Shown: positions 1 through 64,000 of the stretch, piece after piece
Position numbering within the stretch: position 1 is the first letter of the stretch
Layout of the letters: each line of letters opens with the position of its first letter
Assembly (NCBI GenBank): GCA_040221055.1
Contig: JAVJVN010000013.1
Location: 62,001-126,000 of the forward strand
DNA length: 64,000 bases
Direction of reading: 5' to 3'
From: Rhodothermales bacterium
GTDB lineage: Bacteria > Bacteroidota > Rhodothermia > Rhodothermales > UBA10348
Made by a program: the position numbers and the translations under genes
The notes under the pieces: generated by a model
What the model saw: only the letters and a program-made list of their open reading frames with translations
What the model was told of the DNA's origin: nothing
Database searches by the model: none

Positions 1-1
1 C

Positions 2-1834
2 GACATTGTTTATTCCTACAAGGACCGCCAGGTCACGTACAAGCACCGGTTCTCCGGTGTCTACGGCCACGTCTGGCACACCTACGAGAACACCTCGTCC
101 AACAAGTCGCGGAAGTGGGCCGAGGGGTACATGCGGATGATGGACTGCGCCACCTGCGGGGGCGGTCGTCTGAAGCGCGAAAGTCTGTCGTACCGGCTTG
201 GGCCGCATTCGATTGCGGATCTGGTGCGTATGGACCTGGACGGGCTGCGCACGGCCCTCCGGGGGCTGGATCTCACGGAGCGGCAGCAGATCATTGGCGG
301 TCCCATCATCAAGGAGATCTGCGAACGACTGGACTTCATGGTGAACGTGGGCGTGGGCTACCTGGAACTGGACCGGCCGGCCCGTTCGCTGTCCGGGGGA
401 GAAAGCCAACGCATCCGTCTGGCGACCCAGATCGGGACGCAGTTGACGGGTGTGCTCTATGTCCTGGACGAACCGTCCATCGGGCTCCACGCGCGGGACA
501 ACGAGCGACTCATCGCATCCCTGAAACAGCTCCGGGACCTGGAGAACTCCGTGCTCGTCGTGGAGCATGACCGGGACATCATCGAGGCCGCGGACTTCGT
601 GGTGGACCTGGGGCCGGGGGCCGGGGAGCTCGGCGGTCGCGTGGTCGAGGCCGGTGAAAGCCTCACAGGGGCCTATCTGAGCGGGAAACGGTCCATCCGG
701 ATTCCCAAGACCCGCCGCAAGGGTACCGGAAAGGCCATCACGCTCACCGGCGCCCGTGGGCACAACCTGAAGGGTGATCCCCTGTCCATTCCGCTCGGGA
801 CGCTCACGTGCGTTACCGGCGTATCGGGCAGCGGGAAGTCGTCGCTCATCAACCAGACCCTCTACCCCATCCTGGCCGCCCATTTCCACGGGGCCAAGAC
901 CGTTCCGCTCAAGTACGACAGCGTGGACGGCATGAAGCACGTGGACAAGGTCATCGACATCGACCAGAGTCCCATCGGCCGGACGCCGCGCTCGAATCCG
1001 GCCACCTACACGGGCCTGTTCGGGCACATCCGGGATCTGTTCACGCAGTTGCCTGAATCGCAGATCCGGGGATACAAGGCGGGTCGCTTCTCCTTCAACG
1101 TGAAAGGGGGACGATGCGAAACGTGCAAGGGCGCCGGCATCGTGAAGCTGGAAATGAACTTCCTGCCGGACGTGTATGTGGTGTGTGAGACGTGCGATGC
1201 GCGGCGCTACAACGCCGAAACGCTCGAAGTGAAGTACAAGGGCAAGTCCATTGCCGAAGTGCTGGCCCTCACCGTCGAGGATGCCCTGGCGTTCTTCGAG
1301 CACGTCCCGCGGATTGCCCGGAAGCTGCGCACGTTGCACTCGGTGGGACTGGGGTACATCCGGCTGGGTCAGCAGGCCACCACGCTGTCGGGCGGCGAGG
1401 CCCAGCGCGTCAAACTGGCCAAGGAGCTGTCCCGTCCGGGTACCGGGTCCACCCTCTACATCCTGGACGAGCCCACGACCGGCCTGCATTTCGAGGACAT
1501 CCGGCACTTGCTGGTGGTGTTGCAGGCGCTGGTCACCAAAGGAAATACGGTTGTGGTCATTGAGCACAACATGGACGTCATCAAGGTCGCCGATCACGTC
1601 ATCGACCTCGGGCCCGACGGGGGGCGCGGCGGCGGCCGGATCCTGTTCTCAGGGACGCCGGAGGACCTGGCCGGCATGGACACACCCACCGGAATCTGGC
1701 TCCGGGCCGAACTCGAGCGGTTCACGGACGACACGGACGAGGAGGACGAGGTCCTGGACCTGGACGCGCTCGCGTCGGATGACGACGATGACGACGAACC
1801 CGAAACCGATGCTGAAACGGAAGAGCCCGAATGA
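2..1834 (+). CDS. uvrA: UvrA excinuclease ABC subunit A, C-terminal part (truncated by window edge)
   Basis: The frame is open from base 2, so the start lies outside the window; 610 codons remain of a family that is usually about 940-1000 residues. UvrA is the ATP-dependent DNA damage sensor of nucleotide excision repair. Visible elements in order are a [10 protein letters not shown] zinc-binding segment, the first ABC signature [15 protein letters not shown] with Walker [13 protein letters not shown], a second Walker [10 protein letters not shown], the C-terminal zinc module (CETC then CETC about 30 residues later), and the second signature [15 protein letters not shown] with [11 protein letters not shown]. 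The protein ends in a very acidic tail of about 40 residues with a run of six Asp, which is unusual for UvrA. Both ATPase cores look intact. The downstream gene overlaps its stop. Confidence 0.95.
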
Positions 1835-2205
1835 GCTTCATACCTGAATACAACAAGCCCGATGCGCCCGGAATAGCCATGAACTTCGACAACACCGTGT
1901 CGCTGTATCACATGGTGGAACCGGAAGACACGTTCGAGGACGCCGCCGGAGCGGTGTTCAGCCTTATCAAGACCGCCCAGGAGCAATACCCGGACTGGCC
2001 GCGCATCCTGTATGTGGACATCCTGGGCCACAAAGGTGAGCGCTCGGGGTTCGATGAGGACTTCTTTGAGTTCCAGCAGGAATTCTGGTTTTCGACCATG
2101 GCCCATTTCGTGACCGCGTTCGAGACGCCCTTGCTGGGCGGGCTCGTGAACCCCAATCCGCAGCAGAATGACCTGCCCGACCAGTTGGTCCTGAAGGGCC
2201 CCTGA
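1831..2205 (+). CDS. Conserved-looking small protein of unknown function
   Basis: The product is 124 residues, soluble and acidic, with no signal peptide or membrane segment. I recognise no domain. The start codon overlaps the uvrA stop (ATGA), so translational coupling to uvrA is likely. Aromatic and acidic residues are concentrated in the middle (for example [12 protein letters not shown]), which looks like a folded cytosolic domain rather than a linker. A role linked to DNA repair is only suggested by position. The next gene starts 28 bases downstream and encodes an exported protein, so the coupling may end here. Confidence 0.75.
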
Positions 2206-2233
2206 CCCGCTCACCAAAGCCACCCCACCCGCC

Positions 2234-3628
2234 ATGAAAAACCTCCGTATGCACACCCGCCCCGGCACCGGGCTTTGCGCCCTCATCCTTGCCGGCCTCC
2301 TTGCGCTCAGTGGCCTGACTTCTCCGTCTGCCGCGCAGCACGATCCGGCCGGATCACGCACATTCCCCGGCGTGTTGCCCATGAAGGATCAGGCGGCCGC
2401 CATCGACCGCATGCTCGAAGAGCGCATGGAAACAGTCATTCCCATGATCATGCGCCGGGCTGGCGTGGACGTCTGGATCGTGGCCGCGCGCGAATACAAC
2501 GAGGACCCGGTCATCCGGTCCATGCTGCCGGCAACGTGGATTGCGGCGCGGAGGCGGACCGTTCTGATGTTCCATGATGCGGGTCCCGACGCGCCCATAC
2601 AGAGGCTGGCCGTGGCACGCTATGACATCGGCACCCTGTTCAAGGGCAGCTGGGACCCCGAGACACAGCCGGACCAGTGGGCCCGCGTGGCGGATCTTGT
2701 CCGGGAATGGAATCCCCGCGTTATCGGGGTGAACCGGTCGGAAACCTTCGGCCTGGCCGACGGGATCACCGCATCGGAATACGATGCGCTCCTGGCGGCC
2801 CTGGGCCCGGACCTGGCGCCTCGCGTTCGGGGCGCCGAAGAACTGGCCGTCGGATGGCTCGAAACCCGGACGCCGTCGGAAATGGCGGCGTATCCCACCA
2901 TCATGCGCATGGCCCGGTCCATTCTTTCGGAAGGCCTGTCGGAAGTGGCCATTACACCGGGGGTCACGACTACCGAGGACGTGGAGTGGTGGTACCGGGA
3001 TCGCATAAGGGAATTGGGACTCGTGACGTGGTTCCATCCGTCGGTGGACGTGCAGCGGGCGGGATCGAACGAACGGGACAACGATTTCTCCGCCCGGGAA
3101 GGGGTCGACGTCATCCTGCCCGGCGACCTGGTTCATGTGGACTTCGGCATCACCTACCTGCGCCTGAATACCGACACGCAGATGCTGGCGTACGTCCTTC
3201 GGCCGGGTGAAACCGCGCCGCCCGACGGTCTGGTGCGTGGGCTCGCCGTCGGCAATCGCCTGCAGGACATCCTGACGGACGAATTCGTCGCTGGCCGCAG
3301 CGGGAACGACATCCTGCGCCGGGCGCTCGACCAGGCCGCCCGGGAGGGCATAGAGGCCACCATCTATACGCATCCCATAGGCTTCCAGGGGCACGGCGCG
3401 GGCCCGACCATCGGCCTGTGGGACATGCAGGGCGGCGTACCGGGCAAAGGGGACTATCCCTTGTATCCGAACACGGCGCACTCCATTGAACTCAATGCGG
3501 CCGTCGCCATCCCCGAATGGGATGGCAAGACGGTCCGCATCATGTTGGAGGAAGACGCCTTCTTCGACGGGGAACACGTGTGGTACATCGATCCCCGTCA
3601 GACGGAACTGTTGCTTATTCCACGCTGA
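2234..3628 (+). CDS. Secreted M24-family metallopeptidase (Xaa-Pro aminopeptidase-like)
   Basis: The product is 464 residues, starting with a Sec signal peptide (basic start, hydrophobic stretch to about residue 30, PSAAQ cleavage region). The C-terminal half is an M24 pita-bread fold with the expected metal ligands: Asp in HVDFGI, Asp in LNTDTQ, His in QGHGAGP, Glu in SIELN and a final Glu near VRIMLEED. Families with this layout cleave the N-terminal residue before proline; substrate choice cannot be read here. The N-terminal half resembles the creatinase-type domain. The gene converges with the following minus-strand lipoprotein gene and the two 3' ends overlap by 14 bases. Confidence 0.88.
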   Translation: MKNLRMHTRPGTGLCALILAGLLALSGLTSPSAAQHDPAGSRTFPGVLPMKDQAAAIDRMLEERMETVIPMIMRRAGVDVWIVAAREYNEDPVIRSMLPATWIAARRRTVLMFHDAGPDAPIQRLAVARYDIGTLFKGSWDPETQPDQWARVADLVREWNPRVIGVNRSETFGLADGITASEYDALLAALGPDLAPRVRGAEELAVGWLETRTPSEMAAYPTIMRMARSILSEGLSEVAITPGVTTTEDVEWWYRDRIRELGLVTWFHPSVDVQRAGSNERDNDFSAREGVDVILPGDLVHVDFGITYLRLNTDTQMLAYVLRPGETAPPDGLVRGLAVGNRLQDILTDEFVAGRSGNDILRRALDQAAREGIEATIYTHPIGFQGHGAGPTIGLWDMQGGVPGKGDYPLYPNTAHSIELNAAVAIPEWDGKTVRIMLEEDAFFDGEHVWYIDPRQTELLLIPR

Positions 3629-4352
3629 GTGACTCGACGTGTACGTTCAGGCCGTGATTCAGGCGCAGGCCGACAACGCCTTGCGTCGGAAGTGCCGCGT
3701 CGGTCGATACGTGTACATCCTGTCCGTTTACCTGGAAATGGGTCATGCCGTCCATGACCATTACGGTCAGGGTATTCTCGGCCGTTCCTTCGGTGGCGTC
3801 GGTGTAGGGTACGATGGCATCGTGGGCGGTCCAGTCCACCACGGTCTCCGTTTCCGATCCGCGGCGCACCTTGATTATGAACTCACCGGTCCGGCGGATG
3901 AGGAAATACAGGTATTCCTGGTCCGGTCCCTGCAGGTCGCTGCCGCCAAGAAACAGTCCGTATCCTTCACGGCGCTCGCCGGGATCGAACAGATGGATCT
4001 TGGTGGATGCCGTGTAGGCGCCGGTGGCCGTGAGTTCCGGGTGCCACAGGATGCCGCGCGGTCGGCGCATGGTGATGTGCCAGCCCGGCGTCATGTTCAC
4101 GAAGTAGATGTCCTGGGCCTCGGCATCCTCGGCGTTGGCGCCGACCGTCGGCATGGAGTCGTCATCGGCGCGCACCAGCCATCCCGTCGGGACCGCCAGG
4201 TTCTCGCCCTGGGACAGGAACGAAGCGGCCGTGCTGTCGCCCGCGGTCATACCGGTGGCTTCGGATTCAGTCGGTTCGGTCTGCTCGGGTGATTCGCCGC
4301 CGCACGCGCCCAGGATGAGGGCCAGCAGCAGGATAGGGAGGACGTTTTTCAT
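3615..4352 (-). CDS. Lipoprotein with DUF1080/concanavalin-like sugar-binding fold (probable)
   Basis: The 245-residue product has a lipoprotein signal (MKNVLPILLLALILGACGG) with the lipobox Cys at residue 17, then an acidic low-complexity linker. The rest is beta-rich with alternating short strands (YLYFLIRRTGEFIIKVRR, LTVMVMDGMTHFQVNGQ, QGVVGLRLN), the pattern of DUF1080/LamG-type jelly rolls. No catalytic residues can be assigned, so a binding role at the membrane surface is as likely as hydrolysis. It is convergent with the M24 peptidase gene and lies 41 bases downstream of the metallo-beta-lactamase-fold gene on the same strand, so the two could be cotranscribed. Confidence 0.72.
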   Translation of the reverse strand: MKNVLPILLLALILGACGGESPEQTEPTESEATGMTAGDSTAASFLSQGENLAVPTGWLVRADDDSMPTVGANAEDAEAQDIYFVNMTPGWHITMRRPRGILWHPELTATGAYTASTKIHLFDPGERREGYGLFLGGSDLQGPDQEYLYFLIRRTGEFIIKVRRGSETETVVDWTAHDAIVPYTDATEGTAENTLTVMVMDGMTHFQVNGQDVHVSTDAALPTQGVVGLRLNHGLNVHVESLSVE

Positions 4353-4393
4353 GGGTATTTGAGTACTGGTTCTGGGGTATGGAAAGTGGCCGG

Positions 4394-5302
4394 TCAGACG
4401 CCGGACAGCTCGTCAAAGATCATCTTGATGGTGCGTGCAACGCCATCCGGACGGTCGGGGTGGTAGAATTGTTCGAAGCCCGGCAATCGGTCGACGGCCA
4501 GGTCCTCGGCGGTCTTGCCGTCGCGGATCCCGGCCTGGACGTGGTCACGGACACCGCCCAGGAAATCGCGGAAGACCAAGAGGTCGTCGCGCGTACCCGT
4601 GATCCCGGCATCGGGGTTGCCGTGCCCGTAGATGAAGACGGTATCCCGGGTGTGGTCATCATGGACCCGTTGCAGCACATCCATCCAACCAGCGGAATCG
4701 GCACCGCCGGCCACATCCACGAAGCACGGCATCCGGTTGAACACGAGGTCGCCCATGTGCACGACATCGGCCCGCACGAAATGGATGACCGCATCGCCCC
4801 CGGTATGGGCCGGGCCGTACCAGGACAGCCGGAGTGTCTCATCGCCAAGATCCTCTTCCCAGACTTCGCCGAACGTCCGGTCGGGTATCATGGCGTCATC
4901 CATCGTGCCACGGCTGCGCATGAGATCAGGCACATTCCGGTGGGCCAACACCCGGTCCGCATGCGGACGGAGCGTGGCATTCCCCCCGGTGTGGTCACCA
5001 TGGTGATGCGAATTGATGAGGAGGTCAATACGCCGGTCCGATCGTTCGGCAAGGCCCTGCACCAGCATTTCCGCGGTGTCGGGATACTGCGAATCCACCA
5101 CCACGAGAGCATCCGGGCGGACCAGCCATCCGATGGTGCCCCCTCGCTGTTCAAACGTGCCCACGCCGCGGCGAATGGGGGTGAAATTGCGTCGCGTGCT
5201 CATTCCGGCCGCCCGGTGGAACGGTGACAGGACGCCACCCGCCACGAACGCCCCGGCCGAGGCCAGCGCGGATGTTTTCAGGAAAACGCGGCGTGATTGC
5301 AT
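4394..5302 (-). CDS. Tat-exported metallo-beta-lactamase-fold hydrolase
   Basis: The start chosen gives a twin-arginine signal (QSRRVFLKTSALASAGAF) at the very N-terminus and has a GGAG six bases upstream. Starts 18 and 93 bases further upstream (5320, 5395) are also possible. The mature part has the MBL zinc site: HHHGDH in INSHHHGDHTGGN, a second-shell His in GPAHTGGDAVIHF, Asp in VVHMGDLVF and a late His in FIYGHGNPD. Tat export fits a metal-loaded periplasmic enzyme. Its substrate is unknown; this layout occurs in beta-lactamase-like, quinoprotein-relay and other hydrolase groups. The gene is divergent from the serine beta-lactamase-fold gene at 5435. Confidence 0.85.
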   Translation of the reverse strand: MQSRRVFLKTSALASAGAFVAGGVLSPFHRAAGMSTRRNFTPIRRGVGTFEQRGGTIGWLVRPDALVVVDSQYPDTAEMLVQGLAERSDRRIDLLINSHHHGDHTGGNATLRPHADRVLAHRNVPDLMRSRGTMDDAMIPDRTFGEVWEEDLGDETLRLSWYGPAHTGGDAVIHFVRADVVHMGDLVFNRMPCFVDVAGGADSAGWMDVLQRVHDDHTRDTVFIYGHGNPDAGITGTRDDLLVFRDFLGGVRDHVQAGIRDGKTAEDLAVDRLPGFEQFYHPDRPDGVARTIKMIFDELSGV

Positions 5303-5434
5303 GGACAACTCCGGGTTCATGGAAAGGGACAAACAGGCGCGAACAGGCTCGAAGAACGGGACGACAATCCCATAATACGCCCTTATGGTGCGCATGTGCC
5401 GGAACCGGGAGCCGTTTCGTTGTTATGGCACGGT

Positions 5435-6862
5435 ATGATGAGAAACACAATCCCTTTCCAGACGGCCGTACTGGTGGTCGCGTTCCTGTTCGGCCCACCG
5501 GCGGCGGCCCAGGCCCCCGGGGCCATTGCAGATCAATTGAACGAACTGGCCGACCGGGCCCGGATACCAGGTATGTCGTTGGCCTACATGGAGAACGGCG
5601 AGGTCGCCTGGACCCATGTCGTGGGGGTCCGAAGCGCCGTTACCGCTCCGAAGGTGACGCCGGAAACCGTGTTTGAGGCCGCATCGCTCAGCAAGCCCGT
5701 CGTCGCATGGGTCGTGCACAGGCTGGCGGCGGACGGCGCGTTCGACCTGGACCGCCCCCTGGCCGAGTATCTGGCCTATGATAGGTCCGGCACCGACCCC
5801 CGGTTGTTCGACATCACGGCCCGAACGGTCCTTCGGCACGCATCCGGATTTCCGAACTGGCGGCCAGCCGGCGGAGATCTGGCCATCCTGACCGACCCCG
5901 GGCTGCAGTTCAGCTATTCCGGAGAAGGATTCGTGTTTCTGCAGCAGGCTGTGGAAAAAGCCACCTCGTCCAATCTGCACGCCCTCGCGCAGCAGCTGGT
6001 CTTCCGGCCGCTGGGCATGACATCCAGCAGCTTCGTATGGCGCGACACGTACACGCCGGTGCTTGCCGTCGGGCACGATCGGGAAGGCGTCGCCCTCAAC
6101 AAGTTCACCCCGGAGGTCGCCAACGCTGCCTTCAGTCTGCATACGACAGCGGCGGATTACGCCCGGTTCATGATTGCCCTGGCCACTGGAGAAGGGTTGC
6201 CCGAGGATGCAGTCACCGCGCTTACCCAGCCCTCCATTTCAGCAGAAGACGGCATTTACTGGAGTGAAGGGGTGGGGCTGGAACCCACGCCGGCCGGACA
6301 GGCGCTCTGGCACTGGGGAGACAATGCCGGTTACAAGGCCTTTGCCTGGGTGGCACCGGGCGCCACGTCGGGCTTCGTCCTCTTCACAAACAGTGACAAC
6401 GGCATGCTCATCCTGGAAGAGGTCTACGATCTCCTGATCGACGGGCCGGGTACGGCTGTGGCCTGGCTCAACTACGAATCGGTGGACGATCCCGTGTATA
6501 TCCTGGGTCGGAACCTTATGGATGTTCTCGCTGCCGACGGACTGGAAGCCGCCCTCTCGCGCTACCACGATGCGCGCGGCCAGATGCCTCCGGGCGCGTA
6601 TGTGGAAGATGCCCTCAACACATTGGGGTACAATCTGTTGCGGAGTGGACGAGTAGACGAGGCCATTGCCTTCTTCGAGCTCAATACGACCGAGTATCCC
6701 GACAGCTACAATGTGTTCGATTCGCTGGGGGAAGCCTACTACGTCAAGGGTGACTTCGAGACGGCGCTCACCCACTACCGGAAGAGCGTCCTCATGAATC
6801 CGTCGAACGAGGGCGGAAAGGTCATGATTTCAACGATCCAGGAGCGGCTGGCCGGGAATTGA
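5435..6862 (+). CDS. Beta-lactamase-fold serine hydrolase (class C-like) with C-terminal TPR
   Basis: The start at 5435 gives MMRN followed by a good signal peptide ending at PAAAQA; the longer open frame upstream (from 5297) overlaps the divergent gene and looks non-coding. The enzyme domain shows the SxxK nucleophile motif as SLSK near residue 85, a YSG in place of the usual Y-x-N, and HWGDN as the third-box equivalent. Family members are esterases, DD-peptidases or beta-lactamases. About 80 C-terminal residues form TPR-like helices (LLRSGRVDEAIAFFELN, YYVKGDFETALTHYRKS). Such serine-hydrolase/TPR fusions are common in Bacteroidota-type genomes. The YSG change may lower beta-lactamase activity. 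Confidence 0.85.
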   Translation: MMRNTIPFQTAVLVVAFLFGPPAAAQAPGAIADQLNELADRARIPGMSLAYMENGEVAWTHVVGVRSAVTAPKVTPETVFEAASLSKPVVAWVVHRLAADGAFDLDRPLAEYLAYDRSGTDPRLFDITARTVLRHASGFPNWRPAGGDLAILTDPGLQFSYSGEGFVFLQQAVEKATSSNLHALAQQLVFRPLGMTSSSFVWRDTYTPVLAVGHDREGVALNKFTPEVANAAFSLHTTAADYARFMIALATGEGLPEDAVTALTQPSISAEDGIYWSEGVGLEPTPAGQALWHWGDNAGYKAFAWVAPGATSGFVLFTNSDNGMLILEEVYDLLIDGPGTAVAWLNYESVDDPVYILGRNLMDVLAADGLEAALSRYHDARGQMPPGAYVEDALNTLGYNLLRSGRVDEAIAFFELNTTEYPDSYNVFDSLGEAYYVKGDFETALTHYRKSVLMNPSNEGGKVMISTIQERLAGN

Positions 6863-6943
6863 TCCGGACGACGGGAATGTGCATGTTTGGTGAAGACCAG
6901 CTATACTCCGGGTGCTGGTTTCATTACTCGTGCCCACGTCATG

Positions 6944-9900
6944 ATGCACTCGCACACCACGCGTCCGACCTTCAGGATCCGCCTCCTTCTGCTCATCGGA
7001 CTTCTGCTCTGCGTGTCATCCACCCGGACAGCCAGCGGGACGGACGCCGCGATCTCACTTGAGGCTGCACCGCTCACGTACTTCACGGGTGTGGAGTTCG
7101 TAATCGTCGTCACCATCGACAATACGTCGACTTTTGGTGGCGGCCCTCTCAATACGACCAACATGCGTACGTTGCTGACCATCCCGAATGGGGTCAGCTA
7201 TCTCCGCGTATCGGGTGACGAACAGGTATCGTGCGTTCAAACGGGAACAACAATTGACTGCAACTACGCGAGTTTCTCCGCAGGTGCGGTCCGCATGTTC
7301 AATGTGCATCTTCAAGGAGATGCCGTGGGCACCTATGAGTTTCCCGCGACGCTGTCGCATGATCAATTCGACCCCAACTCGGGCAATAATACGTCGCAAG
7401 TGGTGATTCAGATAACGGAGGCCCCAGAGCCCGGCCTGTCGCTCGTGAAATCCGTAAGTGACAGTGAAATCACGCAAGACAACATGACAACGTTTACGCT
7501 CACGGTGTCGAACCCGGGAACGAGTGCCATAAGCGATGTTCAGGTACAGGATGGTCTGCCCGCGGGTCTTGATTTCGTGGAGTTCCTGTTCGGCGCAACG
7601 AATGACTGCGTACACAGTCTCGGAGTGGTGACCTGCACGACGCCGACGATCGGTCCCGGCGAATCGTTCATCTGGGAGTTTCGCGTACGTGCGACCGGCG
7701 CCGGTGAAATCACGAATACGGCACAGGCCACCAGCGCTGAAATTCCGGGTCCCGTAACCGACTCCGCAGTCGTGACCGTGAAGACCGTCGCAGACGTCTC
7801 GGTCAGCAAGGTCATGGCCGCGCCCACCATTCTAGAAAATGGTGCCCAGATCTTCACCATCACCGTCACGAATAACGGTCCGCAGGAAGCAAGGAACGTA
7901 GTGGCAACCGACGAGCTTCCAGTCGACCCCGCCAACGGGTTTCCGATATTCAATGATGCCGTACTTACGGGCGACTGCAGTGGCCAGCAACTCGTCAGGT
8001 GCAACGCGGGGACATTGGCACCCGGGCAGACCAAGACATTCGTGATTGGCGCTTCGGTCAATGGTTCGGAGCTTTTCGGAGACGACCCGTTGTTGCGAGC
8101 GCAGGCCGTTGAATACACGAACACGGCGACGGTGACATCGGATACCGAGGACCCGGCCATGACCAACAACGAATCGAGTGTCACGGGTGCGGTCATCAAG
8201 TTACCGGGATCCGGTGCCAATACGCCCGGCAGCGAATCGGTATCGGATCCGGTGAACACGTTCAATGGCGAACTTCACGATCGCTTCGAGCCCGATCTGC
8301 ACTTGAACGGGCCCACGCCACTCAGCTTTGTTCGATACTATGGTGCGTTCATGGATGCGACGGGACTTGTCGAAAGCGGACTTGGGCCCAACTGGAGCCA
8401 CTCGTGGGCGTGGCGTCTGGTCGCCGGCCCGGATGTAGGGGATGATTTTGTGCAAGTCGTCAGCCCCGAGGGACGCCTCTTCGCCTTCCGCGATACAAGC
8501 GCGACGGGCACCGGCATCCTTACCCAGGTCACCGCCCTCGACGCCCCCATGCAGCTCCGTGTCGAGGGCAGCAGCTATCTTTTTGCCGATCCCCGCTCGG
8601 GCGTCGTGCGCACGTTCGACGCCGAGGGCCGTTTCACACGACTCAGAACCCGGAGCGGGCACGTTGTGTCGCTCTCCTGGTCGGGCCAGGAACTCCAGGC
8701 GATTGACGATGGGGCGGGCCGCGTGCTTGAATTCAATTGGGCGGCAGGACGGATGGCCTCCGTCTCTGGAGGCACCCGGACGGTCAGCTTCACCTACGAT
8801 GGCAACGGGTGGCTTTCCGGGGTAGTGCACGCCGACGGAACGATGTCCACCATGGAGTACGCCGCCGGTAGAAGCGCGCCCTTGATGACGGCCCTTGTCG
8901 GGCCCGATGGTCACGCCCGCTTCATGCAGGAGTTTGATGAGCGCGGCCGCGTCACGCGACAGACCGACGCCCTGGGTGGCGTGACATCGCTCAGCTATAC
9001 CAGCGAGAACGTCACGACCGTCACAAACCCGGCTGGTGAGGTTGAGATCTACACGTACAACGAAAACGGCTCCCTCGGCAGTGTCCAGGATGCCTTCGGG
9101 ACCGTCGAATTCGGCTATGACGCAACCGGGCGCCGCACGAGCGTCACCGATCGCCTCGGCAGTGAGACCCGCATTGAGTACCATACCGAAAGTGGACTGC
9201 CGACACGGTTTATAAACGCCGACGGCACCGCGGCGACCGCAGCATATACACCCCGGATGGACGAGGACGATTTCATGGTATACGACCTGTCGTCCCGCAC
9301 AGCACCCGGAGGGACGCAGGTCGATTATGTTGTGGACAGCAACGGCAATCGCGTCTCCAAAACCAGCCCGACGGGCCAGACGCGTACCTTCTCGCACAAT
9401 GCGTTCGGTCAGGTGACAAGCATGTCTGTGCCCGGGAAGGGAACCACCACCTTTACCTATGACAGCAGCGGCCTGCTTACGACAACTGTTGGCCCTGACG
9501 GGAAGGCAACGACGTACACGTGGGACAATGACGGCCGTCTGACGGGCTTTTCAAACGCCGCAGGGGAAACCCGTTCCTATGCGTACGATGAAATGGACCG
9601 CCTCATCAGGACCACTTTTGAAGACGGTACGTCGCGTTCCTATACCTGGGACGCCGTCGGACGGCTTACATCCATCACCAATGAGGCCGGGCGTACGAGT
9701 ACGCTTACCTACGATGACCAGGATCAGTTGACGAGTCAGACCGACTATGCGGGAAACACGGTCGTCTTCACCTATGACGTCGTCGGACGCATGACGTCGC
9801 GCACCGACCGAACGGACCGTACTACGACGTGGACGTACGATGCTCAGGGCAACATCCTCTCGGAAACGACACCCGGCGGTGATGTGACCATGTATTCCTG

Positions 9901-12196
9901 GAATGCAGAGGGGATTTTGACAGGGATGAACGATCCGGAGGGAGGCAGCGTCAGCGTGACGACCGATGCCATGGGCCGTATTACCGGGATTCAGAATTCG
10001 GACGGTGCGGAGACGTCCATGATGCTCAACGCGCGTGGGCTGGCCACGCAGATTACGGGTCCGGACGGCACGTCGGCACAGCTTACGCACGATGCCGCGG
10101 GACGTACAGTGTCGTACTCCCACCCTGGAGGCAGCGCGTCATACAGCCACAATGCCACCGGTGAGCCTGTATCGGTGACGACGCCACTGGGCGATGCCTA
10201 TTCGTTCACTACGGATGCGCGCGGCCGCGTTACGTCCTTCACGAACCCGCTCGGGCAGACGCGTTCCTTTGCATTCGATGATGCGGGTCGTGCCACGGAA
10301 GCGACCATGCCGGATGGTACCCGGATTGCATATGGATACGATGCGCGGGGTCGACTGGTCAGTCTGGCGTCCGGAAATGCACAGCATACCTATACCTACG
10401 ACGTGACCGGGCGACTCCTCACCACGGAGGGATTGACGCTTGCTCGGGATGCCAATGGTCGTATTACGGCATCGAATAGCCTTGCCGTCGAGCGCGATGC
10501 AGAAGGTCGTATTCTTCGGCTGACATTGCCGGCAGGCGACGTTGAATACGGCTACAATGCGAATGGTCGCGTTGCGAATGTCACCGACTGGGCCGGTCGG
10601 GTTACCACGTTTGAGTATGATGCCACCGGCAGGATGACCCGTATTTCCAGGCCCAACGGAGTCCGCACTGGGCATGTGTATTCCAATGGTGGTCACCTCA
10701 CGGAGCTTTGGCATACCCGGGAATCCAACGAGGTCGTAGCTGGCGTAGAGGTAACCCGGAGCGCTGCCGGACTGCCCCTGGAAGCGGAATATCAAGCCAT
10801 GTTGGCACCCGAACTCACGCCGGGCTCTGTATCCCGGACGCACAACGCAGCGTTCCAGATAGAGGACTTCACGTTCGACGCCCAGGGCCGTCGCACGGCC
10901 GACGATTTGCGTTCATACGACTGGGACGGACTCTCGCGCCTCGCTCGGGCAGGGGACATTCTCATGGATCATGACGGGATGGGCATGGTCACTACCGTTG
11001 GCGCGGCTGGAGCGTCGGGGGATGCAGCCTGGCAGTGGAACTACGCCACAGCCGTTCCGACAGCCACTGTGCAATCGAAGGATGCCCAACACGTTGCTTT
11101 TTACGTCTACACGCCTGCCGGGGAGTTGCTTTACCGCGTGGATGCTGCAACGGGTGCCGCCAACTTCTATCTCTACGACGAACAAGGAAATACCCGGCTG
11201 GTGACGAACGACGACGGGGATATGGTTGCCGCTTGGGCCTACGGGCCGTTTGGTGAGCCTCTGGGCACATGGGGTCAAACAGAGGGGCACCCCTTTACCT
11301 GGCGTGGACAGGAGGGCGTGATGGATCTCGGAGACGGGCTCTATTACATGCGCCAACGTGTCTATGACAGTGAATCGGCGCAGTTTCTATCGCCGGATCC
11401 CGTGCTGACATTCGATCCCTTGCACCTTAATCCCTATCAGTACGCCGCGCTGAACCCGACGGCATTCACCGATCCGCTCGGGCAACGTGAAAAGGCGCTT
11501 CAGCAACTCGTCGGCGTTCTCGGCATCCTGGTGACGGACCTGGAGACGTTGGCCGACGAGGCGGCAGGTGGCATCAAGACGCCTGGGCTTTCCAAGATCA
11601 ACGAGAAACTGGGCTCGCTCACCTTCGGCAGCTTCACGGGCAGCAAGATTGGCGGGGCCGCCCTCAAAGGTGGCTCGCTCGCCCCCAACGCGAGCGGCCT
11701 GATTTCAGCTGGGCTTGAAACGTACCAGTCGGGTAACGTGGCTCGCGGGCTTGGTGTCGGTGCCGTCGATATCGCATTGACCGCCAATCCGTACGTCGCT
11801 GCCATTGTGATTGCATCGGATTTGACGGATGCCGGGTTATCCCTTGCCGGAATTCCACCGCCCGAACTCGGGAATATCTTCCGCAATGCCGGTCGCGCCG
11901 CGGGAGGCCTCGTAACGGACGTCGTGCTCTCACCCATCAGTTCAGATCATGATTTCGGCGACAGCCTCGCAGGTGTTGCCGACTCGTTCGATGACCAGGG
12001 GGGCGTCACGGGCGTGATTTTCGACACAGGCGCCCAGATCATGATCTTCTTCGGCAACGAGGATCTGGGCGACTACTACGAAGCCAAGGACGCGGCCGCC
12101 GAGCTCGACATCGAGGTCAAAGCCCAGATCGACGCGCAACAACGCAGCATGCGTCGTACGGTCCAGAAGTGGCTTCCCGGGTACAAAGGACTATAA
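6944..12196 (+). CDS. Giant secreted DUF11 + RHS/YD-repeat surface protein
   Basis: About 1750 residues. The start at 6944 (or the adjacent ATG at 6941) gives a signal peptide (RIRLLLLIGLLLCVSS). Residues about 30-420 hold three DUF11-type Ig-like domains (for example LSLVKSVSDSEITQDNMTTF, VSVSKVMAAPTILENG). A DUF6531-like entry (DPVNTFNGELHDRFEPDL) near residue 430 opens a long run of YD repeats (F/Y-x-YD-x-x-GR-x-x), ending in the RHS core near residues 1440-1510 (FTWRGQEG, YYMRQRVYDSESAQFLSPDP, NPYQYAALNPTAFTDPLGQ). After this conserved border comes a 236-residue tail, Gly/Ala-rich in its first half, with a basic end (RSMRRTVQKW). RHS shells usually encapsulate a C-terminal effector; I recognise no known toxin fold. 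No immunity-like gene follows; the next gene is a T9SS-domain protein 13 bases away. Confidence 0.92.
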   Translation: MHSHTTRPTFRIRLLLLIGLLLCVSSTRTASGTDAAISLEAAPLTYFTGVEFVIVVTIDNTSTFGGGPLNTTNMRTLLTIPNGVSYLRVSGDEQVSCVQTGTTIDCNYASFSAGAVRMFNVHLQGDAVGTYEFPATLSHDQFDPNSGNNTSQVVIQITEAPEPGLSLVKSVSDSEITQDNMTTFTLTVSNPGTSAISDVQVQDGLPAGLDFVEFLFGATNDCVHSLGVVTCTTPTIGPGESFIWEFRVRATGAGEITNTAQATSAEIPGPVTDSAVVTVKTVADVSVSKVMAAPTILENGAQIFTITVTNNGPQEARNVVATDELPVDPANGFPIFNDAVLTGDCSGQQLVRCNAGTLAPGQTKTFVIGASVNGSELFGDDPLLRAQAVEYTNTATVTSDTEDPAMTNNESSVTGAVIKLPGSGANTPGSESVSDPVNTFNGELHDRFEPDLHLNGPTPLSFVRYYGAFMDATGLVESGLGPNWSHSWAWRLVAGPDVGDDFVQVVSPEGRLFAFRDTSATGTGILTQVTALDAPMQLRVEGSSYLFADPRSGVVRTFDAEGRFTRLRTRSGHVVSLSWSGQELQAIDDGAGRVLEFNWAAGRMASVSGGTRTVSFTYDGNGWLSGVVHADGTMSTMEYAAGRSAPLMTALVGPDGHARFMQEFDERGRVTRQTDALGGVTSLSYTSENVTTVTNPAGEVEIYTYNENGSLGSVQDAFGTVEFGYDATGRRTSVTDRLGSETRIEYHTESGLPTRFINADGTAATAAYTPRMDEDDFMVYDLSSRTAPGGTQVDYVVDSNGNRVSKTSPTGQTRTFSHNAFGQVTSMSVPGKGTTTFTYDSSGLLTTTVGPDGKATTYTWDNDGRLTGFSNAAGETRSYAYDEMDRLIRTTFEDGTSRSYTWDAVGRLTSITNEAGRTSTLTYDDQDQLTSQTDYAGNTVVFTYDVVGRMTSRTDRTDRTTTWTYDAQGNILSETTPGGDVTMYSWNAEGILTGMNDPEGGSVSVTTDAMGRITGIQNSDGAETSMMLNARGLATQITGPDGTSAQLTHDAAGRTVSYSHPGGSASYSHNATGEPVSVTTPLGDAYSFTTDARGRVTSFTNPLGQTRSFAFDDAGRATEATMPDGTRIAYGYDARGRLVSLASGNAQHTYTYDVTGRLLTTEGLTLARDANGRITASNSLAVERDAEGRILRLTLPAGDVEYGYNANGRVANVTDWAGRVTTFEYDATGRMTRISRPNGVRTGHVYSNGGHLTELWHTRESNEVVAGVEVTRSAAGLPLEAEYQAMLAPELTPGSVSRTHNAAFQIEDFTFDAQGRRTADDLRSYDWDGLSRLARAGDILMDHDGMGMVTTVGAAGASGDAAWQWNYATAVPTATVQSKDAQHVAFYVYTPAGELLYRVDAATGAANFYLYDEQGNTRLVTNDDGDMVAAWAYGPFGEPLGTWGQTEGHPFTWRGQEGVMDLGDGLYYMRQRVYDSESAQFLSPDPVLTFDPLHLNPYQYAALNPTAFTDPLGQREKALQQLVGVLGILVTDLETLADEAAGGIKTPGLSKINEKLGSLTFGSFTGSKIGGAALKGGSLAPNASGLISAGLETYQSGNVARGLGVGAVDIALTANPYVAAIVIASDLTDAGLSLAGIPPPELGNIFRNAGRAAGGLVTDVVLSPISSDHDFGDSLAGVADSFDDQGGVTGVIFDTGAQIMIFFGNEDLGDYYEAKDAAAELDIEVKAQIDAQQRSMRRTVQKWLPGYKGL
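8560..10860 (+). repeat. YD-repeat coding array inside the RHS gene
   Basis: Roughly 25-30 degenerate units of about 20-22 codons encode the motif Y-x-YD-x-x-GR-(L/M/V)-x-x-x. Examples are FTYDSSGLLTT, YTWDNDGRLTG, YAYDEMDRLIR, YTWDAVGRLTS and FTYDVVGRMTS. The DNA units are diverged, so this is an old protein-level repeat rather than a recent tandem expansion. Assembly or replication slippage is therefore less of a concern here than for identical repeats. Confidence 0.85.
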
Positions 12197-12209
12197 GAGG
12201 ACACGAATC

Positions 12210-12758
12210 ATGAACACGACACCGACGAGAATCCGAGTCCGGATGTCAACGCTGTCAGACATCCTGTGTTTGATCGTGGCCGTACTCCTTGCGGCGGCAC
12301 GACCGGCTGCTTCCCAGGACTTCGGTACGCATACCGTTCGCTATGCGCACGATACGGCGGCACGTCTAACACAGTTCACCGTCGTCAACGCCGCCATGAC
12401 CATCCGATACGACTGGGAGGCAGGAGGATTGCTCTCGAGCCGCGTTACGGGCGAAACCATGACGGTAGACAGCGAGGACATGACGGACGCACTTCCAACG
12501 CGCTTTGCATTGCATGCGGCCTACCCAAACCCCTTCAATGACCGGATTACGCTGCCGTATGACCTTCCTGTGGACTCGCAGGTGCGCTTGGAACTGTATG
12601 ACATCCTCGGACGCCGTGTAGCAACGGTCGCTGACAGCAGGCGTCCGGCCGGTTTCCACACCGTAGAGTGGACGGCGACCGGGTTCGGCAGTGGCATCTA
12701 CGTTGCGCGTCTCACAGCAGGACGAAAGCAGTTCACGACGACGCTGGTCAAATTCTGA
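12210..12758 (+). CDS. Small secreted protein with YD-like segment and type IX secretion sorting domain
   Basis: The product is 182 residues. A hydrophobic signal (ILCLIVAVLLAAARPAAS) follows a basic N-terminus; an AGAGG-like site (AAGAGG) precedes the start. Residues about 47-90 read like two YD-repeat units of an RHS protein (VRYAHDTAARLTQF, IRYDWEAGGLLSSRV). Residues about 100-182 are a classic type A T9SS C-terminal domain: AYPNPFNDRITLPYDL, RLELYDILGRRVATV, GFHTVEWTA, SGIYVARL and a final Lys-Phe. Family knowledge says this domain drives export through the outer membrane and surface attachment. The direct position behind the RHS gene, and the shared YD-like text, suggest a partner or a split-off tail of that protein. 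Confidence 0.85.
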   Translation: MNTTPTRIRVRMSTLSDILCLIVAVLLAAARPAASQDFGTHTVRYAHDTAARLTQFTVVNAAMTIRYDWEAGGLLSSRVTGETMTVDSEDMTDALPTRFALHAAYPNPFNDRITLPYDLPVDSQVRLELYDILGRRVATVADSRRPAGFHTVEWTATGFGSGIYVARLTAGRKQFTTTLVKF

Positions 12759-12759
12759 C

Positions 12760-14475
12760 CTATTCCGTCACTTCAAACGGCAGCATCATGCCCGAATGCA
12801 GGTGTTCGGCAATGTGGCAGTGGGCCATCCATTTACCCGGATTGGACATGTGGACCAGGAAATCGACCGTGGATCCCACCGGCACGATGGCCGTGTCCTT
12901 CCAGACGAGGTTCGGATTCGGAACCCCGTCAATGTGGGTGACCAGGAATCGCTGGCCATGGATGTGGAACGGATGATTCATGGGATGGAAGGACCGCGGC
13001 GAGTTGAAAACGCGGATCTTGACGACGTCGTCCTTCTTGAAGGACCAGTCGATTTCCATGGACTCCTTCCCGGTGTCCACGTCATGCAGGATCCACTCCA
13101 CCTGTTCGCCCGTCGATACCCAGTTCATCATGGGCATCGCATCGTTCCACTCCATGGGAGGGACGTACAGCGTATCGACCTCCATCATCATCATGATGGG
13201 TAACGGCAGGTTGTTCACACGGACCGTGAGCTCCAGACGGTGGTCGGGCTCCTTGTCGAAGAACGGGCGGAACGCATCGATATCCGCAATCACATCCTCG
13301 TTGGTACGGAACTCCCGGAACTCCTGTGAGAAATCGGTTTCCGGCGTGCCATCTTCCACGTTGATTACGGCCAACGTCCGGACATCGGGATAGAATTCCC
13401 CCCGGAAATGGTCGATGGCCTGGACCGCGTTGGTGACCGTAACCGGACCGGCGTCTTCGAACAGGACATCCACGATGTATCGCTCGGCCGGTGATATGAC
13501 CACGCTGCCGGTTGGCATTTCGCGCTCATACTTGCTGACATCCGACGCCACTACCTTGATGGGAGCGCCTCCGAATACCACGTTGAAGGACCTGGAATTG
13601 GCCACATTGGTCAGGAAGAACCGGACGACCTCGCCTTTCTTGACGGTCATTTCGTAGTTCGTGACCCCGTTCACCAGCATGACGTTTCCGAAGCGGCCCA
13701 TGAGGGCATGCGTAGGAGCGGAATCGCCGTAGGGGATGATTCCCTGGCTGTCCATGAGGATGTCGTCCAGTACGAGGGTGACTTCCCTGTTGACCGGGGC
13801 GTAGTAGTCATCCTCTATCGGATCCACAAGCATGTTGCCATACAGACCCAGGTCCTGCTGCACGTCCTCGCGCATGTGCGGATGGTACCAGTACAGGCCC
13901 TCGTCCGGGAAATTCAATTCATACTGGAAGCTCTCCCCTGACTCGACCGGTGGCTGGGAAATGCCCGGGATGCCGTCGAAGCGATAATCGTCCAGGCGCA
14001 ACCCATGCCAATGGACCGTGGTGGGCATCTGGATGTTGTTCACGAAATGCACCGTCACGCGGGCATTCTTCTTGACGCGGAGGACCGGCCCGGGATACTG
14101 CCCGTTGTAGCCCATCATAACGAACGTCTGGTCGCCGATGGTCCGACGGACCAGGCCGGCTTCCAGATGCACCATGGCGCCATCCTCCACGTCCATGATT
14201 TCGAAGGGCCGCGCTTCAGGAAACATGGATACATCCATCCCGGCCGCCGGCAGGAAGGGTGCAACAATCGGTTCCTGTGTGTCCATACCCGGCATCATGG
14301 GCATGGACATGTCCATGGGAGGCATGCGCCAGACCAGACTGTCGCCGACCATGGCCGGCATGTCCATGTTGTGTCCGGCGTGCATGTCATGATCCTGCGC
14401 GAGCACCGGACTGGAGGTGGCCAGGCTGATGGCGACCGTGAAAACGGCCGGGACCAGGGGGAAGCGTTGGGTCAT
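12760..14475 (-). CDS. Exported Met-rich multicopper oxidase
   Basis: The start at 14475 gives a signal peptide (FPLVPAVFTVAISLATSS) and lies 8 bases from the upstream gene's stop. The mature N-terminus is rich in Met and His (DHDMHAGHNMDMPAM, PPMDMSMPMMPGMD), a pattern associated with copper tolerance oxidases. All four copper motifs are present: HWHGLRLDDYRFDG, YWYHPHMREDVQ, HPMNHPFHIHGQRF and AHCHIAEHLHSGMM, so the type 1 and trinuclear sites look complete. The family oxidises Cu(I), metal ions or phenols with O2. It is probably the last gene of the cluster with the exported protein and the four LVIVD proteins upstream. It converges with the T9SS-domain gene, one base apart. Confidence 0.92.
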   Translation of the reverse strand: MTQRFPLVPAVFTVAISLATSSPVLAQDHDMHAGHNMDMPAMVGDSLVWRMPPMDMSMPMMPGMDTQEPIVAPFLPAAGMDVSMFPEARPFEIMDVEDGAMVHLEAGLVRRTIGDQTFVMMGYNGQYPGPVLRVKKNARVTVHFVNNIQMPTTVHWHGLRLDDYRFDGIPGISQPPVESGESFQYELNFPDEGLYWYHPHMREDVQQDLGLYGNMLVDPIEDDYYAPVNREVTLVLDDILMDSQGIIPYGDSAPTHALMGRFGNVMLVNGVTNYEMTVKKGEVVRFFLTNVANSRSFNVVFGGAPIKVVASDVSKYEREMPTGSVVISPAERYIVDVLFEDAGPVTVTNAVQAIDHFRGEFYPDVRTLAVINVEDGTPETDFSQEFREFRTNEDVIADIDAFRPFFDKEPDHRLELTVRVNNLPLPIMMMMEVDTLYVPPMEWNDAMPMMNWVSTGEQVEWILHDVDTGKESMEIDWSFKKDDVVKIRVFNSPRSFHPMNHPFHIHGQRFLVTHIDGVPNPNLVWKDTAIVPVGSTVDFLVHMSNPGKWMAHCHIAEHLHSGMMLPFEVTE

Positions 14476-14483
14476 TTCAGGGA

Positions 14484-15062
14484 TCAGTTGTATCCGTACG
14501 TAGCGCAGGGCTCGGCCTCGAACGGGCCATGGCCCGCCATGGTATGCATGAGGCCACTGCGGGACATGCCGCGGGCAATGATGGGGCCGGACCAACTGGT
14601 CCCCGGTTCGGTGGTGCCATCCTCAAGCGAGACGACGACCAGGAATTTGTTGAAACCCACGGAGCCCTCAGCGGTCAGGTCCGCTCCGAATCGACCGATA
14701 TGGATGGTCTGGTCCAATCGCGGCGTGGTGACCCACACGTCGACCGCTTTTCCTTCCGGAATGCGGATGCCCTCCATCGCCACAGAGAGGTTATACACGT
14801 ACTGCCCGTCCGTCGACACCGATACGCCGAAGGGCGACTGGGCGAAGGTGACGTTGCCCTTGCCACGCGCCATGCGTGCGCCCGTCACCTTTTTCGTCGA
14901 CACCAGGTCGATGGCATAGTAGACCGGTGGGTCCGGATCTGCCCATGTCGGGGCGACGCAGCGTTCAGGGGATGCCGGAGTTGCCGCCGTGGCAACCGGC
15001 GCGTCGTTTGTCAGCAGAAGGAGTCCCGCCGACAGGAGGAGAGCGGATAGCAGGATGCGCAT
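14484..15062 (-). CDS. Exported protein of unknown function next to multicopper oxidase
   Basis: The start at 15062 gives a 192-residue product with a clear signal peptide (RILLSALLLSAGLLLLT). A longer frame to 15110 would run through a strong hairpin and is less likely. The mature part is beta-rich and ends KFLVVVSLEDGTTEPGTS followed by a Gly/Met/His-containing stretch (RSGLMHTMAGHGPFEAEPC). The strand pattern VDVWVTTPRLDQTIHIGRF plus KFLVVVSLEDG is reminiscent of the extracytoplasmic domain of RskA-type anti-sigma factors, but no membrane-anchored N-terminal half is present, so I leave it unnamed. It sits 8 bases upstream of the oxidase gene and is surely cotranscribed with it. Confidence 0.72.
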   Translation of the reverse strand: MRILLSALLLSAGLLLLTNDAPVATAATPASPERCVAPTWADPDPPVYYAIDLVSTKKVTGARMARGKGNVTFAQSPFGVSVSTDGQYVYNLSVAMEGIRIPEGKAVDVWVTTPRLDQTIHIGRFGADLTAEGSVGFNKFLVVVSLEDGTTEPGTSWSGPIIARGMSRSGLMHTMAGHGPFEAEPCATYGYN

Positions 15063-15069
15063 AGACGAG

Positions 15070-15101
15070 AACAGGGGCGGATGGTGGATTCCGCCCCTGT
15101 T
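15070..15101 (-). terminator. Perfect 12-bp hairpin between LVIVD gene and exported-protein gene
   Basis: The arms 15070-15081 (AACAGGGGCGGA) and 15090-15101 (TCCGCCCCTGTT) are perfectly complementary with an 8-base loop. On the minus strand it lies 53 bases after the stop of the LVIVD gene and only 7 bases before the ATG at 15062. It is followed by CTCGTCT rather than a real T run, so it is a weak intrinsic terminator at best. It may act as an RNA-stability or attenuation element in the 5' leader of the exported protein and oxidase genes. Confidence 0.6.
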
Positions 15102-15154
15102 ACGCCGCATTGCGGGTTGGGTTCGACCAGAACGTGCGGGTGCAGCCCGTTACG

Positions 15155-16495
15155 TCACCGGGTGCCTTCCTTCGACTCCTCGTCCCATTTCTGGACGCTG
15201 GAAATATCCGGCATGCCCCAGTCCTCGCCGTTCCAGCCGTTGAATCCTTCCATGCGGAACGTCCAGAAGCCGGTTGTCATGTCGCTGATGACAATCAAAC
15301 CATCGGCGTTCCGGACATCGACGCCGAAGGCTCCATTGGCAATGTTGCCCGCCATGACGCCCGCTTTGCGGGATCCGGTGTACGTGTCGAAATAGCCGAC
15401 GGTCTGGGGATTGTATGGATCCATCATGGAGAAAACCTGCAGCCCGTCATGATAGCCCGATACGAACACATAGGGCCAACGGACTTCGTGGTTGTGGACC
15501 AGGTTCTTCCAGTTGGCGGTCCAGGCCGAAATCGGCGTACGGATGTTGGTCACCTCGCCATCCAGTGCCGGCTTCATGTCGAACATCCGGAGCGGGGCGT
15601 ACTGGTATTCCGTTTCGGTTACGGCGTAGCGACCGTCCGGGCTGGGCGTGAACGTGTGACCGTACCGGACGCCGGTGACGCCGGTCAGGGAAATTTCCAG
15701 TTCCGGGTTCTCCGGGTCCGTGATGTTGTAGACATAATAACCGCCCGTGCCTCCGCCATAGAACCGATCCTGTTCCGTGTCCGGGTGCCATGCGGCGTAG
15801 AGGTCATGGTAGGATCCGTTGTTGTCTTCCACGCCCGGGACCGGCACCGGGCCCACCAGTGCGTTTTCGACATCCCCCTCAACGACCTTTCCGAGGTCAT
15901 AAATGTGGGAGTTGGGTCCAGTAACGGTCGTCAACAGATACACGCGCCCGTTGGAGTGCTTGTAAATGAAGATGTTGTGGAAGCCACCCGGCAGTTCCGG
16001 CTCACGGATGCGCGCCACTTCGCGGACGGAATTCGGGTCCGGAAGTCCTGTGACATCCAGCACGACGGCACCGACGTCCGTGTTCGGTCCGGGCCCGAAC
16101 TGGGTGGATTGCACCACATAGTACCGGCCGGCCCACTTGAAGTACTTCACGTCCATTCCGCCCAGGCCGGTATGCAGGTCCTGGTCCTCAATGCGCCAAC
16201 GCTTGATGACGCGCGGATTCGACGGGTCGGAGATGTCAATGATGTCCGTGCCGCGCTCGGTGCCTTCGCCCACGGTTCCCCGCGAGACATAGACATAGGG
16301 GCGCGACAGTTCCTGCTCGATGTCCAGGTCCTTGGTGTTCAGCGGTTTGCCGAGCGGGATGTGCCCGAGAACGGTCATGTTGTCCGAACCCGGCTCGAGT
16401 GGCGTCCAGGGGGTTTCATCCTGGGCCTGGCTGGCGGGTGCCATCAGGGCGAGCGCCAGGCCGAGGGCGAAAAAGAAAGAAAACGTATGCTTCAT
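15155..16495 (-). CDS. Secreted LVIVD-repeat beta-propeller protein, paralogue 4 of 4
   Basis: The start at 16495 gives MKHTFSFFFALGLALALM, a signal peptide; the product is 446 residues. It has the LVIVD repeat style (TDIIDISDPSNPRVIKRW, VVLDVTGLPDPNSVREVARI, YVYNITDPENPELEISLTG). Blocks shared with the next gene upstream include HNHEVRWPYVFVSGYHDGLQ, GVDVRNADGLIVISDMTTGF and a nearly identical C-terminus (FNGWNGEDWG, SSVQKWDEESKEGTR). The fold is a predicted seven-bladed propeller; I see no catalytic motif. Conserved His residues (GFHNIFIYKHSNG) could bind metal, which is speculation. It is the last of the four paralogues, with a hairpin after its stop. Confidence 0.88.
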   Translation of the reverse strand: MKHTFSFFFALGLALALMAPASQAQDETPWTPLEPGSDNMTVLGHIPLGKPLNTKDLDIEQELSRPYVYVSRGTVGEGTERGTDIIDISDPSNPRVIKRWRIEDQDLHTGLGGMDVKYFKWAGRYYVVQSTQFGPGPNTDVGAVVLDVTGLPDPNSVREVARIREPELPGGFHNIFIYKHSNGRVYLLTTVTGPNSHIYDLGKVVEGDVENALVGPVPVPGVEDNNGSYHDLYAAWHPDTEQDRFYGGGTGGYYVYNITDPENPELEISLTGVTGVRYGHTFTPSPDGRYAVTETEYQYAPLRMFDMKPALDGEVTNIRTPISAWTANWKNLVHNHEVRWPYVFVSGYHDGLQVFSMMDPYNPQTVGYFDTYTGSRKAGVMAGNIANGAFGVDVRNADGLIVISDMTTGFWTFRMEGFNGWNGEDWGMPDISSVQKWDEESKEGTR

Positions 16496-16521
16496 GATTC
16501 GTGTTTTATGTTTATTTCGTC

Positions 16522-17859
16522 CTACCGGGTGCCTTCCTTGGACTCTTCGTCCCACTTCTGGACGCTGGAAATGTCGGGTTGGCCCCAGTCCTCCCCGTTC
16601 CATCCGTTGAAGCCCTCCATGCGGAAGGTCCAGAAGCCGGTGGACATGTCGCTGATCACGATCAGGCCGTCGGCGTTGCGTACGTCCACCCCGAACGCCC
16701 CATTGATGACGGGGTTGAAACCTTCCTTGTTGCTGCCGATGTAGGTATCGTAATACCCCACGGTCTGGGGGTTTTCGGGGTCCATCAGGCTGAAGACCTG
16801 CAGGCCGTCCAGGTAGCCGGACACGAATACGTACGGCCAGCGGACTTCATGATTGTGGGACAGGTGCTTCCAGTTGGCTGTCCAGGCCGAAATCGGCGTA
16901 CGGATGTTGGAGACTTCACCGTCCAAGGCCGGCTTCAAGTCGAAAATGCGCAACGGGGCGTACTGGTACTCGGCCTCGGCGACCACGTAGCGGCCGTCCG
17001 GGCTTGGCGTGAAGGTATGGCCCCACTCGACGCCTTCAATGTTCGTCAAACGGACACGCAGTTCCGGGTTTTCCAGATCGGTGATGTCGAACACGAAGTA
17101 GCCACCTGTACCGCCGCCGTAGAACCGGTCTTCTTCGGTGTCGGGATGCCACGCGGCGTACATGTCGTGGTAAGAGGTCTGTTCGAATCCGGGCATGCCT
17201 CGCATGGGATTCGGGATGGTGGCGGTGTGGGCGTTGGCCATGTCACCCGAAACCACCTTCTCCAGGTCATATGCGCGCACGTCATCACCGCGGGTGGTGG
17301 CCAGCAGGTAAGGCGTTCCGTTGGAGTGCTTGTAGATGAAGATGTTATGGAACCCGCCCGGATTGTCGGGAAGGATGAAACGAGCCACTTCAACGACCTT
17401 CGATGCATCCGGCAATCCCGTGACGTCGAACACCACGGCACCCAGCTCATAGGCCGGTCCGCCCTGGAATTCGAAGGACTGGACGACGTAGTAGCGACCG
17501 TTCAGCTTGAAGTACTTCACGTCCATGCCGCCACGGTTGGGCAGCAGGTCCTGGTTTTCCAGGCGCCATTCCAGGATGACCTTCGGGTTTGAAGGATCCG
17601 AAATATCCATGATGTCCATGCCCTTGGGTCCGCCGTCCACGATGGACGCCCGGCTGACGTACGCGAACGGTCGGCTGAGCTCCTGCTCCAGCTCGAGGTC
17701 GGTCACGCTGGAGTGTTTGCCCAGCGGTTTGTGACCGAGGACCTCCATGTTGTCGGAGCCGCGTTCCAGTACCGTCATCTGGTCCTGGGCATGGGAGGTC
17801 AGCGGCGCGGCGAGCAGCGCCAACGCCAGAAGCGTAAGGGTGGGTAGCGTTTTTTGCAT
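16522..17859 (-). CDS. Secreted LVIVD-repeat beta-propeller protein, paralogue 3 of 4
   Basis: The product is 445 residues with the signal peptide MQKTLPTLTLLALALLAAPL ending near SHAQD. It has the LVIVD units MDIMDISDPSNPKVILEW, VVFDVTGLPDASKVVEVARF and FVFDITDLENPELRVRL. It is the closest relative of the gene immediately downstream: the first 30 residues after the signal (ERGSDNMEVLGHKPLGK) and the last 60 residues match almost word for word, which points to a recent duplication or gene conversion. The neighbour is 26 bases away on the same strand. The function of this group is not established; export and propeller form suggest a surface binding role. Confidence 0.88.
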   Translation of the reverse strand: MQKTLPTLTLLALALLAAPLTSHAQDQMTVLERGSDNMEVLGHKPLGKHSSVTDLELEQELSRPFAYVSRASIVDGGPKGMDIMDISDPSNPKVILEWRLENQDLLPNRGGMDVKYFKLNGRYYVVQSFEFQGGPAYELGAVVFDVTGLPDASKVVEVARFILPDNPGGFHNIFIYKHSNGTPYLLATTRGDDVRAYDLEKVVSGDMANAHTATIPNPMRGMPGFEQTSYHDMYAAWHPDTEEDRFYGGGTGGYFVFDITDLENPELRVRLTNIEGVEWGHTFTPSPDGRYVVAEAEYQYAPLRIFDLKPALDGEVSNIRTPISAWTANWKHLSHNHEVRWPYVFVSGYLDGLQVFSLMDPENPQTVGYYDTYIGSNKEGFNPVINGAFGVDVRNADGLIVISDMSTGFWTFRMEGFNGWNGEDWGQPDISSVQKWDEESKEGTR

Positions 17860-17890
17860 GGTGGTCAGGGTGGCTTGTGCTTGCTGTAGA

Positions 17891-19255
17891 TTATTTGGTA
17901 TACCAATTCTGGGCGGACGATACGTCCGGAACGCCCCAGTCGGCGCCGTTCCATCGGTTGAACCCGTCCATTTTCAGGGCCCAGAATCCGGTCGTCATAT
18001 CGCTCACGACAATGAGGCCATCGGCATTGCGTACGTCCACGCCCCAGGCGCCGTCGTAGGCATTCCACGTATAGGGGCTGCCCAATCGCTCCATGGCCGC
18101 CTGGCGGTCGTTGTGGATCCCGTTGAACGTATCGTAATAGGCCACCGTATACGGATTGGTCGGATCCATCATGTTGAAGACGCCAAGCCCCGTCTCGTAT
18201 CCGGAAACGAACACATATGGCCAGCGCACTTCGTGGTTGTGGGCAATGGACTTCCAGTCCGCGTGCCAGTAGCCGACCGCCTCATCAATGTTCTCCACCT
18301 CGCCTTCGAGGCCGGGACGGAGGTCGAAGATGCGAAGCGGCTGATACTGGAATTCGGTCTCGCCAATGGCAAAGTTGCCGTCAGGCGTCGGCGTGAAGGT
18401 GTGCCCCCACGATACGCCGGGGACATTCAGGATGGTGGTCAACAATTCCGGGTTTTCCAGGTCCGTGACATTGTAGACATAGTATCCACTGCCTCCACCG
18501 CCGTAGAACCGGTCCTGGCCCGTCTCCGGGTGGTATTGCACCATGAAGTCGTGGTAACCACGCGACCACATGTTCTCGGTCTGGGCTACCGGTACACGAC
18601 CCACCAGGAAGCGATTGTCGTCCCGGATGACCTCATCCATCTCGGATCCGTCCCCGTCCACGAATCGGCCCATATCAAAGACCTTGGCATGCTGCCCCGA
18701 CGTGGCAAACAGCATGGGCCGGCCGCTGGAGTGCTGGTACATGAAGATGTTGTGGAACCCGCCGGGGGTATCGGGTTGCCGCAGTCGGCCGACTTCGGTC
18801 ATTTGCTCCGGCAGGTTGGTCACGTCGAAAACAATGGCTCCCACGTCGGAATTGGGGCCACTTTGCTGGAACTGGACCGACTGGACGTAATAAGCGCGTC
18901 CGTTCCATGTGAAATAGCGCCCGTCCATGGCACCGCCCACGTGGAGGTCTTCGTCCTCAATGCGCCAGCGCTTGATGACTTTGGCGTTCGTCGGGTCCGA
19001 GAGATCAATCACATCGAAGCCGATCTCGGCCACGCGGCGGGCTACATAGGCATAGGGACGGGACGGATCCTGTTCGATTTCCACATCCGAGACCGAACCG
19101 GGCGCTCCCAACGGGATGTGCGACAGGACCTGCATGTTGGGAGAACCGCGCTCGCCGGGCGGCGGCGGGTGGGACGGCTGCTCGATGCCCTGGCGGGCGG
19201 TGGCCGGAGCCGCAAGGAGCAGCACCGGGAGCAGGAATACAGAAAGGCGCTTCAT
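17891..19255 (-). CDS. Secreted LVIVD-repeat beta-propeller protein, paralogue 2 of 4
   Basis: The start at 19255 (MKRLSVFLLPVLLLAAPATA) gives a signal peptide; the upstream gene's stop is two bases away. The product is 454 residues. It keeps the family landmarks GSPNMQVLSHIPLGAPGS, FDVIDLSDPTNAKVIKRWRI, GGFHNIFMYQHSSGRP, YYVYNVTDLENPELLTTI and HNHEVRWPYVFVSGY, and ends FNRWNGADWGVPDVSSAQNW. It lacks the KWDEESKEGTR tail of paralogues 3 and 4, so it is the more distant sister. A proline-rich patch (SHPPPPGERG) precedes the first strand of the mature protein. Confidence 0.87.
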   Translation of the reverse strand: MKRLSVFLLPVLLLAAPATARQGIEQPSHPPPPGERGSPNMQVLSHIPLGAPGSVSDVEIEQDPSRPYAYVARRVAEIGFDVIDLSDPTNAKVIKRWRIEDEDLHVGGAMDGRYFTWNGRAYYVQSVQFQQSGPNSDVGAIVFDVTNLPEQMTEVGRLRQPDTPGGFHNIFMYQHSSGRPMLFATSGQHAKVFDMGRFVDGDGSEMDEVIRDDNRFLVGRVPVAQTENMWSRGYHDFMVQYHPETGQDRFYGGGGSGYYVYNVTDLENPELLTTILNVPGVSWGHTFTPTPDGNFAIGETEFQYQPLRIFDLRPGLEGEVENIDEAVGYWHADWKSIAHNHEVRWPYVFVSGYETGLGVFNMMDPTNPYTVAYYDTFNGIHNDRQAAMERLGSPYTWNAYDGAWGVDVRNADGLIVVSDMTTGFWALKMDGFNRWNGADWGVPDVSSAQNWYTK

Positions 19256-19257
19256 GT

Positions 19258-20451
19258 TTACCATCGCGATTGTCCGACAGGTCCGTTTTCCCAATCCTGG
19301 ACATGGCCCACGTTGGGCAGCCCCCAACCACGACCGTCCCAACCCTGGAATCCCTCCATGCGGATGAGATACAGGCCGCTATGGGCATCTGCGACGGCTA
19401 TCAATCCGTCGTGGTTGCGTACATCCACATCCCGGGCACCGTTGTACGGTTCTCCGGGCTTCGATACGGGGCCGTCCCAGGTCCGGAAGAAACCTTCCGT
19501 ATAGGGTTCAAAGGCATTGCGCATGTTGACGACGTGGAGTCCGTCGTCCTGGGCAGCCACGAAAAAGAAAGGCCACCGCACGGTTTGGCGTTCGGCGTGA
19601 TGGCGCCAATCCGCCGTCCAGGCCCCGACCGGGGTGCGCACCTGCGAAATCGTACCGTCCAGCACCGGTCGGATATCGTATATCCGGACGGGGGCGGTCC
19701 GGTAGTTGGCCGTCGTGACGAGATGTGTCCCATCGGGCGTCGCGGAAATGGACGTGCCCAGTTGGACTGCCGCATCATTCACGAGGGCCATCGTTTCCCC
19801 CGTCGCAAGGTCCAGGACGGCGTATCCGCCCCGGCCGGCAATGTATACGCGCTCGGTTTCGGACCCGTCGTGCCAGGCCACGAAGACATCCCTGATTTCA
19901 CCCGGAACGGCGTCCGGAAGGGACAGTACCCGGGCGTCCGGGCGGGATCCGCTGACCAGGTTGGAAAGGTCATGGACGGCAACCCCGTTACCGGCGACGA
20001 ACAGCAAGCGGCGACCATCCGCAGCCCGATATGCAAACAGGGCGCGTCCGGCGGCCTCCGATCCCAGGTTCCGGACATCTTCCGGATTTGCCGGGTCCGT
20101 GACGTCCCAGACCCGGAGTCCGCCACTGCCGACAGCGGCGGCGAAAACGCGATTTTCCACCGGAAACGTGGCCAGGTCGGCCCAGTCCCCGGAATCCAGC
20201 CGGACACTGGACAAGCGCTCACCGCCATCGGTGGATACGACATGGAAACCCGACGCGCCGATGGCGTACGCAAACGGCCGGTCGGGATGCTGGTCCAGCA
20301 GGACCGCGTTCAGGGCGTTCTGTCCGCCCAATGCGACATTGGCCACCAATTCCATGTTGCGGCTCGCGCGCACCTGTGCCAGCGCGGTGGTGGCCAGGAA
20401 AAAGAGCCCGAATCCGAACAGGATCGGACGGGACCACGAAGAGACTTTCAT
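19258..20451 (-). CDS. Secreted LVIVD-repeat beta-propeller protein, paralogue 1 of 4 (divergent)
   Basis: The start at 20451 gives MKVSSWSRPILFGFGLFFLA, a signal peptide ending at TTALAQ; the open frame upstream to 20823 overlaps another gene and is not used. The product is 397 residues, the shortest of the four. It shares RNMELVANVALGG at the N-terminus, GLRVWDVTDPANPEDVRNLG, a degenerate RWPFFFVAAQDDGLHVVNM block and DVDVRNHDGLIAVADAHSGL with IRMEGFQGWDGRGWG. The His-containing blocks of the other three (GGFHNIF, HNHEVRW) are lost, so any ligand shared by them is probably not bound here. It is the first gene of the LVIVD run; 28 bases separate it from the gene upstream. Confidence 0.85.
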   Translation of the reverse strand: MKVSSWSRPILFGFGLFFLATTALAQVRASRNMELVANVALGGQNALNAVLLDQHPDRPFAYAIGASGFHVVSTDGGERLSSVRLDSGDWADLATFPVENRVFAAAVGSGGLRVWDVTDPANPEDVRNLGSEAAGRALFAYRAADGRRLLFVAGNGVAVHDLSNLVSGSRPDARVLSLPDAVPGEIRDVFVAWHDGSETERVYIAGRGGYAVLDLATGETMALVNDAAVQLGTSISATPDGTHLVTTANYRTAPVRIYDIRPVLDGTISQVRTPVGAWTADWRHHAERQTVRWPFFFVAAQDDGLHVVNMRNAFEPYTEGFFRTWDGPVSKPGEPYNGARDVDVRNHDGLIAVADAHSGLYLIRMEGFQGWDGRGWGLPNVGHVQDWENGPVGQSRW

Positions 20452-20479
20452 GCGACGCAGGGTTGACTGGGCCTTCAGG

Positions 20480-21436
20480 TTAAGAAACCGGGTCTCCAGA
20501 TGCAACGGACGCGACGGCGTCCAGCAACGCGGTGTAGCTGTCGAGGAGCCGGTTCCGCAGGGGGGCGGCTCGGCGGTGGAAGGCACGCTGGAGGCCGGCA
20601 TATTCGGCCCGGCCCTCGTCCAACTCGACACGGATGGGCACCAATCCTTGCTCCGAGAGGTTGTACGGGCTGGCCCGCATGTCGACTTCCCGGATGTCGA
20701 AGGCCAGTTCCAGGGCATCCAGGATGAGATCCGAGCCCACCCACGGAGCGCGCTTGAAAGCCCACCGGTAGAGGTCCATATTGACATGCAGGCAACCTGG
20801 CTGATCCCTTTCCAGCATGTCATCCACCGAGAGGGCCGACCGGTTGAGGGGGGTCGCTGCGGGTGTGAAAAAACGGAAGGCGTCGTAATGGGTGCAGCAC
20901 AAGGGCCCGCGTTCCACGACGTCGGCGATTTCGTCGGGGGTCAGTCGGAGGGGCACGTGATCGTGCCGCACATCGGCGGTCCGGTAGACCATGGCCCACT
21001 CATGGAGACCCGCGCAGCCGAACAAGGGAAGCCGTCCCTGCGTCCGTTCCAGCACGTCACGGATGAACCGGGTGCCTGGCAGGTGGCGCATCGGAAACGC
21101 CTCGGCGTCCAGATGGGTGACACCATCTCCGGAGCGGCGGGCCAGCGTGGCGTCCAGGACATCGGCGGGCGCATCCTCCAGACCCCATCCGAAACCCGGT
21201 GACCAGCGCGCCAGGGCGGAGGGACGAAAGCGATAGTACTCGAACAGGAAATCCGCCACGGGATCCTTCTCGTGTCGGGACCTCCGCTCCACGTGTCGGC
21301 CGATGAGTCGGTCCACCCGCTCCGCATGGGCATTGCGGGCTTCGGTCCACTCGGCGCGGGACAGGACGGTATGGACGTACACGGGCAAGGGCATGATGGA
21401 CCCGTACGCGGATGTGCGGTGGACGTTCGACGGCAT
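20480..21436 (-). CDS. Conserved protein often auto-named 3-methyladenine DNA glycosylase (function doubtful)
   Basis: The product is up to 318 residues; an internal ATG at 21394 (MPLPVYVHTVLSRAEW) is an equally good start. It is soluble with no signal peptide. Landmarks are RHEKDPVADFLFEYYRFRP, WSPGFGWGLEDAP, LPLFGCAGLHEWAMVYR, GPLCCTHYDAFRFF and CLHVNMDLYRWAFK. I recognise this as a conserved actinobacterial/Bacteroidota family that databases sometimes label 3-methyladenine DNA glycosylase; none of the HhH or AAG motifs of known glycosylases is visible, so the label should not be trusted. The many conserved His, Cys, Asp and Trp residues suggest an enzyme. It is divergent from the zinc-ribbon/roxA pair. 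Confidence 0.75.
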   Translation of the reverse strand: MPSNVHRTSAYGSIMPLPVYVHTVLSRAEWTEARNAHAERVDRLIGRHVERRSRHEKDPVADFLFEYYRFRPSALARWSPGFGWGLEDAPADVLDATLARRSGDGVTHLDAEAFPMRHLPGTRFIRDVLERTQGRLPLFGCAGLHEWAMVYRTADVRHDHVPLRLTPDEIADVVERGPLCCTHYDAFRFFTPAATPLNRSALSVDDMLERDQPGCLHVNMDLYRWAFKRAPWVGSDLILDALELAFDIREVDMRASPYNLSEQGLVPIRVELDEGRAEYAGLQRAFHRRAAPLRNRLLDSYTALLDAVASVASGDPVS

Positions 21437-21501
21437 GTGGCGCGTCCGTACATTGAGACGTGCCGGTCACGCGGCCCTCTCGAACCAGCCCGCCCCATTC
21501 C

Positions 21502-21693
21502 ATGCCCCATCTTGTCGATGTCGAACGCGAGTGCCCGTCCTGCGGCCTGGACGTGCCTGAAAACGCGGAAACCTGCCCGTACTGCCAGTACGAATTTCCG
21601 GAACTGTCCACCACCCGGAAAGGGATGGCCTGGCTGTTCGCACTCCTTCTGCTCCTTCCTGTCCTCTACATCCTGAACCGGTTGTTCTCATGA
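21502..21693 (+). CDS. Small zinc-ribbon membrane protein
   Basis: The product is 63 residues starting MPHLVDVERECPSCGLDV. It has a CxxC...CxxC zinc ribbon (ECPSCG, ETCPYCQYEF) followed by one C-terminal membrane helix (MAWLFALLLLLPVLYIL). The start was chosen because the longer frame (from 21460) adds only a Pro/Arg/Ser-rich, non-conserved-looking piece. The stop overlaps the roxA start by four bases (ATGA), implying translational coupling. Zinc ribbons with a single membrane helix are common small proteins of unknown function. Confidence 0.8.
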   Translation: MPHLVDVERECPSCGLDVPENAETCPYCQYEFPELSTTRKGMAWLFALLLLLPVLYILNRLFS

Positions 21694-22832
21694 CCTCATC
21701 CTTCCTGGGCGGGATGACCCCCGACGCGTTCCTCTCCGAATACTGGCAAAAGAAGCCTCTCCTGGTGCGCCAGGCGGTACCCGGATTCATCTCCCCGGTG
21801 TCTCCCGACGCCTTTCTGGACCTGGCAACGCGACCCGATGCCGCAACGCGGCTCATCGTGGAAGAGGGGGGTGCGTATCCCTGGGAACTGATGGAAGGCC
21901 CCTTCGACCCGGACGAGTTGGATCCGGTGCCGGGAGACGTGTGGTCCATGCTCATCCAGGAGATGGACAGGATGGACCCGGCCGTGCATGCGCTCTGGAA
22001 GCATGTGTCCTTCCTCCCCAACTGGCGCCTGGATGACATCATGGTCAGCCTGGCGTCTCCGGGAGGTGGCGTGGGAGCCCACATTGACAACTACGATGTC
22101 TTCCTGTTGCAGGGACACGGCCGCCGGCGATGGCAGATCGGGCTCTCGCCTGTGGATGAGGAGGTCCTCATTCCCGACCTGGACGTATCCATCCTGGCCG
22201 ATTTCACGGCCGATGCCGAATGGGTCCTGGAACCGGGCGACATGCTCTATCTGCCCCCCCGGTTCGCCCACTACGGCGTGGCCCTGGACACCTGCATGAC
22301 GTTCTCCTTCGGGTGCCGCGCGCCCTCGGCGGTGGAGCTCACCGGAGCGCTCCTGGAACAGGCCATGACCGGGCTGGACCCGGATCGGCGCTATGGCGAT
22401 CCCGACCTGAAGGCGGCCACCGTCCCGGGTGTTCTGGATGATGCGCCGCTCGCGTTTGCCCGGGGACTGCTGGCGGAAGTGGCCGCCGAGGCCGACCGGA
22501 CGCTCGGCATGGTGCTTACCGAGCCCCGCCGATACGCCGAGCTGGACGCGGGTCCCGAACTGACGCCGGACGAACTGCAAGCACGGTTGGCGGGCGGTGA
22601 GCGGCTCCACGGGTTGGCGCCGTACCAGGTGCTGCATCGACTCGCGCCGGGCGGTGACGTGCTCCGCCTGTTCGTCCGGGGGGAGTGCCTGGAACTGGAT
22701 GCGTCCTTCGAGCCGTTTGCGCGGGCCCTGTGCTCCGTGGAGGGAGCGGGCGCCGAGGACGTGCAGGACGATCCCGTCCTGCTGGACCTGCTGGTCGAGT
22801 TGGTGGCCGAGCACCTGCTGCTTCTGCGCTGA
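21690..22832 (+). CDS. roxA: RoxA/YcfD-like JmjC ribosomal oxygenase
   Basis: The product is 380 residues. It is a JmjC-cupin Fe(II)/2-oxoglutarate oxygenase; the E. coli relative YcfD hydroxylates Arg81 of ribosomal protein L16. The N-terminus matches the family (FLSEYWQKKPLLVRQAVPG). The iron ligands are His and Asp in GAHIDNYDVFLLQ (residues about 130-133) and the distal His in PPRFAHYGVAL (about 193). The C-terminal dimerisation and winged-helix region is present (to HLLLLR), so the length is close to full. It is coupled to the small zinc-ribbon gene by an ATGA overlap and followed by a strong terminator hairpin. Confidence 0.88.
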   Translation: MTSSFLGGMTPDAFLSEYWQKKPLLVRQAVPGFISPVSPDAFLDLATRPDAATRLIVEEGGAYPWELMEGPFDPDELDPVPGDVWSMLIQEMDRMDPAVHALWKHVSFLPNWRLDDIMVSLASPGGGVGAHIDNYDVFLLQGHGRRRWQIGLSPVDEEVLIPDLDVSILADFTADAEWVLEPGDMLYLPPRFAHYGVALDTCMTFSFGCRAPSAVELTGALLEQAMTGLDPDRRYGDPDLKAATVPGVLDDAPLAFARGLLAEVAAEADRTLGMVLTEPRRYAELDAGPELTPDELQARLAGGERLHGLAPYQVLHRLAPGGDVLRLFVRGECLELDASFEPFARALCSVEGAGAEDVQDDPVLLDLLVELVAEHLLLLR

Positions 22833-22855
22833 GCAATTCCACGCCGAGCAGGCCC

Positions 22856-22894
22856 AAAAAAGAAGAGGGGGGCGGCCTTGCGGCCGCCCCCCTC
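22856..22894 (-). terminator. Intrinsic terminator for the OmpA-like gene
   Basis: A perfect 13-bp stem (GAGGGGGGCGGCC at 22865-22877 with 22882-22894) closes a four-base loop, TTGC on the plus strand. On the minus strand it follows the stop at 22928 and is followed by TTCTTTTTT. It also sits 33 bases after the convergent roxA stop and could slow transcription from that side, though the plus-strand exit has no T run. Confidence 0.88.
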
Positions 22895-22927
22895 ATTCGA
22901 AACGTCAATCAGGACCGATCGGTGGTT

Positions 22928-24463
22928 CTACCGAACCGGGATCGTGTCCACGCGGCGGTACTGGTTGGCACCTTCCTTCTTGCTCGTACCCGAGGCGCGG
23001 CCCATGGCCTGCGTCACGATACGGCTGGCAGCCACACCATTGTCCACGTAGAACTGCTCGACGGCCCGGGCCCGGTCTTCCGACAACTCGGACGGACGGC
23101 GCTCGCCAGGAGCGGCCCAGCCTTCGAGGCGGACATTCAGGTTCGGGCACTCAAGCAGGATCTGCAGGTTTTCCTGCAGCGCAGCGCGGGCTTCATCGGT
23201 GAGGACCGAGGAGTTCTGCGCGAAGAACGCCGAGTTCATTTCCGTGATTTCGCGGCAAATGGCGGCTTCGAACGGAACGACCGTGATGGTCATGGTGCGG
23301 CGGACGACGCCGGCGCAATTTTCCACTTCCAACGTCACGGTATACGTACCGGCCCGGTCATACGTGTGCATGGCCATGGCACCGGTGCCGGTGTTGCCGT
23401 CGCCGAAGTTCCAGCGGTATTCCGTGGCTTCAGAGCCGGACACACTGGCCGTGAAATGGACCTCGGTCTGCGTGTCGGGGCTCATGTTCGATGCCCGCAT
23501 GGCCGTGATCTGGGCCGGGACACAGGGATCGAGCACGGTCACGTTGCATTCCTTGACGGAGCGACCCTTGCCTGCACCGTTCGTGGCCGTGAGGCCGACC
23601 GTATAACTGCCGGCACGGTTGAACGTGTGCGTAACCGTCGGGCCTTCAGCACTCGTACCATCGCCGAAGTGCCACATGTATTCAACCGGCTGCGTGGCGT
23701 TCTCGTTGATGTTGCCGGTGAACGTCATGGGCGTTCCGGCATCGAATGCGTCGGCCGGGCAGATGACATCGGTTACTTCAACCGGGACGAAGCCCTTCAG
23801 GTTGATGTTCAATCCAAGCGTGTTGGCGCCGAGGAAGTCGAATGACGTGAAACCGTTGTTGTCGCGGCCGTCTGCGACATCGTCTGGTGTCATGGCATCG
23901 ACACCCGTCTGCAGGAAGAACGACGTGCGCTCGCTGATGAAGAAATCCAGTCCGAAGCCGGCCGAGAGGCCGTACCCGATCTCGGATTGCGTCGTACAGG
24001 CACCCGCGACGTTGTTGGCACAGCCTACGCTGAACACGGTGGTTTCGCCACCGCCGACGTTCAGGCCGCCATACAGATACGGAGCGATCTTGCCGCTGGT
24101 GAGCAACTTGCGACCCAGCAGGCTCACGCCCCAACGGGTATTGGAGTGATCATCCACCACCGTGCCGGGCTGGAAGACCGTGATGTTGGAATAGTTACCG
24201 TAGCGGAAGGCCAGGCCGAGGCTGTAGGTCGGGGAGAACTTCCAGCCAATCTCGGCACCGGCGTTCCACGGGAATTCGTCGAACAGCTCCCCGTTGAAGT
24301 TGAAGGGGGATTTTTCGCTGTCACCGAAATAGTAGGACTGCCCCACATGCGGGCGGAAGTAAATGGTTTTTTCGCCGCGCTCGGATTGAGCCTGGGCGGT
24401 CGCAGGCCATAACATGGCGAACGACAACAGGAGCAATGCTGTGGCTTTGTAACAGAGTTTCAT
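22928..24463 (-). CDS. OmpA-family outer membrane protein with two PKD domains
   Basis: The product is 511 residues; the start at 24463 is fixed by a perfect AGGAGGT seven bases upstream. A signal peptide (KATALLLLSFAMLWPATAQA) is followed by a beta-barrel of about 180 residues (FRPHVGQSYYFGDSEKSPF to FFLQTGVDAM). Then come two PKD/Ig-like domains (PVEYMWHFGDGTSAEG, TEYRWNFGDGNTGTG). The C-terminal OmpA peptidoglycan-binding domain has NSSVLTDEARAALQENLQIL and LSEDRARAVEQFYVDNGV. It links the outer membrane to the cell wall. The strong SD and strong terminator suggest high, single-gene expression. Confidence 0.9.
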   Translation of the reverse strand: MKLCYKATALLLLSFAMLWPATAQAQSERGEKTIYFRPHVGQSYYFGDSEKSPFNFNGELFDEFPWNAGAEIGWKFSPTYSLGLAFRYGNYSNITVFQPGTVVDDHSNTRWGVSLLGRKLLTSGKIAPYLYGGLNVGGGETTVFSVGCANNVAGACTTQSEIGYGLSAGFGLDFFISERTSFFLQTGVDAMTPDDVADGRDNNGFTSFDFLGANTLGLNINLKGFVPVEVTDVICPADAFDAGTPMTFTGNINENATQPVEYMWHFGDGTSAEGPTVTHTFNRAGSYTVGLTATNGAGKGRSVKECNVTVLDPCVPAQITAMRASNMSPDTQTEVHFTASVSGSEATEYRWNFGDGNTGTGAMAMHTYDRAGTYTVTLEVENCAGVVRRTMTITVVPFEAAICREITEMNSAFFAQNSSVLTDEARAALQENLQILLECPNLNVRLEGWAAPGERRPSELSEDRARAVEQFYVDNGVAASRIVTQAMGRASGTSKKEGANQYRRVDTIPVR

Positions 24464-24470
24464 AAAGTTG

Positions 24471-24477
24471 ACCTCCT
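24471..24477 (-). promoter_or_regulatory. Strong Shine-Dalgarno of the OmpA-like gene
   Basis: AGGAGGT on the minus strand lies seven bases before the ATG at 24463. It is the only full-consensus site I noticed in the window, where many starts lack any SD. Confidence 0.85.
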
Positions 24478-24521
24478 GGTCAGCTTGGCGGGAACGGGTG
24501 ATGTCCATGATAGAAAAGGAG

Positions 24522-25796
24522 TTACCTATTCTCAACAGGAACGTACTTCCGAAGCGTATTTCCCGTGTAGATCTGTCGGGGGCGGTAAATACGCGTATCG
24601 GGATCCTTCTTCATTTCGACCCACTGGGCGATCCAGCCGGGCAGTCTGCCAAGGGCAAACATGACTGTGAACATGTTCGTAGGAATCCCCATGGCCCTGT
24701 AAATGATTCCGGAATAGAAGTCAACGTTCGGATACAACTTCCGTTCGACAAAAAAGTCATCCTCAAGTGCAATTCGCTCAAGATTCTTGGCGATGTCCAG
24801 CAAGGGGTCATCCACGCCCAATTGCGAAAGCACTTCATCGGCCTTCTTCTTGATGACGCGGGCACGCGGATCGAAATTCTTGTACACCCGGTGTCCGAAG
24901 CCCATCAGGCGGAAATCAGAATTCCGGTCCTTGGCCATGTCCACGTATTTCTCAATGTTGCGGCCGTCGTCCTCAATCCGCTGCAGCATGTCGATCACGG
25001 CCTGGTTGGCCCCTCCATGCAGAGGACCGGACAAGGCCTGGATTCCGGCTGAAATGGACGAGAACAGGTCAGCGCCCGAACTTCCGACCATCCGGACCGT
25101 GGACGTCGAGCAATTCTGTTCGTGGTCCGCATGCAGGATGAGCAGCATGTCGAGGGTCCGTTCAAGCAACGGGTCGACCTCATACTCCTCCGCTGGAACG
25201 GCGAACATCATATGCAGGAAATCCCCGGCATAGGAATGGTCATTCCTTGGATAAACATAGGGCTGGCCAATCGACTTCTTGTAAGCAAATGCCGCAATGG
25301 TGTTGAGCTTGGCGACCAGCCGGATGATGTTCAGGTCGAGGTCCTCGTTTGCATCCGAATTCGGATAGTATGCGGCCAACGATGCCACGATGGTGCTCAA
25401 CACGCTCATGGGCGGCGCGCTCGGCGGATAGCCCTCGAAGAACTTCTTCATGTCCTCGTGCAGCAGGCTGTGCCGCCGAAGCTGATGACGGAAGCTCTCG
25501 TGCTGTTCGGCCGTGGGCAGATCGCCGTACAGGAGCAGGTACGCCACCTCGGTGAAGGTCGATTTCTCGGCCAACTCCTCAATGGAATAGCCGCGGTAAC
25601 GCAGGATTCCCTTCTCCCCGTCAATGAAGGTGATGGCGCTTTCGCACGATCCCGTATTGGCAAAACCGGGGTCCATCGTAATGACGCCGGTGGACGGACG
25701 CAGGGATTTGATGCCGATGGCGACTTCGTTTTCCGTACCGACCGATACGGGAAGTTCAATTTCCTGGTCCTGAACGTGTAGTTTGGCAGTTTCCAT
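24522..25796 (-). CDS. gltA: Type II citrate synthase
   Basis: The start at 25796 gives METAKLHVQDQEIELPVSVG and a 424-residue product, the usual length for the type II enzyme. It condenses acetyl-CoA and oxaloacetate to citrate in the TCA cycle. The active-site segments are visible: ILHADHEQNCSTSTVR, GPLHGGANQAVIDML (catalytic His) and FGHRVYKNFDPRARVIKK, with the catalytic Asp in a later segment (DFYSGIIYRAMGIP). The C-terminus (MKKDPDTRIYRPRQIYTG) matches the family end. A 20-base palindrome lies right before the start and could be an operator. The gene is divergent from the UDG-superfamily gene. Confidence 0.95.
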   Translation of the reverse strand: METAKLHVQDQEIELPVSVGTENEVAIGIKSLRPSTGVITMDPGFANTGSCESAITFIDGEKGILRYRGYSIEELAEKSTFTEVAYLLLYGDLPTAEQHESFRHQLRRHSLLHEDMKKFFEGYPPSAPPMSVLSTIVASLAAYYPNSDANEDLDLNIIRLVAKLNTIAAFAYKKSIGQPYVYPRNDHSYAGDFLHMMFAVPAEEYEVDPLLERTLDMLLILHADHEQNCSTSTVRMVGSSGADLFSSISAGIQALSGPLHGGANQAVIDMLQRIEDDGRNIEKYVDMAKDRNSDFRLMGFGHRVYKNFDPRARVIKKKADEVLSQLGVDDPLLDIAKNLERIALEDDFFVERKLYPNVDFYSGIIYRAMGIPTNMFTVMFALGRLPGWIAQWVEMKKDPDTRIYRPRQIYTGNTLRKYVPVENR

Positions 25797-25797
25797 A

Positions 25798-25817
25798 ATG
25801 ATTGTATATGCAATCAT
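25798..25817 (-). promoter_or_regulatory. 20-base palindrome directly upstream of gltA
   Basis: ATGATTG and CAATCAT form perfect 7-base arms around a 6-base centre, TATATG on the plus strand. The element ends one base before the gltA ATG, so it would lie in the mRNA leader. It may be an operator half-overlapping the translation start, or a small leader hairpin. A TTGACA-like box lies further upstream at 25859-25864 without a convincing -10 partner. Confidence 0.4.
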
Positions 25818-25933
25818 GGGCAGATTATGATCAAGCGCAATGTAGGATAACTGTACACTGTCAACTTGGAATCCGCCCCGGAATCGACCGTCTATAAGGA
25901 AAATTCGTTGATCCTGCCCACGATCCTGACACA

Positions 25934-26587
25934 ATGGACGCGACATCGCTCACCGAACGCCTGAAGGCGCTCCTGTATACCGACGACCCGGGTCCAGGTC
26001 TGTTCAATCCGTACGCTTCCTACGATGCGGAACGGGACCTTCCGGATGCCGTCGCCATCCGGCGCAGCAACCTGGAGCGCTACATTACCGAGCGTAGTCA
26101 GACGCCGTCGGTCGTCCTGCTGGCCGAGGCTCCGGGGCCCTGGGGATGCCGGTTCTCGGGCGTCCCTATCACCAGCGAGGCCCAACTTGTTGATCCGGAA
26201 TTTCCCATTCACGGCCGGCAATCCAGCCGGATGGGCGAGCCGCTCCCGGAGTACAGCGCAGGCATCTACTGGCGCATCCTGGAGCCCTGGCACCATTCGG
26301 TGTTCACCTGGAACGCCGTTCCGTATCATCCCTTCAAGGAGGGTGCGCCCATGAGTATCCGCACGCCCCGCGTTGCGGAGATCAAGCGATTCCTGCCGGT
26401 GGTCCGTGCGGTACTGGACGCCGTGGGACCGTGTCGGGTCGTGGCCGTGGGGCGCAAGGCGGAGCGGGCGCTGGCGGAGTTGGACGTGGACTGCACGTAT
26501 GTGCGTCATCCGTCCCAGGGTGGCGCAACGTTGTTTGAAGAGGGCATTCGTTCACTATTCCTGGAGATGCATGACGATGACCGATGA
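25934..26587 (+). CDS. Uracil-DNA glycosylase superfamily protein
   Basis: The product is 217 residues, cytosolic. It has the superfamily motif 1 in the form LLAEAPGPWGCRFSGVPITS and a late HPS motif (VRHPSQGGATLF), the usual places for the water-activating and DNA-intercalating loops. In motif 1 the residue after GPWG is Cys, unlike family 1 or 4 enzymes, so the base specificity is uncertain. No Fe-S Cys cluster is present, which excludes families 4 and 5. Its 3' end overlaps the start of rarA by 11 bases, so the two genome-maintenance genes are probably coupled. Confidence 0.8.
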   Translation: MDATSLTERLKALLYTDDPGPGLFNPYASYDAERDLPDAVAIRRSNLERYITERSQTPSVVLLAEAPGPWGCRFSGVPITSEAQLVDPEFPIHGRQSSRMGEPLPEYSAGIYWRILEPWHHSVFTWNAVPYHPFKEGAPMSIRTPRVAEIKRFLPVVRAVLDAVGPCRVVAVGRKAERALAELDVDCTYVRHPSQGGATLFEEGIRSLFLEMHDDDR

Positions 26588-27926
26588 TCTGTTCGATGCG
26601 TCCGCCCGGCGGCTGCGCGGCAGCCGGGCACCTCTTGCCGATCGGATGCGTCCGCGCACCCTGGACGAGTTCTCGGGCCAGGAACACATCCTGGGGGAAG
26701 GTCGCCTGCTCAGGCGCGCCATCCAGGCGGACCGCGTCACGTCGCTCCTGCTGTTCGGCCCGCCCGGTACCGGAAAAACCACGCTCGCCCGGATCATTGC
26801 CGGAACGACCCGCTCGCACTTCGTGACCCTGAATGCCGTGTTGGCCGGTGTCAAGGACATCCGGGTGGCCATCCACGGCGCCGAGGAGCGCCTGCGGCTG
26901 CACGGACAGAAGACCATCCTGTTTATTGACGAAGTCCACCGCTTCAACAAGTCCCAGCAGGACGCCCTGCTTCCACACGTCGAAAACGGCACCGTCACCT
27001 TCATCGGCGCCACGACCGAAAATCCGTACTTCGAGGTCATCAAGGCCCTCGTGTCCCGTTCCCGCGTGTTCGAACTGCAGAGCCTGACGGAGGAGGATCT
27101 GGCCGATGCCGCCCGGCGGGCGCTCACCGATCCCGAGCGGGGATACGGCCGCATGAAGGTCACGCTCGACGACGACGCGCTCGCCCATCTCGTGTCGACG
27201 GCCAACGGCGATGCCCGCTCGCTGCTGAACGCCCTCGAACTCGCGGTGGAAACGACCGCCGAGGACGAAAACGGGGAGCGCCGGATTACGCGGGATGTGG
27301 CCGCCGAGTCCATCCAGAAGCGGGCGGTGCTGTACGACAAGGAAGGTGATGCCCACTACGATACCATCAGCGCGTTCATCAAGAGCATGCGGGGCTCCGA
27401 TCCGGATGGGGCCCTGTATTGGATGGGGCGCATGGTCTATGCGGGCGAGGACCCCCGGTTCATCCTGCGGCGCATGCTCATCTTTGCCGCCGAGGACATC
27501 GGGTTGGCCGACCCACGCGCACTCCAGGTGGCCGTTTCGGCCGCGCAAGCCTTCGAGTACGTCGGCATGCCGGAAGGCCGGTTCCACCTCGCCCAGTGTT
27601 GTCTGTACCTGGCAACGGCCCCCAAAAGCAACACGACGGCCGCGTTCTTCGACGTTCTCTCGCACATCGAGAACGAACGTACCGACGACATTCCGAACCA
27701 CTTGAAGGACGGTACCCGCGACAAGAAGGGCCTCGGTCACGGGGAAGGCTACCTGTACCCCCATGCGTACCGGAATCACTACGTTCCCCAGCAGTATCTG
27801 CCCGATGGTATGCAGGGGTCCGAATTCTACACCCCGAGCGATATGGGATACGAACGCACCATCGCCGAGCGCCTGGCGTACTGGCGGTCACGGAAGGAAG
27901 GTGAGGAAGATACCGATGCGTCGTAG
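26577..27926 (+). CDS. rarA: Replication-associated recombination protein A (RarA/MgsA AAA+ ATPase)
   Basis: The product is 449 residues; the start at 26577 (MTDDLFDASARRLRGSRAPL) replaces a longer frame that runs through the upstream gene. RarA is a clamp-loader-like AAA+ ATPase acting at stalled forks. It has the early DEFSGQEHILGEGRLLRRAI, Walker A FGPPGTGKTTLARI, Walker B TILFIDEVHRFNKSQQDALL and sensor 1 FIGATTENPYFEV. The C-terminal tetramerisation region has the typical ISAFIKSMRGSDPDGALYWM and PNHLKDGTRDKKGLGHGEGY. It appears complete. Confidence 0.95.
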   Translation: MTDDLFDASARRLRGSRAPLADRMRPRTLDEFSGQEHILGEGRLLRRAIQADRVTSLLLFGPPGTGKTTLARIIAGTTRSHFVTLNAVLAGVKDIRVAIHGAEERLRLHGQKTILFIDEVHRFNKSQQDALLPHVENGTVTFIGATTENPYFEVIKALVSRSRVFELQSLTEEDLADAARRALTDPERGYGRMKVTLDDDALAHLVSTANGDARSLLNALELAVETTAEDENGERRITRDVAAESIQKRAVLYDKEGDAHYDTISAFIKSMRGSDPDGALYWMGRMVYAGEDPRFILRRMLIFAAEDIGLADPRALQVAVSAAQAFEYVGMPEGRFHLAQCCLYLATAPKSNTTAAFFDVLSHIENERTDDIPNHLKDGTRDKKGLGHGEGYLYPHAYRNHYVPQQYLPDGMQGSEFYTPSDMGYERTIAERLAYWRSRKEGEEDTDAS

Positions 27927-27935
27927 ATTGCCCGC

Positions 27936-28472
27936 ATGACCCACCCGCTCATCCGCGTCGCCAATGCCATCGACCGTGCCCAGGACCGGCTCGGCAAGTG
28001 GATCATTTGGGTCGCGCTCGTCATGGTGCTGATTGCCGCGTTCAACACCTTTGCCCGGTACACCGACCGGATGACGGGACTCGGGCTGAGTTCGAACATG
28101 TACATCGAGCTGCAGTGGTACCTGTTTTCCGTGCTCTTCCTGTTGGGGGCAGCGTATACCCTGAAACACGATGCCCATGTCCGGGTGGATCTGCTCTATG
28201 GCCGATTGGGTCCGGTCGGGAAGGCCTGGATTGACCTGGGTGGGACGGTCCTGTTCCTCATCCCGTTCTGCGTGCTCATGCTCTGGGTGTCCTGGCCGTC
28301 CGTGGTCAATTCCTGGAGCGTCATGGAAATGTCGCCCGATCCGGGTGGGTTGCCCCGCTACCCCATAAAGACCGTCGTACCGCTCGCCTTCATCCTGGTG
28401 CTCATCCAGGGCATTTCGCTCGGTTGCCGGTCCCTGGCCACCATCCGCCTGGGAGGGGCGCCGACCGCATGA
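27936..28472 (+). CDS. dctQ: TRAP transporter small membrane subunit (DctQ)
   Basis: The product is 178 residues with four predicted membrane helices: WIIWVALVMVLIAAFNTFAR, a second around LQWYLFSVLFLLGAAYTL, a third around GTVLFLIPFCVLMLWVSW and a fourth around VVPLAFILVLIQGISLG. The loop KHDAHVRVDLLYGRLG after helix 2 is the DctQ signature. It pairs with DctM in a sodium- or proton-driven uptake system. The stop overlaps the dctM start (ATGA). The gene starts 9 bases after rarA. The partner binding protein is encoded about 1.2 kb further on, on the other strand. Confidence 0.92.
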   Translation: MTHPLIRVANAIDRAQDRLGKWIIWVALVMVLIAAFNTFARYTDRMTGLGLSSNMYIELQWYLFSVLFLLGAAYTLKHDAHVRVDLLYGRLGPVGKAWIDLGGTVLFLIPFCVLMLWVSWPSVVNSWSVMEMSPDPGGLPRYPIKTVVPLAFILVLIQGISLGCRSLATIRLGGAPTA

Positions 28473-29788
28473 ACGGCGATATCCTTGCCCCGCTGATGTT
28501 TGTCGGCGCCCTGCTGCTCATTTTCTCGGGCTTTCCGGTGGCGTTCTCCCTGGGAGGGACCGCGCTGATCTTCGCCTTCATCGGCGTCGAAATGGGATAC
28601 TTCGATTGGCATCTGCTGTTGGCCATGCCGGACCGCACGTTCGGCATCATGTCCAACTTCGTGCTCCTGGCGGTGCCCTTCTTCATTTTCATGGGGACCA
28701 TGCTGGAAAAATCCCGCTTGGCCGAGGATCTGCTGACCACCATCGGTCAGGTGTTCGGTCCGGTCCGCGGGGGATTGGCCCTGGCCGTGGTATTCGTGGG
28801 GGCCCTGCTGGCCGCGGCAACCGGTGTCGTGGGCGCCAGTGTGGTAGCCATGGGCATGATTTCGCTGCCTGTCATGATGCGTTATGGCTACAGCAAGGAG
28901 CTCTCTGTGGGCGTGATCACGGCGTCGGGCACACTCGGACAGATCATTCCCCCGTCGGTCGTACTGATCGTGCTGGCCGACCAGATGGGCGTGTCGGTGG
29001 GCGACCTGTTCCGGGGCGCCCTCATCCCGGGCATCATGCTGGCCGGGATGTATGCGGCCTATTGCGGGGGCGTAGCCATCTTCCAGCCTCGGAAGGCCCC
29101 GGCACTTCCACCCGAGGCGCGACCGGATGACCTGTCGAAGCTGCTCCGCCGCGTGGCGCTGGTTCTCATGCCCCCGCTGGTGCTCATCCTCTTGGTCCTC
29201 GGGAGCATTTTCGCCGGGATCGCCACGCCCACCGAGGCGGGTGCACTCGGGGCACTCGGAGCCATGGGGTTGGCGGCTGCGAACCGTCGGCTGAACTGGA
29301 AGGCCGTCCGAGAAACCGCCGACGTAACGACCAAGCTGACGTCCATGGTCCTGTTCCTGCTTATCGGGTCGACCGCGTTTGCGCTCGTATTCCGCGGCCT
29401 GAACGGCGACCTGTGGATTGAAGGGCTGCTCACTAACCTGCCGGGAGGCGTCATCGGCCTGTTGATCGTGGCCAACCTGGCCATTTTCATCCTGGGGTTC
29501 TTCATCGACTTCTTTGAGATCGCGTTCATTGTGATCCCACTCCTTGTGCCGGCGGCCGCCCTGTTGGGGGTGGATCTCATCTGGTTCGGCGTCATGATCG
29601 GCATGAACCTGCAGATGTCCTTCCTGACGCCCCCGTTCGGTTTCGCGCTCTTCTATCTGCGTGGGGTGGCTCCCCCGGGCATAACCACCGCCCAGATTTA
29701 TCGCGGCGCGGTGCCCTTCATTGTCATCCAGATGATTGGCCTGCTGGCCATCATCCTGTGGCCGGAACTGGTCAGCTGGGGTCGATAA
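28469..29788 (+). CDS. dctM: TRAP transporter large permease (DctM)
   Basis: The product is 439 residues with about 12 membrane segments from the start MNGDILAPLMFVGALLLIFS. It is the transport subunit of a tripartite ATP-independent periplasmic transporter. Family landmarks are GFPVAFSLGGTALIFAF, AVVFVGALLAAATGVVGASV, GTLGQIIPPSVVLIVLAD and LGVDLIWFGVMIGMNLQMSF with LTPPFGFALFYLRGVAP. The internal repeat typical of DctM (two halves with the PPS and PPFG hairpin tips) is visible. The substrate cannot be read from DctM. Its 3' end overlaps the convergent esterase gene by 17 bases. Confidence 0.94.
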   Translation: MNGDILAPLMFVGALLLIFSGFPVAFSLGGTALIFAFIGVEMGYFDWHLLLAMPDRTFGIMSNFVLLAVPFFIFMGTMLEKSRLAEDLLTTIGQVFGPVRGGLALAVVFVGALLAAATGVVGASVVAMGMISLPVMMRYGYSKELSVGVITASGTLGQIIPPSVVLIVLADQMGVSVGDLFRGALIPGIMLAGMYAAYCGGVAIFQPRKAPALPPEARPDDLSKLLRRVALVLMPPLVLILLVLGSIFAGIATPTEAGALGALGAMGLAAANRRLNWKAVRETADVTTKLTSMVLFLLIGSTAFALVFRGLNGDLWIEGLLTNLPGGVIGLLIVANLAIFILGFFIDFFEIAFIVIPLLVPAAALLGVDLIWFGVMIGMNLQMSFLTPPFGFALFYLRGVAPPGITTAQIYRGAVPFIVIQMIGLLAIILWPELVSWGR

Positions 29789-30428
29789 GCGAGGCCAGGA
29801 CATCCGGGTCCATCCGGTGCCCCCCCTCGAAGGTGACGAGCCGGGCGGCGCATCCGTGACCGGAGAGCGTGGCCATGGCGCGGTCCACCCGGTCTGGCGG
29901 AAACAGTGCATCATCCGAACCGGCCACCACCACGATCTCGGGTACATCGGCCAGGAGCGCCCATTCCTCATCGCTCAGGTCGTCCGCTGCGGGCGCGGCC
30001 CACAGGATGAGTTGGTCGGGCTGCACGGCTCCGTTGGCGACCCATCGGCTGGCCGTCGGCGCTCCCTGGCTGAATCCCAGGACGCGCAGGCGCAGGTGGT
30101 CGGGTGCCTCCTCCAGAAGGTGCTCCAGGAGCGCATCGAGCCACGCCACGTGGTCCAGGATTTCGTACTCCCGCTCCTCCCGGGTCATCCAGGAGGCGCC
30201 CACCGTGCGTTCGCGGTGGTTCGTGTAATACCGGGACAGGCCTTCCGGGCACACCAGGACCCGACCCGGAACCAGCAGATCCTGCGTGGACGTCAGGTCC
30301 GCCGCAAAGTCCGGAGCGAGCTGCCCATAGCCATGCAGGGCGACCATCAACTCGCATGTTTCGGCCGATACGTCCCCGCTGGCGGTGTACCGGGCCATCC
30401 GGGTGACCGGAAAATGATGATTCTTCAT
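29772..30428 (-). CDS. Alpha/beta-hydrolase (phospholipase/carboxylesterase type)
   Basis: The product is 218 residues, no signal peptide. The catalytic triad is readable: nucleophile elbow GFSQGAPTA near residue 118, Asp in VVVAGSDDALFPP and His in FEGGHRMDPDV. An oxyanion-hole segment ALHGYGQ lies near residue 30. The size and motifs match the carboxylesterase/YpfH group acting on short acyl esters. The start overlaps the LOG-family gene's stop by four bases, so the two are a transcription unit, probably together with dctP upstream. Confidence 0.88.
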   Translation of the reverse strand: MKNHHFPVTRMARYTASGDVSAETCELMVALHGYGQLAPDFAADLTSTQDLLVPGRVLVCPEGLSRYYTNHRERTVGASWMTREEREYEILDHVAWLDALLEHLLEEAPDHLRLRVLGFSQGAPTASRWVANGAVQPDQLILWAAPAADDLSDEEWALLADVPEIVVVAGSDDALFPPDRVDRAMATLSGHGCAARLVTFEGGHRMDPDVLASLIDPS

Positions 30429-30976
30429 AGTGAGTCGTTGAGGGCCTCAATGACATCCCCGGGATCGGAGATGATGCGGAACAGCGGTTCGCCGGACGCG
30501 CGGATGAATCCCTGTTCGTTCATTTCGGCGAAGAAACCCATCAGCGAATCCCAGAACCCGTTCAGGTTCAGGAGTACGATGGGTCGGTTGTGGTAGCCCA
30601 ATTGCCGGAGCGTCAGGACCTCCATGAATTCCTCCAACGTGCCGTACCCGCCCGGAAGCACGAGGTAGGCATCGCCCCGCTCGTACATGATCCGCTTGCG
30701 TTCCCGCATGGTATTCGTCAGGATGAGCTCATCGGCCAGTTCATAGGCAATGCCCTCCTTGTCCTTCAGGGCGTGCGGAATGACGCCGACCACGTGGCCG
30801 TCCTGTTCATGCACCGCACGGGCCAGCGTGCCCATGAGACCGACGGCTCCACCGCCGTAGACGAGCTGCAGGTCATGCAGGGCCAGCGCACGGCCCACCC
30901 ACGCTGCCGCGTCGTGATAGTCCGGGTGGATCCGGTTGCTTGACGAGCAATAGGTGGTGATCGCGTGGATGGCCAT
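30425..30976 (-). CDS. LOG-family nucleotide 5'-monophosphate phosphoribohydrolase
   Basis: The start at 30976 gives MAIHAITTYCSSSNRIHPDY and a 183-residue product, the standard size. It has the Rossmann GGG (VYGGGAVGLMGTLARAV) and the LOG signature LPGGYGTLEEFMEVLTLRQ with the preceding MRERKRIMYERGDAYLVLP. Family members hydrolyse N6-modified AMP or AMP/GMP to base and ribose-5-phosphate; many bacterial ones are simple nucleotide salvage enzymes rather than cytokinin makers. It lies two bases after the dctP stop and overlaps the esterase start. Confidence 0.9.
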   Translation of the reverse strand: MAIHAITTYCSSSNRIHPDYHDAAAWVGRALALHDLQLVYGGGAVGLMGTLARAVHEQDGHVVGVIPHALKDKEGIAYELADELILTNTMRERKRIMYERGDAYLVLPGGYGTLEEFMEVLTLRQLGYHNRPIVLLNLNGFWDSLMGFFAEMNEQGFIRASGEPLFRIISDPGDVIEALNDSL

Positions 30977-30978
30977 GA

Positions 30979-32079
30979 TCAGCGATTGAATGCGAACGTA
31001 CTGTAGGATTGCTCGGCCACATTCATCCACCGGTTCGACACGTCGGCAAAGGCCTTGTACGAGGCGTGAATTTCACCATACTGGGTATTCGAAGCGGCCT
31101 CCTGTTCCAGCAGATCCCGGGCAATGCGTCGCGCCTCGACCAGGATATCGTTGGAGAACGGCTCCAGCGCAATGTCCTTCTGGAGGAGCCGGTCCAGGGC
31201 CGGGGGATTCCGGGCGTCGTAGGAGGCCAGCATGCCGACGTTGGCCTCGGCGCAGGCCGCTTCCATGGCCGATTGGTAGGTGGATGGAAGCTGGGCCCAG
31301 GCGTCCTGGTTGATGTAGAAACTCAGCCCCGGTCCGGGCTCCCACCACCCCGGGTAGTAGTAATTCTTTGCGACCTGCCAGAATCCGAGTTTTTCGTCGT
31401 CATACGGGCCGGTCCACTCGGTGGCATCGATGGTTCCGGTCTCCAGGGCGGCGTACACATCGCCACCGCCGAGCACCTGCACATTCACGCCCATTTCCGC
31501 CATGACCCGACCGCCCAGGCCGGGTATCCGCATCTTCAATCCGCGCAGATCGGCCAGGCTGTCGACTTTCCGGCGGAACCAGCCGCCCATCTGGACGCCG
31601 GTATTGCCACCCGGATAGTTGCGGACGTTGAAATCAGCGAACATGCGCCGGGTGAGTTCCAGTCCCTCCCCGTGGTACATCCAGGCATTGAACTGCCGGG
31701 CGTTCAGTCCGAACGGGACCGTGCAGTCGAACGCCAGCGCCGGGTTCATGCCCGTGAAATAATAGCTCGCCGAGTGCCCCATCTGGACCGTACCCTTCTG
31801 GACGCTGTCCAGCACCTGGTCGAACGGGACCATCTCACCGGCCGGGAAAACCCGAACCGTGAATCGGCCATCGGTCAGGCTCTCGAGCCTATTGGCCATG
31901 ACTTCGGCAGCGTGGAAAATCGTGTCGAGGGACCGGGGGAAACTCGATACCAGGCGCCACTGCACGCGGGGATTCGTCTGGATGGCGGGTGCGCCGTCGT
32001 CGGCCGCGGCACAGCCGGTCAGCAGGGCGCCTCCGGCGGCGGTCAGTGAGGCGTTGCGGACGAATTCACGACGTTTCAT
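30979..32079 (-). CDS. dctP: TRAP transporter substrate-binding protein (DctP)
   Basis: The start at 32079 gives MKRREFVRNASLTAAGGALL, a twin-arginine-type signal that ends in a lipobox (LLTGC), so the protein is probably a Tat-exported lipoprotein. The 366-residue binding protein has AFDCTVPFGLNARQFNAWMY, MRIPGLGGRVMAEMGVNVQV and DATEWTGPYDDEKLGFWQVA followed by YYYPGWWEPG. The last block resembles the TakP/mannitol-chloroaromatic subgroup that binds 2-oxo acids; the conserved Arg of MRIPGLGG is the usual carboxylate anchor. It is the partner for DctQM at 27936-29788, which lie on the opposite strand. Confidence 0.92.
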   Translation of the reverse strand: MKRREFVRNASLTAAGGALLTGCAAADDGAPAIQTNPRVQWRLVSSFPRSLDTIFHAAEVMANRLESLTDGRFTVRVFPAGEMVPFDQVLDSVQKGTVQMGHSASYYFTGMNPALAFDCTVPFGLNARQFNAWMYHGEGLELTRRMFADFNVRNYPGGNTGVQMGGWFRRKVDSLADLRGLKMRIPGLGGRVMAEMGVNVQVLGGGDVYAALETGTIDATEWTGPYDDEKLGFWQVAKNYYYPGWWEPGPGLSFYINQDAWAQLPSTYQSAMEAACAEANVGMLASYDARNPPALDRLLQKDIALEPFSNDILVEARRIARDLLEQEAASNTQYGEIHASYKAFADVSNRWMNVAEQSYSTFAFNR

Positions 32080-32130
32080 GGGCAGTTCGGGAGATGGATG
32101 CAAGGGGGCGGACCCGAATATACACGCCCG

Positions 32131-32841
32131 TCACGTCTTCGGTCGGAGTGGACGCATGACCACCTCGGAAATCAGATAGTTGTCCGGTGCTTCGAGCACA
32201 TGGATGACCGTGGACGATACGTCCTTGGCCTGCATGGGGTTGTTGGAAATGGGCACGCCGGCCTGTTCGAAGAACTCCGTTTCGATGGACCCCGGAAAGA
32301 TGCAGGTCACTTTTATGCCATCGTTGCGCAACTCCTTGAAGAGCGACTCGGAATAGCCCCGGAGTCCGTACTTGGTCACGTTGTAGGCCCCGACGTTCGG
32401 ATTCCCGATGAGTCCGGCGACCGAGGCCACGTTCAGGATATGTCCCCCGAATCCGTCGGCTTCATTCTGTGCCCGCATGAGCGGAATGGCCGCCCGCGTG
32501 CACAGGAAAACGCCGGTCAGGTTCACGTCCATGAGCTGCTGCCATGTTTCGAGCGACATCTCGTCCGCCGGGCCGAATTTTCCCAGGCCGGCGTTGTTTA
32601 TGAGGATATCCACGCGATCGCCAATACGGTCAAATGCGTCCTTGACCGCATCTTCCAGGCGGACGTCACAGACGATGCCCGTGAAACGGGGACCCAGCTC
32701 TTCGGCCAGGGCATCCAGCCGGTCCTGGCGGCGGGCAAGCCCGAACACCTGGGCGCCTTTCGCGACGAGATCCTTGGAGAAACGGGCACCGAGTCCGGAA
32801 CTGGCCCCGGTTACGACGGCCACTTTATCGGTCAACTGCAT
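32131..32841 (-). CDS. Short-chain dehydrogenase/reductase (SDR)
   Basis: The product is 236 residues from the start MQLTDKVAVVTGASSGLGAR; the longer frame to 33324 crosses the divergent methyltransferase gene and is rejected. It has the cofactor motif TGASSGLG, CDVRLEDAV, the structural NNAG (ILINNAGLGKFG) and the catalytic Ser, Tyr and Lys in NVASVAGLIG and YNVTKYG. An Arg after the TGxxxGxG (LARRQDR) suggests NADPH. The substrate is unknown. It is read towards dctP but separated from it by 51 bases. Confidence 0.9.
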   Translation of the reverse strand: MQLTDKVAVVTGASSGLGARFSKDLVAKGAQVFGLARRQDRLDALAEELGPRFTGIVCDVRLEDAVKDAFDRIGDRVDILINNAGLGKFGPADEMSLETWQQLMDVNLTGVFLCTRAAIPLMRAQNEADGFGGHILNVASVAGLIGNPNVGAYNVTKYGLRGYSESLFKELRNDGIKVTCIFPGSIETEFFEQAGVPISNNPMQAKDVSSTVIHVLEAPDNYLISEVVMRPLRPKT

Positions 32842-32986
32842 GGTGGGTGTTGGGTGGGTGGGTGGGTTCAACCTGCGGGGTTGCATGCGGGGCGGTCCGG
32901 CCGGGTTCCCGGCGTGTCCGATCGGATGGAACGCGCTATTTTGTCGCACGGCTTCATGCCTTCGCCCACCTCCCCGGAAACAGCCC

Positions 32987-33724
32987 ATGCCCTCCAGACC
33001 CACCAATCGCGAGAAAGCCGAACAGGACCTGGCCCGTCTGGAGCAGGATGCGGGTGCCCCCTCCGCCGATGCTGCCGCGTTTCCACCGGAGGAGATCATC
33101 CGACTGCTCGAACCGCACGTATCGCCGGAGCGGATGGTGCGCATCAGGGACGTCGTGGCCGCGCGGACGCGGCATATCGTTCCCGTGGTGGAAGGGGTGG
33201 CCAACACCGGCAACGTGAACGCGGTCATGCGCACAGCGGAAGGCCTGGGACTGCAATCCTTCCATGTGATCAAGGGGGATACCCCGCCCAAGCATTCCCG
33301 CCGGACGTCACAAGGCGCCCACAAGTGGCTGGATGTGGCCTTCTGGGAATCCCCGGTCGACTGTGTGCAGGCGTTGCGCGCGTCCGGCTACAGGATCCTG
33401 GTGACGCACCTGGACCCGACCTCCGTTCCGATTGATGAAGTGGATTTTTCGATGCGCTCCGCGCTGGTGTTCGGCAACGAGAAGTCCGGCGTGAGTCCCG
33501 AACTCCTGGCGCTGGCCGATGCGTCCATCGTGCTGCCACTCACGGGATTCGTCCAGAGCTACAACATCTCGGTGGCGGCGGCCATGGCGCTTCACTTCGC
33601 AGACCGGGCCCGGCGCGCGGCGGGTGTGGGTGCCTTGACACCGGACGAACGCCTCCGGTTGGAGGCGGACTTCCTCATGCGCGCCGTGCGGCATGCGGAC
33701 GAGATCCTGGCGCTGGCGCGGTAA
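32987..33724 (+). CDS. TrmH/SpoU-family RNA 2'-O-methyltransferase
   Basis: The start at 32987 gives MPSRPTNREKAEQDLARLEQ and a 245-residue product. The SPOUT motifs are present: ANTGNVNAVMRTAEGLGLQS (motif 1), SALVFGNEKSGVSPELLALA (motif 2) and LPLTGFVQSYNISVAAAMAL (motif 3). The N-terminal ARTRHIVPVVEGVAN matches the TrmH tRNA Gm18 enzyme rather than the 23S RlmB type, which has a substrate-binding L30e-like domain missing here. The basic C-terminal extension is short. A TATTTTG element lies about 45 bases upstream. Confidence 0.88.
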   Translation: MPSRPTNREKAEQDLARLEQDAGAPSADAAAFPPEEIIRLLEPHVSPERMVRIRDVVAARTRHIVPVVEGVANTGNVNAVMRTAEGLGLQSFHVIKGDTPPKHSRRTSQGAHKWLDVAFWESPVDCVQALRASGYRILVTHLDPTSVPIDEVDFSMRSALVFGNEKSGVSPELLALADASIVLPLTGFVQSYNISVAAAMALHFADRARRAAGVGALTPDERLRLEADFLMRAVRHADEILALAR

Positions 33725-33727
33725 GGC

Positions 33728-34348
33728 TCAGGATGGTCCGGTTGGCGTTTTGGTCAGCCGGATGGCGCGCCAGATCCCGCCGAATGCGGCCGGGACGTTG
33801 GCCTCCACTTCCAGCGGCAAACCCGCCACGAGGTCCTGCCAGCGGCGATTGATGTCCGAGAAGAGGAGGGATGCCGGGATGTTCAACACGCGGCGCACGA
33901 GTCCCGGTTGTTCGCGGTCGTCGGAGCGGAATTTGTCCATGAGGGACAGCGTCCCGCCGGGCTTCAGGACCCGCGTTGCCTCCTGGAGACAGGCCTTTCC
34001 GTCCGGTACGACGGCGGCAATCAGGTGAACCAGGACGACATCGAACCAGGCATCGGTAAACCCGAGGTTTTGTGCGTTCATGCGGTACGACTCCACGGTC
34101 ATGCCCAGGGCGCGGGCGCGGCGGCGCATGCTGTTCAGCATGGGACCTGAAAGGTCCACGGCCGTGACGTGGCAGCCCTCGGGCAACAGCGGCAGATCGA
34201 GGCCGGTGCCGCATCCGACAATCAGGACGCGATCCCCCGGCCGGACGGCTGCCAGCGTCACGGCCCGCCGCCGCGCCCCCGCCAGCGGAGCCGCCAGGAG
34301 GTCGTAGACGGGCGAATAGAGGGAATATCGGAGACTCGACCAGTTCAT
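33728..34348 (-). CDS. SAM-dependent class I methyltransferase
   Basis: The start at 34348 gives MNWSSLRYSLYSPVYDLLAA; 206 residues. Motif I is RVLIVGCGTGLDLPLLPEGC and the next acidic position is AVDLSGPMLNSMRRR. The last strands carry RVLKPGGTLSLMDKF. This is the ubiE/phospholipid N-methyltransferase-like group; the substrate is unclear. It converges with trmH, the stops being a few bases apart, and is divergent from the TPR lipoprotein. Confidence 0.87.
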   Translation of the reverse strand: MNWSSLRYSLYSPVYDLLAAPLAGARRRAVTLAAVRPGDRVLIVGCGTGLDLPLLPEGCHVTAVDLSGPMLNSMRRRARALGMTVESYRMNAQNLGFTDAWFDVVLVHLIAAVVPDGKACLQEATRVLKPGGTLSLMDKFRSDDREQPGLVRRVLNIPASLLFSDINRRWQDLVAGLPLEVEANVPAAFGGIWRAIRLTKTPTGPS

Positions 34349-34404
34349 GTTGGGCTTACCCACGCCTTCGGGCAAAGGTTGCCGATCGTCATGTGCGGAA
34401 CCGA

Positions 34405-34411
34405 TATATTG
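34405..34411 (+). promoter_or_regulatory. Possible -10-like element TATATTG
   Basis: TATATTG lies about 42 bases before the ATG of the TPR lipoprotein gene. A similar TATATTG occurs before the HIT gene and TATTTTG before the trmH gene. It resembles the Bacteroidota -7 box TAnnTTTG, but no matching -33 box at the right distance is clear. Confidence 0.25.
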
Positions 34412-34452
34412 CGCTGTCGAGCCGCACGCCTATCCACCATCCCGGATTCCCC

Positions 34453-35961
34453 ATGTTCACTCCCCGAACACCCATCCGCTCTGCCGGACTCCTCCTGATT
34501 GCCGCATTGACCCTTGCGGCGTGCACGGAGCGCCAGCAGGTGTACGATATCGAGGGCCTCGGCCAGATCCGGTTCGGAAACTCCGGGGCCGCCGAGGCCC
34601 AGGAAGCCTTCCATCGCGGGGTGCTGTGGCTGCACAGCTTCGAATACGGCTTCGCCGAGGAGGAATTCCAGCGCGCACAATCCCTGGACAGCACCATGGT
34701 CCTGGCGTACTGGGGGGAGGCCATGACGCACAACCATCCGCTCTGGCGCCAGACCGACCCGGAAGCCGCCCAGGCCGTGCTGGCCAAGCTGGCGCCGACG
34801 CCGGAGGCCCGCCGGGCGCTCGCGCCCACCGAACGGGAAGCCCTGTACCTGGATGCCGTGGAAGCGCTCTACGGCGAGGGCGACAAGCAGGAACGTGACC
34901 GACGCTATTCGGAAGCGCTGGGCCGGCTGCACGAGGCGCATCCCGATGACGACGAGGCACGGGCCTTCTATGCCTTGTCCATCCTGGGCCTCACGAACGG
35001 CGTACGCGACTACGCCACCTATGAGCGGGCGGCCTCCATCGTGGAACCCCTGTTCGAACGCAATCCCCGCCACCCCGGTGCGGCACACTACATCATCCAT
35101 TCCTATGACGATCCGGATCATGCGGAACTGGGCCTGGAGGCCGCCAATGCCTATGCCGACATCGCGCCCGGTGCCGGACATGCGCAACACATGACGACCC
35201 ATATTTTCCTTGCGCTCGGTATGTGGGACCGTGTCATCGAGAACAATATCCTGGCCACGAAAACCATTGTCTCGCAGCGAGGTGAACAGGATCCGGCACC
35301 CTGGGCCTGCGGTCACTATACGTCGTGGCAGCACTACGGGCACCTGCAGAAGGGCGAATTCGCCGAGGCGGAAACGCTCATGGATGCGTGCCAGGCCTGG
35401 GTGGATGCCCAGGGCGGGCCTTCCGGCGGGGCCGGCAATTACTGGTCGAGCATGCGGGCCCATCACCTGCTGGATGCGGGAGATCCGTCCCTCATTGCCC
35501 GTTGGTCCGGAGATCCGGCCGCGGGTCGTTCGCCCACCGCGGGAGAAGGATGGCCCGATTCTCGGGTGCGCGTGTACGCCACGGACGCCGTCGTGCGCAT
35601 GCGCGCCGGGGAGCAGGTGGATGTCACGTCCCTGCTGGCCACCATTCCGGACGAACCCGCAGGCAACCGCATCATGAAATTGCAGGTGGAGGGGTTGGCC
35701 GCCCTGCAGGGGGGGCGAACCGAGGAAGGACTGGCCCGATTGACCGAAGCAGCCGACATGGAAGATGCATTGCCGCTTGAATTCGGCCCGCCGGAAATCC
35801 CGAAGCCGAGCCGGGAATTATTGGCTGAAGCGTTGGCCGATGCCGGACGATTGGGCGAGGCGCGTCAGGCGCTGGAAGTCACCCAGGCACGCATCCCCGG
35901 GCGCCGGGCCGCAGCGGTCCTGGGCTCAGCCGCGCAGATGGTCGCGGACAACCTCGAGTAG
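34453..35961 (+). CDS. TPR-repeat lipoprotein
   Basis: The start at 34453 gives MFTPRTPIRSAGLLLIAALT followed by a lipobox (LAAC) near residue 23; 502 residues. The rest is helical with several TPR-like pairs: AFHRGVLWLHSFEYGFAEEE, ALYLDAVEALYGEGDKQERD, HPDDDEARAFYALSILGL and ALADAGRLGEARQALEVTQ. A conserved His-rich block (HYIIHSYDDPDHAELGLEAA, HAQHMTTHIFLALGMWD) is typical of this uncharacterised lipoprotein group and might bind metal. The 3' end overlaps the convergent M41-like gene by 36 bases. Confidence 0.87.
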   Translation: MFTPRTPIRSAGLLLIAALTLAACTERQQVYDIEGLGQIRFGNSGAAEAQEAFHRGVLWLHSFEYGFAEEEFQRAQSLDSTMVLAYWGEAMTHNHPLWRQTDPEAAQAVLAKLAPTPEARRALAPTEREALYLDAVEALYGEGDKQERDRRYSEALGRLHEAHPDDDEARAFYALSILGLTNGVRDYATYERAASIVEPLFERNPRHPGAAHYIIHSYDDPDHAELGLEAANAYADIAPGAGHAQHMTTHIFLALGMWDRVIENNILATKTIVSQRGEQDPAPWACGHYTSWQHYGHLQKGEFAEAETLMDACQAWVDAQGGPSGGAGNYWSSMRAHHLLDAGDPSLIARWSGDPAAGRSPTAGEGWPDSRVRVYATDAVVRMRAGEQVDVTSLLATIPDEPAGNRIMKLQVEGLAALQGGRTEEGLARLTEAADMEDALPLEFGPPEIPKPSRELLAEALADAGRLGEARQALEVTQARIPGRRAAAVLGSAAQMVADNLE

Positions 35962-36447
35962 CGCATCTTTTTCCTCGCCACGGACCGTATGGTCCAGCCG
36001 TTTCAAGCGGGCGGCAAGGTCACGGACCGCTCCCCACATGCGGGGATCGGCGAAGTGGATGCGCACGCTGCGCGCACTTTTTTCCAGCAGACGGTTCATG
36101 ACGGCCATGCTGGTCGTGGCAGCGGGGTGGAATCGGAGGCACATCTTGCGGATGCGGAGCCGGTCTTCCTCGGAGCCGAAGGCGGCATCGGGGGCCCGCT
36201 TTCCGTTCTCGGCACAGTACCGCTCTTCCGCAATGCCACCCGCCACGTACATCTTGAACCACGACTCGGCCGTGGCTGCCGTATCCGGCATGCTGGCTTC
36301 GAGGACGAGGTCCACCGGGGGCGTGCCTGGCTCCCGGATTTCACGTACCCGGATGCCGTAATACACACAAAGTGCGATGTGTCCTGCCTGATGGAACGCG
36401 GCCGCATCGAGGTCGGAGGCCGGGACCAGGGGTCGGACGGTACTCAT
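35926..36447 (-). CDS. FtsH M41-peptidase-like protein with HQAGH in place of HEAGH
   Basis: The start at 36447 gives 173 residues; an ATG at 36480 is an alternative. The N-terminal AAAFHQAGHIALCVYYG aligns with the zinc-binding AxHEAGHA helix of FtsH-type M41 peptidases. The later YVAGGIAEERYCAEN matches the LxGGRxAEE block, and GSEEDRLRIRKMCLRF sits where FtsH has its third zinc ligand Asp. The catalytic Glu is replaced by Gln (residue 20), while both zinc-ligand His (19 and 23) are kept. This predicts a zinc-binding but inactive or altered protease domain without an AAA module. Family assignment is by eye. It is an unusual small protein. Confidence 0.7.
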   Translation of the reverse strand: MSTVRPLVPASDLDAAAFHQAGHIALCVYYGIRVREIREPGTPPVDLVLEASMPDTAATAESWFKMYVAGGIAEERYCAENGKRAPDAAFGSEEDRLRIRKMCLRFHPAATTSMAVMNRLLEKSARSVRIHFADPRMWGAVRDLAARLKRLDHTVRGEEKDALLEVVRDHLRG

Positions 36448-36539
36448 GCGGGCGCTATGGGCTTGGATGCCTTGGGTCATGGTTCCTGGGCGGACACTTC
36501 TTGCACGCACAGTATCGACCGGCTCCGCCCCGACTTAAA

Positions 36540-37025
36540 TCAGCGCCTGTTGAACCACCAGCGCGCTCCGATTGCGCCATTGATGTCGAAATCCGTGTCC
36601 GGGGCCAGGTCCATGACCGGGACCACTTCGACGAAGAACTCGATGGGTGCCTGTCGCAGCAGCGTGGTAAGGCCAAGCGGGAATCGGACGCCCAAGCGGT
36701 CATCACCCCGCTCTGCCATGCGCATGCGGCCGCCAATGCCGAAGTAGAACGGAATCCGACCGGTCAGGTCTTCGGTGGCGAACAGGTAATTGCGGTGGTA
36801 CAGGTAGTCGGCATGCACCTGGAAGCGGGCATTCTCGTTGACCGACCAGGCGACGGCACCGTCAAGGGCATTGTGGTCGTTCAACCATGTCTTGGCTGAA
36901 ATACCGGTGGGCTCACCCACGATGATGCCCAGGCCGAAGTTGCTCTGCGCAAAAACGTGGGATGGCAAAAGCGCAGCGGCGGAGAACAGGACGGCGAAAA
37001 ACGCCAGGAAAAGTTGTTTTTTCAT
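36540..37025 (-). CDS. Small predicted outer membrane beta-barrel protein
   Basis: The start at 37025 gives MKKQLFLAFFAVLFSAAALL, a signal peptide ending at HVFAQ; 161 residues. The mature protein alternates short strands (NFGLGIIVGEPTGISAKTWL, FQVHADYLYHRNYLF, IPFYFGIGGRMRM) and ends FDINGAIGARWWFNRR, so an eight-stranded barrel is likely. The start of the mature part (GLGIIVGEPTGISAK) is a recurring feature of a conserved uncharacterised barrel family. It lies 26 bases downstream of the GNAT-RimK gene's stop on the same strand and may be cotranscribed. Confidence 0.78.
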   Translation of the reverse strand: MKKQLFLAFFAVLFSAAALLPSHVFAQSNFGLGIIVGEPTGISAKTWLNDHNALDGAVAWSVNENARFQVHADYLYHRNYLFATEDLTGRIPFYFGIGGRMRMAERGDDRLGVRFPLGLTTLLRQAPIEFFVEVVPVMDLAPDTDFDINGAIGARWWFNRR

Positions 37026-37051
37026 GCCCCTCATACGCCGTTCAGGTATTA

Positions 37052-38998
37052 CTATGTTCCCGTATTGCCACCCACGCCCGAAATGAGGGAGCCCAGTATC
37101 CGACGATACAGTTCATCCCCGAGTACTCCGTCTTCGACTTCCTCGTCAATATTGGGGTTGTCGTTGACCTCGATGACCAACGGACCCGTGGGGGTCTCCT
37201 TGAGGTCGACGCCGAACAATCCGCGACCAATGGGCAACGCCGCTTCGGTGGCGGCCTGGAGCACCGACGGCGGGACGGCCTCCAGCGGCAGGGTTTCCCA
37301 GTCGCCGTAGGCAATCTGGCCCGGGCTGGATTCGTGCTGGATGATCTGCCAGTGCCCGTCGGCCATGAAATAGCGGCACGCGAACAAGGGCTTTCCGTCG
37401 AGGATGCCAATCCGCCAATCGAATGCCGTCGGCACGTAGGACTGCAGCAGGAGCAGGTCGGACTGCTTGAACAGGGGCTCTGCCCGGGCGCGCAGGCCGT
37501 CCGCGTCTTCCACCCGGTGTACCCCAAGGGAAAAGGCCGAGTCGGGTACCTTCAGCACGGCCGGATACGTCATGGTTTCCGCCAGCGACTTCAGGTCCCG
37601 GCGGTCGAACACCGTCGTCTTGGGCGAGGGGATGCCGTGCGCGCGGAGCATCTCGAACAGGAAGATCTTGTTCGTGCATTTCAGGATGGCTTCCGGCGTA
37701 TCGTACACGGGAATGCGCTCGTCCTCGGCCTTGCGGGCGAAGCGATACGTGTGATGGTCCAGGCGGGTCGTTTCCCGGATGAAGAGCGCATCGAACTGGG
37801 CCAGCCGGTGCAGGTCGTGACGGTCAATGCGGGTTATCCGGGCACCCAGGTCCAGGGCGGCCTGCTCGAAACGTTTCAAGGCGGGCTCATCGGAGGGCGG
37901 AACGGGTTCGTTCGGGTCCACCAACATGGCAATGGACGTGGCCACGCGCGGCAACGGCTTCGAGACCGGCGAACGGGCCTTCAGGAAACGTGCCAGCTCC
38001 GCGGCAAAACGGGATCGGTCGGCCTCGGACAACCGGTGGATGCCCATGGCCTCGATGTCCTCGATGACCGGGTGGGGGTCACGGCCGAACCAGACCTGCA
38101 GGATGGGACAGCGGAACTGGTCGAACAACGCCGCCGCCACGTAGGACAGGGCCTCCACTTCCGTGTGACCGAAGAAGATGAGGGTGGATTCCGGTAGATC
38201 CGTGAGCTCGGCGGCCCGCTTCAGCTGCGGCTCCAGTTCCGTGAGGGCGCGCCGGTGGATGCGTTTCCAGTTCACATCCAGCAGGTTGTAGGCCGCCGGA
38301 TAGCATCGCTCCCCGCGGGCCTCGGCCAGCAGGCTGACATAGTACCCCCGCGTCATGTGCTCGTAGCTGACGCTCAGGTTCACCACTACACGGCCCGGAA
38401 CCGCCAGCCCCACGGACAGATATTCGCGGACGGTGACCACGCGTCCGATCTTTTCCAGGTCCCGGCCCTGTTCCGTCTTTTCCACGACCAGGAGCGGAAC
38501 GCGGCCCCGGACTGGTGTATCGGAACTGACCACCGTCAGATCCTTCCGCATCCGGAAGCCGTCGGTGCCGTCCTCGTAATATCCGGGCAGCCGTTCATGG
38601 ACCACGTATCCCAGTCGGTCATACAGGGCCTGCACACGGTCCGAATCGGTCCGGACCTCGAGCGTCAGCAATGTGCGGTGACTCTGGCGGGCAATTTCCT
38701 CCGCCACGAGCATGAGCTGGGTCCCCAGACCATAGCCGCGCACCTTTTCGTCCACGGCAATGGAGTAGATCCGGGCGCGGCGGGTACGGCGCGGCAATTG
38801 GAGAATGAGGTATCCGGCAATCGTGCCGTCGGGCAATTCCGCGACCAGAAGGCGGGTCGAACCGGTTTGCAGGAAGCGCCGGAAACTGCGTCGGTCAATG
38901 CGGTCGCCTGAAAACGCATGGTTTTCGAGCAGGGTCAGGGCGTCAAGGTCCTGTTCGCGCGCGTTCCGGACGAGCGCTGCAGCCGAAAAGGCTGTCAT
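37052..38998 (-). CDS. GNAT acetyltransferase fused to RimK-type ATP-grasp ligase
   Basis: The product is 648 residues. Residues about 10-155 are a GNAT domain with the acetyl-CoA loop VRGYGLG and the block LTLEVRTDSDRVQALYDRLG. Residues about 165-330 resemble the RimK-like ATP-grasp N-terminal domain (LNVDWKR-type text: NLLDVNWKRIHRRAL). Residues about 370-645 are ATP-grasp: TPEAILKCTNKIFLFEMLRA, PAVLKVPDSAFSLGVHRVED, LLLQSYVPTAFDWRIGILDG and the Mg-binding EVNDNPNID. RimK-type enzymes add amino acids to a carboxylate by way of an acylphosphate; with the acetylase this predicts synthesis or capping of a small peptide or protein tail. The stop of the LolD-type gene upstream is three bases away. 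Confidence 0.88.
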   Translation of the reverse strand: MTAFSAAALVRNAREQDLDALTLLENHAFSGDRIDRRSFRRFLQTGSTRLLVAELPDGTIAGYLILQLPRRTRRARIYSIAVDEKVRGYGLGTQLMLVAEEIARQSHRTLLTLEVRTDSDRVQALYDRLGYVVHERLPGYYEDGTDGFRMRKDLTVVSSDTPVRGRVPLLVVEKTEQGRDLEKIGRVVTVREYLSVGLAVPGRVVVNLSVSYEHMTRGYYVSLLAEARGERCYPAAYNLLDVNWKRIHRRALTELEPQLKRAAELTDLPESTLIFFGHTEVEALSYVAAALFDQFRCPILQVWFGRDPHPVIEDIEAMGIHRLSEADRSRFAAELARFLKARSPVSKPLPRVATSIAMLVDPNEPVPPSDEPALKRFEQAALDLGARITRIDRHDLHRLAQFDALFIRETTRLDHHTYRFARKAEDERIPVYDTPEAILKCTNKIFLFEMLRAHGIPSPKTTVFDRRDLKSLAETMTYPAVLKVPDSAFSLGVHRVEDADGLRARAEPLFKQSDLLLLQSYVPTAFDWRIGILDGKPLFACRYFMADGHWQIIQHESSPGQIAYGDWETLPLEAVPPSVLQAATEAALPIGRGLFGVDLKETPTGPLVIEVNDNPNIDEEVEDGVLGDELYRRILGSLISGVGGNTGT

Positions 38999-39001
38999 GG
39001 G

Positions 39002-39703
39002 TTATACAGCTTGATCAGAGGTTTGGACATCCCGTTCCACGCGACCGTCCACCAGTTCCACAATCCGTTTGCCCCACGAGGCCCAGTGTTCGGAGTGCGT
39101 CACCTGGATGATGGTCACGCCTTCCTCTTCATTGAGTCGCTTGAACCAGTCCATCACGATTTCGCCGTGGGTCGTGTGCAGATTGCCGGTGGGCTCGTCC
39201 GCGAGGATGAGCTTCGGTTTCATGATAAGTGCGCGCGCCACGCCGACCAACTGTTGCTGGCCACCGGAGAGCTGGCTCGGGAACAGGTCCTTCTTGGCCA
39301 CCATGTTGAACCGGTCCAGCATTTCGGCCACCTGGCTCTTGCGCTCCGACCCCTTGATTTTCTTGTAGAGCAGCGGGGTCTCCAGGTTTTCGTAGACCGT
39401 GAGGTCGTCAATCAGATGGTACGCCTGGAAAACGAAGCCGATGTACTGGCGATGCAGGTCGGTGCGCTGCCGTTCGTTGATCTTGTGGACCGGCTGGTCG
39501 AAGAAGAAGTACTCACCGGTGGACGGCTCATCCAACATGCCCAGGATGTGCAGCAGGGTGGATTTTCCCGACCCGGACGGCCCCATGATGGACACGAATT
39601 CCCCTTCGTTCACCGTCAGGTCAATGTTGCGCAGCACGAAACTGCGTGAGAAGCCGTTCAAGTACGATTTGGTCAGTTTGCTTACGGTAATCACGACGGG
39701 CAA
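39002..39703 (-). CDS. ABC transporter ATPase, LolD/MacB type (no permease nearby)
   Basis: The product is up to 233 residues; the first codon at 39703 is TTG, and a GTG at 39694 is an equally good start. It has Walker A MGPSGSGKSTLLHILG, Q-loop FVFQAYHLIDDLT, signature PSQLSGGQQQLVGVARAL, Walker B KLILADEPTGNL and switch His in VTHSEHW. The LolD/MacB group drives lipoprotein release or peptide export with FtsX-type permeases. None of these is in the neighbourhood; the next gene on the strand is the GNAT-RimK fusion, three bases away, which suggests that ATPase and peptide ligase belong to one unit. Confidence 0.92.
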   Translation of the reverse strand: MPVVITVSKLTKSYLNGFSRSFVLRNIDLTVNEGEFVSIMGPSGSGKSTLLHILGMLDEPSTGEYFFFDQPVHKINERQRTDLHRQYIGFVFQAYHLIDDLTVYENLETPLLYKKIKGSERKSQVAEMLDRFNMVAKKDLFPSQLSGGQQQLVGVARALIMKPKLILADEPTGNLHTTHGEIVMDWFKRLNEEEGVTIIQVTHSEHWASWGKRIVELVDGRVERDVQTSDQAV

Positions 39704-39824
39704 CGGGCAGGTGACAAAGACAACAGGACGAAAACGCGGTCGTCAAGTTACGCGCTGCCGGGCGAACAATTACGGGCGCCCCGGGTTGTCCGCGGAGACC
39801 GTTTCCCACTGCCTGTTGCCTTCC

Positions 39825-41060
39825 ATGTCCCGACGATTCCCGTCCCCCGCTTCGCCCGCCCTGGTCTTCCTGCTCGCCCTGCTGTGGTCCGCCTGTGCCG
39901 CGCCGGAACCCGTCACCGCACCCGTGGACGTGGTCGAGACCGAGCCGGAAGGGCCCGCCATCGACGTGATCGCCGCCCGGGATGGCGGTCTCGTGTACCG
40001 CTTCCTGCGCACGGGGGAGGAAACGGACCTTCCCGGGGGCGACCGACTTGAACAGGCCCTCCCCGCACCACAGGGCCACGCACTTGCCCTCTGGACCATG
40101 GGTCCCGACAGCTCCCGGGTACACGTCCTGGACCGCCGCACGGGCGCGATCCGCCAGGTATGGGTCGGACCCGTCGATGAGCGGGTTTCGTTGGCCTGGT
40201 CCCCGGACGGACGCCGCCTGGTGGTGGGGCACCACACCGGCAGCGCGACCGACATGGGTCCCGGCGGCATTGTCCGCGTGGACATCACCTCGGCGGGCAA
40301 TGCCCCGGACGACACCCCCCTTTCCCTGGGAGGGGTGAAGGATGTGGGATGCTCCGCGTCGAAGGTCGTGCTGGCCGTGCGCCCGGACGGCTCCCTGCTC
40401 GTGCGCGGCTCCGACAACCTGTATGTGGTTGAGGCGGACGGATGCGCCACGCTGCAGACCATCGATGCCCGGCGAATGCACAGTATTTCGGTGGCCCCCG
40501 ACGGTCGGCGCCTGGCCTACATTTTCCGGGAACTGGTGTACAACCGGCAGGCCCGGGCCTACGAACCCGACTCCACGCTCTACGTGTCCGCGCTGGACGA
40601 TGCCGAGCCGGTGAAAGTGATCGGTGACCGGTACGCACCCCGGAATCCGGTCTGGTCTTCCGACGGCACCCAGTTGGGATACGACGTGCGCCCACCCGAC
40701 GGGGATGGTCGGCGAACCGTATCGTCCTGGACCGTGGCAGACGGACAGTCCGGTTACATCGTCCCACCCGGGGCCGCCGCGGGCTCCGTGACGAACCTCC
40801 GCTTTGCGCCCGGCTCGGCGGTGGTGGCATTCCAGGTGGACGGGGAGTGGCACTTCCGCGGCGGCCCCGGCACGTTCATGCAGCCGTTCCCCGGCGCGGA
40901 GTCGCCGACGGACTTCGTGTGGTTCGACGGCACCCGCGTGCTGGCCCGGTACGGGGACCAAGGCTCGGGCATTGCCGCCCCGGCCCTGCTGACCCTCGCG
41001 CCCGGCACGACGCCCGAACCCATTCCGAACGCCGTATGGGCGGCCCCGGACGTGCGCTGA
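39825..41060 (+). CDS. Lipoprotein with WD40/TolB-like beta-propeller
   Basis: The start at 39825 gives MSRRFPSPASPALVFLLALL with a lipobox (WSAC) near residue 24; 411 residues. The longer frame upstream (from 39399) crosses the divergent ATPase gene. The body repeats the PD40/TolB pattern: VSLAWSPDGRRLVVGHH, VVLAVRPDGSLLVRGSDNLY, SISVAPDGRRLAYIFRE, PVWSSDGTQLGYDVRPPDG and LRFAPGSAVVAFQVDGE. It is probably anchored to the outer or inner membrane and used for binding. It converges with glnS, 14 bases between the stops. Confidence 0.82.
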   Translation: MSRRFPSPASPALVFLLALLWSACAAPEPVTAPVDVVETEPEGPAIDVIAARDGGLVYRFLRTGEETDLPGGDRLEQALPAPQGHALALWTMGPDSSRVHVLDRRTGAIRQVWVGPVDERVSLAWSPDGRRLVVGHHTGSATDMGPGGIVRVDITSAGNAPDDTPLSLGGVKDVGCSASKVVLAVRPDGSLLVRGSDNLYVVEADGCATLQTIDARRMHSISVAPDGRRLAYIFRELVYNRQARAYEPDSTLYVSALDDAEPVKVIGDRYAPRNPVWSSDGTQLGYDVRPPDGDGRRTVSSWTVADGQSGYIVPPGAAAGSVTNLRFAPGSAVVAFQVDGEWHFRGGPGTFMQPFPGAESPTDFVWFDGTRVLARYGDQGSGIAAPALLTLAPGTTPEPIPNAVWAAPDVR

Positions 41061-41074
41061 GGTGTCGACGCGCG

Positions 41075-43441
41075 CTATTGCGCAGCCAGCCGTTCCTCCA
41101 GCATCTCCTTGACCACCTGCGGATTGGCCTTGCCACCCGTCCGTTGCATGACCTGGCCCATGAAGAACCCGATGAGTCCGGTCTTGCCATCCCGATAGGC
41201 CTGGGCCCGGTCGGGATGGGCCTCCACGACGGCCTGGACCGCTGTGGTGAGTGCAGACGTATCGGAAATCTGGCGCAGTCCGCGCGCATCCACCACGGCA
41301 TCCGGCTCGGCGCCCGATTCCATGACTTCCTTGAGGACCTCGCGGGCCAACCGGTTCGACAACACATCTTCTGCATGGAGCGCGAGGACGGAAACGAAGC
41401 GGGTCGGCGTCAGGCGGTCGCGGATCGCCGCAATGCCGTCTTCCGGCAGCATGGGCCGGACTTCGTGGATGAGCCAGTTGGTCGCCGAGTCCCGCATGCC
41501 CGGTGCCGCGGTCGCCACGTCCCGGAAATACGCATCCAGTTCGGCGGACGTGGCCAGGACCGCTGCATCATCCAGCGAAAGCCCGGCGAAATCGGCCTGC
41601 AACCGTTCCACCCGTGCACGACCGGCATCATCCAGCCCCGACAGGGGGTCCCGTGTGAACGCGACCGGCGGTGCTGCAGTTGGCTCTGAGGTTGGCTCTG
41701 TCGCCGCCGGAGCCGAGACTCGGGCTTTCGCCGAGCCCACCGCCTTTCCCGTGTCCTGCTTGGCCCACGTATCGCGCAACGTGATGGTCCGGTTCCAGAC
41801 CATCCGCCCTTCGGCCGCCGCCACCGGATCGCGGTAGAAATAGCCGTTCCGTTCGAACTGGAAGCGGGCCCCGGCTTCGGCCTCAGCCACCGCCGGCTCC
41901 ACCCACGCCTGGGGAATGACCTGCAGGGAGTCGGGGTTCAGGTGGTCCAGGAAGGTCTGCCCTTCTTCGATGACGTCCGGGTTCGGCACGTGGAACAGCC
42001 GGTCGTACAGGCGGACTTCCACGGGCACGGCATGCGCCGCGCTGACCCAGTGGATGGTCCCCTTCACACGCCGGGCTGCGCCGGCCCCGGAGCCCGATCG
42101 GGAGTCCGGGTCGTAGGTGCAGTGCACTTCGGTGATGGCCCCGTCGGGGCCCTTCACGACGCGTTGGCACTTCACGATGTAGGCGTTCCGCAGCCGGACT
42201 TCCTGTCCCGGGCTGAGCCGGTGGAAATTCCGGGGCGGGGTTTCCATGAAGTCGCTCCGCTCCATCCACAGCTCCCGTCCGAACGGTACCATCCGGGTGC
42301 TGCCCTTCGTGTGGGCCAGGGGATGATCGGGCGGCCAGTAGGAGGCCTTGAGCTCATCCACCACGCCTTCCGGCCAGTTCGTGATGACCATTTTGAGCGG
42401 GTCCAGGACGGCCATGGCCCGGGGGGCGGCGGCGTTCAGGTCGTCCCGGATGGCATATTCCAACAGCGAGATATCCACCCGGTTGTCCGCCTTGGCGACG
42501 CCGATCAGGTCGCAGAACGCGCGCAGGGCCTCCGGGCGGATGCCGCGTCGCCGCAGTCCGGCAATGGTGGGCATGCGCGGATCGTCCCAGCCCTCCACGT
42601 GGCCGCCCTTCACCAGCAGCAGCAGTTTCCGCTTGCTGGTCACCGTGTAATCCAGGTTCAGCCGGGCGAATTCATACTGATGCGGCCGGGGCGGGGCGCA
42701 GACCGCATCCACCAGCCAATCATAAAGCGGTCGATGCACTTCGAATTCCAGGGTGCACAGGGAGTGGGTGATGTTCTCGATGGCATCCTCAAGGGGATGG
42801 GCCATGTCATACATCGGATAGATGCACCATGTGTTGCCCGTGCGGTAATGCTCCGCGTGGCGGATCCGGTACAGGAGAGGATCGCGCATGAGCATGTTCG
42901 GGGAGGCCATGTCGATCTTCGCGCGCAGCACGTGGGCCCCGTCCGGGAATTCCCCGGCGCGCATCCGCCGGAAGAGATCCAGGTTTTCCTCCACGGACCG
43001 GTCCCGGTAGGGGCTGTTCGTGCCCGGTTCCGTCACCGTACCGCGCGTGGCGCGGATTTCGTCCATGTCCTGGCTGTCCACATAGGCCCGCCCCTGACGG
43101 ATGAGGTCCTCGGCAAACCCGTACAGCTGCTCGAAGTAGTCCGAGGCGAAATACAGGTGTTCGTCCCAATCGTAGCCCAGCCACCGCACGTCGTCCTGGA
43201 TGGAACGGACATATTCCATGTCCTCCGTCTCGGGGTTCGTGTCGTCGTAGCGCAGGTGGCAGCGGCCGCCATACTCCTCGGCCAGACCGAAATTCAGGCA
43301 AATGGCCTTGGCATGACCAATGTGCAGGTAGCCGTTGGGCTCCGGCGGGAATCGCGTGATGATGTCCCCGGGCACGCGTCCGGAGGCGCGATCCTGGTCG
43401 ATGATCTGCTGGATGAAATGCCGGCTTTTTTCTTCGCTCAC
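41075..43441 (-). CDS. glnS: Glutaminyl-tRNA synthetase with C-terminal YqeY/GatB tail
   Basis: The start codon at 43441 is GTG. The product is 788 residues against about 550 for E. coli GlnRS. The catalytic core has the HIGH motif [19 protein letters not shown] and a KMSKS equivalent [15 protein letters not shown], where the usual Met is Thr. The anticodon-binding beta-barrels run to DTWAKQD near residue 572. A Pro/Ala/Thr-rich linker (about residues 580-620) leads to a helical GatB/YqeY domain of about 155 residues ([38 protein letters not shown]). This arrangement is known from Deinococcus GlnRS, where the YqeY tail binds tRNA. The gene is divergent from the GNAT enzyme gene. Confidence 0.95.
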
Positions 43442-43556
43442 GGGAGTCTGGGCAGGGTGCGGAGGCAGGATGCGGAAGTCAGGGCAGGAGGTCTGCCGAC
43501 AGGATAGTATGTCAGGAAACTAAGCACCCCGCACACGGTCTATACGGCCCATACCC

Positions 43557-44129
43557 ATGAATTCCATGAAGATCCACGCTCGAACCGAACGGCTGCTGCT
43601 GCGCGACTGGACGGACGATGACCGTGCTCCCTACACGGACATCGTCACAGACCCCGTTGTCATGCAACATATCGGCGACGGGCAGCCGCGTACGCCGGAC
43701 TACGCCCGCTCATTCGTGGACGCCCAGATGGCCCACCAAGCGGACAGGGGATGGATGCGTTTCGCGGTCGAACACGCCGCCAGCGGCGCGTTCATGGGCT
43801 TTTGTGGCCTGGACACCATGCCGGTCGATGCGCGTGGTCACGACCTGGGACGCCTGGACTTCGGTTGGCGATACGGACGGGACTGGTGGAGCTCCGGATT
43901 CGGCTTCGAGGCCGCGTCGGCGGCGCTCTTCGTGGCCAGGGAATCGTTCGGTCTGACCCACATCACCTGCCAGTCCTACCTGGAGAACCCCGGATCCATC
44001 CGCATCATGCAGAAAATGGGCATGCGCGAGATTGGCGCCGACACAGCACACGGCCGGCCACTCGTCGTCTATGGATTTCCAGACGAGTGGCCGGCCGGTA
44101 AACTGCCTCAGGGCTGCGCTCGGGACTGA
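43557..44129 (+). CDS. RimJ/RimL-type GNAT acetyltransferase
   Basis: The product is 190 residues; an ATG at 43566 (MKIHARTERLLLRDW) is an equally good start. It has the RimL opening TERLLLRDWTDDD, a central strand FMGFCGLDTMP, the acetyl-CoA segment WSSGFGFEAASAALFVA (replacing the RGxG loop) and the block ITCQSYLENPGSIRIMQKMG near the end. Such enzymes acetylate the N-terminus of proteins or small amines. It converges with the DUF4097 gene, 11 bases between the stops. Confidence 0.9.
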   Translation: MNSMKIHARTERLLLRDWTDDDRAPYTDIVTDPVVMQHIGDGQPRTPDYARSFVDAQMAHQADRGWMRFAVEHAASGAFMGFCGLDTMPVDARGHDLGRLDFGWRYGRDWWSSGFGFEAASAALFVARESFGLTHITCQSYLENPGSIRIMQKMGMREIGADTAHGRPLVVYGFPDEWPAGKLPQGCARD

Positions 44130-44140
44130 AGAAACAGGCC

Positions 44141-45265
44141 CTAATTGCCCTCGCGGATGGTCACGTCGCCGTCCCGGGTCTTGATCTTGATGAGGTTCGC
44201 ACCGCCACCCACGCTGCCCGTGGCATGGACCCGCCCACCGGAACTCCAGCGACCGCCGCGCTGGTCCACCTTGACGTCAAGGTCGAAGTCCGAGTCGATC
44301 CTGTAGTCGTCACTGTCGTCGTCCAGGATGATTTCGATGTCGAACTCCATGGACAATCCCTTGGGTACGGTCAGGGTGATGTCGCCCCCCATGGACTCCA
44401 GTTCCACGTGACGGTCGCCTGTCGTGCCGCCCACCATGTGGACTTCCACGTCGCCGCCCATGGTCTTGGCTTCAATCCAGCCATTGATCTCGCCGACCGT
44501 GATATCGCCGCCCATGGTGCTCGCCTTGACGAATTCCGCGGCCTTCCGGACCCGGATTTCACCGCCCATCGTGGATACGTCAGCGCCGAAGAGGGCTTCT
44601 TCAAGGACCACGTCGCCGCCCATGGTGTTCAGTCTGACCGGACGATTGCCCGATCCTGCTGCCCTGCCCGAGCTCACATTGTCATAGGTCACGTCGCCTC
44701 CCATGGTGGATCCGTCCACCGTGCCGGTGACGTTGCGCAGGTCGACATCGCCACCCATCGTGCTGACTTTGCCGTCCACGGAAGAATCGCGGAGCAGGAC
44801 GTCACCGCCCATGGTCTCCATGCTGACTTTGCCCTTGAGATTGCTGAGCGTCAGGTCGCCGCCCATGCTCGTGCCTTCCAGATCCCCTTCCACGCCGTCG
44901 ATAACAATGTCGCCGCCCGTGGTTTCCATGTCCAGATTGAAGCGGGAGGGTACCATGACCGTGACCTCGACCACCGCGCGTCCCCGGCGCATGCTGTTGT
45001 CGGTACGGATGGCTACCCCGCGGCTGGTCTCGTCAATGTCCACCTCGACGCTCTCGGCATCGCGGCCGGTGATCCGGACGTCCACGGAGACCTCATTCCG
45101 GTCCCAACCAGTAATGGAAATGTCCCCGCCCGTGCGGATGTCCATGGTCAGGAGTTCGCCGGGCTGAACGGTAAACGTACGGCTGATGTCCTGCGCCGAG
45201 GCAACCTGGAGGCTGCCCATCAGGATGGCGGCAAAAAGAAGTGCGTGATTGAAACGTGTACGCAT
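44141..45265 (-). CDS. Secreted DUF4097-type beta-solenoid with (S/T)MGGD repeats
   Basis: The product is 374 residues with a signal peptide (NHALLFAAILMGSLQVASAQ). The mature part holds nine (S/T)MGG(D/E)-x-hydrophobic units spaced 18-25 residues apart (for example TSMGGDLTLS, ETMGGDVLLR, STMGGDVDLR, NTMGGDVVLEE, STMGGDITVG, ESMGGDITLT). Two looser TGGDI units come before them. This spacing is a right-handed beta-solenoid, the DUF4097 adhesin-like fold. The C-terminus is acidic (ILDDDSDDYRIDSDFDLDV) and ends KIKTRDGDVTIREG. The role is unknown; family members are envelope or surface proteins. Repeat DNA is also quite conserved (CATGGGCGGCGA). Confidence 0.88.
   Translation of the reverse strand: MRTRFNHALLFAAILMGSLQVASAQDISRTFTVQPGELLTMDIRTGGDISITGWDRNEVSVDVRITGRDAESVEVDIDETSRGVAIRTDNSMRRGRAVVEVTVMVPSRFNLDMETTGGDIVIDGVEGDLEGTSMGGDLTLSNLKGKVSMETMGGDVLLRDSSVDGKVSTMGGDVDLRNVTGTVDGSTMGGDVTYDNVSSGRAAGSGNRPVRLNTMGGDVVLEEALFGADVSTMGGEIRVRKAAEFVKASTMGGDITVGEINGWIEAKTMGGDVEVHMVGGTTGDRHVELESMGGDITLTVPKGLSMEFDIEIILDDDSDDYRIDSDFDLDVKVDQRGGRWSSGGRVHATGSVGGGANLIKIKTRDGDVTIREGN
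44380..44960 (-). repeat. (S/T)MGGD coding repeat region
   Basis: Nine copies of the 12-base core GCCGCCCATGG or close variants (plus strand) recur every 54-75 bases, with unrelated sequence between. The spacing follows the solenoid coils, so this is a coding repeat. Confidence 0.8.
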
Positions 45266-45339
45266 GGGAGTACCGAAAGGATGAATGAACCGATTTCAGG
45301 CCTTTGACCGGCGCCGCTCCGTAAAGGTTTGCATTGCGG

Positions 45340-46128
45340 TCAATCCCTTGTCATGACGCGCGGGAGCAGCCAACGGACCAGGCCGGGAAAGAAGCGGATG
45401 AGGGGCACCGCCCAGATCTCGGGTCCTCCAATATACACCTCGGCCCTCCGCTTTTCCATGGCGCGCATGGCCTTGCGGGCGAACACCTCCACCGGCATGG
45501 CATTCCGGTGCTGCGCATCCATTTCCCCGTGGGGCGTACCATCCCCCCTCACCGACTGTTCGCTGATCCATGTCCGGATGTATCCGGGACAGAGCAGCGT
45601 GATGTCCAGCGGCGAATTCGCGATTTCCGCCCGCAGCCCGTCGAACCAGCCATGGAGCGCGTGTTTCGACGCCGCATAGGTGGCCCGCCGGGGCGTGGAC
45701 ACCTTGCCCATGACCGAACTGATGGCCACCACATGCCCGTCCGGCCGCTCCAGGAGATGCTTCAGGCAGACATGCACGAGCGACAGCGCCCCGAAGAAAT
45801 TGATGTCCATGATGCGCCGCTCGACCGCCAGGTCCACCTCGCGGACCGCCGAACGTTGACCGATCCCCGCACTCAGCACCAGGGTGTCGAGGTGCCCGAA
45901 GCGGGCCAGGACCGCCTCGAATGCCGCCGCGTGGGTTTCCGTGTGGGTCACGTCGAGCGGCAGGATCATGTGCCGGTCCGGTTCGGGGAGGCCATCCACG
46001 AGGGCCCGGAGCCGGTCGATGCGCCGCGCCGATACCACCACATGGGCACCGCGTGCCGCGAAGGATTTTGCCAGCTCGGCCCCGATGCCCGAAGAGGCCC
46101 CGGTTATCCAGACGACGCGATCCGTCAT
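45340..46128 (-). CDS. Short-chain dehydrogenase/reductase (SDR) with C-terminal hydrophobic tail
   Basis: The product is 262 residues. It has VVWITGASSGIGAELAKSFA, the NNAG position changed to LSAG (LVLSAGIGQRS), and the catalytic Ser and YxxxK (AISSVMGKVS, YAASKHALHG). A C-terminal segment (WAVPLIRFFPGLVRWLLPRV) is hydrophobic and amphipathic, as in the Lin1/DHRS7-like SDRs that touch membranes. The substrate is unknown. Its start overlaps the stop of the upstream secreted-protein gene (ATGA), so it is the last gene of the exporter operon. Confidence 0.88.
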   Translation of the reverse strand: MTDRVVWITGASSGIGAELAKSFAARGAHVVVSARRIDRLRALVDGLPEPDRHMILPLDVTHTETHAAAFEAVLARFGHLDTLVLSAGIGQRSAVREVDLAVERRIMDINFFGALSLVHVCLKHLLERPDGHVVAISSVMGKVSTPRRATYAASKHALHGWFDGLRAEIANSPLDITLLCPGYIRTWISEQSVRGDGTPHGEMDAQHRNAMPVEVFARKAMRAMEKRRAEVYIGGPEIWAVPLIRFFPGLVRWLLPRVMTRD

Positions 46129-46934
46129 TGGACGCTGACGCGGATGCGTGCTTCACCGGCATTGCCGGTCCCGTTCTGTGTGGCGACCACATGGATTTCG
46201 TAGCGCCCGGCCTCCAGACCCTGGAAGTCGGACATATACAGGCTGCGCGTCCCCGCCGGAAGCAACGGGCGCGTGGCTACGGGCTGCCCGTCCCGGTAGA
46301 CAGTGGCCTGGATCGTGAAGTCGCCGCTGTCCCACAGTCCACCGGGCTCCGTCGGACAGCCACACAGCATTTCCATCAGCGCCCGGACCGTAAACGGGGT
46401 TCCCTGCGGCACGGGTTGTTCGGAACGCGGTTCCTGGATCTTGACGGTGAGCCCGGTCAGTTCCACCAGAAAGCCGTCGCCCTCGACATGGTGCCCGGGG
46501 ATCAGTAATACGCGCTTGGTCGCCTGCGTCATGCCATCCGGATCCCCGAGGGGGCCGATGGCCGTGATGTCCACCCAGGTCGGTGCGTCCAGCGCTAGCG
46601 TCGTGCGGAAGGCCGCCGCATCGGGCGTGTCGAAGGGATCCGTGCCCCGGACCCTGGGCTTGCGCATGAGGCTGTCGGTGTCCCCCGTGCCGCCCGTCTG
46701 GACGCCGTCCGCCAGCACGCTGCCGTCCCGGACCCGGCGGATGACCACGCGTACCCCACCGGCACCGGAGCCGATGATTTTCGCGTCATGGGAGACGGCG
46801 CGGACGATTATCCGTGTTTCGGTTGCCTGCGCGTGCAGATTGCCGGGCAGCAGGCTGCCGGACAGGAACAGGGACAAAAAAAGAACGCCGACAACTCGGG
46901 TTGTCGGCGTTCTCAGAGCGGGCAGTGGGGTCAT
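46125..46934 (-). CDS. Secreted protein of unknown function; terminator hairpin inside its 5' codons
   Basis: The start at 46934 gives MTPLPALRTPTTRVVGVLFL, a signal peptide ending near LHAQ; 269 residues. The mature part is beta-rich with two Cys in a CGC pair (EMLCGCPTEPG) and ends RYEIHVVATQNGTGNAG, like a carrier or Ig-type domain. I recognise no family. A perfect 14-bp hairpin with seven T residues (46876-46913 on the minus strand) lies within codons about 8-20 and encodes part of the signal peptide (RTPTTRVVGVLFL). Full-length expression therefore needs read-through or ribosome-coupled antitermination. The TTG at the LSLF position after the hairpin is a poor alternative start without positive charges. 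Confidence 0.75.
   Translation of the reverse strand: MTPLPALRTPTTRVVGVLFLSLFLSGSLLPGNLHAQATETRIIVRAVSHDAKIIGSGAGGVRVVIRRVRDGSVLADGVQTGGTGDTDSLMRKPRVRGTDPFDTPDAAAFRTTLALDAPTWVDITAIGPLGDPDGMTQATKRVLLIPGHHVEGDGFLVELTGLTVKIQEPRSEQPVPQGTPFTVRALMEMLCGCPTEPGGLWDSGDFTIQATVYRDGQPVATRPLLPAGTRSLYMSDFQGLEAGRYEIHVVATQNGTGNAGEARIRVSVQ
46876..46913 (-). terminator. Canonical intrinsic terminator inside coding sequence
   Basis: The arms 46882-46895 (AGAACGCCGACAAC) and 46900-46913 are perfectly complementary, with a four-base loop, and seven T residues on the minus strand (46882-46876) complete the element. It lies 27 bases after the stop of the 87-aa gene (46940), the expected place for that operon's terminator, yet 21 bases into the next gene. 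See findings. Confidence 0.85.
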
Positions 46935-46939
46935 GAGGG

Positions 46940-47203
46940 TCAGGCGTGAATCCGTTGTCTGAACATGACGGGTACGAGGCCTTTGTCGGGAATTCCGATC
47001 TGGACCAGCTCCCAACCGGGATCGTAGCCGTCAATCATGGCCCGGAGCCGTTCAATCCGATGGAAGGACGAATCTCCGCCATGATGCCAATCAAATGCTT
47101 CTACCCGGTAGTTGGTAAGGCGTTTCTCCCCGTTCACCGTAACCAGGACTTCAACCGTGTTCTCGGATCCCATGTCGGGGACCTGGATGCAGATTTCCCT
47201 CAT
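46940..47203 (-). CDS. Small conserved-looking cytosolic protein of unknown function
   Basis: The product is 87 residues, soluble, no signal, starting MREICIQVPDMGSENTVEVL. It has a compact alpha/beta look with strand (VEVLVTVNGEKRLTNYRVEA) and a conserved His/Trp patch (FDWHHGGDSSFHRIERLRAM). I recognise no family. It lies 23 bases downstream of the LolD-type ATPase on the same strand, so it is in the sigma-54 exporter operon. Its own stop is followed by the terminator hairpin. Confidence 0.75.
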   Translation of the reverse strand: MREICIQVPDMGSENTVEVLVTVNGEKRLTNYRVEAFDWHHGGDSSFHRIERLRAMIDGYDPGWELVQIGIPDKGLVPVMFRQRIHA

Positions 47204-47226
47204 GATGGCTACCTCATATGCATGGC

Positions 47227-47928
47227 TCAGTTGCCTTGATGGATATAGTGGCTCTGGATGAAGTTCTCGGTCACCACGTGACCGTCGAACAGGTGGATGA
47301 CGCGCTGGCTGTATTCGGCATCGGCCGGGGAGTGGGTGACCATGGCAATCGTCGTACCGGCTTCGTTCAGCTGGGTCAACAGGTTCATGACCTCCTCGCC
47401 GTGCGTGGAGTCCAGGTTACCCGTGGGCTCATCCGCCAGGATGAGTTTGGGCCCCGCCACAACGGCGCGGGCAATGGCCACGCGCTGCTGCTGACCACCG
47501 GAAAGCTGCTGCGGGAAGTGGCCTTGCCGGTGCGTGATCTGCACCGAATCGAGTGCCGCCTGGACCCGCTCTTTACGCTCGTCGCTCGGCATGCCGAGGT
47601 ACAGCAGCGGCAGTTCCACGTTTTCGTGGACCGTGAGCTCATCAATCAGGTTGAAGCTCTGGAAGACGAATCCGATGTTGCCCTTGCGGAGCTGGGCCCG
47701 CTGGCGTTCGCTCAGGTTCGAGATTTCCGTATCCAGGAACCAGTATTCACCGGCCGTCGGGTTGTCGAGCAGGCCCATGATGTTCAGCAGGGTGGACTTG
47801 CCACAGCCGGACGGTCCCATGATGGACACGAACTCGCCTTCCTTGATTTCCAGGTTGACGTTGTTGAGGGCGGTCGTTTCGACTTCCTCGGTGATGTACG
47901 CCTTCTTGAGGTTTTTTGTCTTGATCAT
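47227..47928 (-). CDS. ABC transporter ATPase, LolD/MacB type (exporter operon)
   Basis: The product is 233 residues. It has Walker A MGPSGCGKSTLLNIMG, Q-loop FVFQSFNLIDELT, signature PQQLSGGQQQRVAIARA, Walker B KLILADEPTGNLDSTHGEE and switch His VTHSPADAEY. This is the MacB/YknY/LolD export group. It is 8 bases downstream of the HlyD-type adaptor gene, but no FtsX/MacB permease is visible on either strand in the window. It resembles the second ATPase at 39002-39703 closely, so the two may share a permease encoded elsewhere. Confidence 0.93.
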   Translation of the reverse strand: MIKTKNLKKAYITEEVETTALNNVNLEIKEGEFVSIMGPSGCGKSTLLNIMGLLDNPTAGEYWFLDTEISNLSERQRAQLRKGNIGFVFQSFNLIDELTVHENVELPLLYLGMPSDERKERVQAALDSVQITHRQGHFPQQLSGGQQQRVAIARAVVAGPKLILADEPTGNLDSTHGEEVMNLLTQLNEAGTTIAMVTHSPADAEYSQRVIHLFDGHVVTENFIQSHYIHQGN

Positions 47929-47936
47929 GGTGTTTG

Positions 47937-49331
47937 TCAGTTGAATACCAGGCGGTCTGCCTCGTTGAACGTTTCGTAGGAGGAAGTGACGACTTGCTGG
48001 CCGGGCTCGAGTCCCTCGACCACCTCGTACACTTCGAGATTCTTGCGGCTGAGACGGATGGGCTGCTTGACGGCAAATTCCCCCGACTCATCAAGGACGT
48101 AGATCCAGTTGCCCCCCGTGGACTGGAAGAACCCACCGAGCGGCACGACCACGGCTTCCGTGGGATCACTCATTTCAAGCCGGGCGCGAACCGTTTGGCC
48201 CCGACGGATGGCATCCGGCTCTTCGCCCACGAAGTGCAGGTCCACTTCGAAGCGGCCCTGCTGGACCTGCGGGTAGACCCGGTGGACTTCCATTTCGTAT
48301 TCCTGGCCGGCAATGGGCAGCGTGACGGCCTTCTGGCCCCGCATGACGCGGCTGATGTGGAACTCGTCCACCTGCGCACGGACCATGACGCCGTCCATGA
48401 GGTCCACCTGTCCGAACCGGTAGCCGGTGCTCACGATCTCACCCAACTGGGCATTGAGCTGGGACAGCCGGCCGTCCGCGGGCGCCCGGATGACCAGGTT
48501 CTCCAGGCGACTGTTGATGACCTGGAAATTCTGGTCCATGCGGGCGACGGCATCGGCCATCTGTTCGAGCTGCTGGGCCTGGCGCAGGGAATCCGTACGA
48601 TAGGAACGCTGCGTCAAATCCATCCGGCTCAGGTAGTACTCGTATTCGTCCTTGATGCGCAGGTAGTCCTGTTCGGCCATCAATTCCTTGTCATACAGCT
48701 GCTTGGCCCGGGCGTGCTCGCGCTCCAGCCGCCGGATGTTGTACTGCATGTCCGTCAGCTGCTGCCGCGTGCTGAGGTTGCTCTGCTCCACCTGGAACCG
48801 GGTCTGTTCCAGACGATTGATCTGCTCAATCCGGGACGTTTCGGTCTGGAGGAGGCTCAGTTGCAGCCCACTGTTGGACAGGCGCAGGATGGGGTCGCCT
48901 TCCTGCAGGATGGCGCCTTCCTGGACGAAGACCTCTTCGACCCGTCCGCCTTCGATGGCGTCCAGGAAGAACCAGTTCCGCGGCAGGACATTGCCTGTAA
49001 TGGGGATGTTCTCCTGGAACGGGGCGAACCGCACTTCACTGATGGTGACGCGGTCGCGGTCCACGTTCAGGCGTCGACCGCCACTCGTGGAGGAAATACC
49101 CCAGGCAATCAGGGCCAGGAACGCAATGGCTCCCACGATCATCCCAATCCGGCGCGTCGTCCAGAATTTCCTGGCAATCTTCTTGTCCATGCCCTGTCCG
49201 CCTCCGTAACTGTCTCCGGAAGACGAATCGCCCTGGCCGCCATTGCCACGGGGCGCCAGAATGGAGGCTGCCGTCGGTTTCCTGGGCGGCTCCTGGGGCA
49301 GATTTTTTTCGGTAGTTGTGTCCATGCTCAT
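47937..49331 (-). CDS. HlyD/RND-type periplasmic adaptor of ABC exporter
   Basis: The product is 464 residues from 49331 (49325 also possible). A low-complexity 45-residue N-terminus precedes an internal Met (MDKKIARKFWTTRRIG at 49190) that starts like family members, so translation may begin there. One membrane helix (GMIVGAIAFLALIAWGI) anchors it. Then come a lipoyl half-motif (IEGGRVEEVFVQEGAILQEG), a long coiled-coil hairpin (about residues 150-285), the second lipoyl half (ENLVIRAPADGRLSQLNAQL) and beta-barrel domains ending DRLVFN. The gene leads the operon and has the sigma-54 promoter 13-28 bases upstream of its start, with a predicted transcription start only about two bases before the ATG. 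Confidence 0.9.
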   Translation of the reverse strand: MSMDTTTEKNLPQEPPRKPTAASILAPRGNGGQGDSSSGDSYGGGQGMDKKIARKFWTTRRIGMIVGAIAFLALIAWGISSTSGGRRLNVDRDRVTISEVRFAPFQENIPITGNVLPRNWFFLDAIEGGRVEEVFVQEGAILQEGDPILRLSNSGLQLSLLQTETSRIEQINRLEQTRFQVEQSNLSTRQQLTDMQYNIRRLEREHARAKQLYDKELMAEQDYLRIKDEYEYYLSRMDLTQRSYRTDSLRQAQQLEQMADAVARMDQNFQVINSRLENLVIRAPADGRLSQLNAQLGEIVSTGYRFGQVDLMDGVMVRAQVDEFHISRVMRGQKAVTLPIAGQEYEMEVHRVYPQVQQGRFEVDLHFVGEEPDAIRRGQTVRARLEMSDPTEAVVVPLGGFFQSTGGNWIYVLDESGEFAVKQPIRLSRKNLEVYEVVEGLEPGQQVVTSSYETFNEADRLVFN

Positions 49332-49343
49332 GAAAAATCGTTT

Positions 49344-49359
49344 TGCAAGGGTCGTGCCA
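49344..49359 (-). promoter_or_regulatory. Sigma-54 promoter (-24/-12), full consensus
   Basis: On the minus strand the sequence reads TGGCACG, four bases (ACCC), TTGCA, that is -24 element at 49353-49359 and -12 element at 49344-49348. This matches the sigma-54 consensus TGGCACG-N4-TTGCW at every fixed position. It points at the HlyD-LolD operon. Assuming the usual 12-base distance from the GC, transcription starts near 49333, giving an almost leaderless mRNA for the start at 49331 or a leader of about 8 bases for 49325. Confidence 0.9.
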
Positions 49360-49415
49360 CAGCACAAATAAGCCGGGCAGGCCGTCCACATGATCGAAGA
49401 TATGTCCGGTCTTGA

Positions 49416-49504
49416 AACACCAACTGTACGATATTGAACACTTCTACCGAAGGGCTGTCCGCTTTTGGAACACAATTTCCATGCGGTACGATAGTTGGAG
49501 TGTT
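49416..49504. promoter_or_regulatory. Imperfect inverted repeat, possible enhancer sites for the NtrC-family regulator
   Basis: AACACCAACT at 49416-49425 is matched in reverse by AGTTGGAGTGTT at 49493-49504, each flanked on the inner side by GTACGATA (direct). This lies 57-160 bases upstream of the sigma-54 -24 element, the normal place for activator sites. The pairing is imperfect and the spacing is large, so binding is only suggested. Confidence 0.4.
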
Positions 49505-49585
49505 TTGCATCGTAAAGGGTTGGCAATGTTGTCCGTACTCCACGGAAGTGCCCGATCTTTGTTGCACCATTGACGATTTGAGGAT

Positions 49586-50971
49586 ATGCAGGAATCGCCG
49601 GATCTCGGACGGATACTGGTTGTGGATGACGACGCGGACGTGCTCCAGGCGGCGCGACTGCTGCTGCGCAAACACGCCGAACACGTGCACACGGAAAAGC
49701 GGCCGGAACACATTCCGGCCCTGTTGCAGAACGACAACTACGACGTCATCCTGCTGGACATGAACTTCACCCGGGACGTGTCCAGCGGGCGGGAAGGCTT
49801 CTACTGGCTGGACCGCATCCGGGAAATCAATCCATCGGCCGTGGTCGTTCTGATCACGGCGTTCGGAGACGTGGAAATGGCGGTGAATGCCATCAAGGCG
49901 GGGGCCACCGACTTTGTGCTCAAACCCTGGCAGAACGAGAAATTGATTGCCACGCTGACTTCGGCGCTCCGGCTGAGTTCGTCCCGTCAGGAAGCCAACG
50001 CCCTGCGCGAACAGTCCCGGATGCTGTCGGATGACCTGGGAAACCGGTATCGCGACTTCATCGGCAAGTCCCCGGCCATGCGCAACGTGTTCGTGCAGAT
50101 CGACAAGGTGGCCGGAACCGACGCCAACGTCCTCATCCTGGGCGAGAACGGGACGGGCAAGGAACTGGTGGCCCGGGCCCTGCACCGCCAGTCCAAACGC
50201 GCCAACGAGGTCTTCGTGAGCGTCGACATGGGCGCCATCACGGAAACCCTGTTCGAAAGTGAGTTGTTCGGCCACCGCAAGGGCGCATTCACCGATGCCC
50301 GCGAGGACCGTCCTGGCCGGTTCGAAATGGCATCCGGAGGCACGCTCTTCCTGGACGAAATCGGCAACCTGCCGTTGCCGTTGCAATCGAAGCTCATGAC
50401 CGTACTGCAGCAGCGTCAGGTGACCCGCGTGGGGGACAATCGTCCCCACAGCGTGGATGTCCGGCTCATCTGCGCCACGAACGAACCCATCCACGAACGG
50501 GTACGGGAGGGTGCGTTCCGGCAGGACCTGCTCTACCGGATCAATACCGTGGAAATCCGTCTGCCGGCCCTGCGGGAGCGCCTGGAGGACATTCCGCTCC
50601 TCGTGGAGCATTTCCTGGAGATGTTCGCGCGCAAGTACAACCAGTCGGTGACGGGCATGAGCGACGGTGCGCTCCGCAAGTTGGAGTCCTGGTCCTGGCC
50701 GGGCAACGTCCGGGAACTGGAGCACATGGTGGAGCGGGCGGTCATCATGACCGATTCGACCACGCTGCAACCCGAAGATTTCCTGTTCACGTCGGCCCAC
50801 GACATGGGCGCGGACGGACTCCTGTTCGACTCGTTCAACCTGGAGGATGTGGAAAAAACCGTGGTCCGGAAAGCCCTGGACAAGCACGCAGGCAACATCT
50901 CGAAGGCGGCGGACGAACTGGGATTGACCCGGGCGTCCCTGTACCGCCGTCTTGAGAAATACGGACTCTGA
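49586..50971 (+). CDS. NtrC-family sigma-54-dependent response regulator
   Basis: The product is 461 residues. A receiver domain (VVDDDADVLQAARLLLRK; phosphoacceptor Asp in VILLDMNF; Lys in VLKPW) is followed by an AAA+ domain with Walker A GENGTGKELVARAL, Walker B FLDEIGNLPL and the sigma-54 contact loop HRKGAFTDAREDR, that is GAFTDA instead of GAFTGA. A C-terminal Fis-type helix-turn-helix (ISKAADELGLTRASLYRRLE) completes it. It should activate sigma-54 promoters, most obviously the one 226 bases away in the divergent operon. The kinase gene follows after two bases. The GAFTDA form is common in Bacteroidota regulators as far as I recall. Confidence 0.95.
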   Translation: MQESPDLGRILVVDDDADVLQAARLLLRKHAEHVHTEKRPEHIPALLQNDNYDVILLDMNFTRDVSSGREGFYWLDRIREINPSAVVVLITAFGDVEMAVNAIKAGATDFVLKPWQNEKLIATLTSALRLSSSRQEANALREQSRMLSDDLGNRYRDFIGKSPAMRNVFVQIDKVAGTDANVLILGENGTGKELVARALHRQSKRANEVFVSVDMGAITETLFESELFGHRKGAFTDAREDRPGRFEMASGGTLFLDEIGNLPLPLQSKLMTVLQQRQVTRVGDNRPHSVDVRLICATNEPIHERVREGAFRQDLLYRINTVEIRLPALRERLEDIPLLVEHFLEMFARKYNQSVTGMSDGALRKLESWSWPGNVRELEHMVERAVIMTDSTTLQPEDFLFTSAHDMGADGLLFDSFNLEDVEKTVVRKALDKHAGNISKAADELGLTRASLYRRLEKYGL

Positions 50972-50973
50972 GC

Positions 50974-52293
50974 GTGCGGAATTTCAGGATCCAGATCATC
51001 GCCAGGATCATCCTGATGGCCATCACGACGGTGGGCATCGTGTTCCTGGGTTGGATGAGCTCATCCTTCATGGCGGCGGGCCTGTTGACGGTCGTCCTGA
51101 TCTTCCAGATCACCGCCCTCGTGCGCCATGTGGACCGGACGAACCGGGACGTTGCCCGCTTGCTGCGCTCCATCCGCTATTCCGATTTCTCGCAGACGTT
51201 CTCGGCCCCCGGGTGGGGCAGCAGTTTCAAGGATCTGAATGCGGCCCTGTCGGACGTCATGGATGACTTCCGCACCGCCCGGTCCGAGACCGAGGAACAC
51301 TACCGGTTCCTGCAGACCGTCATGCATCATATCGGCGTGGGGTTGATTTCGTACCGGTCAAACGGTTCGGTAGGACTCATCAACAATGCGGCAAAACGGT
51401 TGCTGCGGGTGCAATACCTGAACAACATCGCCATGTTGTCTGAATTCAGTCCGCAACTCGTGGAAACACTGAGTCGGATTTCGTCCGGCGAGAAGCGCAT
51501 CGTGAAAGTCGTCGACGGCGACGAGCTGCTGGAGCTGGTCATCTACGGCACACAGTTCAAGATGCGCGGTACGCCCTACACGCTCGTTTCCATCCAGGAT
51601 ATCCAGACGGAACTGGAGGAAAAGGAGATCGAAGCCTGGCAGAAACTGGCCCGCGTGTTGACGCACGAAATCATGAACTCCATCACACCCATCTCGTCAC
51701 TGGCCACTTCCGTCCGGGAGTTGTTGGATGATGGGCTTCCATCGCACGCATCGGACGTACGGGAGGCCGTGCAGACCATCGAACGGCGCAGCCAGAGCCT
51801 GCTCGGATTCGTGCAGGCGTACCGGAGCCTGACGCGCATTCCCCGCCCGGACCTGTCCATTTTCCCCCTCCGCCGCCTGTTGGACGATGTGGAACTCCTG
51901 TTCCGCAACGAGCTGGCACAGCACGGCATTGCGTTCGAGACGTCCATCGATCCGTCCGAGCTCGATCTCACGGCCGACAAGAGCCTCATCGAACAGATCC
52001 TCATCAATCTCGTCCGGAACGCCATCCAGGCCCTCCACGGGACCGAACGCGGTACCGTCCGCGTTCGCGCCTTCCTTGGAGATCGGGGGCGGCCGGTGAT
52101 CCAGGTGACCGACAATGGCCCGGGCATTGAGCCCGAAGCGCTCGAAAAAGTGTTCATTCCGTTTTTCTCGACGAAGAGTGACGGGTCGGGAATCGGGCTC
52201 AGTTTGTCGCGCCAGATCATGCGGGCACACGGAGGAACCATGGGAATCAAATCAAACCCTGGCGAGGAAACCACGGTTACCTTACGTTTCTGA
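50974..52293 (+). CDS. NtrY-like membrane histidine kinase
   Basis: The start codon at 50974 is GTG, two bases after the regulator's stop. The product is 439 residues. Two membrane helices lie at the N-terminus (ARIILMAITTVGIVFLGWMS, FMAAGLLTVVLIFQITALV) with no large periplasmic domain, so it senses something in or near the membrane. A PAS domain (YRFLQTVMHHIGVGLISYRS), the H-box RVLTHEIMNSITPISSLA and the ATPase motifs VRNAIQAL, DNGPGIEPE, FSTKSDGSGIGLSLS and QIMRAHGGTM follow. The pair with the NtrC-family regulator controls the divergent exporter operon by inference. Confidence 0.93.
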   Translation: MRNFRIQIIARIILMAITTVGIVFLGWMSSSFMAAGLLTVVLIFQITALVRHVDRTNRDVARLLRSIRYSDFSQTFSAPGWGSSFKDLNAALSDVMDDFRTARSETEEHYRFLQTVMHHIGVGLISYRSNGSVGLINNAAKRLLRVQYLNNIAMLSEFSPQLVETLSRISSGEKRIVKVVDGDELLELVIYGTQFKMRGTPYTLVSIQDIQTELEEKEIEAWQKLARVLTHEIMNSITPISSLATSVRELLDDGLPSHASDVREAVQTIERRSQSLLGFVQAYRSLTRIPRPDLSIFPLRRLLDDVELLFRNELAQHGIAFETSIDPSELDLTADKSLIEQILINLVRNAIQALHGTERGTVRVRAFLGDRGRPVIQVTDNGPGIEPEALEKVFIPFFSTKSDGSGIGLSLSRQIMRAHGGTMGIKSNPGEETTVTLRF

Positions 52294-52294
52294 C

Positions 52295-52720
52295 ATGGCA
52301 CGCATTGTTTACACTGGCGACACGCCGGCCAAGCGCCGGAACGCCCACATCCGGTCATGCGCGGAAGTCATCCGCCTGCTTGCGGAACGGCCGGGTTTCG
52401 GTGAGGAAGAGCAGGACATGACCGCTTTCCTGGTATTCAGCCTGCGTGGCATCCACGATACCATAGAAGAGAGTGCCCTTGCATGGGACGACCGGAACTA
52501 CTGGAAAAAGTCCGAGGCGCTGCGTCAGAAATGGCGCTGGTCGCACCATGCAGCGAACGACCTCGAGAAAATGGTGGTGGCGGGGCAGTGGTTCGACATT
52601 CCCGTGAAGCTTATTGAGTTGATACCTCACTTCGCGGATGTTACCATATCCACCATCACTCGTGGTCCGGACTGGTGGGTCGGAGCACGTCGGGCACTCA
52701 TGAAACAGCAATCACCGTGA
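52295..52720 (+). CDS. Conserved-looking cytosolic protein of unknown function
   Basis: The product is 141 residues starting MARIVYTGDTPAKRRNAHIR; the longer frame from 52115 lies over the kinase gene. It is basic at the N-terminus, helical, and has several Trp (RQKWRWSHHAANDLE, WFDIPVKLIELIP). No domain is recognised. It starts one base after the kinase stop, and its own stop overlaps the algH GTG start, so kinase, this protein and AlgH may be one transcript. Confidence 0.75.
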   Translation: MARIVYTGDTPAKRRNAHIRSCAEVIRLLAERPGFGEEEQDMTAFLVFSLRGIHDTIEESALAWDDRNYWKKSEALRQKWRWSHHAANDLEKMVVAGQWFDIPVKLIELIPHFADVTISTITRGPDWWVGARRALMKQQSP

Positions 52721-53280
52721 TAAAGGACAGGACAGCTCTTGCCGCCGGAGTGCTGCTCGTATCGCCGCCCATGAGTGCGGATCCCCACTTCAGCCGCTCC
52801 GTCGTGCTGGTGTGTGAGCATTCAGGTGCCGGCAGTTTCGGACTCATCCTGAACCAACCGCTGACGGTCACCATGGACCAGTTGTTCGATGAGTTGATGG
52901 CCTTCAGCGACGAGGTGGGGTGGGGTGGTCCCGTCCAACCCGATACGCTTCATTTCATTCACCGCGGTGATGAACTCATTCCCGAGGCCATTCCCGTCCG
53001 GGAAGGCATCATGTGGGGGGGCGATTTCGACATGGTCCGCGCCCGGATTGTGGACGGGGGCCTGGACCCTGATGATATCCGGTTCTTCCTGGGATACGCC
53101 GGATGGTCGCCGGGCCAGTTGCAGGCCGAAGTCGATGCCGGTGGCTGGATCGTGACGCAGGCGACCGAAGACTATGTATTCGATACGGCCGAGGACGATC
53201 TCTGGCAGCAGGTCCTCCGCGGGATGGGCGGGGCGTTTGCCATCCTGGCAAACGCCCCCGAACACCCATCACTCAACTGA
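52717..53280 (+). CDS. YqgE/AlgH family protein
   Basis: The start is GTG at 52717, overlapping the upstream stop. The product is 187 residues, the usual size. The family signature is clear: LLVSPPMSADPHFSRSVVLV, GSFGLILNQPL and WGGPVQPDTLHFIHR, with RFFLGYAGWSPGQLQAEVDA and DLWQQVLRGMG towards the end. AlgH was linked to alginate regulation in Pseudomonas, but the biochemical function is unknown. The 3' end overlaps the convergent Vgb-type gene by 12 bases. Confidence 0.92.
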   Translation: MIKDRTALAAGVLLVSPPMSADPHFSRSVVLVCEHSGAGSFGLILNQPLTVTMDQLFDELMAFSDEVGWGGPVQPDTLHFIHRGDELIPEAIPVREGIMWGGDFDMVRARIVDGGLDPDDIRFFLGYAGWSPGQLQAEVDAGGWIVTQATEDYVFDTAEDDLWQQVLRGMGGAFAILANAPEHPSLN

Positions 53281-54648
53281 TGCCCGGACGATCTTCGGGG
53301 AGATGGCCGGGAAATTCCCGTACGAGAACCACAGGTCGCCCGACGCTGCATCGAGGGTCATGTGACGCACCAGGGAACGGGGTGTCGGATAAGGGTGGAC
53401 CGTGAACCGTTCCTCGGCGATGTGGAATCGGAGGAGCGCATCGGCCGCCGCTGTGGCCACCCAGACCCAGCCCCGTTGGGCATCCACGCGCACGATGTAG
53501 GGGAGCGCATCCTTGATGGGGAGATCGTATTCGGTGAACCGCTCCGTGTCCGGGTCGAACCGGGCCAGTTTCCCGGAAGCATAGAGCGGAATCCAGATGG
53601 TGCCGTCTGGAGCCACGTCCGGTCGACGGGGACCACTGTAGGATGTGGGGAGCGGATAGAGGGTGAAGGCCCCGGTGGAGGGTACGAACTTCACCAGGTT
53701 GCTGCCTACCAGTTGCGTGCCCCAAAGCGTTCCGTCGGCGTCGGCCCGGAGCCCATAGGGTATGGTGCTGCCTCCATCGGGCATGGGCTCGGACGGGACG
53801 TTATAGACCTGGACGTCTCCGGTGGACGGATCCAGGTAGCCCATGGTCTCGGGGCTTTTCGAGAAGTGGCCGTTGAACCAAATGCGTCCGTCCGCCGTGC
53901 GCACAATGCTGTGCGGATGCATGCCGATGTCGTACGTGTCCCAGGAGCCATCCCCGGGGTCGCGTCGGGCAATCTTCTGCGGTCCGCCCAGCAGGACCCA
54001 CCAGGTGCCGTCGGTATCGATCGTGAGCGCCCGGGGGTTCACCTGTGGGACCGGAATGGCCGTCCGTTCAAACGTGCCATCGGCTGGATTGAGGGTGTAC
54101 ATGCTGCCGGACAATTGCCCCGTGATGACCAGATGACCGTCCGGATCCGGTTCCAGGTCGTGCGGAATGTCCAGCCGGTTCGGGTAGACGTACTCGGTGA
54201 ACGTGACCCCATCGTCCCCCGGGGGCAACGGGTCGGGTTCGGGGACGGGAGCAGTTTCGTCACCCAGGGCAGCGACGAGCCATCGCGAGGTCACGGCGGA
54301 TTGCCGGCTGGGCGACATGATGGGGAATGCCGTATGGGCTCCGGCAAATCCGAGCATCTGGTCGATCCGGGCATGCCATTCCTGTTCGCTCTTCAGCCGG
54401 TCCCCCGTGGTAATCTGCTGGCGATCGAACTGGTGGCACCCGGTACAGTCCAGGATGAACTGGCGCTTGAACTCCCCATCGGGCAGCAGCTGGAGGTATC
54501 GGCTGCTGGGCGCGGACGCGGAGGTGGAGGCAGAGACGGCGGAGACGGCAGCGGCGGTGGACGGCTGGTCGGTGCGGGGCGTCTGGCTGCCGGTCAGCAC
54601 GACGATGGCCGCGCCGACGACAGACAGGGCCAGGAAACGGAAATACAT
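53269..54648 (-). CDS. Secreted Vgb-type beta-propeller with N-terminal haem c motif
   Basis: The product is 459 residues. A signal peptide or anchor (FLALSVVGAAIVVLTGS) is followed by a Ser/Ala-rich linker and a CTGCH haem-binding motif at residues 68-72 with a downstream helix (EWHARIDQMLGFAGAHTAFP), that is a small cytochrome c-like domain. Residues about 150-455 form a propeller of the virginiamycin B lyase type (DPDGHLVITGQLSGSMYTLN, ADGRIWFNGHFSKSPETMGY, DGTIWIPLYASGKLARFDPD). The haem domain argues against antibiotic lyase function and for a redox or signalling role in the periplasm. An inverted repeat lies 54-78 bases upstream of the start. Confidence 0.85.
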   Translation of the reverse strand: MYFRFLALSVVGAAIVVLTGSQTPRTDQPSTAAAVSAVSASTSASAPSSRYLQLLPDGEFKRQFILDCTGCHQFDRQQITTGDRLKSEQEWHARIDQMLGFAGAHTAFPIMSPSRQSAVTSRWLVAALGDETAPVPEPDPLPPGDDGVTFTEYVYPNRLDIPHDLEPDPDGHLVITGQLSGSMYTLNPADGTFERTAIPVPQVNPRALTIDTDGTWWVLLGGPQKIARRDPGDGSWDTYDIGMHPHSIVRTADGRIWFNGHFSKSPETMGYLDPSTGDVQVYNVPSEPMPDGGSTIPYGLRADADGTLWGTQLVGSNLVKFVPSTGAFTLYPLPTSYSGPRRPDVAPDGTIWIPLYASGKLARFDPDTERFTEYDLPIKDALPYIVRVDAQRGWVWVATAAADALLRFHIAEERFTVHPYPTPRSLVRHMTLDAASGDLWFSYGNFPAISPKIVRASVE

Positions 54649-54701
54649 GGCGATGGGAAACGGGGATGTGCACGTCGGGGGGACGCGTGACCCCTTTTTC
54701 G

Positions 54702-54726
54702 AAATGTAACCCGGGAAGTTACATTT
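54702..54726. promoter_or_regulatory. Inverted repeat AAATGTAAC-N7-GTTACATTT
   Basis: Perfect 9-base arms (54702-54710 and 54718-54726) with a 7-base centre lie upstream of the Vgb-type gene (minus strand, start 54648) and 33 bases after the stop of the pterin SDR gene. There is no T run on either exit side, so it looks like an operator for a dimeric regulator rather than a terminator. Confidence 0.45.
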
Positions 54727-54758
54727 TCAGTCCACCCTGCTGGTGCGGAAGGGCAGGT

Positions 54759-55475
54759 TCAGAGGTCGCCCAGCTGCGGCCGCAACAGGATTTCCTCGAC
54801 GACCGTGCGGTCCGACATCAGGTACGCGGACACCACGGCCCGAGCAATGTCCTCTGCCGGCATGAGGCGCTCTTCGTCGATATCCGAGCCGTCCCATGAC
54901 GGCGTGAACGTTCCACCCGGCAGGATGGACGTGACGCGGATGCCGGATGTCTTGAGCTCCGTGCGGAGGGCCCGTGCCAGGCCGAGCATGGCGTGTTTGG
55001 TGACACAGTAGGCCAGACCACCCGGGTAGCCTTCAATGGACGCGACCGACGCCATGAACAGCAACATGCCGCTGCCACGCTGGACCATGCCGGGGAGGAG
55101 GGCGCGGGACAGCGTGAAGGCGCTCATGACATTCACGTCCCACTGCGCCTGCATGACCGCCTCCGTGACATCGGCCATTTCGCCCGGGGCGAAGATGCCC
55201 GCGTTGTTCACCACGCAGGTGGGCACACCGTGCGCCGTTACCGCCTTCGCCGCGACGTCCTGCAGCACGGCCGTCTGGGTGACATCGCATTCGAAGACCG
55301 ACACGTGGGCACCGTGTGCGCGGCACCGGACGGCGGTTTCTTCCATTTTTACGGTGTTCCTGGACAGCAGCGACAGATGAACGCCCGGTACGCTCCCGGC
55401 AAAGGCGACCGCCGTCGCCGCCCCGATTCCCTGGCTGGCGCCCGTAATGACAATATGGTGGGCGGTGTGGCTCAT
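54759..55475 (-). CDS. SDR reductase in pterin operon (sepiapterin reductase candidate)
   Basis: The start at 55475 ([20 protein letters not shown]) gives 238 residues. It has [22 protein letters not shown], a Ser in [13 protein letters not shown] and the YxxxK in [31 protein letters not shown], after strand 2, has the Arg of an NADPH enzyme and resembles sepiapterin reductases. The start overlaps the folE stop, and PTPS lies before folE, so the three enzymes match the tetrahydrobiopterin route: folE makes H2NTP, PTPS makes 6-pyruvoyltetrahydropterin, and an SDR reduces it. Operon context gives the function; by sequence alone it is only an SDR. Confidence 0.8.
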
Positions 55476-56068
55476 TTTCCGTTGATCAATTTGAAAAACT
55501 CGGCGCGGGTGTGGACGTTGTCCAGGAAGGGACCGGACATGGAACTCGTCGTAGTCACCGAATTCTGCTTCTGCACGCCCCGCATGACCATGCACAGGTG
55601 CGTGGCCTCGATGACCACCGCCACGCCCTGCGGCTTCAGTGCGTCCTGGATGGCATCGCGGATCTGGATGGTCATCCGTTCCTGGACCTGCAACCGCCTG
55701 GCGAAGACGTCCACGATGCGGGGAATCTTGGAGAGCCCCACGATGTGCTGGTCCGGGATGTACGCAATATGGGCCCTCCCGAAGAACGGAACCATGTGGT
55801 GCTCGCACATGGAATACAATTCGATGTCCTTGACCAGGATCATCTCGTCGTAGTGTTCTTCAAAGACGGCACTCCGCAGGATTTCCCGGGCATCCTGGCC
55901 GTAGCCCTGCGTGAGGAAAAGTTGTGCCTTGGCGACGCGTTCGGGCGTTTTCAGCAGGCCCTCGCGGGTCGGATCCTCTCCGATGGTTTCCAGGATGGTC
56001 CGGACACTCCTGGACAGGGTCTCGACGGCTTCGGCGTCGTACTGCAGGCGTTCATCAAACAATTTCAT
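55472..56068 (-). CDS. folE: GTP cyclohydrolase I
   Basis: The product is 198 residues, typical FolE size. It has the Zn-binding [20 protein letters not shown] and a second Cys in [11 protein letters not shown], and [33 protein letters not shown] and [15 protein letters not shown] near the end. It converts GTP to 7,8-dihydroneopterin triphosphate, the entry to folate, queuosine and biopterin synthesis. The stop overlaps the SDR start and the start overlaps the PTPS stop, each by four bases. Confidence 0.95.
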
Positions 56069-56481
56069 GGCGTTCCTTGGTATTCAGCGACGTTCCGCTC
56101 GGTTTCGTAGAGCCTGATGGCGTGCAGTCGGCCGGTCGGCAGCTGGTCTTCGAGACGATTCCAGAAGGCCACGACGAGGTTTTCCGATGTAGGCACGATG
56201 CCCTGCAGGAAGTCCACGTCCAGATTCAGGTTGGCGTGGTCGCAATGGGAAACAATCCGTTCTTCAATAATGCGCTTCAGCACGCCCAGGTCGATCACGT
56301 AGCCGGTATCCGGATCGGGCTCGCCCGCCACCGTCACTTCCAGCGTGTAATTGTGTCCGTGCCAGTTCGGGGAATTGCACTTGCCGAAGGTCTCCCGATT
56401 CCAGGCATCGGATTTGTCCGGGTTGTGCAGCCGGTGGGCGGCATTGAAGTGGACCTTGCGGGTCACGAGGATGGTCGGCAT
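56065..56481 (-). CDS. 6-pyruvoyltetrahydropterin synthase (PTPS-type, C-x5-HGH)
   Basis: The product is 138 residues. It has [16 protein letters not shown] with a first Zn His, the catalytic Cys and two Zn His in [34 protein letters not shown], an Asp/His pair ([12 protein letters not shown]) and [11 protein letters not shown]. The spacing C-x5-HGH is the same as in animal PTPS; bacterial QueD has C-x3-HGH as I recall. This favours the tetrahydrobiopterin route over queuosine. The gene leads the three-gene pterin operon. Confidence 0.9.
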
Positions 56482-56566
56482 AGGCGCAGTATTAAAACGT
56501 TCACAAATGGAATGTGATCGGTTTGAATGCGTTCCCGCGAAGATCGGTTGGGGATGCTCCAGGCCC

Positions 56567-56573
56567 TATATTG
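56567..56573 (+). promoter_or_regulatory. Possible -10-like element TATATTG before HIT gene
   Basis: TATATTG lies 31 bases before the ATG at 56604, a good distance for a promoter -10/-7 box. Upstream TTGGGG is too close (13 bases) for a normal -35, so the assignment is weak. Confidence 0.25.
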
Positions 56574-56603
56574 GAACGCTTCAGGTGCAAAGTTCACAAT
56601 TCC

Positions 56604-56948
56604 ATGACTGACAAAACACTTTTTGAACGGATTGCGGACAAAGAGATCCCGTCCGACATGGTTCATGAGGACGACCTGTGCATTGCGTTCAGGGACATCA
56701 AGCCCCAGGCGCCTACACATATCCTGATCGTTCCGCGCAAACCCATTCCGTCGCTGGATGATCTGACGCCGGACGATGCGGCCCTCGTGGGCCACCTTTT
56801 CGTGGTCGCACAGGGGATTGCCGCGAAGGAAGGCCTGGCGCGGGGGTACCGGACCGTCTTCAACTGTGGCCCGGACGGTGGACAGGAAGTCCCGCATCTC
56901 CACCTGCATCTGCTGGGCGGTCGTCCATTGACGTGGCCTCCCGGATGA
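56604..56948 (+). CDS. HIT-family nucleotide-binding protein (HinT type)
   Basis: The start at 56604 gives 114 residues (MTDKTLFERIADKEIPSDMV). It has FRDIKPQAPTHILIVPRKPI, NCGPDGGQEVPHLHLHLLGG with the HLHLH triad near the C-terminus, and the HinT-type ending RPLTWPPG. HinT enzymes hydrolyse AMP-lysine and other phosphoramidates. The stop overlaps the next gene's start by four bases (ATGA). Confidence 0.93.
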   Translation: MTDKTLFERIADKEIPSDMVHEDDLCIAFRDIKPQAPTHILIVPRKPIPSLDDLTPDDAALVGHLFVVAQGIAAKEGLARGYRTVFNCGPDGGQEVPHLHLHLLGGRPLTWPPG

Positions 56949-58921
56949 GACCCGGGACGGCGGTTGTGCGAACAGGCCTCGGGTTGCTGTGCATGATCAT
57001 GCTGGCCGCGGGGCAGGCGTCCGCCCAGGTGGTTCTGGAAACCGGGTTCGAGCGGGACGTGAACCGCTACCGGTGGGAGGGGCTGGCCCGGGCCGATGTG
57101 ACCAGCGGACCCTGGGTCATCGGGATGCGCAACGCCTTCCGCAGCGACGCCTATCTGCTTTTCGACAACCGCCTGAGTTTCCGGGACGAAAACCGCTTCA
57201 GGATGGATGCGGTGAAGAACACCGACCGGTTGCTGGATTTGACCGTCCGCTCGACGGCGGATTGGTTCAGCCTCAGTCGGGTGTACCATCAAGATGCGTG
57301 GGTGGGACTGCGTCACCTCAGCGAGCAGGGATGGTGGGTGGAGCCTGCGGCCGGCCTGACCGTGGACGCCCGCCCGGGTGCCCTGTCCGGAACGGGCGAG
57401 GCGCCCGTCCGAACGGATGCCGGCCCGGCCGCTGGCCTCGCCTTCGGCATGCCCATGCGGGAGGTGGGAGGATACGCCACACAGGTCGACGGGCAGTTCC
57501 AGGTGCAACGCATGGCCCCCCGTGCCGGGAGGGTCGTCCGGCTCCGGGCCGCGACCGGTCGTACGTTTGCCCGGACCACCGTGAATGCCGACGTGGAAGT
57601 CGCGTCGTTGCGCCGCGATGCCTACCAGGCGGCGTCGTTCCTGAACCGCGACGAAGCCGCCGTGCGGCGAGCGGAAACCGTCGAGTCCACCGTGAGCGAT
57701 ACGTTGTTGGTGGGCGTCGGGGTATCCACGCAGATCACGGACGCCCTGGATGCCGTGCTGCGCGTGGATGCCGGATTGAATGCCCGCAGGGTACGCTCCC
57801 TCCGGGCCCCGTCCGATGCCCTCGTGTTCGATTCCGATTTCGGGCGCCAGACGGTGAGGCTGGATCTGGCGGCACGGTGGCGGTTCGGCAGCGGATACGT
57901 CCGCGCCGGCATGAACGCCGGGGCCGAAGTGGAGGAGCGGCAACTGGACAACGCCGCCGATCTGCCGCCGGCGCAGGCCGCCCAGAAACTGACCCTGTTG
58001 CGTCAGGCGGATTACGACCGGGGCTTCCTGGGGCTGTCCATCACGGGGCTCGTTCCGGTGTCCGGCCGGTGGGTCGTCCAGTTCGACGGGTCGGCGAACG
58101 TCCTGCAGCACGACACGCCGGAGGTGAATCCGGACGACCGGGACGAGTTGCTGTACAACGGAAGCGTCGGATTGGAATACCGTGCATCGCCGGCGTGGAC
58201 CTTCTCGACCCGGATGTTCGGAAGCTGGTTCCACACCGTCTATCTGAGGGCGGCCCGGTCGGCCGACAACAATACCCAGCGTTCCATCCGGCTGCGGCCG
58301 GCGCTGACCTGGCAGCCCTCCCCGGACACCCGGATCCGCCTGGAATCGGAAGTGCGGGCCACCTACACCGTGGATGATTTCCTGCTGCCGGGCCGGCGTC
58401 CGACGGACCAGTCCGCCCGGGAAATGCGCTACCAACTGGAGGCCGAGCAGGGCATGGGTGACGGATTCCGGCTGAAACTGGATGCGGCCTATTCGGACCT
58501 CCGGCTGGGCCGGTTCCTGGCCGGTGAGTTCGCCGAAATCCCGTTCGACACGCTCCGGACCTGGAGTGGCTGGGTGCGCGTCCAGACCGGTGGGCGGATT
58601 ACCGCCGAAATCGGCATCCGGTACTTCATCCGGAGCGACTACGACCGGGCGGCGTCGGTCAGGTACGGGGAGGGAGGCGCGTCCATCACGCGTTCCGGGC
58701 GCCGCCGCATTGACCAGATCGGCCCCACCACGTCCATCCTGTGGCCCATGCGCAAGGGCACGTCCATCCGCGTGGACGGGTGGGCCGTGGTGCAGCGGGT
58801 GTCCACGCAGCTGTATGGCGCCTTGCCCGAGGAACAGGCCGATGTCATCCGGCGGGCGGCCGATCGGGGTACCCGCAGCCTGATTCCCAATCTGACGGTT
58901 TCCATGCTCGTATATTTCTGA
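56945..58921 (+). CDS. Predicted outer membrane beta-barrel protein of unknown function
   Basis: The start at 56945 (ATGA overlap with the HIT gene) gives 658 residues; an ATG at 56933 is also possible. A signal peptide (GLGLLCMIMLAAGQASAQ) is followed by a long run of alternating amphipathic strands (YRWEGLARADVTSGPWVIGM, RVVRLRAATGRTFARTTVNA, FRLKLDAAYSDLRLGRFLA). The C-terminus LIPNLTVSMLVYF ends in Phe, as in outer membrane barrels, so the prediction is of about 20 or more strands. No family is recognised. It is followed by coaE after 5 bases. Confidence 0.75.
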   Translation: MRPGTAVVRTGLGLLCMIMLAAGQASAQVVLETGFERDVNRYRWEGLARADVTSGPWVIGMRNAFRSDAYLLFDNRLSFRDENRFRMDAVKNTDRLLDLTVRSTADWFSLSRVYHQDAWVGLRHLSEQGWWVEPAAGLTVDARPGALSGTGEAPVRTDAGPAAGLAFGMPMREVGGYATQVDGQFQVQRMAPRAGRVVRLRAATGRTFARTTVNADVEVASLRRDAYQAASFLNRDEAAVRRAETVESTVSDTLLVGVGVSTQITDALDAVLRVDAGLNARRVRSLRAPSDALVFDSDFGRQTVRLDLAARWRFGSGYVRAGMNAGAEVEERQLDNAADLPPAQAAQKLTLLRQADYDRGFLGLSITGLVPVSGRWVVQFDGSANVLQHDTPEVNPDDRDELLYNGSVGLEYRASPAWTFSTRMFGSWFHTVYLRAARSADNNTQRSIRLRPALTWQPSPDTRIRLESEVRATYTVDDFLLPGRRPTDQSAREMRYQLEAEQGMGDGFRLKLDAAYSDLRLGRFLAGEFAEIPFDTLRTWSGWVRVQTGGRITAEIGIRYFIRSDYDRAASVRYGEGGASITRSGRRRIDQIGPTTSILWPMRKGTSIRVDGWAVVQRVSTQLYGALPEEQADVIRRAADRGTRSLIPNLTVSMLVYF

Positions 58922-58926
58922 CCACC

Positions 58927-59535
58927 ATGATTACCGTCGGCGTCACGGGAGGCATTGCCTCCGGAAAATCCACCGTTTGCGAGCGGCTCACGGGCCTCGG
59001 CGCCCGCATGTTCCATGCGGATGCCGAGGCCCGTGAGCTCATGGTGCACGACGCCGACGTACGGGCAGGCGTCATCGCGGCGCTCGGGGCGGAGGCGTAC
59101 GCCCCGGATGGGGGGCTCAACAAGACCTGGATTGCCGACCGGATTTTCGGGAGCGAAGCCGACCGGCGGGCCCTCGAGGCCGTGGTGCATCCCGCCGTGG
59201 GCGTCCGTTTCCGGGCGGCCAAGCAGGCCGCCGAGGTCGCCGGATGCCCCATGCTGGTCAAGGAACAGGCCGTGTTTCCGAACGAAGCGGCCCGCGCGGA
59301 CGTGGATCACTGGGTGGTCGTCGAGGCGACCCCGGGGGCGCGGCTGGACCGGGCTGCCCGGCGGGCCGGGCAGAGTCCGGACCAGGCCCGCGCCCGCATG
59401 CAGGCCCAACCGGATGCCACCACGTATCGATCCATTGCCGACACGGTCATCGTGAACGACGGCACCCTGGAAGACCTCCGGGCCCGCGTGGATGACCTGT
59501 GGGAGACCTTGACCGGAAGGCCCGCACATGCCTGA
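58927..59535 (+). CDS. coaE: Dephospho-CoA kinase
   Basis: The start at 58927 (MITVGVTGGIASGKSTVCER) gives 202 residues. The P-loop GGIASGKST, the family Asp in FHADAEARELM, HPAVGVRFRAAKQAAEVAG and the late DGTLEDLRARVDDLW match CoaE. It phosphorylates dephospho-CoA at the 3' position, the last step of CoA synthesis. The usual family VPLLFE region is altered to MLVKEQAVFPNE, which is a mild divergence. The stop overlaps the next gene's start by 8 bases. Confidence 0.92.
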   Translation: MITVGVTGGIASGKSTVCERLTGLGARMFHADAEARELMVHDADVRAGVIAALGAEAYAPDGGLNKTWIADRIFGSEADRRALEAVVHPAVGVRFRAAKQAAEVAGCPMLVKEQAVFPNEAARADVDHWVVVEATPGARLDRAARRAGQSPDQARARMQAQPDATTYRSIADTVIVNDGTLEDLRARVDDLWETLTGRPAHA

Positions 59536-60124
59536 TTTACACGAATCCACCGTGCCGCCCGCATTCCCCATCCCCATTCCCATCGGGGCGCGGGTCCCCC
59601 GGCGTCCGGCCCACCGGTGGGTCCGGCGCGTGCTGCATGCGGCGGGCTGGCAATTCGAAGGGGAAGTCCCGGACGCGCCCAAGTTCGTGCTCATTGCCGC
59701 ACCCCACACGTCGAATTGGGATTTCGTCCTGGCCATGGGAATCGTTTTCGGGATGGGGCTGGACTTCCACTGGATAGGGAAGCACACGCTGTTCCGGGGT
59801 CCGTTCGGACCCCTCATGCGCTGGGCCGGGGGTATTCCGGTCAACCGGCAGCGCCCCGGGCGGCTGGTCCCGGACACCATCGAGGCCTTCCGGGCCCACG
59901 ACCGGTTCGTGGTCGGGCTGTCCCCGGAAGGGACGCGGCGGCGGGTAGACACCTGGAAAACGGGATTCCACCGGATTGCCGCTGGCGCGGGTGTGCCCAT
60001 CCTGCCCGCCTGGATCGATGCCCGGCGCAAACGCATCGGATTCGCCCCCCTGTTCTGGCCGACCGGCGATCGTGACGCCGACATGGCGCATCTCATGGAA
60101 TGGTATGGGCAGTTTTCACGATAG
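59528..60124 (+). CDS. Lysophospholipid acyltransferase family protein
   Basis: The product is 198 residues. The acyltransferase block 1 is APHTSNWDFVLAMG (His and Asp four apart), block 2 is around HTLFRGPFGPLMRWAGGIPV and block 3 is VVGLSPEGTRRRVDTWKTGF. These place it in the PlsC-like superfamily, in the short group seen next to CoA or membrane genes. Its N-terminus is Pro-rich and not conserved-looking. The acceptor is unknown. It overlaps the coaE gene by 8 bases. Confidence 0.88.
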   Translation: MPDLHESTVPPAFPIPIPIGARVPRRPAHRWVRRVLHAAGWQFEGEVPDAPKFVLIAAPHTSNWDFVLAMGIVFGMGLDFHWIGKHTLFRGPFGPLMRWAGGIPVNRQRPGRLVPDTIEAFRAHDRFVVGLSPEGTRRRVDTWKTGFHRIAAGAGVPILPAWIDARRKRIGFAPLFWPTGDRDADMAHLMEWYGQFSR

Positions 60125-60182
60125 TCGGGCTTAATTCCGCGCGCCCCCTGTCGATCCAAGACGTGACAGACCTGGTATCGAC

Positions 60183-62873
60183 ATGCAACATCTTCTATCG
60201 CTCTACGGCCGGACGATCAGTCTGATCATCCTCGTTTTCCTCATTTCGTTCGGGGTGGTGGCGCTCGCGTTCACGTCGGTGCAGGCCATGGAGGAGCGCG
60301 ATCGCGTTCGCGTACTCCAGCACAATATCCTGAATGCCAATTCCACGGTCCGGGAGTTCATGCTTTCGCGGGATCCCGGCGAGGCCAAGGACACCGAGCA
60401 ATGGCTTCAGAAGGCCGATGCCATCCTGCATGAAGGGGTCCGGGTCGAGAATTACGAACGGCTCCACAGTGAACTCCATCTGTACCTGCACTCCATCAAC
60501 CAGTTGATCGAGGCGTATCAGACCCGCGGATTCTACGAGGAAGATGGACTGGAGGGCGAAATGCGGACCCGGTCGGCCAACTTGCACGCCATGTTTGCCG
60601 AGCGTGGCATGTCCCAGGCGGTCATCGAATTGCTCCAGGTCCGTCGCGCCGAAAAAAACTTCCTGCTGCGGGGCGGAACGGAATATGCCGATGAGCTGCA
60701 TCGGCGCATCGTGATCCTGAATCAAATGGTGGAGGCCACCGACAGCCCGGAATTCGTGTCGACCGCCAAGGACGAATTGGCGCATCTGCAACAGGATTTT
60801 GACCAGATTGCCATGGTTACCGACAAGGTGAACTACGTCCGGTCGAACCTGGCCTTCCTGGCCGCCGCCATCGAGGACTCGCTGAGCAAGGTCATTGTGG
60901 CGGAATCGGAACGGACCGAGCGGTTCCTGTGGATCTCCCTCGGGCTGGTCCTGTTTTCGTTCGTCCTGGGCATCCTGTATGCCATGTATATTTCGAAATC
61001 CATCGTCAAGCCGCTCAGTCTGCTTGAAGCGGCCGCCCGCCGGATTGGCAAGGGCGACGACATTTCCGACCTCCAGCTGGACCTGGTCGGGGATCTGGAG
61101 GACCTGACGCGCGCGCTGCACGGCCTGTCGGACCAGATGCAGGGCCGCAAGGAAAACGAACGCCTCCTGGCCGAATCGGCCGCCGAACTCAAGGCCGTGA
61201 ACAAGGAACTGGACGAGCGCAAGCGGGAACTGGAACGTCGGGCAGAAAAGCTGCACACCGTCGTGGAACGCCTGGAAGCCGCTCGCGAATCGGCCGAAGG
61301 CTCCGCCCAGATCAAGGCCGACTTCCTGGCCCAGATGAGCCACGAAATCCGGACGCCGCTGAACGGCATCATCGGCATGACCAGCCTGCTGGCCAACGAG
61401 GACCTGCGTCCCGACCACGCGGAAGTGATTGATGTCATCCGGACCAGCGGGGAGTCCCTGCTGACCATTGTGAACGACATCCTGGACTTCTCGAAAATCG
61501 AAGCCGGCGCGGTCATCGTGGAAGAGGAGCCCATGGTGGTTTCCGAATGCGTCGAGAGCGCACTCACCATGGTCGGACGCCTGGCCGCCCGCAAGGGGCT
61601 GGACCTGTCCTGCGACCTGGACGACAATGTGCCGCACAGCATTTTCGGCGATTCGGCGCGCCTGCGTCAGGTGCTGGTCAATCTCGTGGGGAATGCCGTT
61701 AAATTCACGGAAGAAGGCGAGGTCCAGATCCGCGTTTACCGCCCCGACCCGTCCCGCGATACCCTCCGGTTCGCCGTGGAAGACACTGGAATCGGCATTG
61801 CCGAGGCCCATCTGGAGGGCCTTTTCGAGCCCTTCCGCCAGGCGGAGGTGTCAACCACCCGCAAATTCGGGGGAACTGGACTCGGACTGTCCATCTCCCG
61901 GCAGCTCAGCGAACTCATGGGCGGCCGGATGTGGGTGGAATCGACGGTTGGCGTCGGGTCCACCTTCTTCTTCGACATCAAGGCTCCGACGGTGGAGTTG
62001 GCCGCGCCCTTGGCCCAGAACGTGGGTGCCCGGGTGCTCCTCATAAACGACCGTCCCCTGTTCAGTCGCGCCCTCATGCGGACCATGCAGGGATGGGGGG
62101 CCTTGGTCGATGTGGTTGCCACCGACGATGCCGCCACCGACATGCTGGCCCGTCGCGCCTACGACATGATCCTGCTGAACGATACGCCGAGCGGATTCGA
62201 CGGCGTCGCGGTTCAGGCCGTGGCCCACGCCCTTTCGGAGCAGGCCGGAGAGACCCCCATTTGCATCCTGCGGCATCTGGGCGACCAGATGGGAGAACGT
62301 GCGGGTCTGACGCTGGCCAAGCCCGTCCGGCAGGAGGCCCTGCGGACGTTGCTGGCGGGATCGCTGTCAAATGGTTCCGAAAACACGGGATCGAACGGCA
62401 CGGGGCCGAGCGCAACGGCGCCGGCGGCCGATCGGGCACCCGTCCACGCTTCCGGACCTTCGGCTCCGGTGCGCGTGCTGCTCGTGGAGGACAACGTGGT
62501 GAACCAGAAGGTGGGCAAACGGATGCTCCAGAAACTCGGATGCCAGGTGGATGTGGCTGAAACCGGGGAAGACGCCCTGATGGCCCTGGCCGACTTCGAC
62601 TACCCGGTCGTGTTCATGGACCTGCAGATGCCCGGTATTGACGGACTGGAAGCCACGCGGCGCATCCGCAACGGCATCTGCGGCGAGCATCGACCGTGGA
62701 TCATCGCCCTGACCGCCAATGCCACGACCGAGGACCGGAACCGGTGCCTGGAAGCCGGCATGGACGATTACGCGTCGAAACCGGTTCATCCATCGGTGTT
62801 GCGCTCGCTCCTGGAGCGGGCCGGGATGACGGTGGCTCCAATCAGTGCCGGAAGCAGTACGTTCACGCCGTAA
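60183..62873 (+). CDS. Hybrid sensor histidine kinase with degenerate and active receiver domains
   Basis: The product is 896 residues. A membrane helix (about 10-35), a helical periplasmic sensor of about 210 residues, a second helix ([20 protein letters not shown]), HAMP and a coiled coil lead to the H-box [20 protein letters not shown] and ATPase motifs ([37 protein letters not shown]). A first receiver-like domain ([20 protein letters not shown]) has Asn where the phosphoacceptor Asp belongs ([14 protein letters not shown]), so it cannot be phosphorylated there. A Gly/Ser/Asn/Thr-rich linker leads to a true receiver ([18 protein letters not shown], phospho-Asp in [13 protein letters not shown], Lys in YASKPVHP). 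There is no output domain, so it passes phosphate on to another protein. Its last 88 bases overlap the convergent flippase-like gene. Confidence 0.93.
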
Positions 62874-63700
62874 AGCGCCAGGCTGGCGGCCACCAGCAGC
62901 GCCGGATCCCATCCCTGTACCGTCGCCCAGAACGCGGCGAGTCCTTCCCGGACGCCCAGGTCCGTGACCATGACGTTCGGGATGAATCCCTTGGCGGACA
63001 ACACTATTCCGGCGCCGACCACCCGGTCCTGCACCGGTTCACGAAGGCCGAATGCCAGGAACAGGAGTGCGTACTGGGCAATCGTCACGCCGTAGCGCAC
63101 CAGGAACAGCATCAACAGCACCCCCTGCTCGGACCCCGTCAGGCTGCGCGCGCCTGCCGGAACCCGGGACCGCAGGAACGGCAGTCGGCGCGCCAGGACG
63201 AGCATGACGTCCGGGTGCGCTCCCAGGAAGAACATGGCGGCGGCCAGCAGGATGCAGGCAATGCTTGAGGCCACGGGCCACGGAACGCCGAGGGAAGGCC
63301 CGGCCAACGGCAGCAGAGCCCCCAGGACAAACGGGTGGATGCTGAACCTCAACAGGAACTCCCGCGCCGCCGCGCCCATCCGGGCCGTGCGGTGTTCGGC
63401 CGGTCCCACCAGGATGCGCGGCGCCCATTCTCCGGCACGGGCCGGGGTGAAGACGCCCGCCGTATAGCCCAGCAGGATGGCAACGATCGACGTGCGCACG
63501 GGTTGGGTCCGGCCCACCAGGATATGCCAGATGCCCACGCTGCAGGCTACCGGAACCACCACCAGCGCCGTGGCCCAGGCCACCAGATCGGCCCGACCGG
63601 TCGAGAGCGCCCGCCAGATGGCGGCCGCATCCACCCACCACACCACGAGGCCGATGACGGCCAGGGTGACGGGAATCCGCAGCCAGCGGAGCGCGCCCAA
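62786..63700 (-). CDS. Flippase-like integral membrane protein (AglD/MprF transmembrane family)
   Basis: The start codon is TTG at 63700, five bases after the yajC stop. The product is 304 residues with about eight membrane helices ([80 protein letters not shown]). The pattern [20 protein letters not shown] and [19 protein letters not shown] matches the lysylphosphatidylglycerol-synthetase-like/UPF0104 transmembrane family. The exact substrate is unknown. Its 3' end overlaps the convergent hybrid kinase gene by 88 bases, the longest convergent overlap in the window. Confidence 0.82.
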
Positions 63701-63705
63701 CAGCT

Positions 63706-64000
63706 TTACTTCGCCGCCGCGTCCTTCGCGTTCACGATCGAAGAGAGGGCGCTTTTCTCGACCCGCAGTTTCGTGTTGCTGTCCACCTGGACGAGCACGG
63801 AGGTATCGTCCACCTGGGTCACGCTGCCGTGCACGCCACCGATGGTGATCACGCGATCACCCTTGGCCACGGCCTCGATCATCTTCTTGCGCTCATCTTC
63901 CTTCTTCTTCTGCGGGCGGATGATGAAGAAGTAGAAGACGATGAAAATGAGGATGAGCGGGAGGAACATGGCCAGGGGATTGGCCTGTTCGCCGCCTGCC
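63706..64000 (-). CDS. yajC: YajC preprotein translocase subunit, C-terminal part (truncated by window edge)
   Basis: The frame is open to the end of the window; the residues before the internal ATG at 63969 read AGGEQANPLA, which is the usual YajC N-terminus (Gln/Asn/Pro-Leu before FLPLILIFIVFYFFIIRPQK). So the true start lies beyond 64000. The single membrane helix, the RPQKKK charge cluster and the small SH3-like domain (GDRVITIGGVHGSVTQVDDT, VQVDSNTKLRVEKSAL) are complete. YajC works with SecDF. The flippase-like gene follows on the same strand. Confidence 0.93.
   Translation of the reverse strand, partial: AGGEQANPLAMFLPLILIFIVFYFFIIRPQKKKEDERKKMIEAVAKGDRVITIGGVHGSVTQVDDTSVLVQVDSNTKLRVEKSALSSIVNAKDAAAK

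Follow-up and report, generated by a model that had tools for sequence, protein, structure and literature searches.

The window, as we call the whole 64,000-nucleotide stretch of DNA analysed here, carries on its minus strand an efflux operon that ends in an 87-aa gene, followed by genes for a secreted protein, an SDR oxidoreductase and a DUF4097 protein (Table 1). The stop codon of the 87-aa gene and ATG 46934 of the secreted-protein gene are separated by 5 nt, and no ribosome-binding site is evident ahead of this ATG. Within the signal-peptide codons that follow lies a hairpin with the form of an intrinsic terminator. Divergent from the efflux operon in the genus is a sigma-54 response regulator (49586-50971).

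Table 1. Features of the locus, with positions in the window.
Feature	Position	Strand	Remarks
HlyD-type membrane-fusion protein	47937..49526	minus	Coordinates of the longest ORF; true start probably around 49286-49331
ABC transporter ATP-binding protein	47227..47928	minus	
87-aa gene	46940..47203	minus	Closes the ancestral efflux operon; ends in TGA
Secreted-protein gene	46125..46934	minus	Encodes 269 aa, a signal peptide followed by a tandem beta-sandwich; inserted at this point in the genus
Terminator hairpin (predicted)	46914-46881	minus	15-bp stem, CCGA loop; codons 7-18 of the secreted protein
U-tract, seven T	46882-46876	minus	Inside codons CTT TTT TTG (Leu-Phe-Leu)
Rival in-frame TTG start	46877..46875	minus	Behind the stem, where the T-run ends
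SDR oxidoreductase	45340..46128	minus	Overlaps the secreted-protein stop here (ATGA); directly behind the terminator in the family
DUF4097 (toastrack) protein	44141..45265	minus	Conserved downstream neighbour

The minus-strand letters of the hairpin read GAGAACGCCGACAAC-CCGA-GTTGTCGGCGTTCTT, followed by TTTTT, with the stem arms at 46914-46900 and 46895-46881 and the loop at 46899-46896. The initial annotation had described a 14-bp stem with a four-base loop and seven T residues on the minus strand, and we confirm this structure, which has 14 Watson-Crick pairs, or 15 bp with an outer G-U pair. The distances that it gave were right within 1-2 bases, with the stem beginning 25-26 nt past the 87-aa stop, where 27 had been claimed, and 20-21 nt past ATG 46934, where 21 had been claimed. 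The stem-loop (15 bp, -25 kcal/mol) is stable beyond chance: the 86 nt at 46860-46945 fold as RNA with -26.5 kcal/mol compared to -13.5 on average for shuffled sequences (z = -5.1), a value equalled by 0 of 200 shuffles. The unbroken run of seven T stands right behind the stem, and the hairpin ranks first among terminator-like sites in its 6-kb neighbourhood. A repeat or uptake signal as the source of the stem sequence was ruled out, as the stem arm has no second exact copy in the window.

Hairpins of -20 kcal/mol or lower with a T-rich tail occur 13 times in a background sample of 677 kb, about a fifth of this genome, in which ORFs were taken from a simple codon-usage gene caller. Twelve of them lie outside sense genes, several at 22-50 nt past a stop codon, and the hairpin at 46914-46881 is the only one within a sense ORF, provided that ATG 46934 is the start. 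A very strong terminator at 22865-22894 (TTCTTTTT, -33.5 kcal/mol), 33 nt past a minus-strand gene, is an ordinary intergenic case.

The gene order in the rest of the family is HlyD-ABC-87aa-SDR-DUF4097, without the secreted-protein gene, and a strong hairpin stands behind the 87-aa stop in nine of 11 family genomes outside the genus. In eight of these (G006, G007, G008, G011, G013, G015, G017 and G020), the hairpin beats 100 of 100 shuffles. The hairpin search took perfect stems only; the ninth, G014, has a single mismatch in a hairpin that is evident from the sequence, and was added by inspection. Behind the 87-aa stop of G004 and G024 there is no strong hairpin, and in three genomes of genus g10 the operon differs. 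The family stem starts 21-34 nt past the 87-aa stop in eight genomes and 74 nt past it in G008; the stem described here, at 25 nt, is at the same place as the family's operon-end terminator. Because both the synteny and the distance from the 87-aa stop match, the hairpin occupies the family's operon-terminator position, and the comparison of these sequences makes its descent from the terminator of the HlyD-ABC-87aa operon well supported.

The secreted-protein gene lies directly behind the 87-aa gene in this genus and in G009. It is followed next by the SDR gene here and in G009, and G001, G002 and G003 lack an SDR gene there and continue to DUF4097. No terminator remains at the G009 locus, where the 87-aa gene has decayed; at L060 (G009:C175, 3594-3846), stops and a frameshift interrupt this gene, with the secreted-protein gene and SDR behind it. 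A tree of ABC and HlyD proteins groups the four genus members together but does not place G009; it fits one insertion as well as two, and a single origin of the inserted gene is not upheld.

The genus sample consists of four genomes, this one and the congeners G001, G002 and G003, and includes at least one MAG (the G002 contig matches JAJCYR010000059.1). All four have a hairpin at the equivalent place, with different stem sequences. The stem arms are GGGAAAAGCGCTGA..TCAGCGCTTTTCTC in G001, GGAAGGCGCTG..CAGCGCTTTTT in G002 and GGAAAGCGCTG..CAGCGCTTTCC in G003. The initial annotation had proposed looking for compensating changes in related genomes, which could be followed among these three: all 11 core pairs are paired in every genome, and the varying pairs comprise one A-U/G-U/G-C (a two-sided change), one A-U/G-U and one G-C/G-U, the others being invariant. 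The same comparison failed for this genome, whose stem is wholly different and impossible to align base for base. Codon choice was addressed with a synonymous null, in which the amino acids were fixed and codons drawn by usage for 5000 recodings each. The observed terminator score was reached or exceeded in 77/5000 recodings for this genome and reached in 9/5000, 47/5000 and 13/5000 for the three congeners, the congener values not being independent because of shared descent. Pairing is stronger than synonymous codons usually give in all four genus members.

The T-runs of the congeners are weaker, with 5/8 T in G001 and 4/8, interrupted, in G002 and G003, so that the unbroken run of this genome is only partly matched there. 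Because of these interrupted T-runs and the weak stem of G002, termination in G002 and G003 is doubtful. It is conceivable that the hairpin is a fading relic, derived from a terminator but no longer terminating or of consequence, and persisting through slow divergence. The broken T-runs and weaker stems of G002 and G003 and the missing hairpin of G009 would fit this. However, this genome has a near-perfect stem with seven T, its stem is still paired although wholly unlike those of the congeners, and synonymous codons are biased towards pairing in 4/4 genus members. We therefore consider a relic unlikely, and favour a hairpin retained since the insertion.

Whether the hairpin is translated depends on the start codon. 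Within the signal-peptide region of the congeners, the upstream ATG is the only in-frame ATG, GTG or TTG and none follows the hairpin; translation of the gene there therefore has to pass through the hairpin. In this genome, ATG 46934 is the more likely start on comparative grounds, because the congeners fix the same start and because a signal peptide begun at TTG 46877 would be shortened and without charge. The main rival for this genome is that the secreted-protein gene begins at this TTG, which would make the hairpin an ordinary intergenic terminator with no dual coding here. An in-frame TTG does exist at that position and was the start chosen by the simple codon-usage gene caller, a choice that reflects the atypical codons of the stem, and family terminators do sit between genes. 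We nevertheless judge this reading quite improbable, since the congeners offer only the upstream ATG and their genes cross the hairpin, the N-terminus from ATG 46934 is MTPLP compared to MTYRP in G002, and initiation at TTG would place the initiation region inside the stem, in addition to truncating the signal peptide and removing its charge. The translated segment thus overlaps the terminator under the sole start of three congeners and under the likely ATG 46934 here. That one segment would serve both as a terminator-like element and as signal-peptide code, as the initial annotation had claimed, is well supported by the family's operon-terminator position and by the hairpin in 4/4 genus members.

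Homologues of the secreted protein outside the locus, in Rhodothermales and other phyla, lack a comparable hairpin in the signal-peptide region among those that could be scored, and therefore the hairpin belongs to the locus and not to the protein. The same observation bears on a role in RNA other than termination, in which the hairpin would protect the 3′ end of the processed efflux mRNA or slow the ribosome during signal-peptide targeting. G002 and G003 indeed conserve the pairing better than they do the T-run, yet position and form match the family's intergenic terminators and targeting of the homologous proteins elsewhere does not need a hairpin, which leaves such a role with little probability.

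The whole is best explained, with a probability of about two in three, by an inherited operon terminator that is now dual-coding and acts as a partial, translation-dependent attenuator. The comparison shows the ancestry by position, retained pairing and synteny, and we infer residual termination and its relief by translation. In the genus ancestor, the gene for the secreted beta-sandwich protein would have come between the HlyD-ABC-87aa operon and SDR, and its start codon would have fallen ahead of the terminator, such that the stem and T-run came to encode the n- and h-regions of the signal peptide. The hairpin would have been retained since then, the stem sequence turning over while the pairing was kept; against this weighs that the three congener hairpins share descent and that most of their core pairs are invariant. 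In this genome, termination likely continues at 46882-46876, judging from the stem and its T-run, and a share of transcripts is probably still stopped after the 87-aa gene. A ribosome leaving the 87-aa gene may re-initiate at the ATG 5 nt on and open the stem, which would favour readthrough and yield transcripts for the secreted protein, SDR and perhaps DUF4097. The hairpin would thereby keep expression of the distal genes lower and dependent on translation.

As an alternative to ribosome-assisted readthrough, the initial annotation had suggested a promoter within the 87-aa gene, which would not bypass the hairpin. Any mRNA with ATG 46934 includes it, whether transcribed from an upstream promoter or from one inside the 87-aa gene, and readthrough must therefore be partial or ribosome-assisted. 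A promoter scan gave a number of sites no higher than chance.

The initial annotation further proposed an on/off switch set by translation, which the analysis leaves unsupported. In such a switch, a signal would alter translation of the 87-aa gene, and the hairpin would melt or form in response. The 5-nt spacing of stop and start in this genome would suit it, and a ribosome-melted terminator does work as a switch in Streptococcus gallolyticus pil1 (PMC3894217). However, the corresponding gaps in the congeners are 14, 17 and 137 nt, so tight translational coupling is not conserved, and Rfam offered no plausible element, its single microRNA match being implausible and far away. The minimum-energy structure is also without an antiterminator fold; a candidate, CCGACAA in the 87-aa gene, could pair with the 3′ arm, but this structure retains the terminator. 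Neither an alternative antiterminator fold nor a stalling signal, one of which many but not all translation-controlled attenuators have, was found at the site, which is accordingly not classed as a classical attenuator. A regulated switch is consequently very unlikely, and a partial attenuator sensitive to translation explains the observations more economically. At the G001 locus (L057, G001:C7, 11753-11931), the 87-aa gene has an internal deletion and a frameshift, with the secreted-protein gene and hairpin intact; the deletion may be real or an assembly fault.

In E. coli frdD-ampC, the terminator of the upstream operon is the attenuator of the next gene and is located in the leader, ahead of the start codon. 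The arrangement proposed here is the same, except that the hairpin lies inside the coding sequence and not in a leader. In S. gallolyticus pil1/pil3, a translating ribosome melts the terminator stem and allows downstream transcription, as is established for pil1 and proposed here. There, however, translation covers a phase-variable leader peptide; here it covers a signal peptide that belongs to a full structural protein and lacks repeats (PMC3894217). The E. coli tR2 constructs are also similar, with a terminator that follows the stop of another operon gene and stands about 30 bp past a start codon; these are artificial, while this locus is natural, inherited and conserved with pairing changes (PMC4824070). 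A terminator placed up to 100 bp into an ORF retains most of its efficiency in E. coli, and full efficiency is reached at distances above about 27 nt downstream of a stop (PMC4824070; also reviewed in PMC7858274). By analogy with these figures, efficient termination is expected at the site except when a ribosome immediately re-initiates on ATG 46934. A ribosome-rescue burden from transcripts without a stop codon was seen with a similar construct (PMC4824070), and transcripts ending at the hairpin, with no stop codon in the secreted-protein frame, would be expected to burden ribosome rescue here. Finally, some E. coli 3′ ends that fall within coding sequences have intrinsic-terminator features; those ends were mapped by RNA sequencing, while this site is known from sequence, together with its evolutionary origin (PMC7815308).

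At this locus a terminator has naturally become protein code with its hairpin retained, and the relatives represent the states before and after the change; a literature search of partial coverage found no precedent for a terminator turned into a signal peptide. The case suggests that secretion signals can originate from the T-runs of terminators, as a T-run encodes Phe and Leu and a GC-rich stem a basic or neutral lead-in. Several of the nine family terminators read, in one frame, as charged and then hydrophobic, for example KAVAAKAATAFSFWAFV and RAVAAIAATALFFLP, an observation uncontrolled against random sequence. It is a tentative idea, more doubtful than probable, that intrinsic terminators are ready-made signal-peptide genes, through which a gene arriving beyond a terminator could acquire secretion signal and attenuator in a single step; if true, this locus would be a worked example. 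It also offers a test of the extent of transcription-translation coupling in Rhodothermia-like bacteria. Terminator predictors that discard in-gene sites and gene callers that avoid terminators would both misread such loci.

The DUF4097 protein is weakly similar to LiaG/LiaX (envelope stress), and its gene adjoins the efflux operon throughout the family. The 269-aa secreted protein has no match to a Pfam or NCBIfam family. Its structure model (mean pLDDT 80.7) shows beta-sandwich domains after 34 disordered residues, with only loose Ig/FnIII-like structural matches. The secreted-protein family shares an invariant MLCGCP motif and ranges over Rhodothermia, Gemmatimonadota (with Longimicrobiales) and an Acidobacteria MAG, and more distantly to sphingomonad plasmids.
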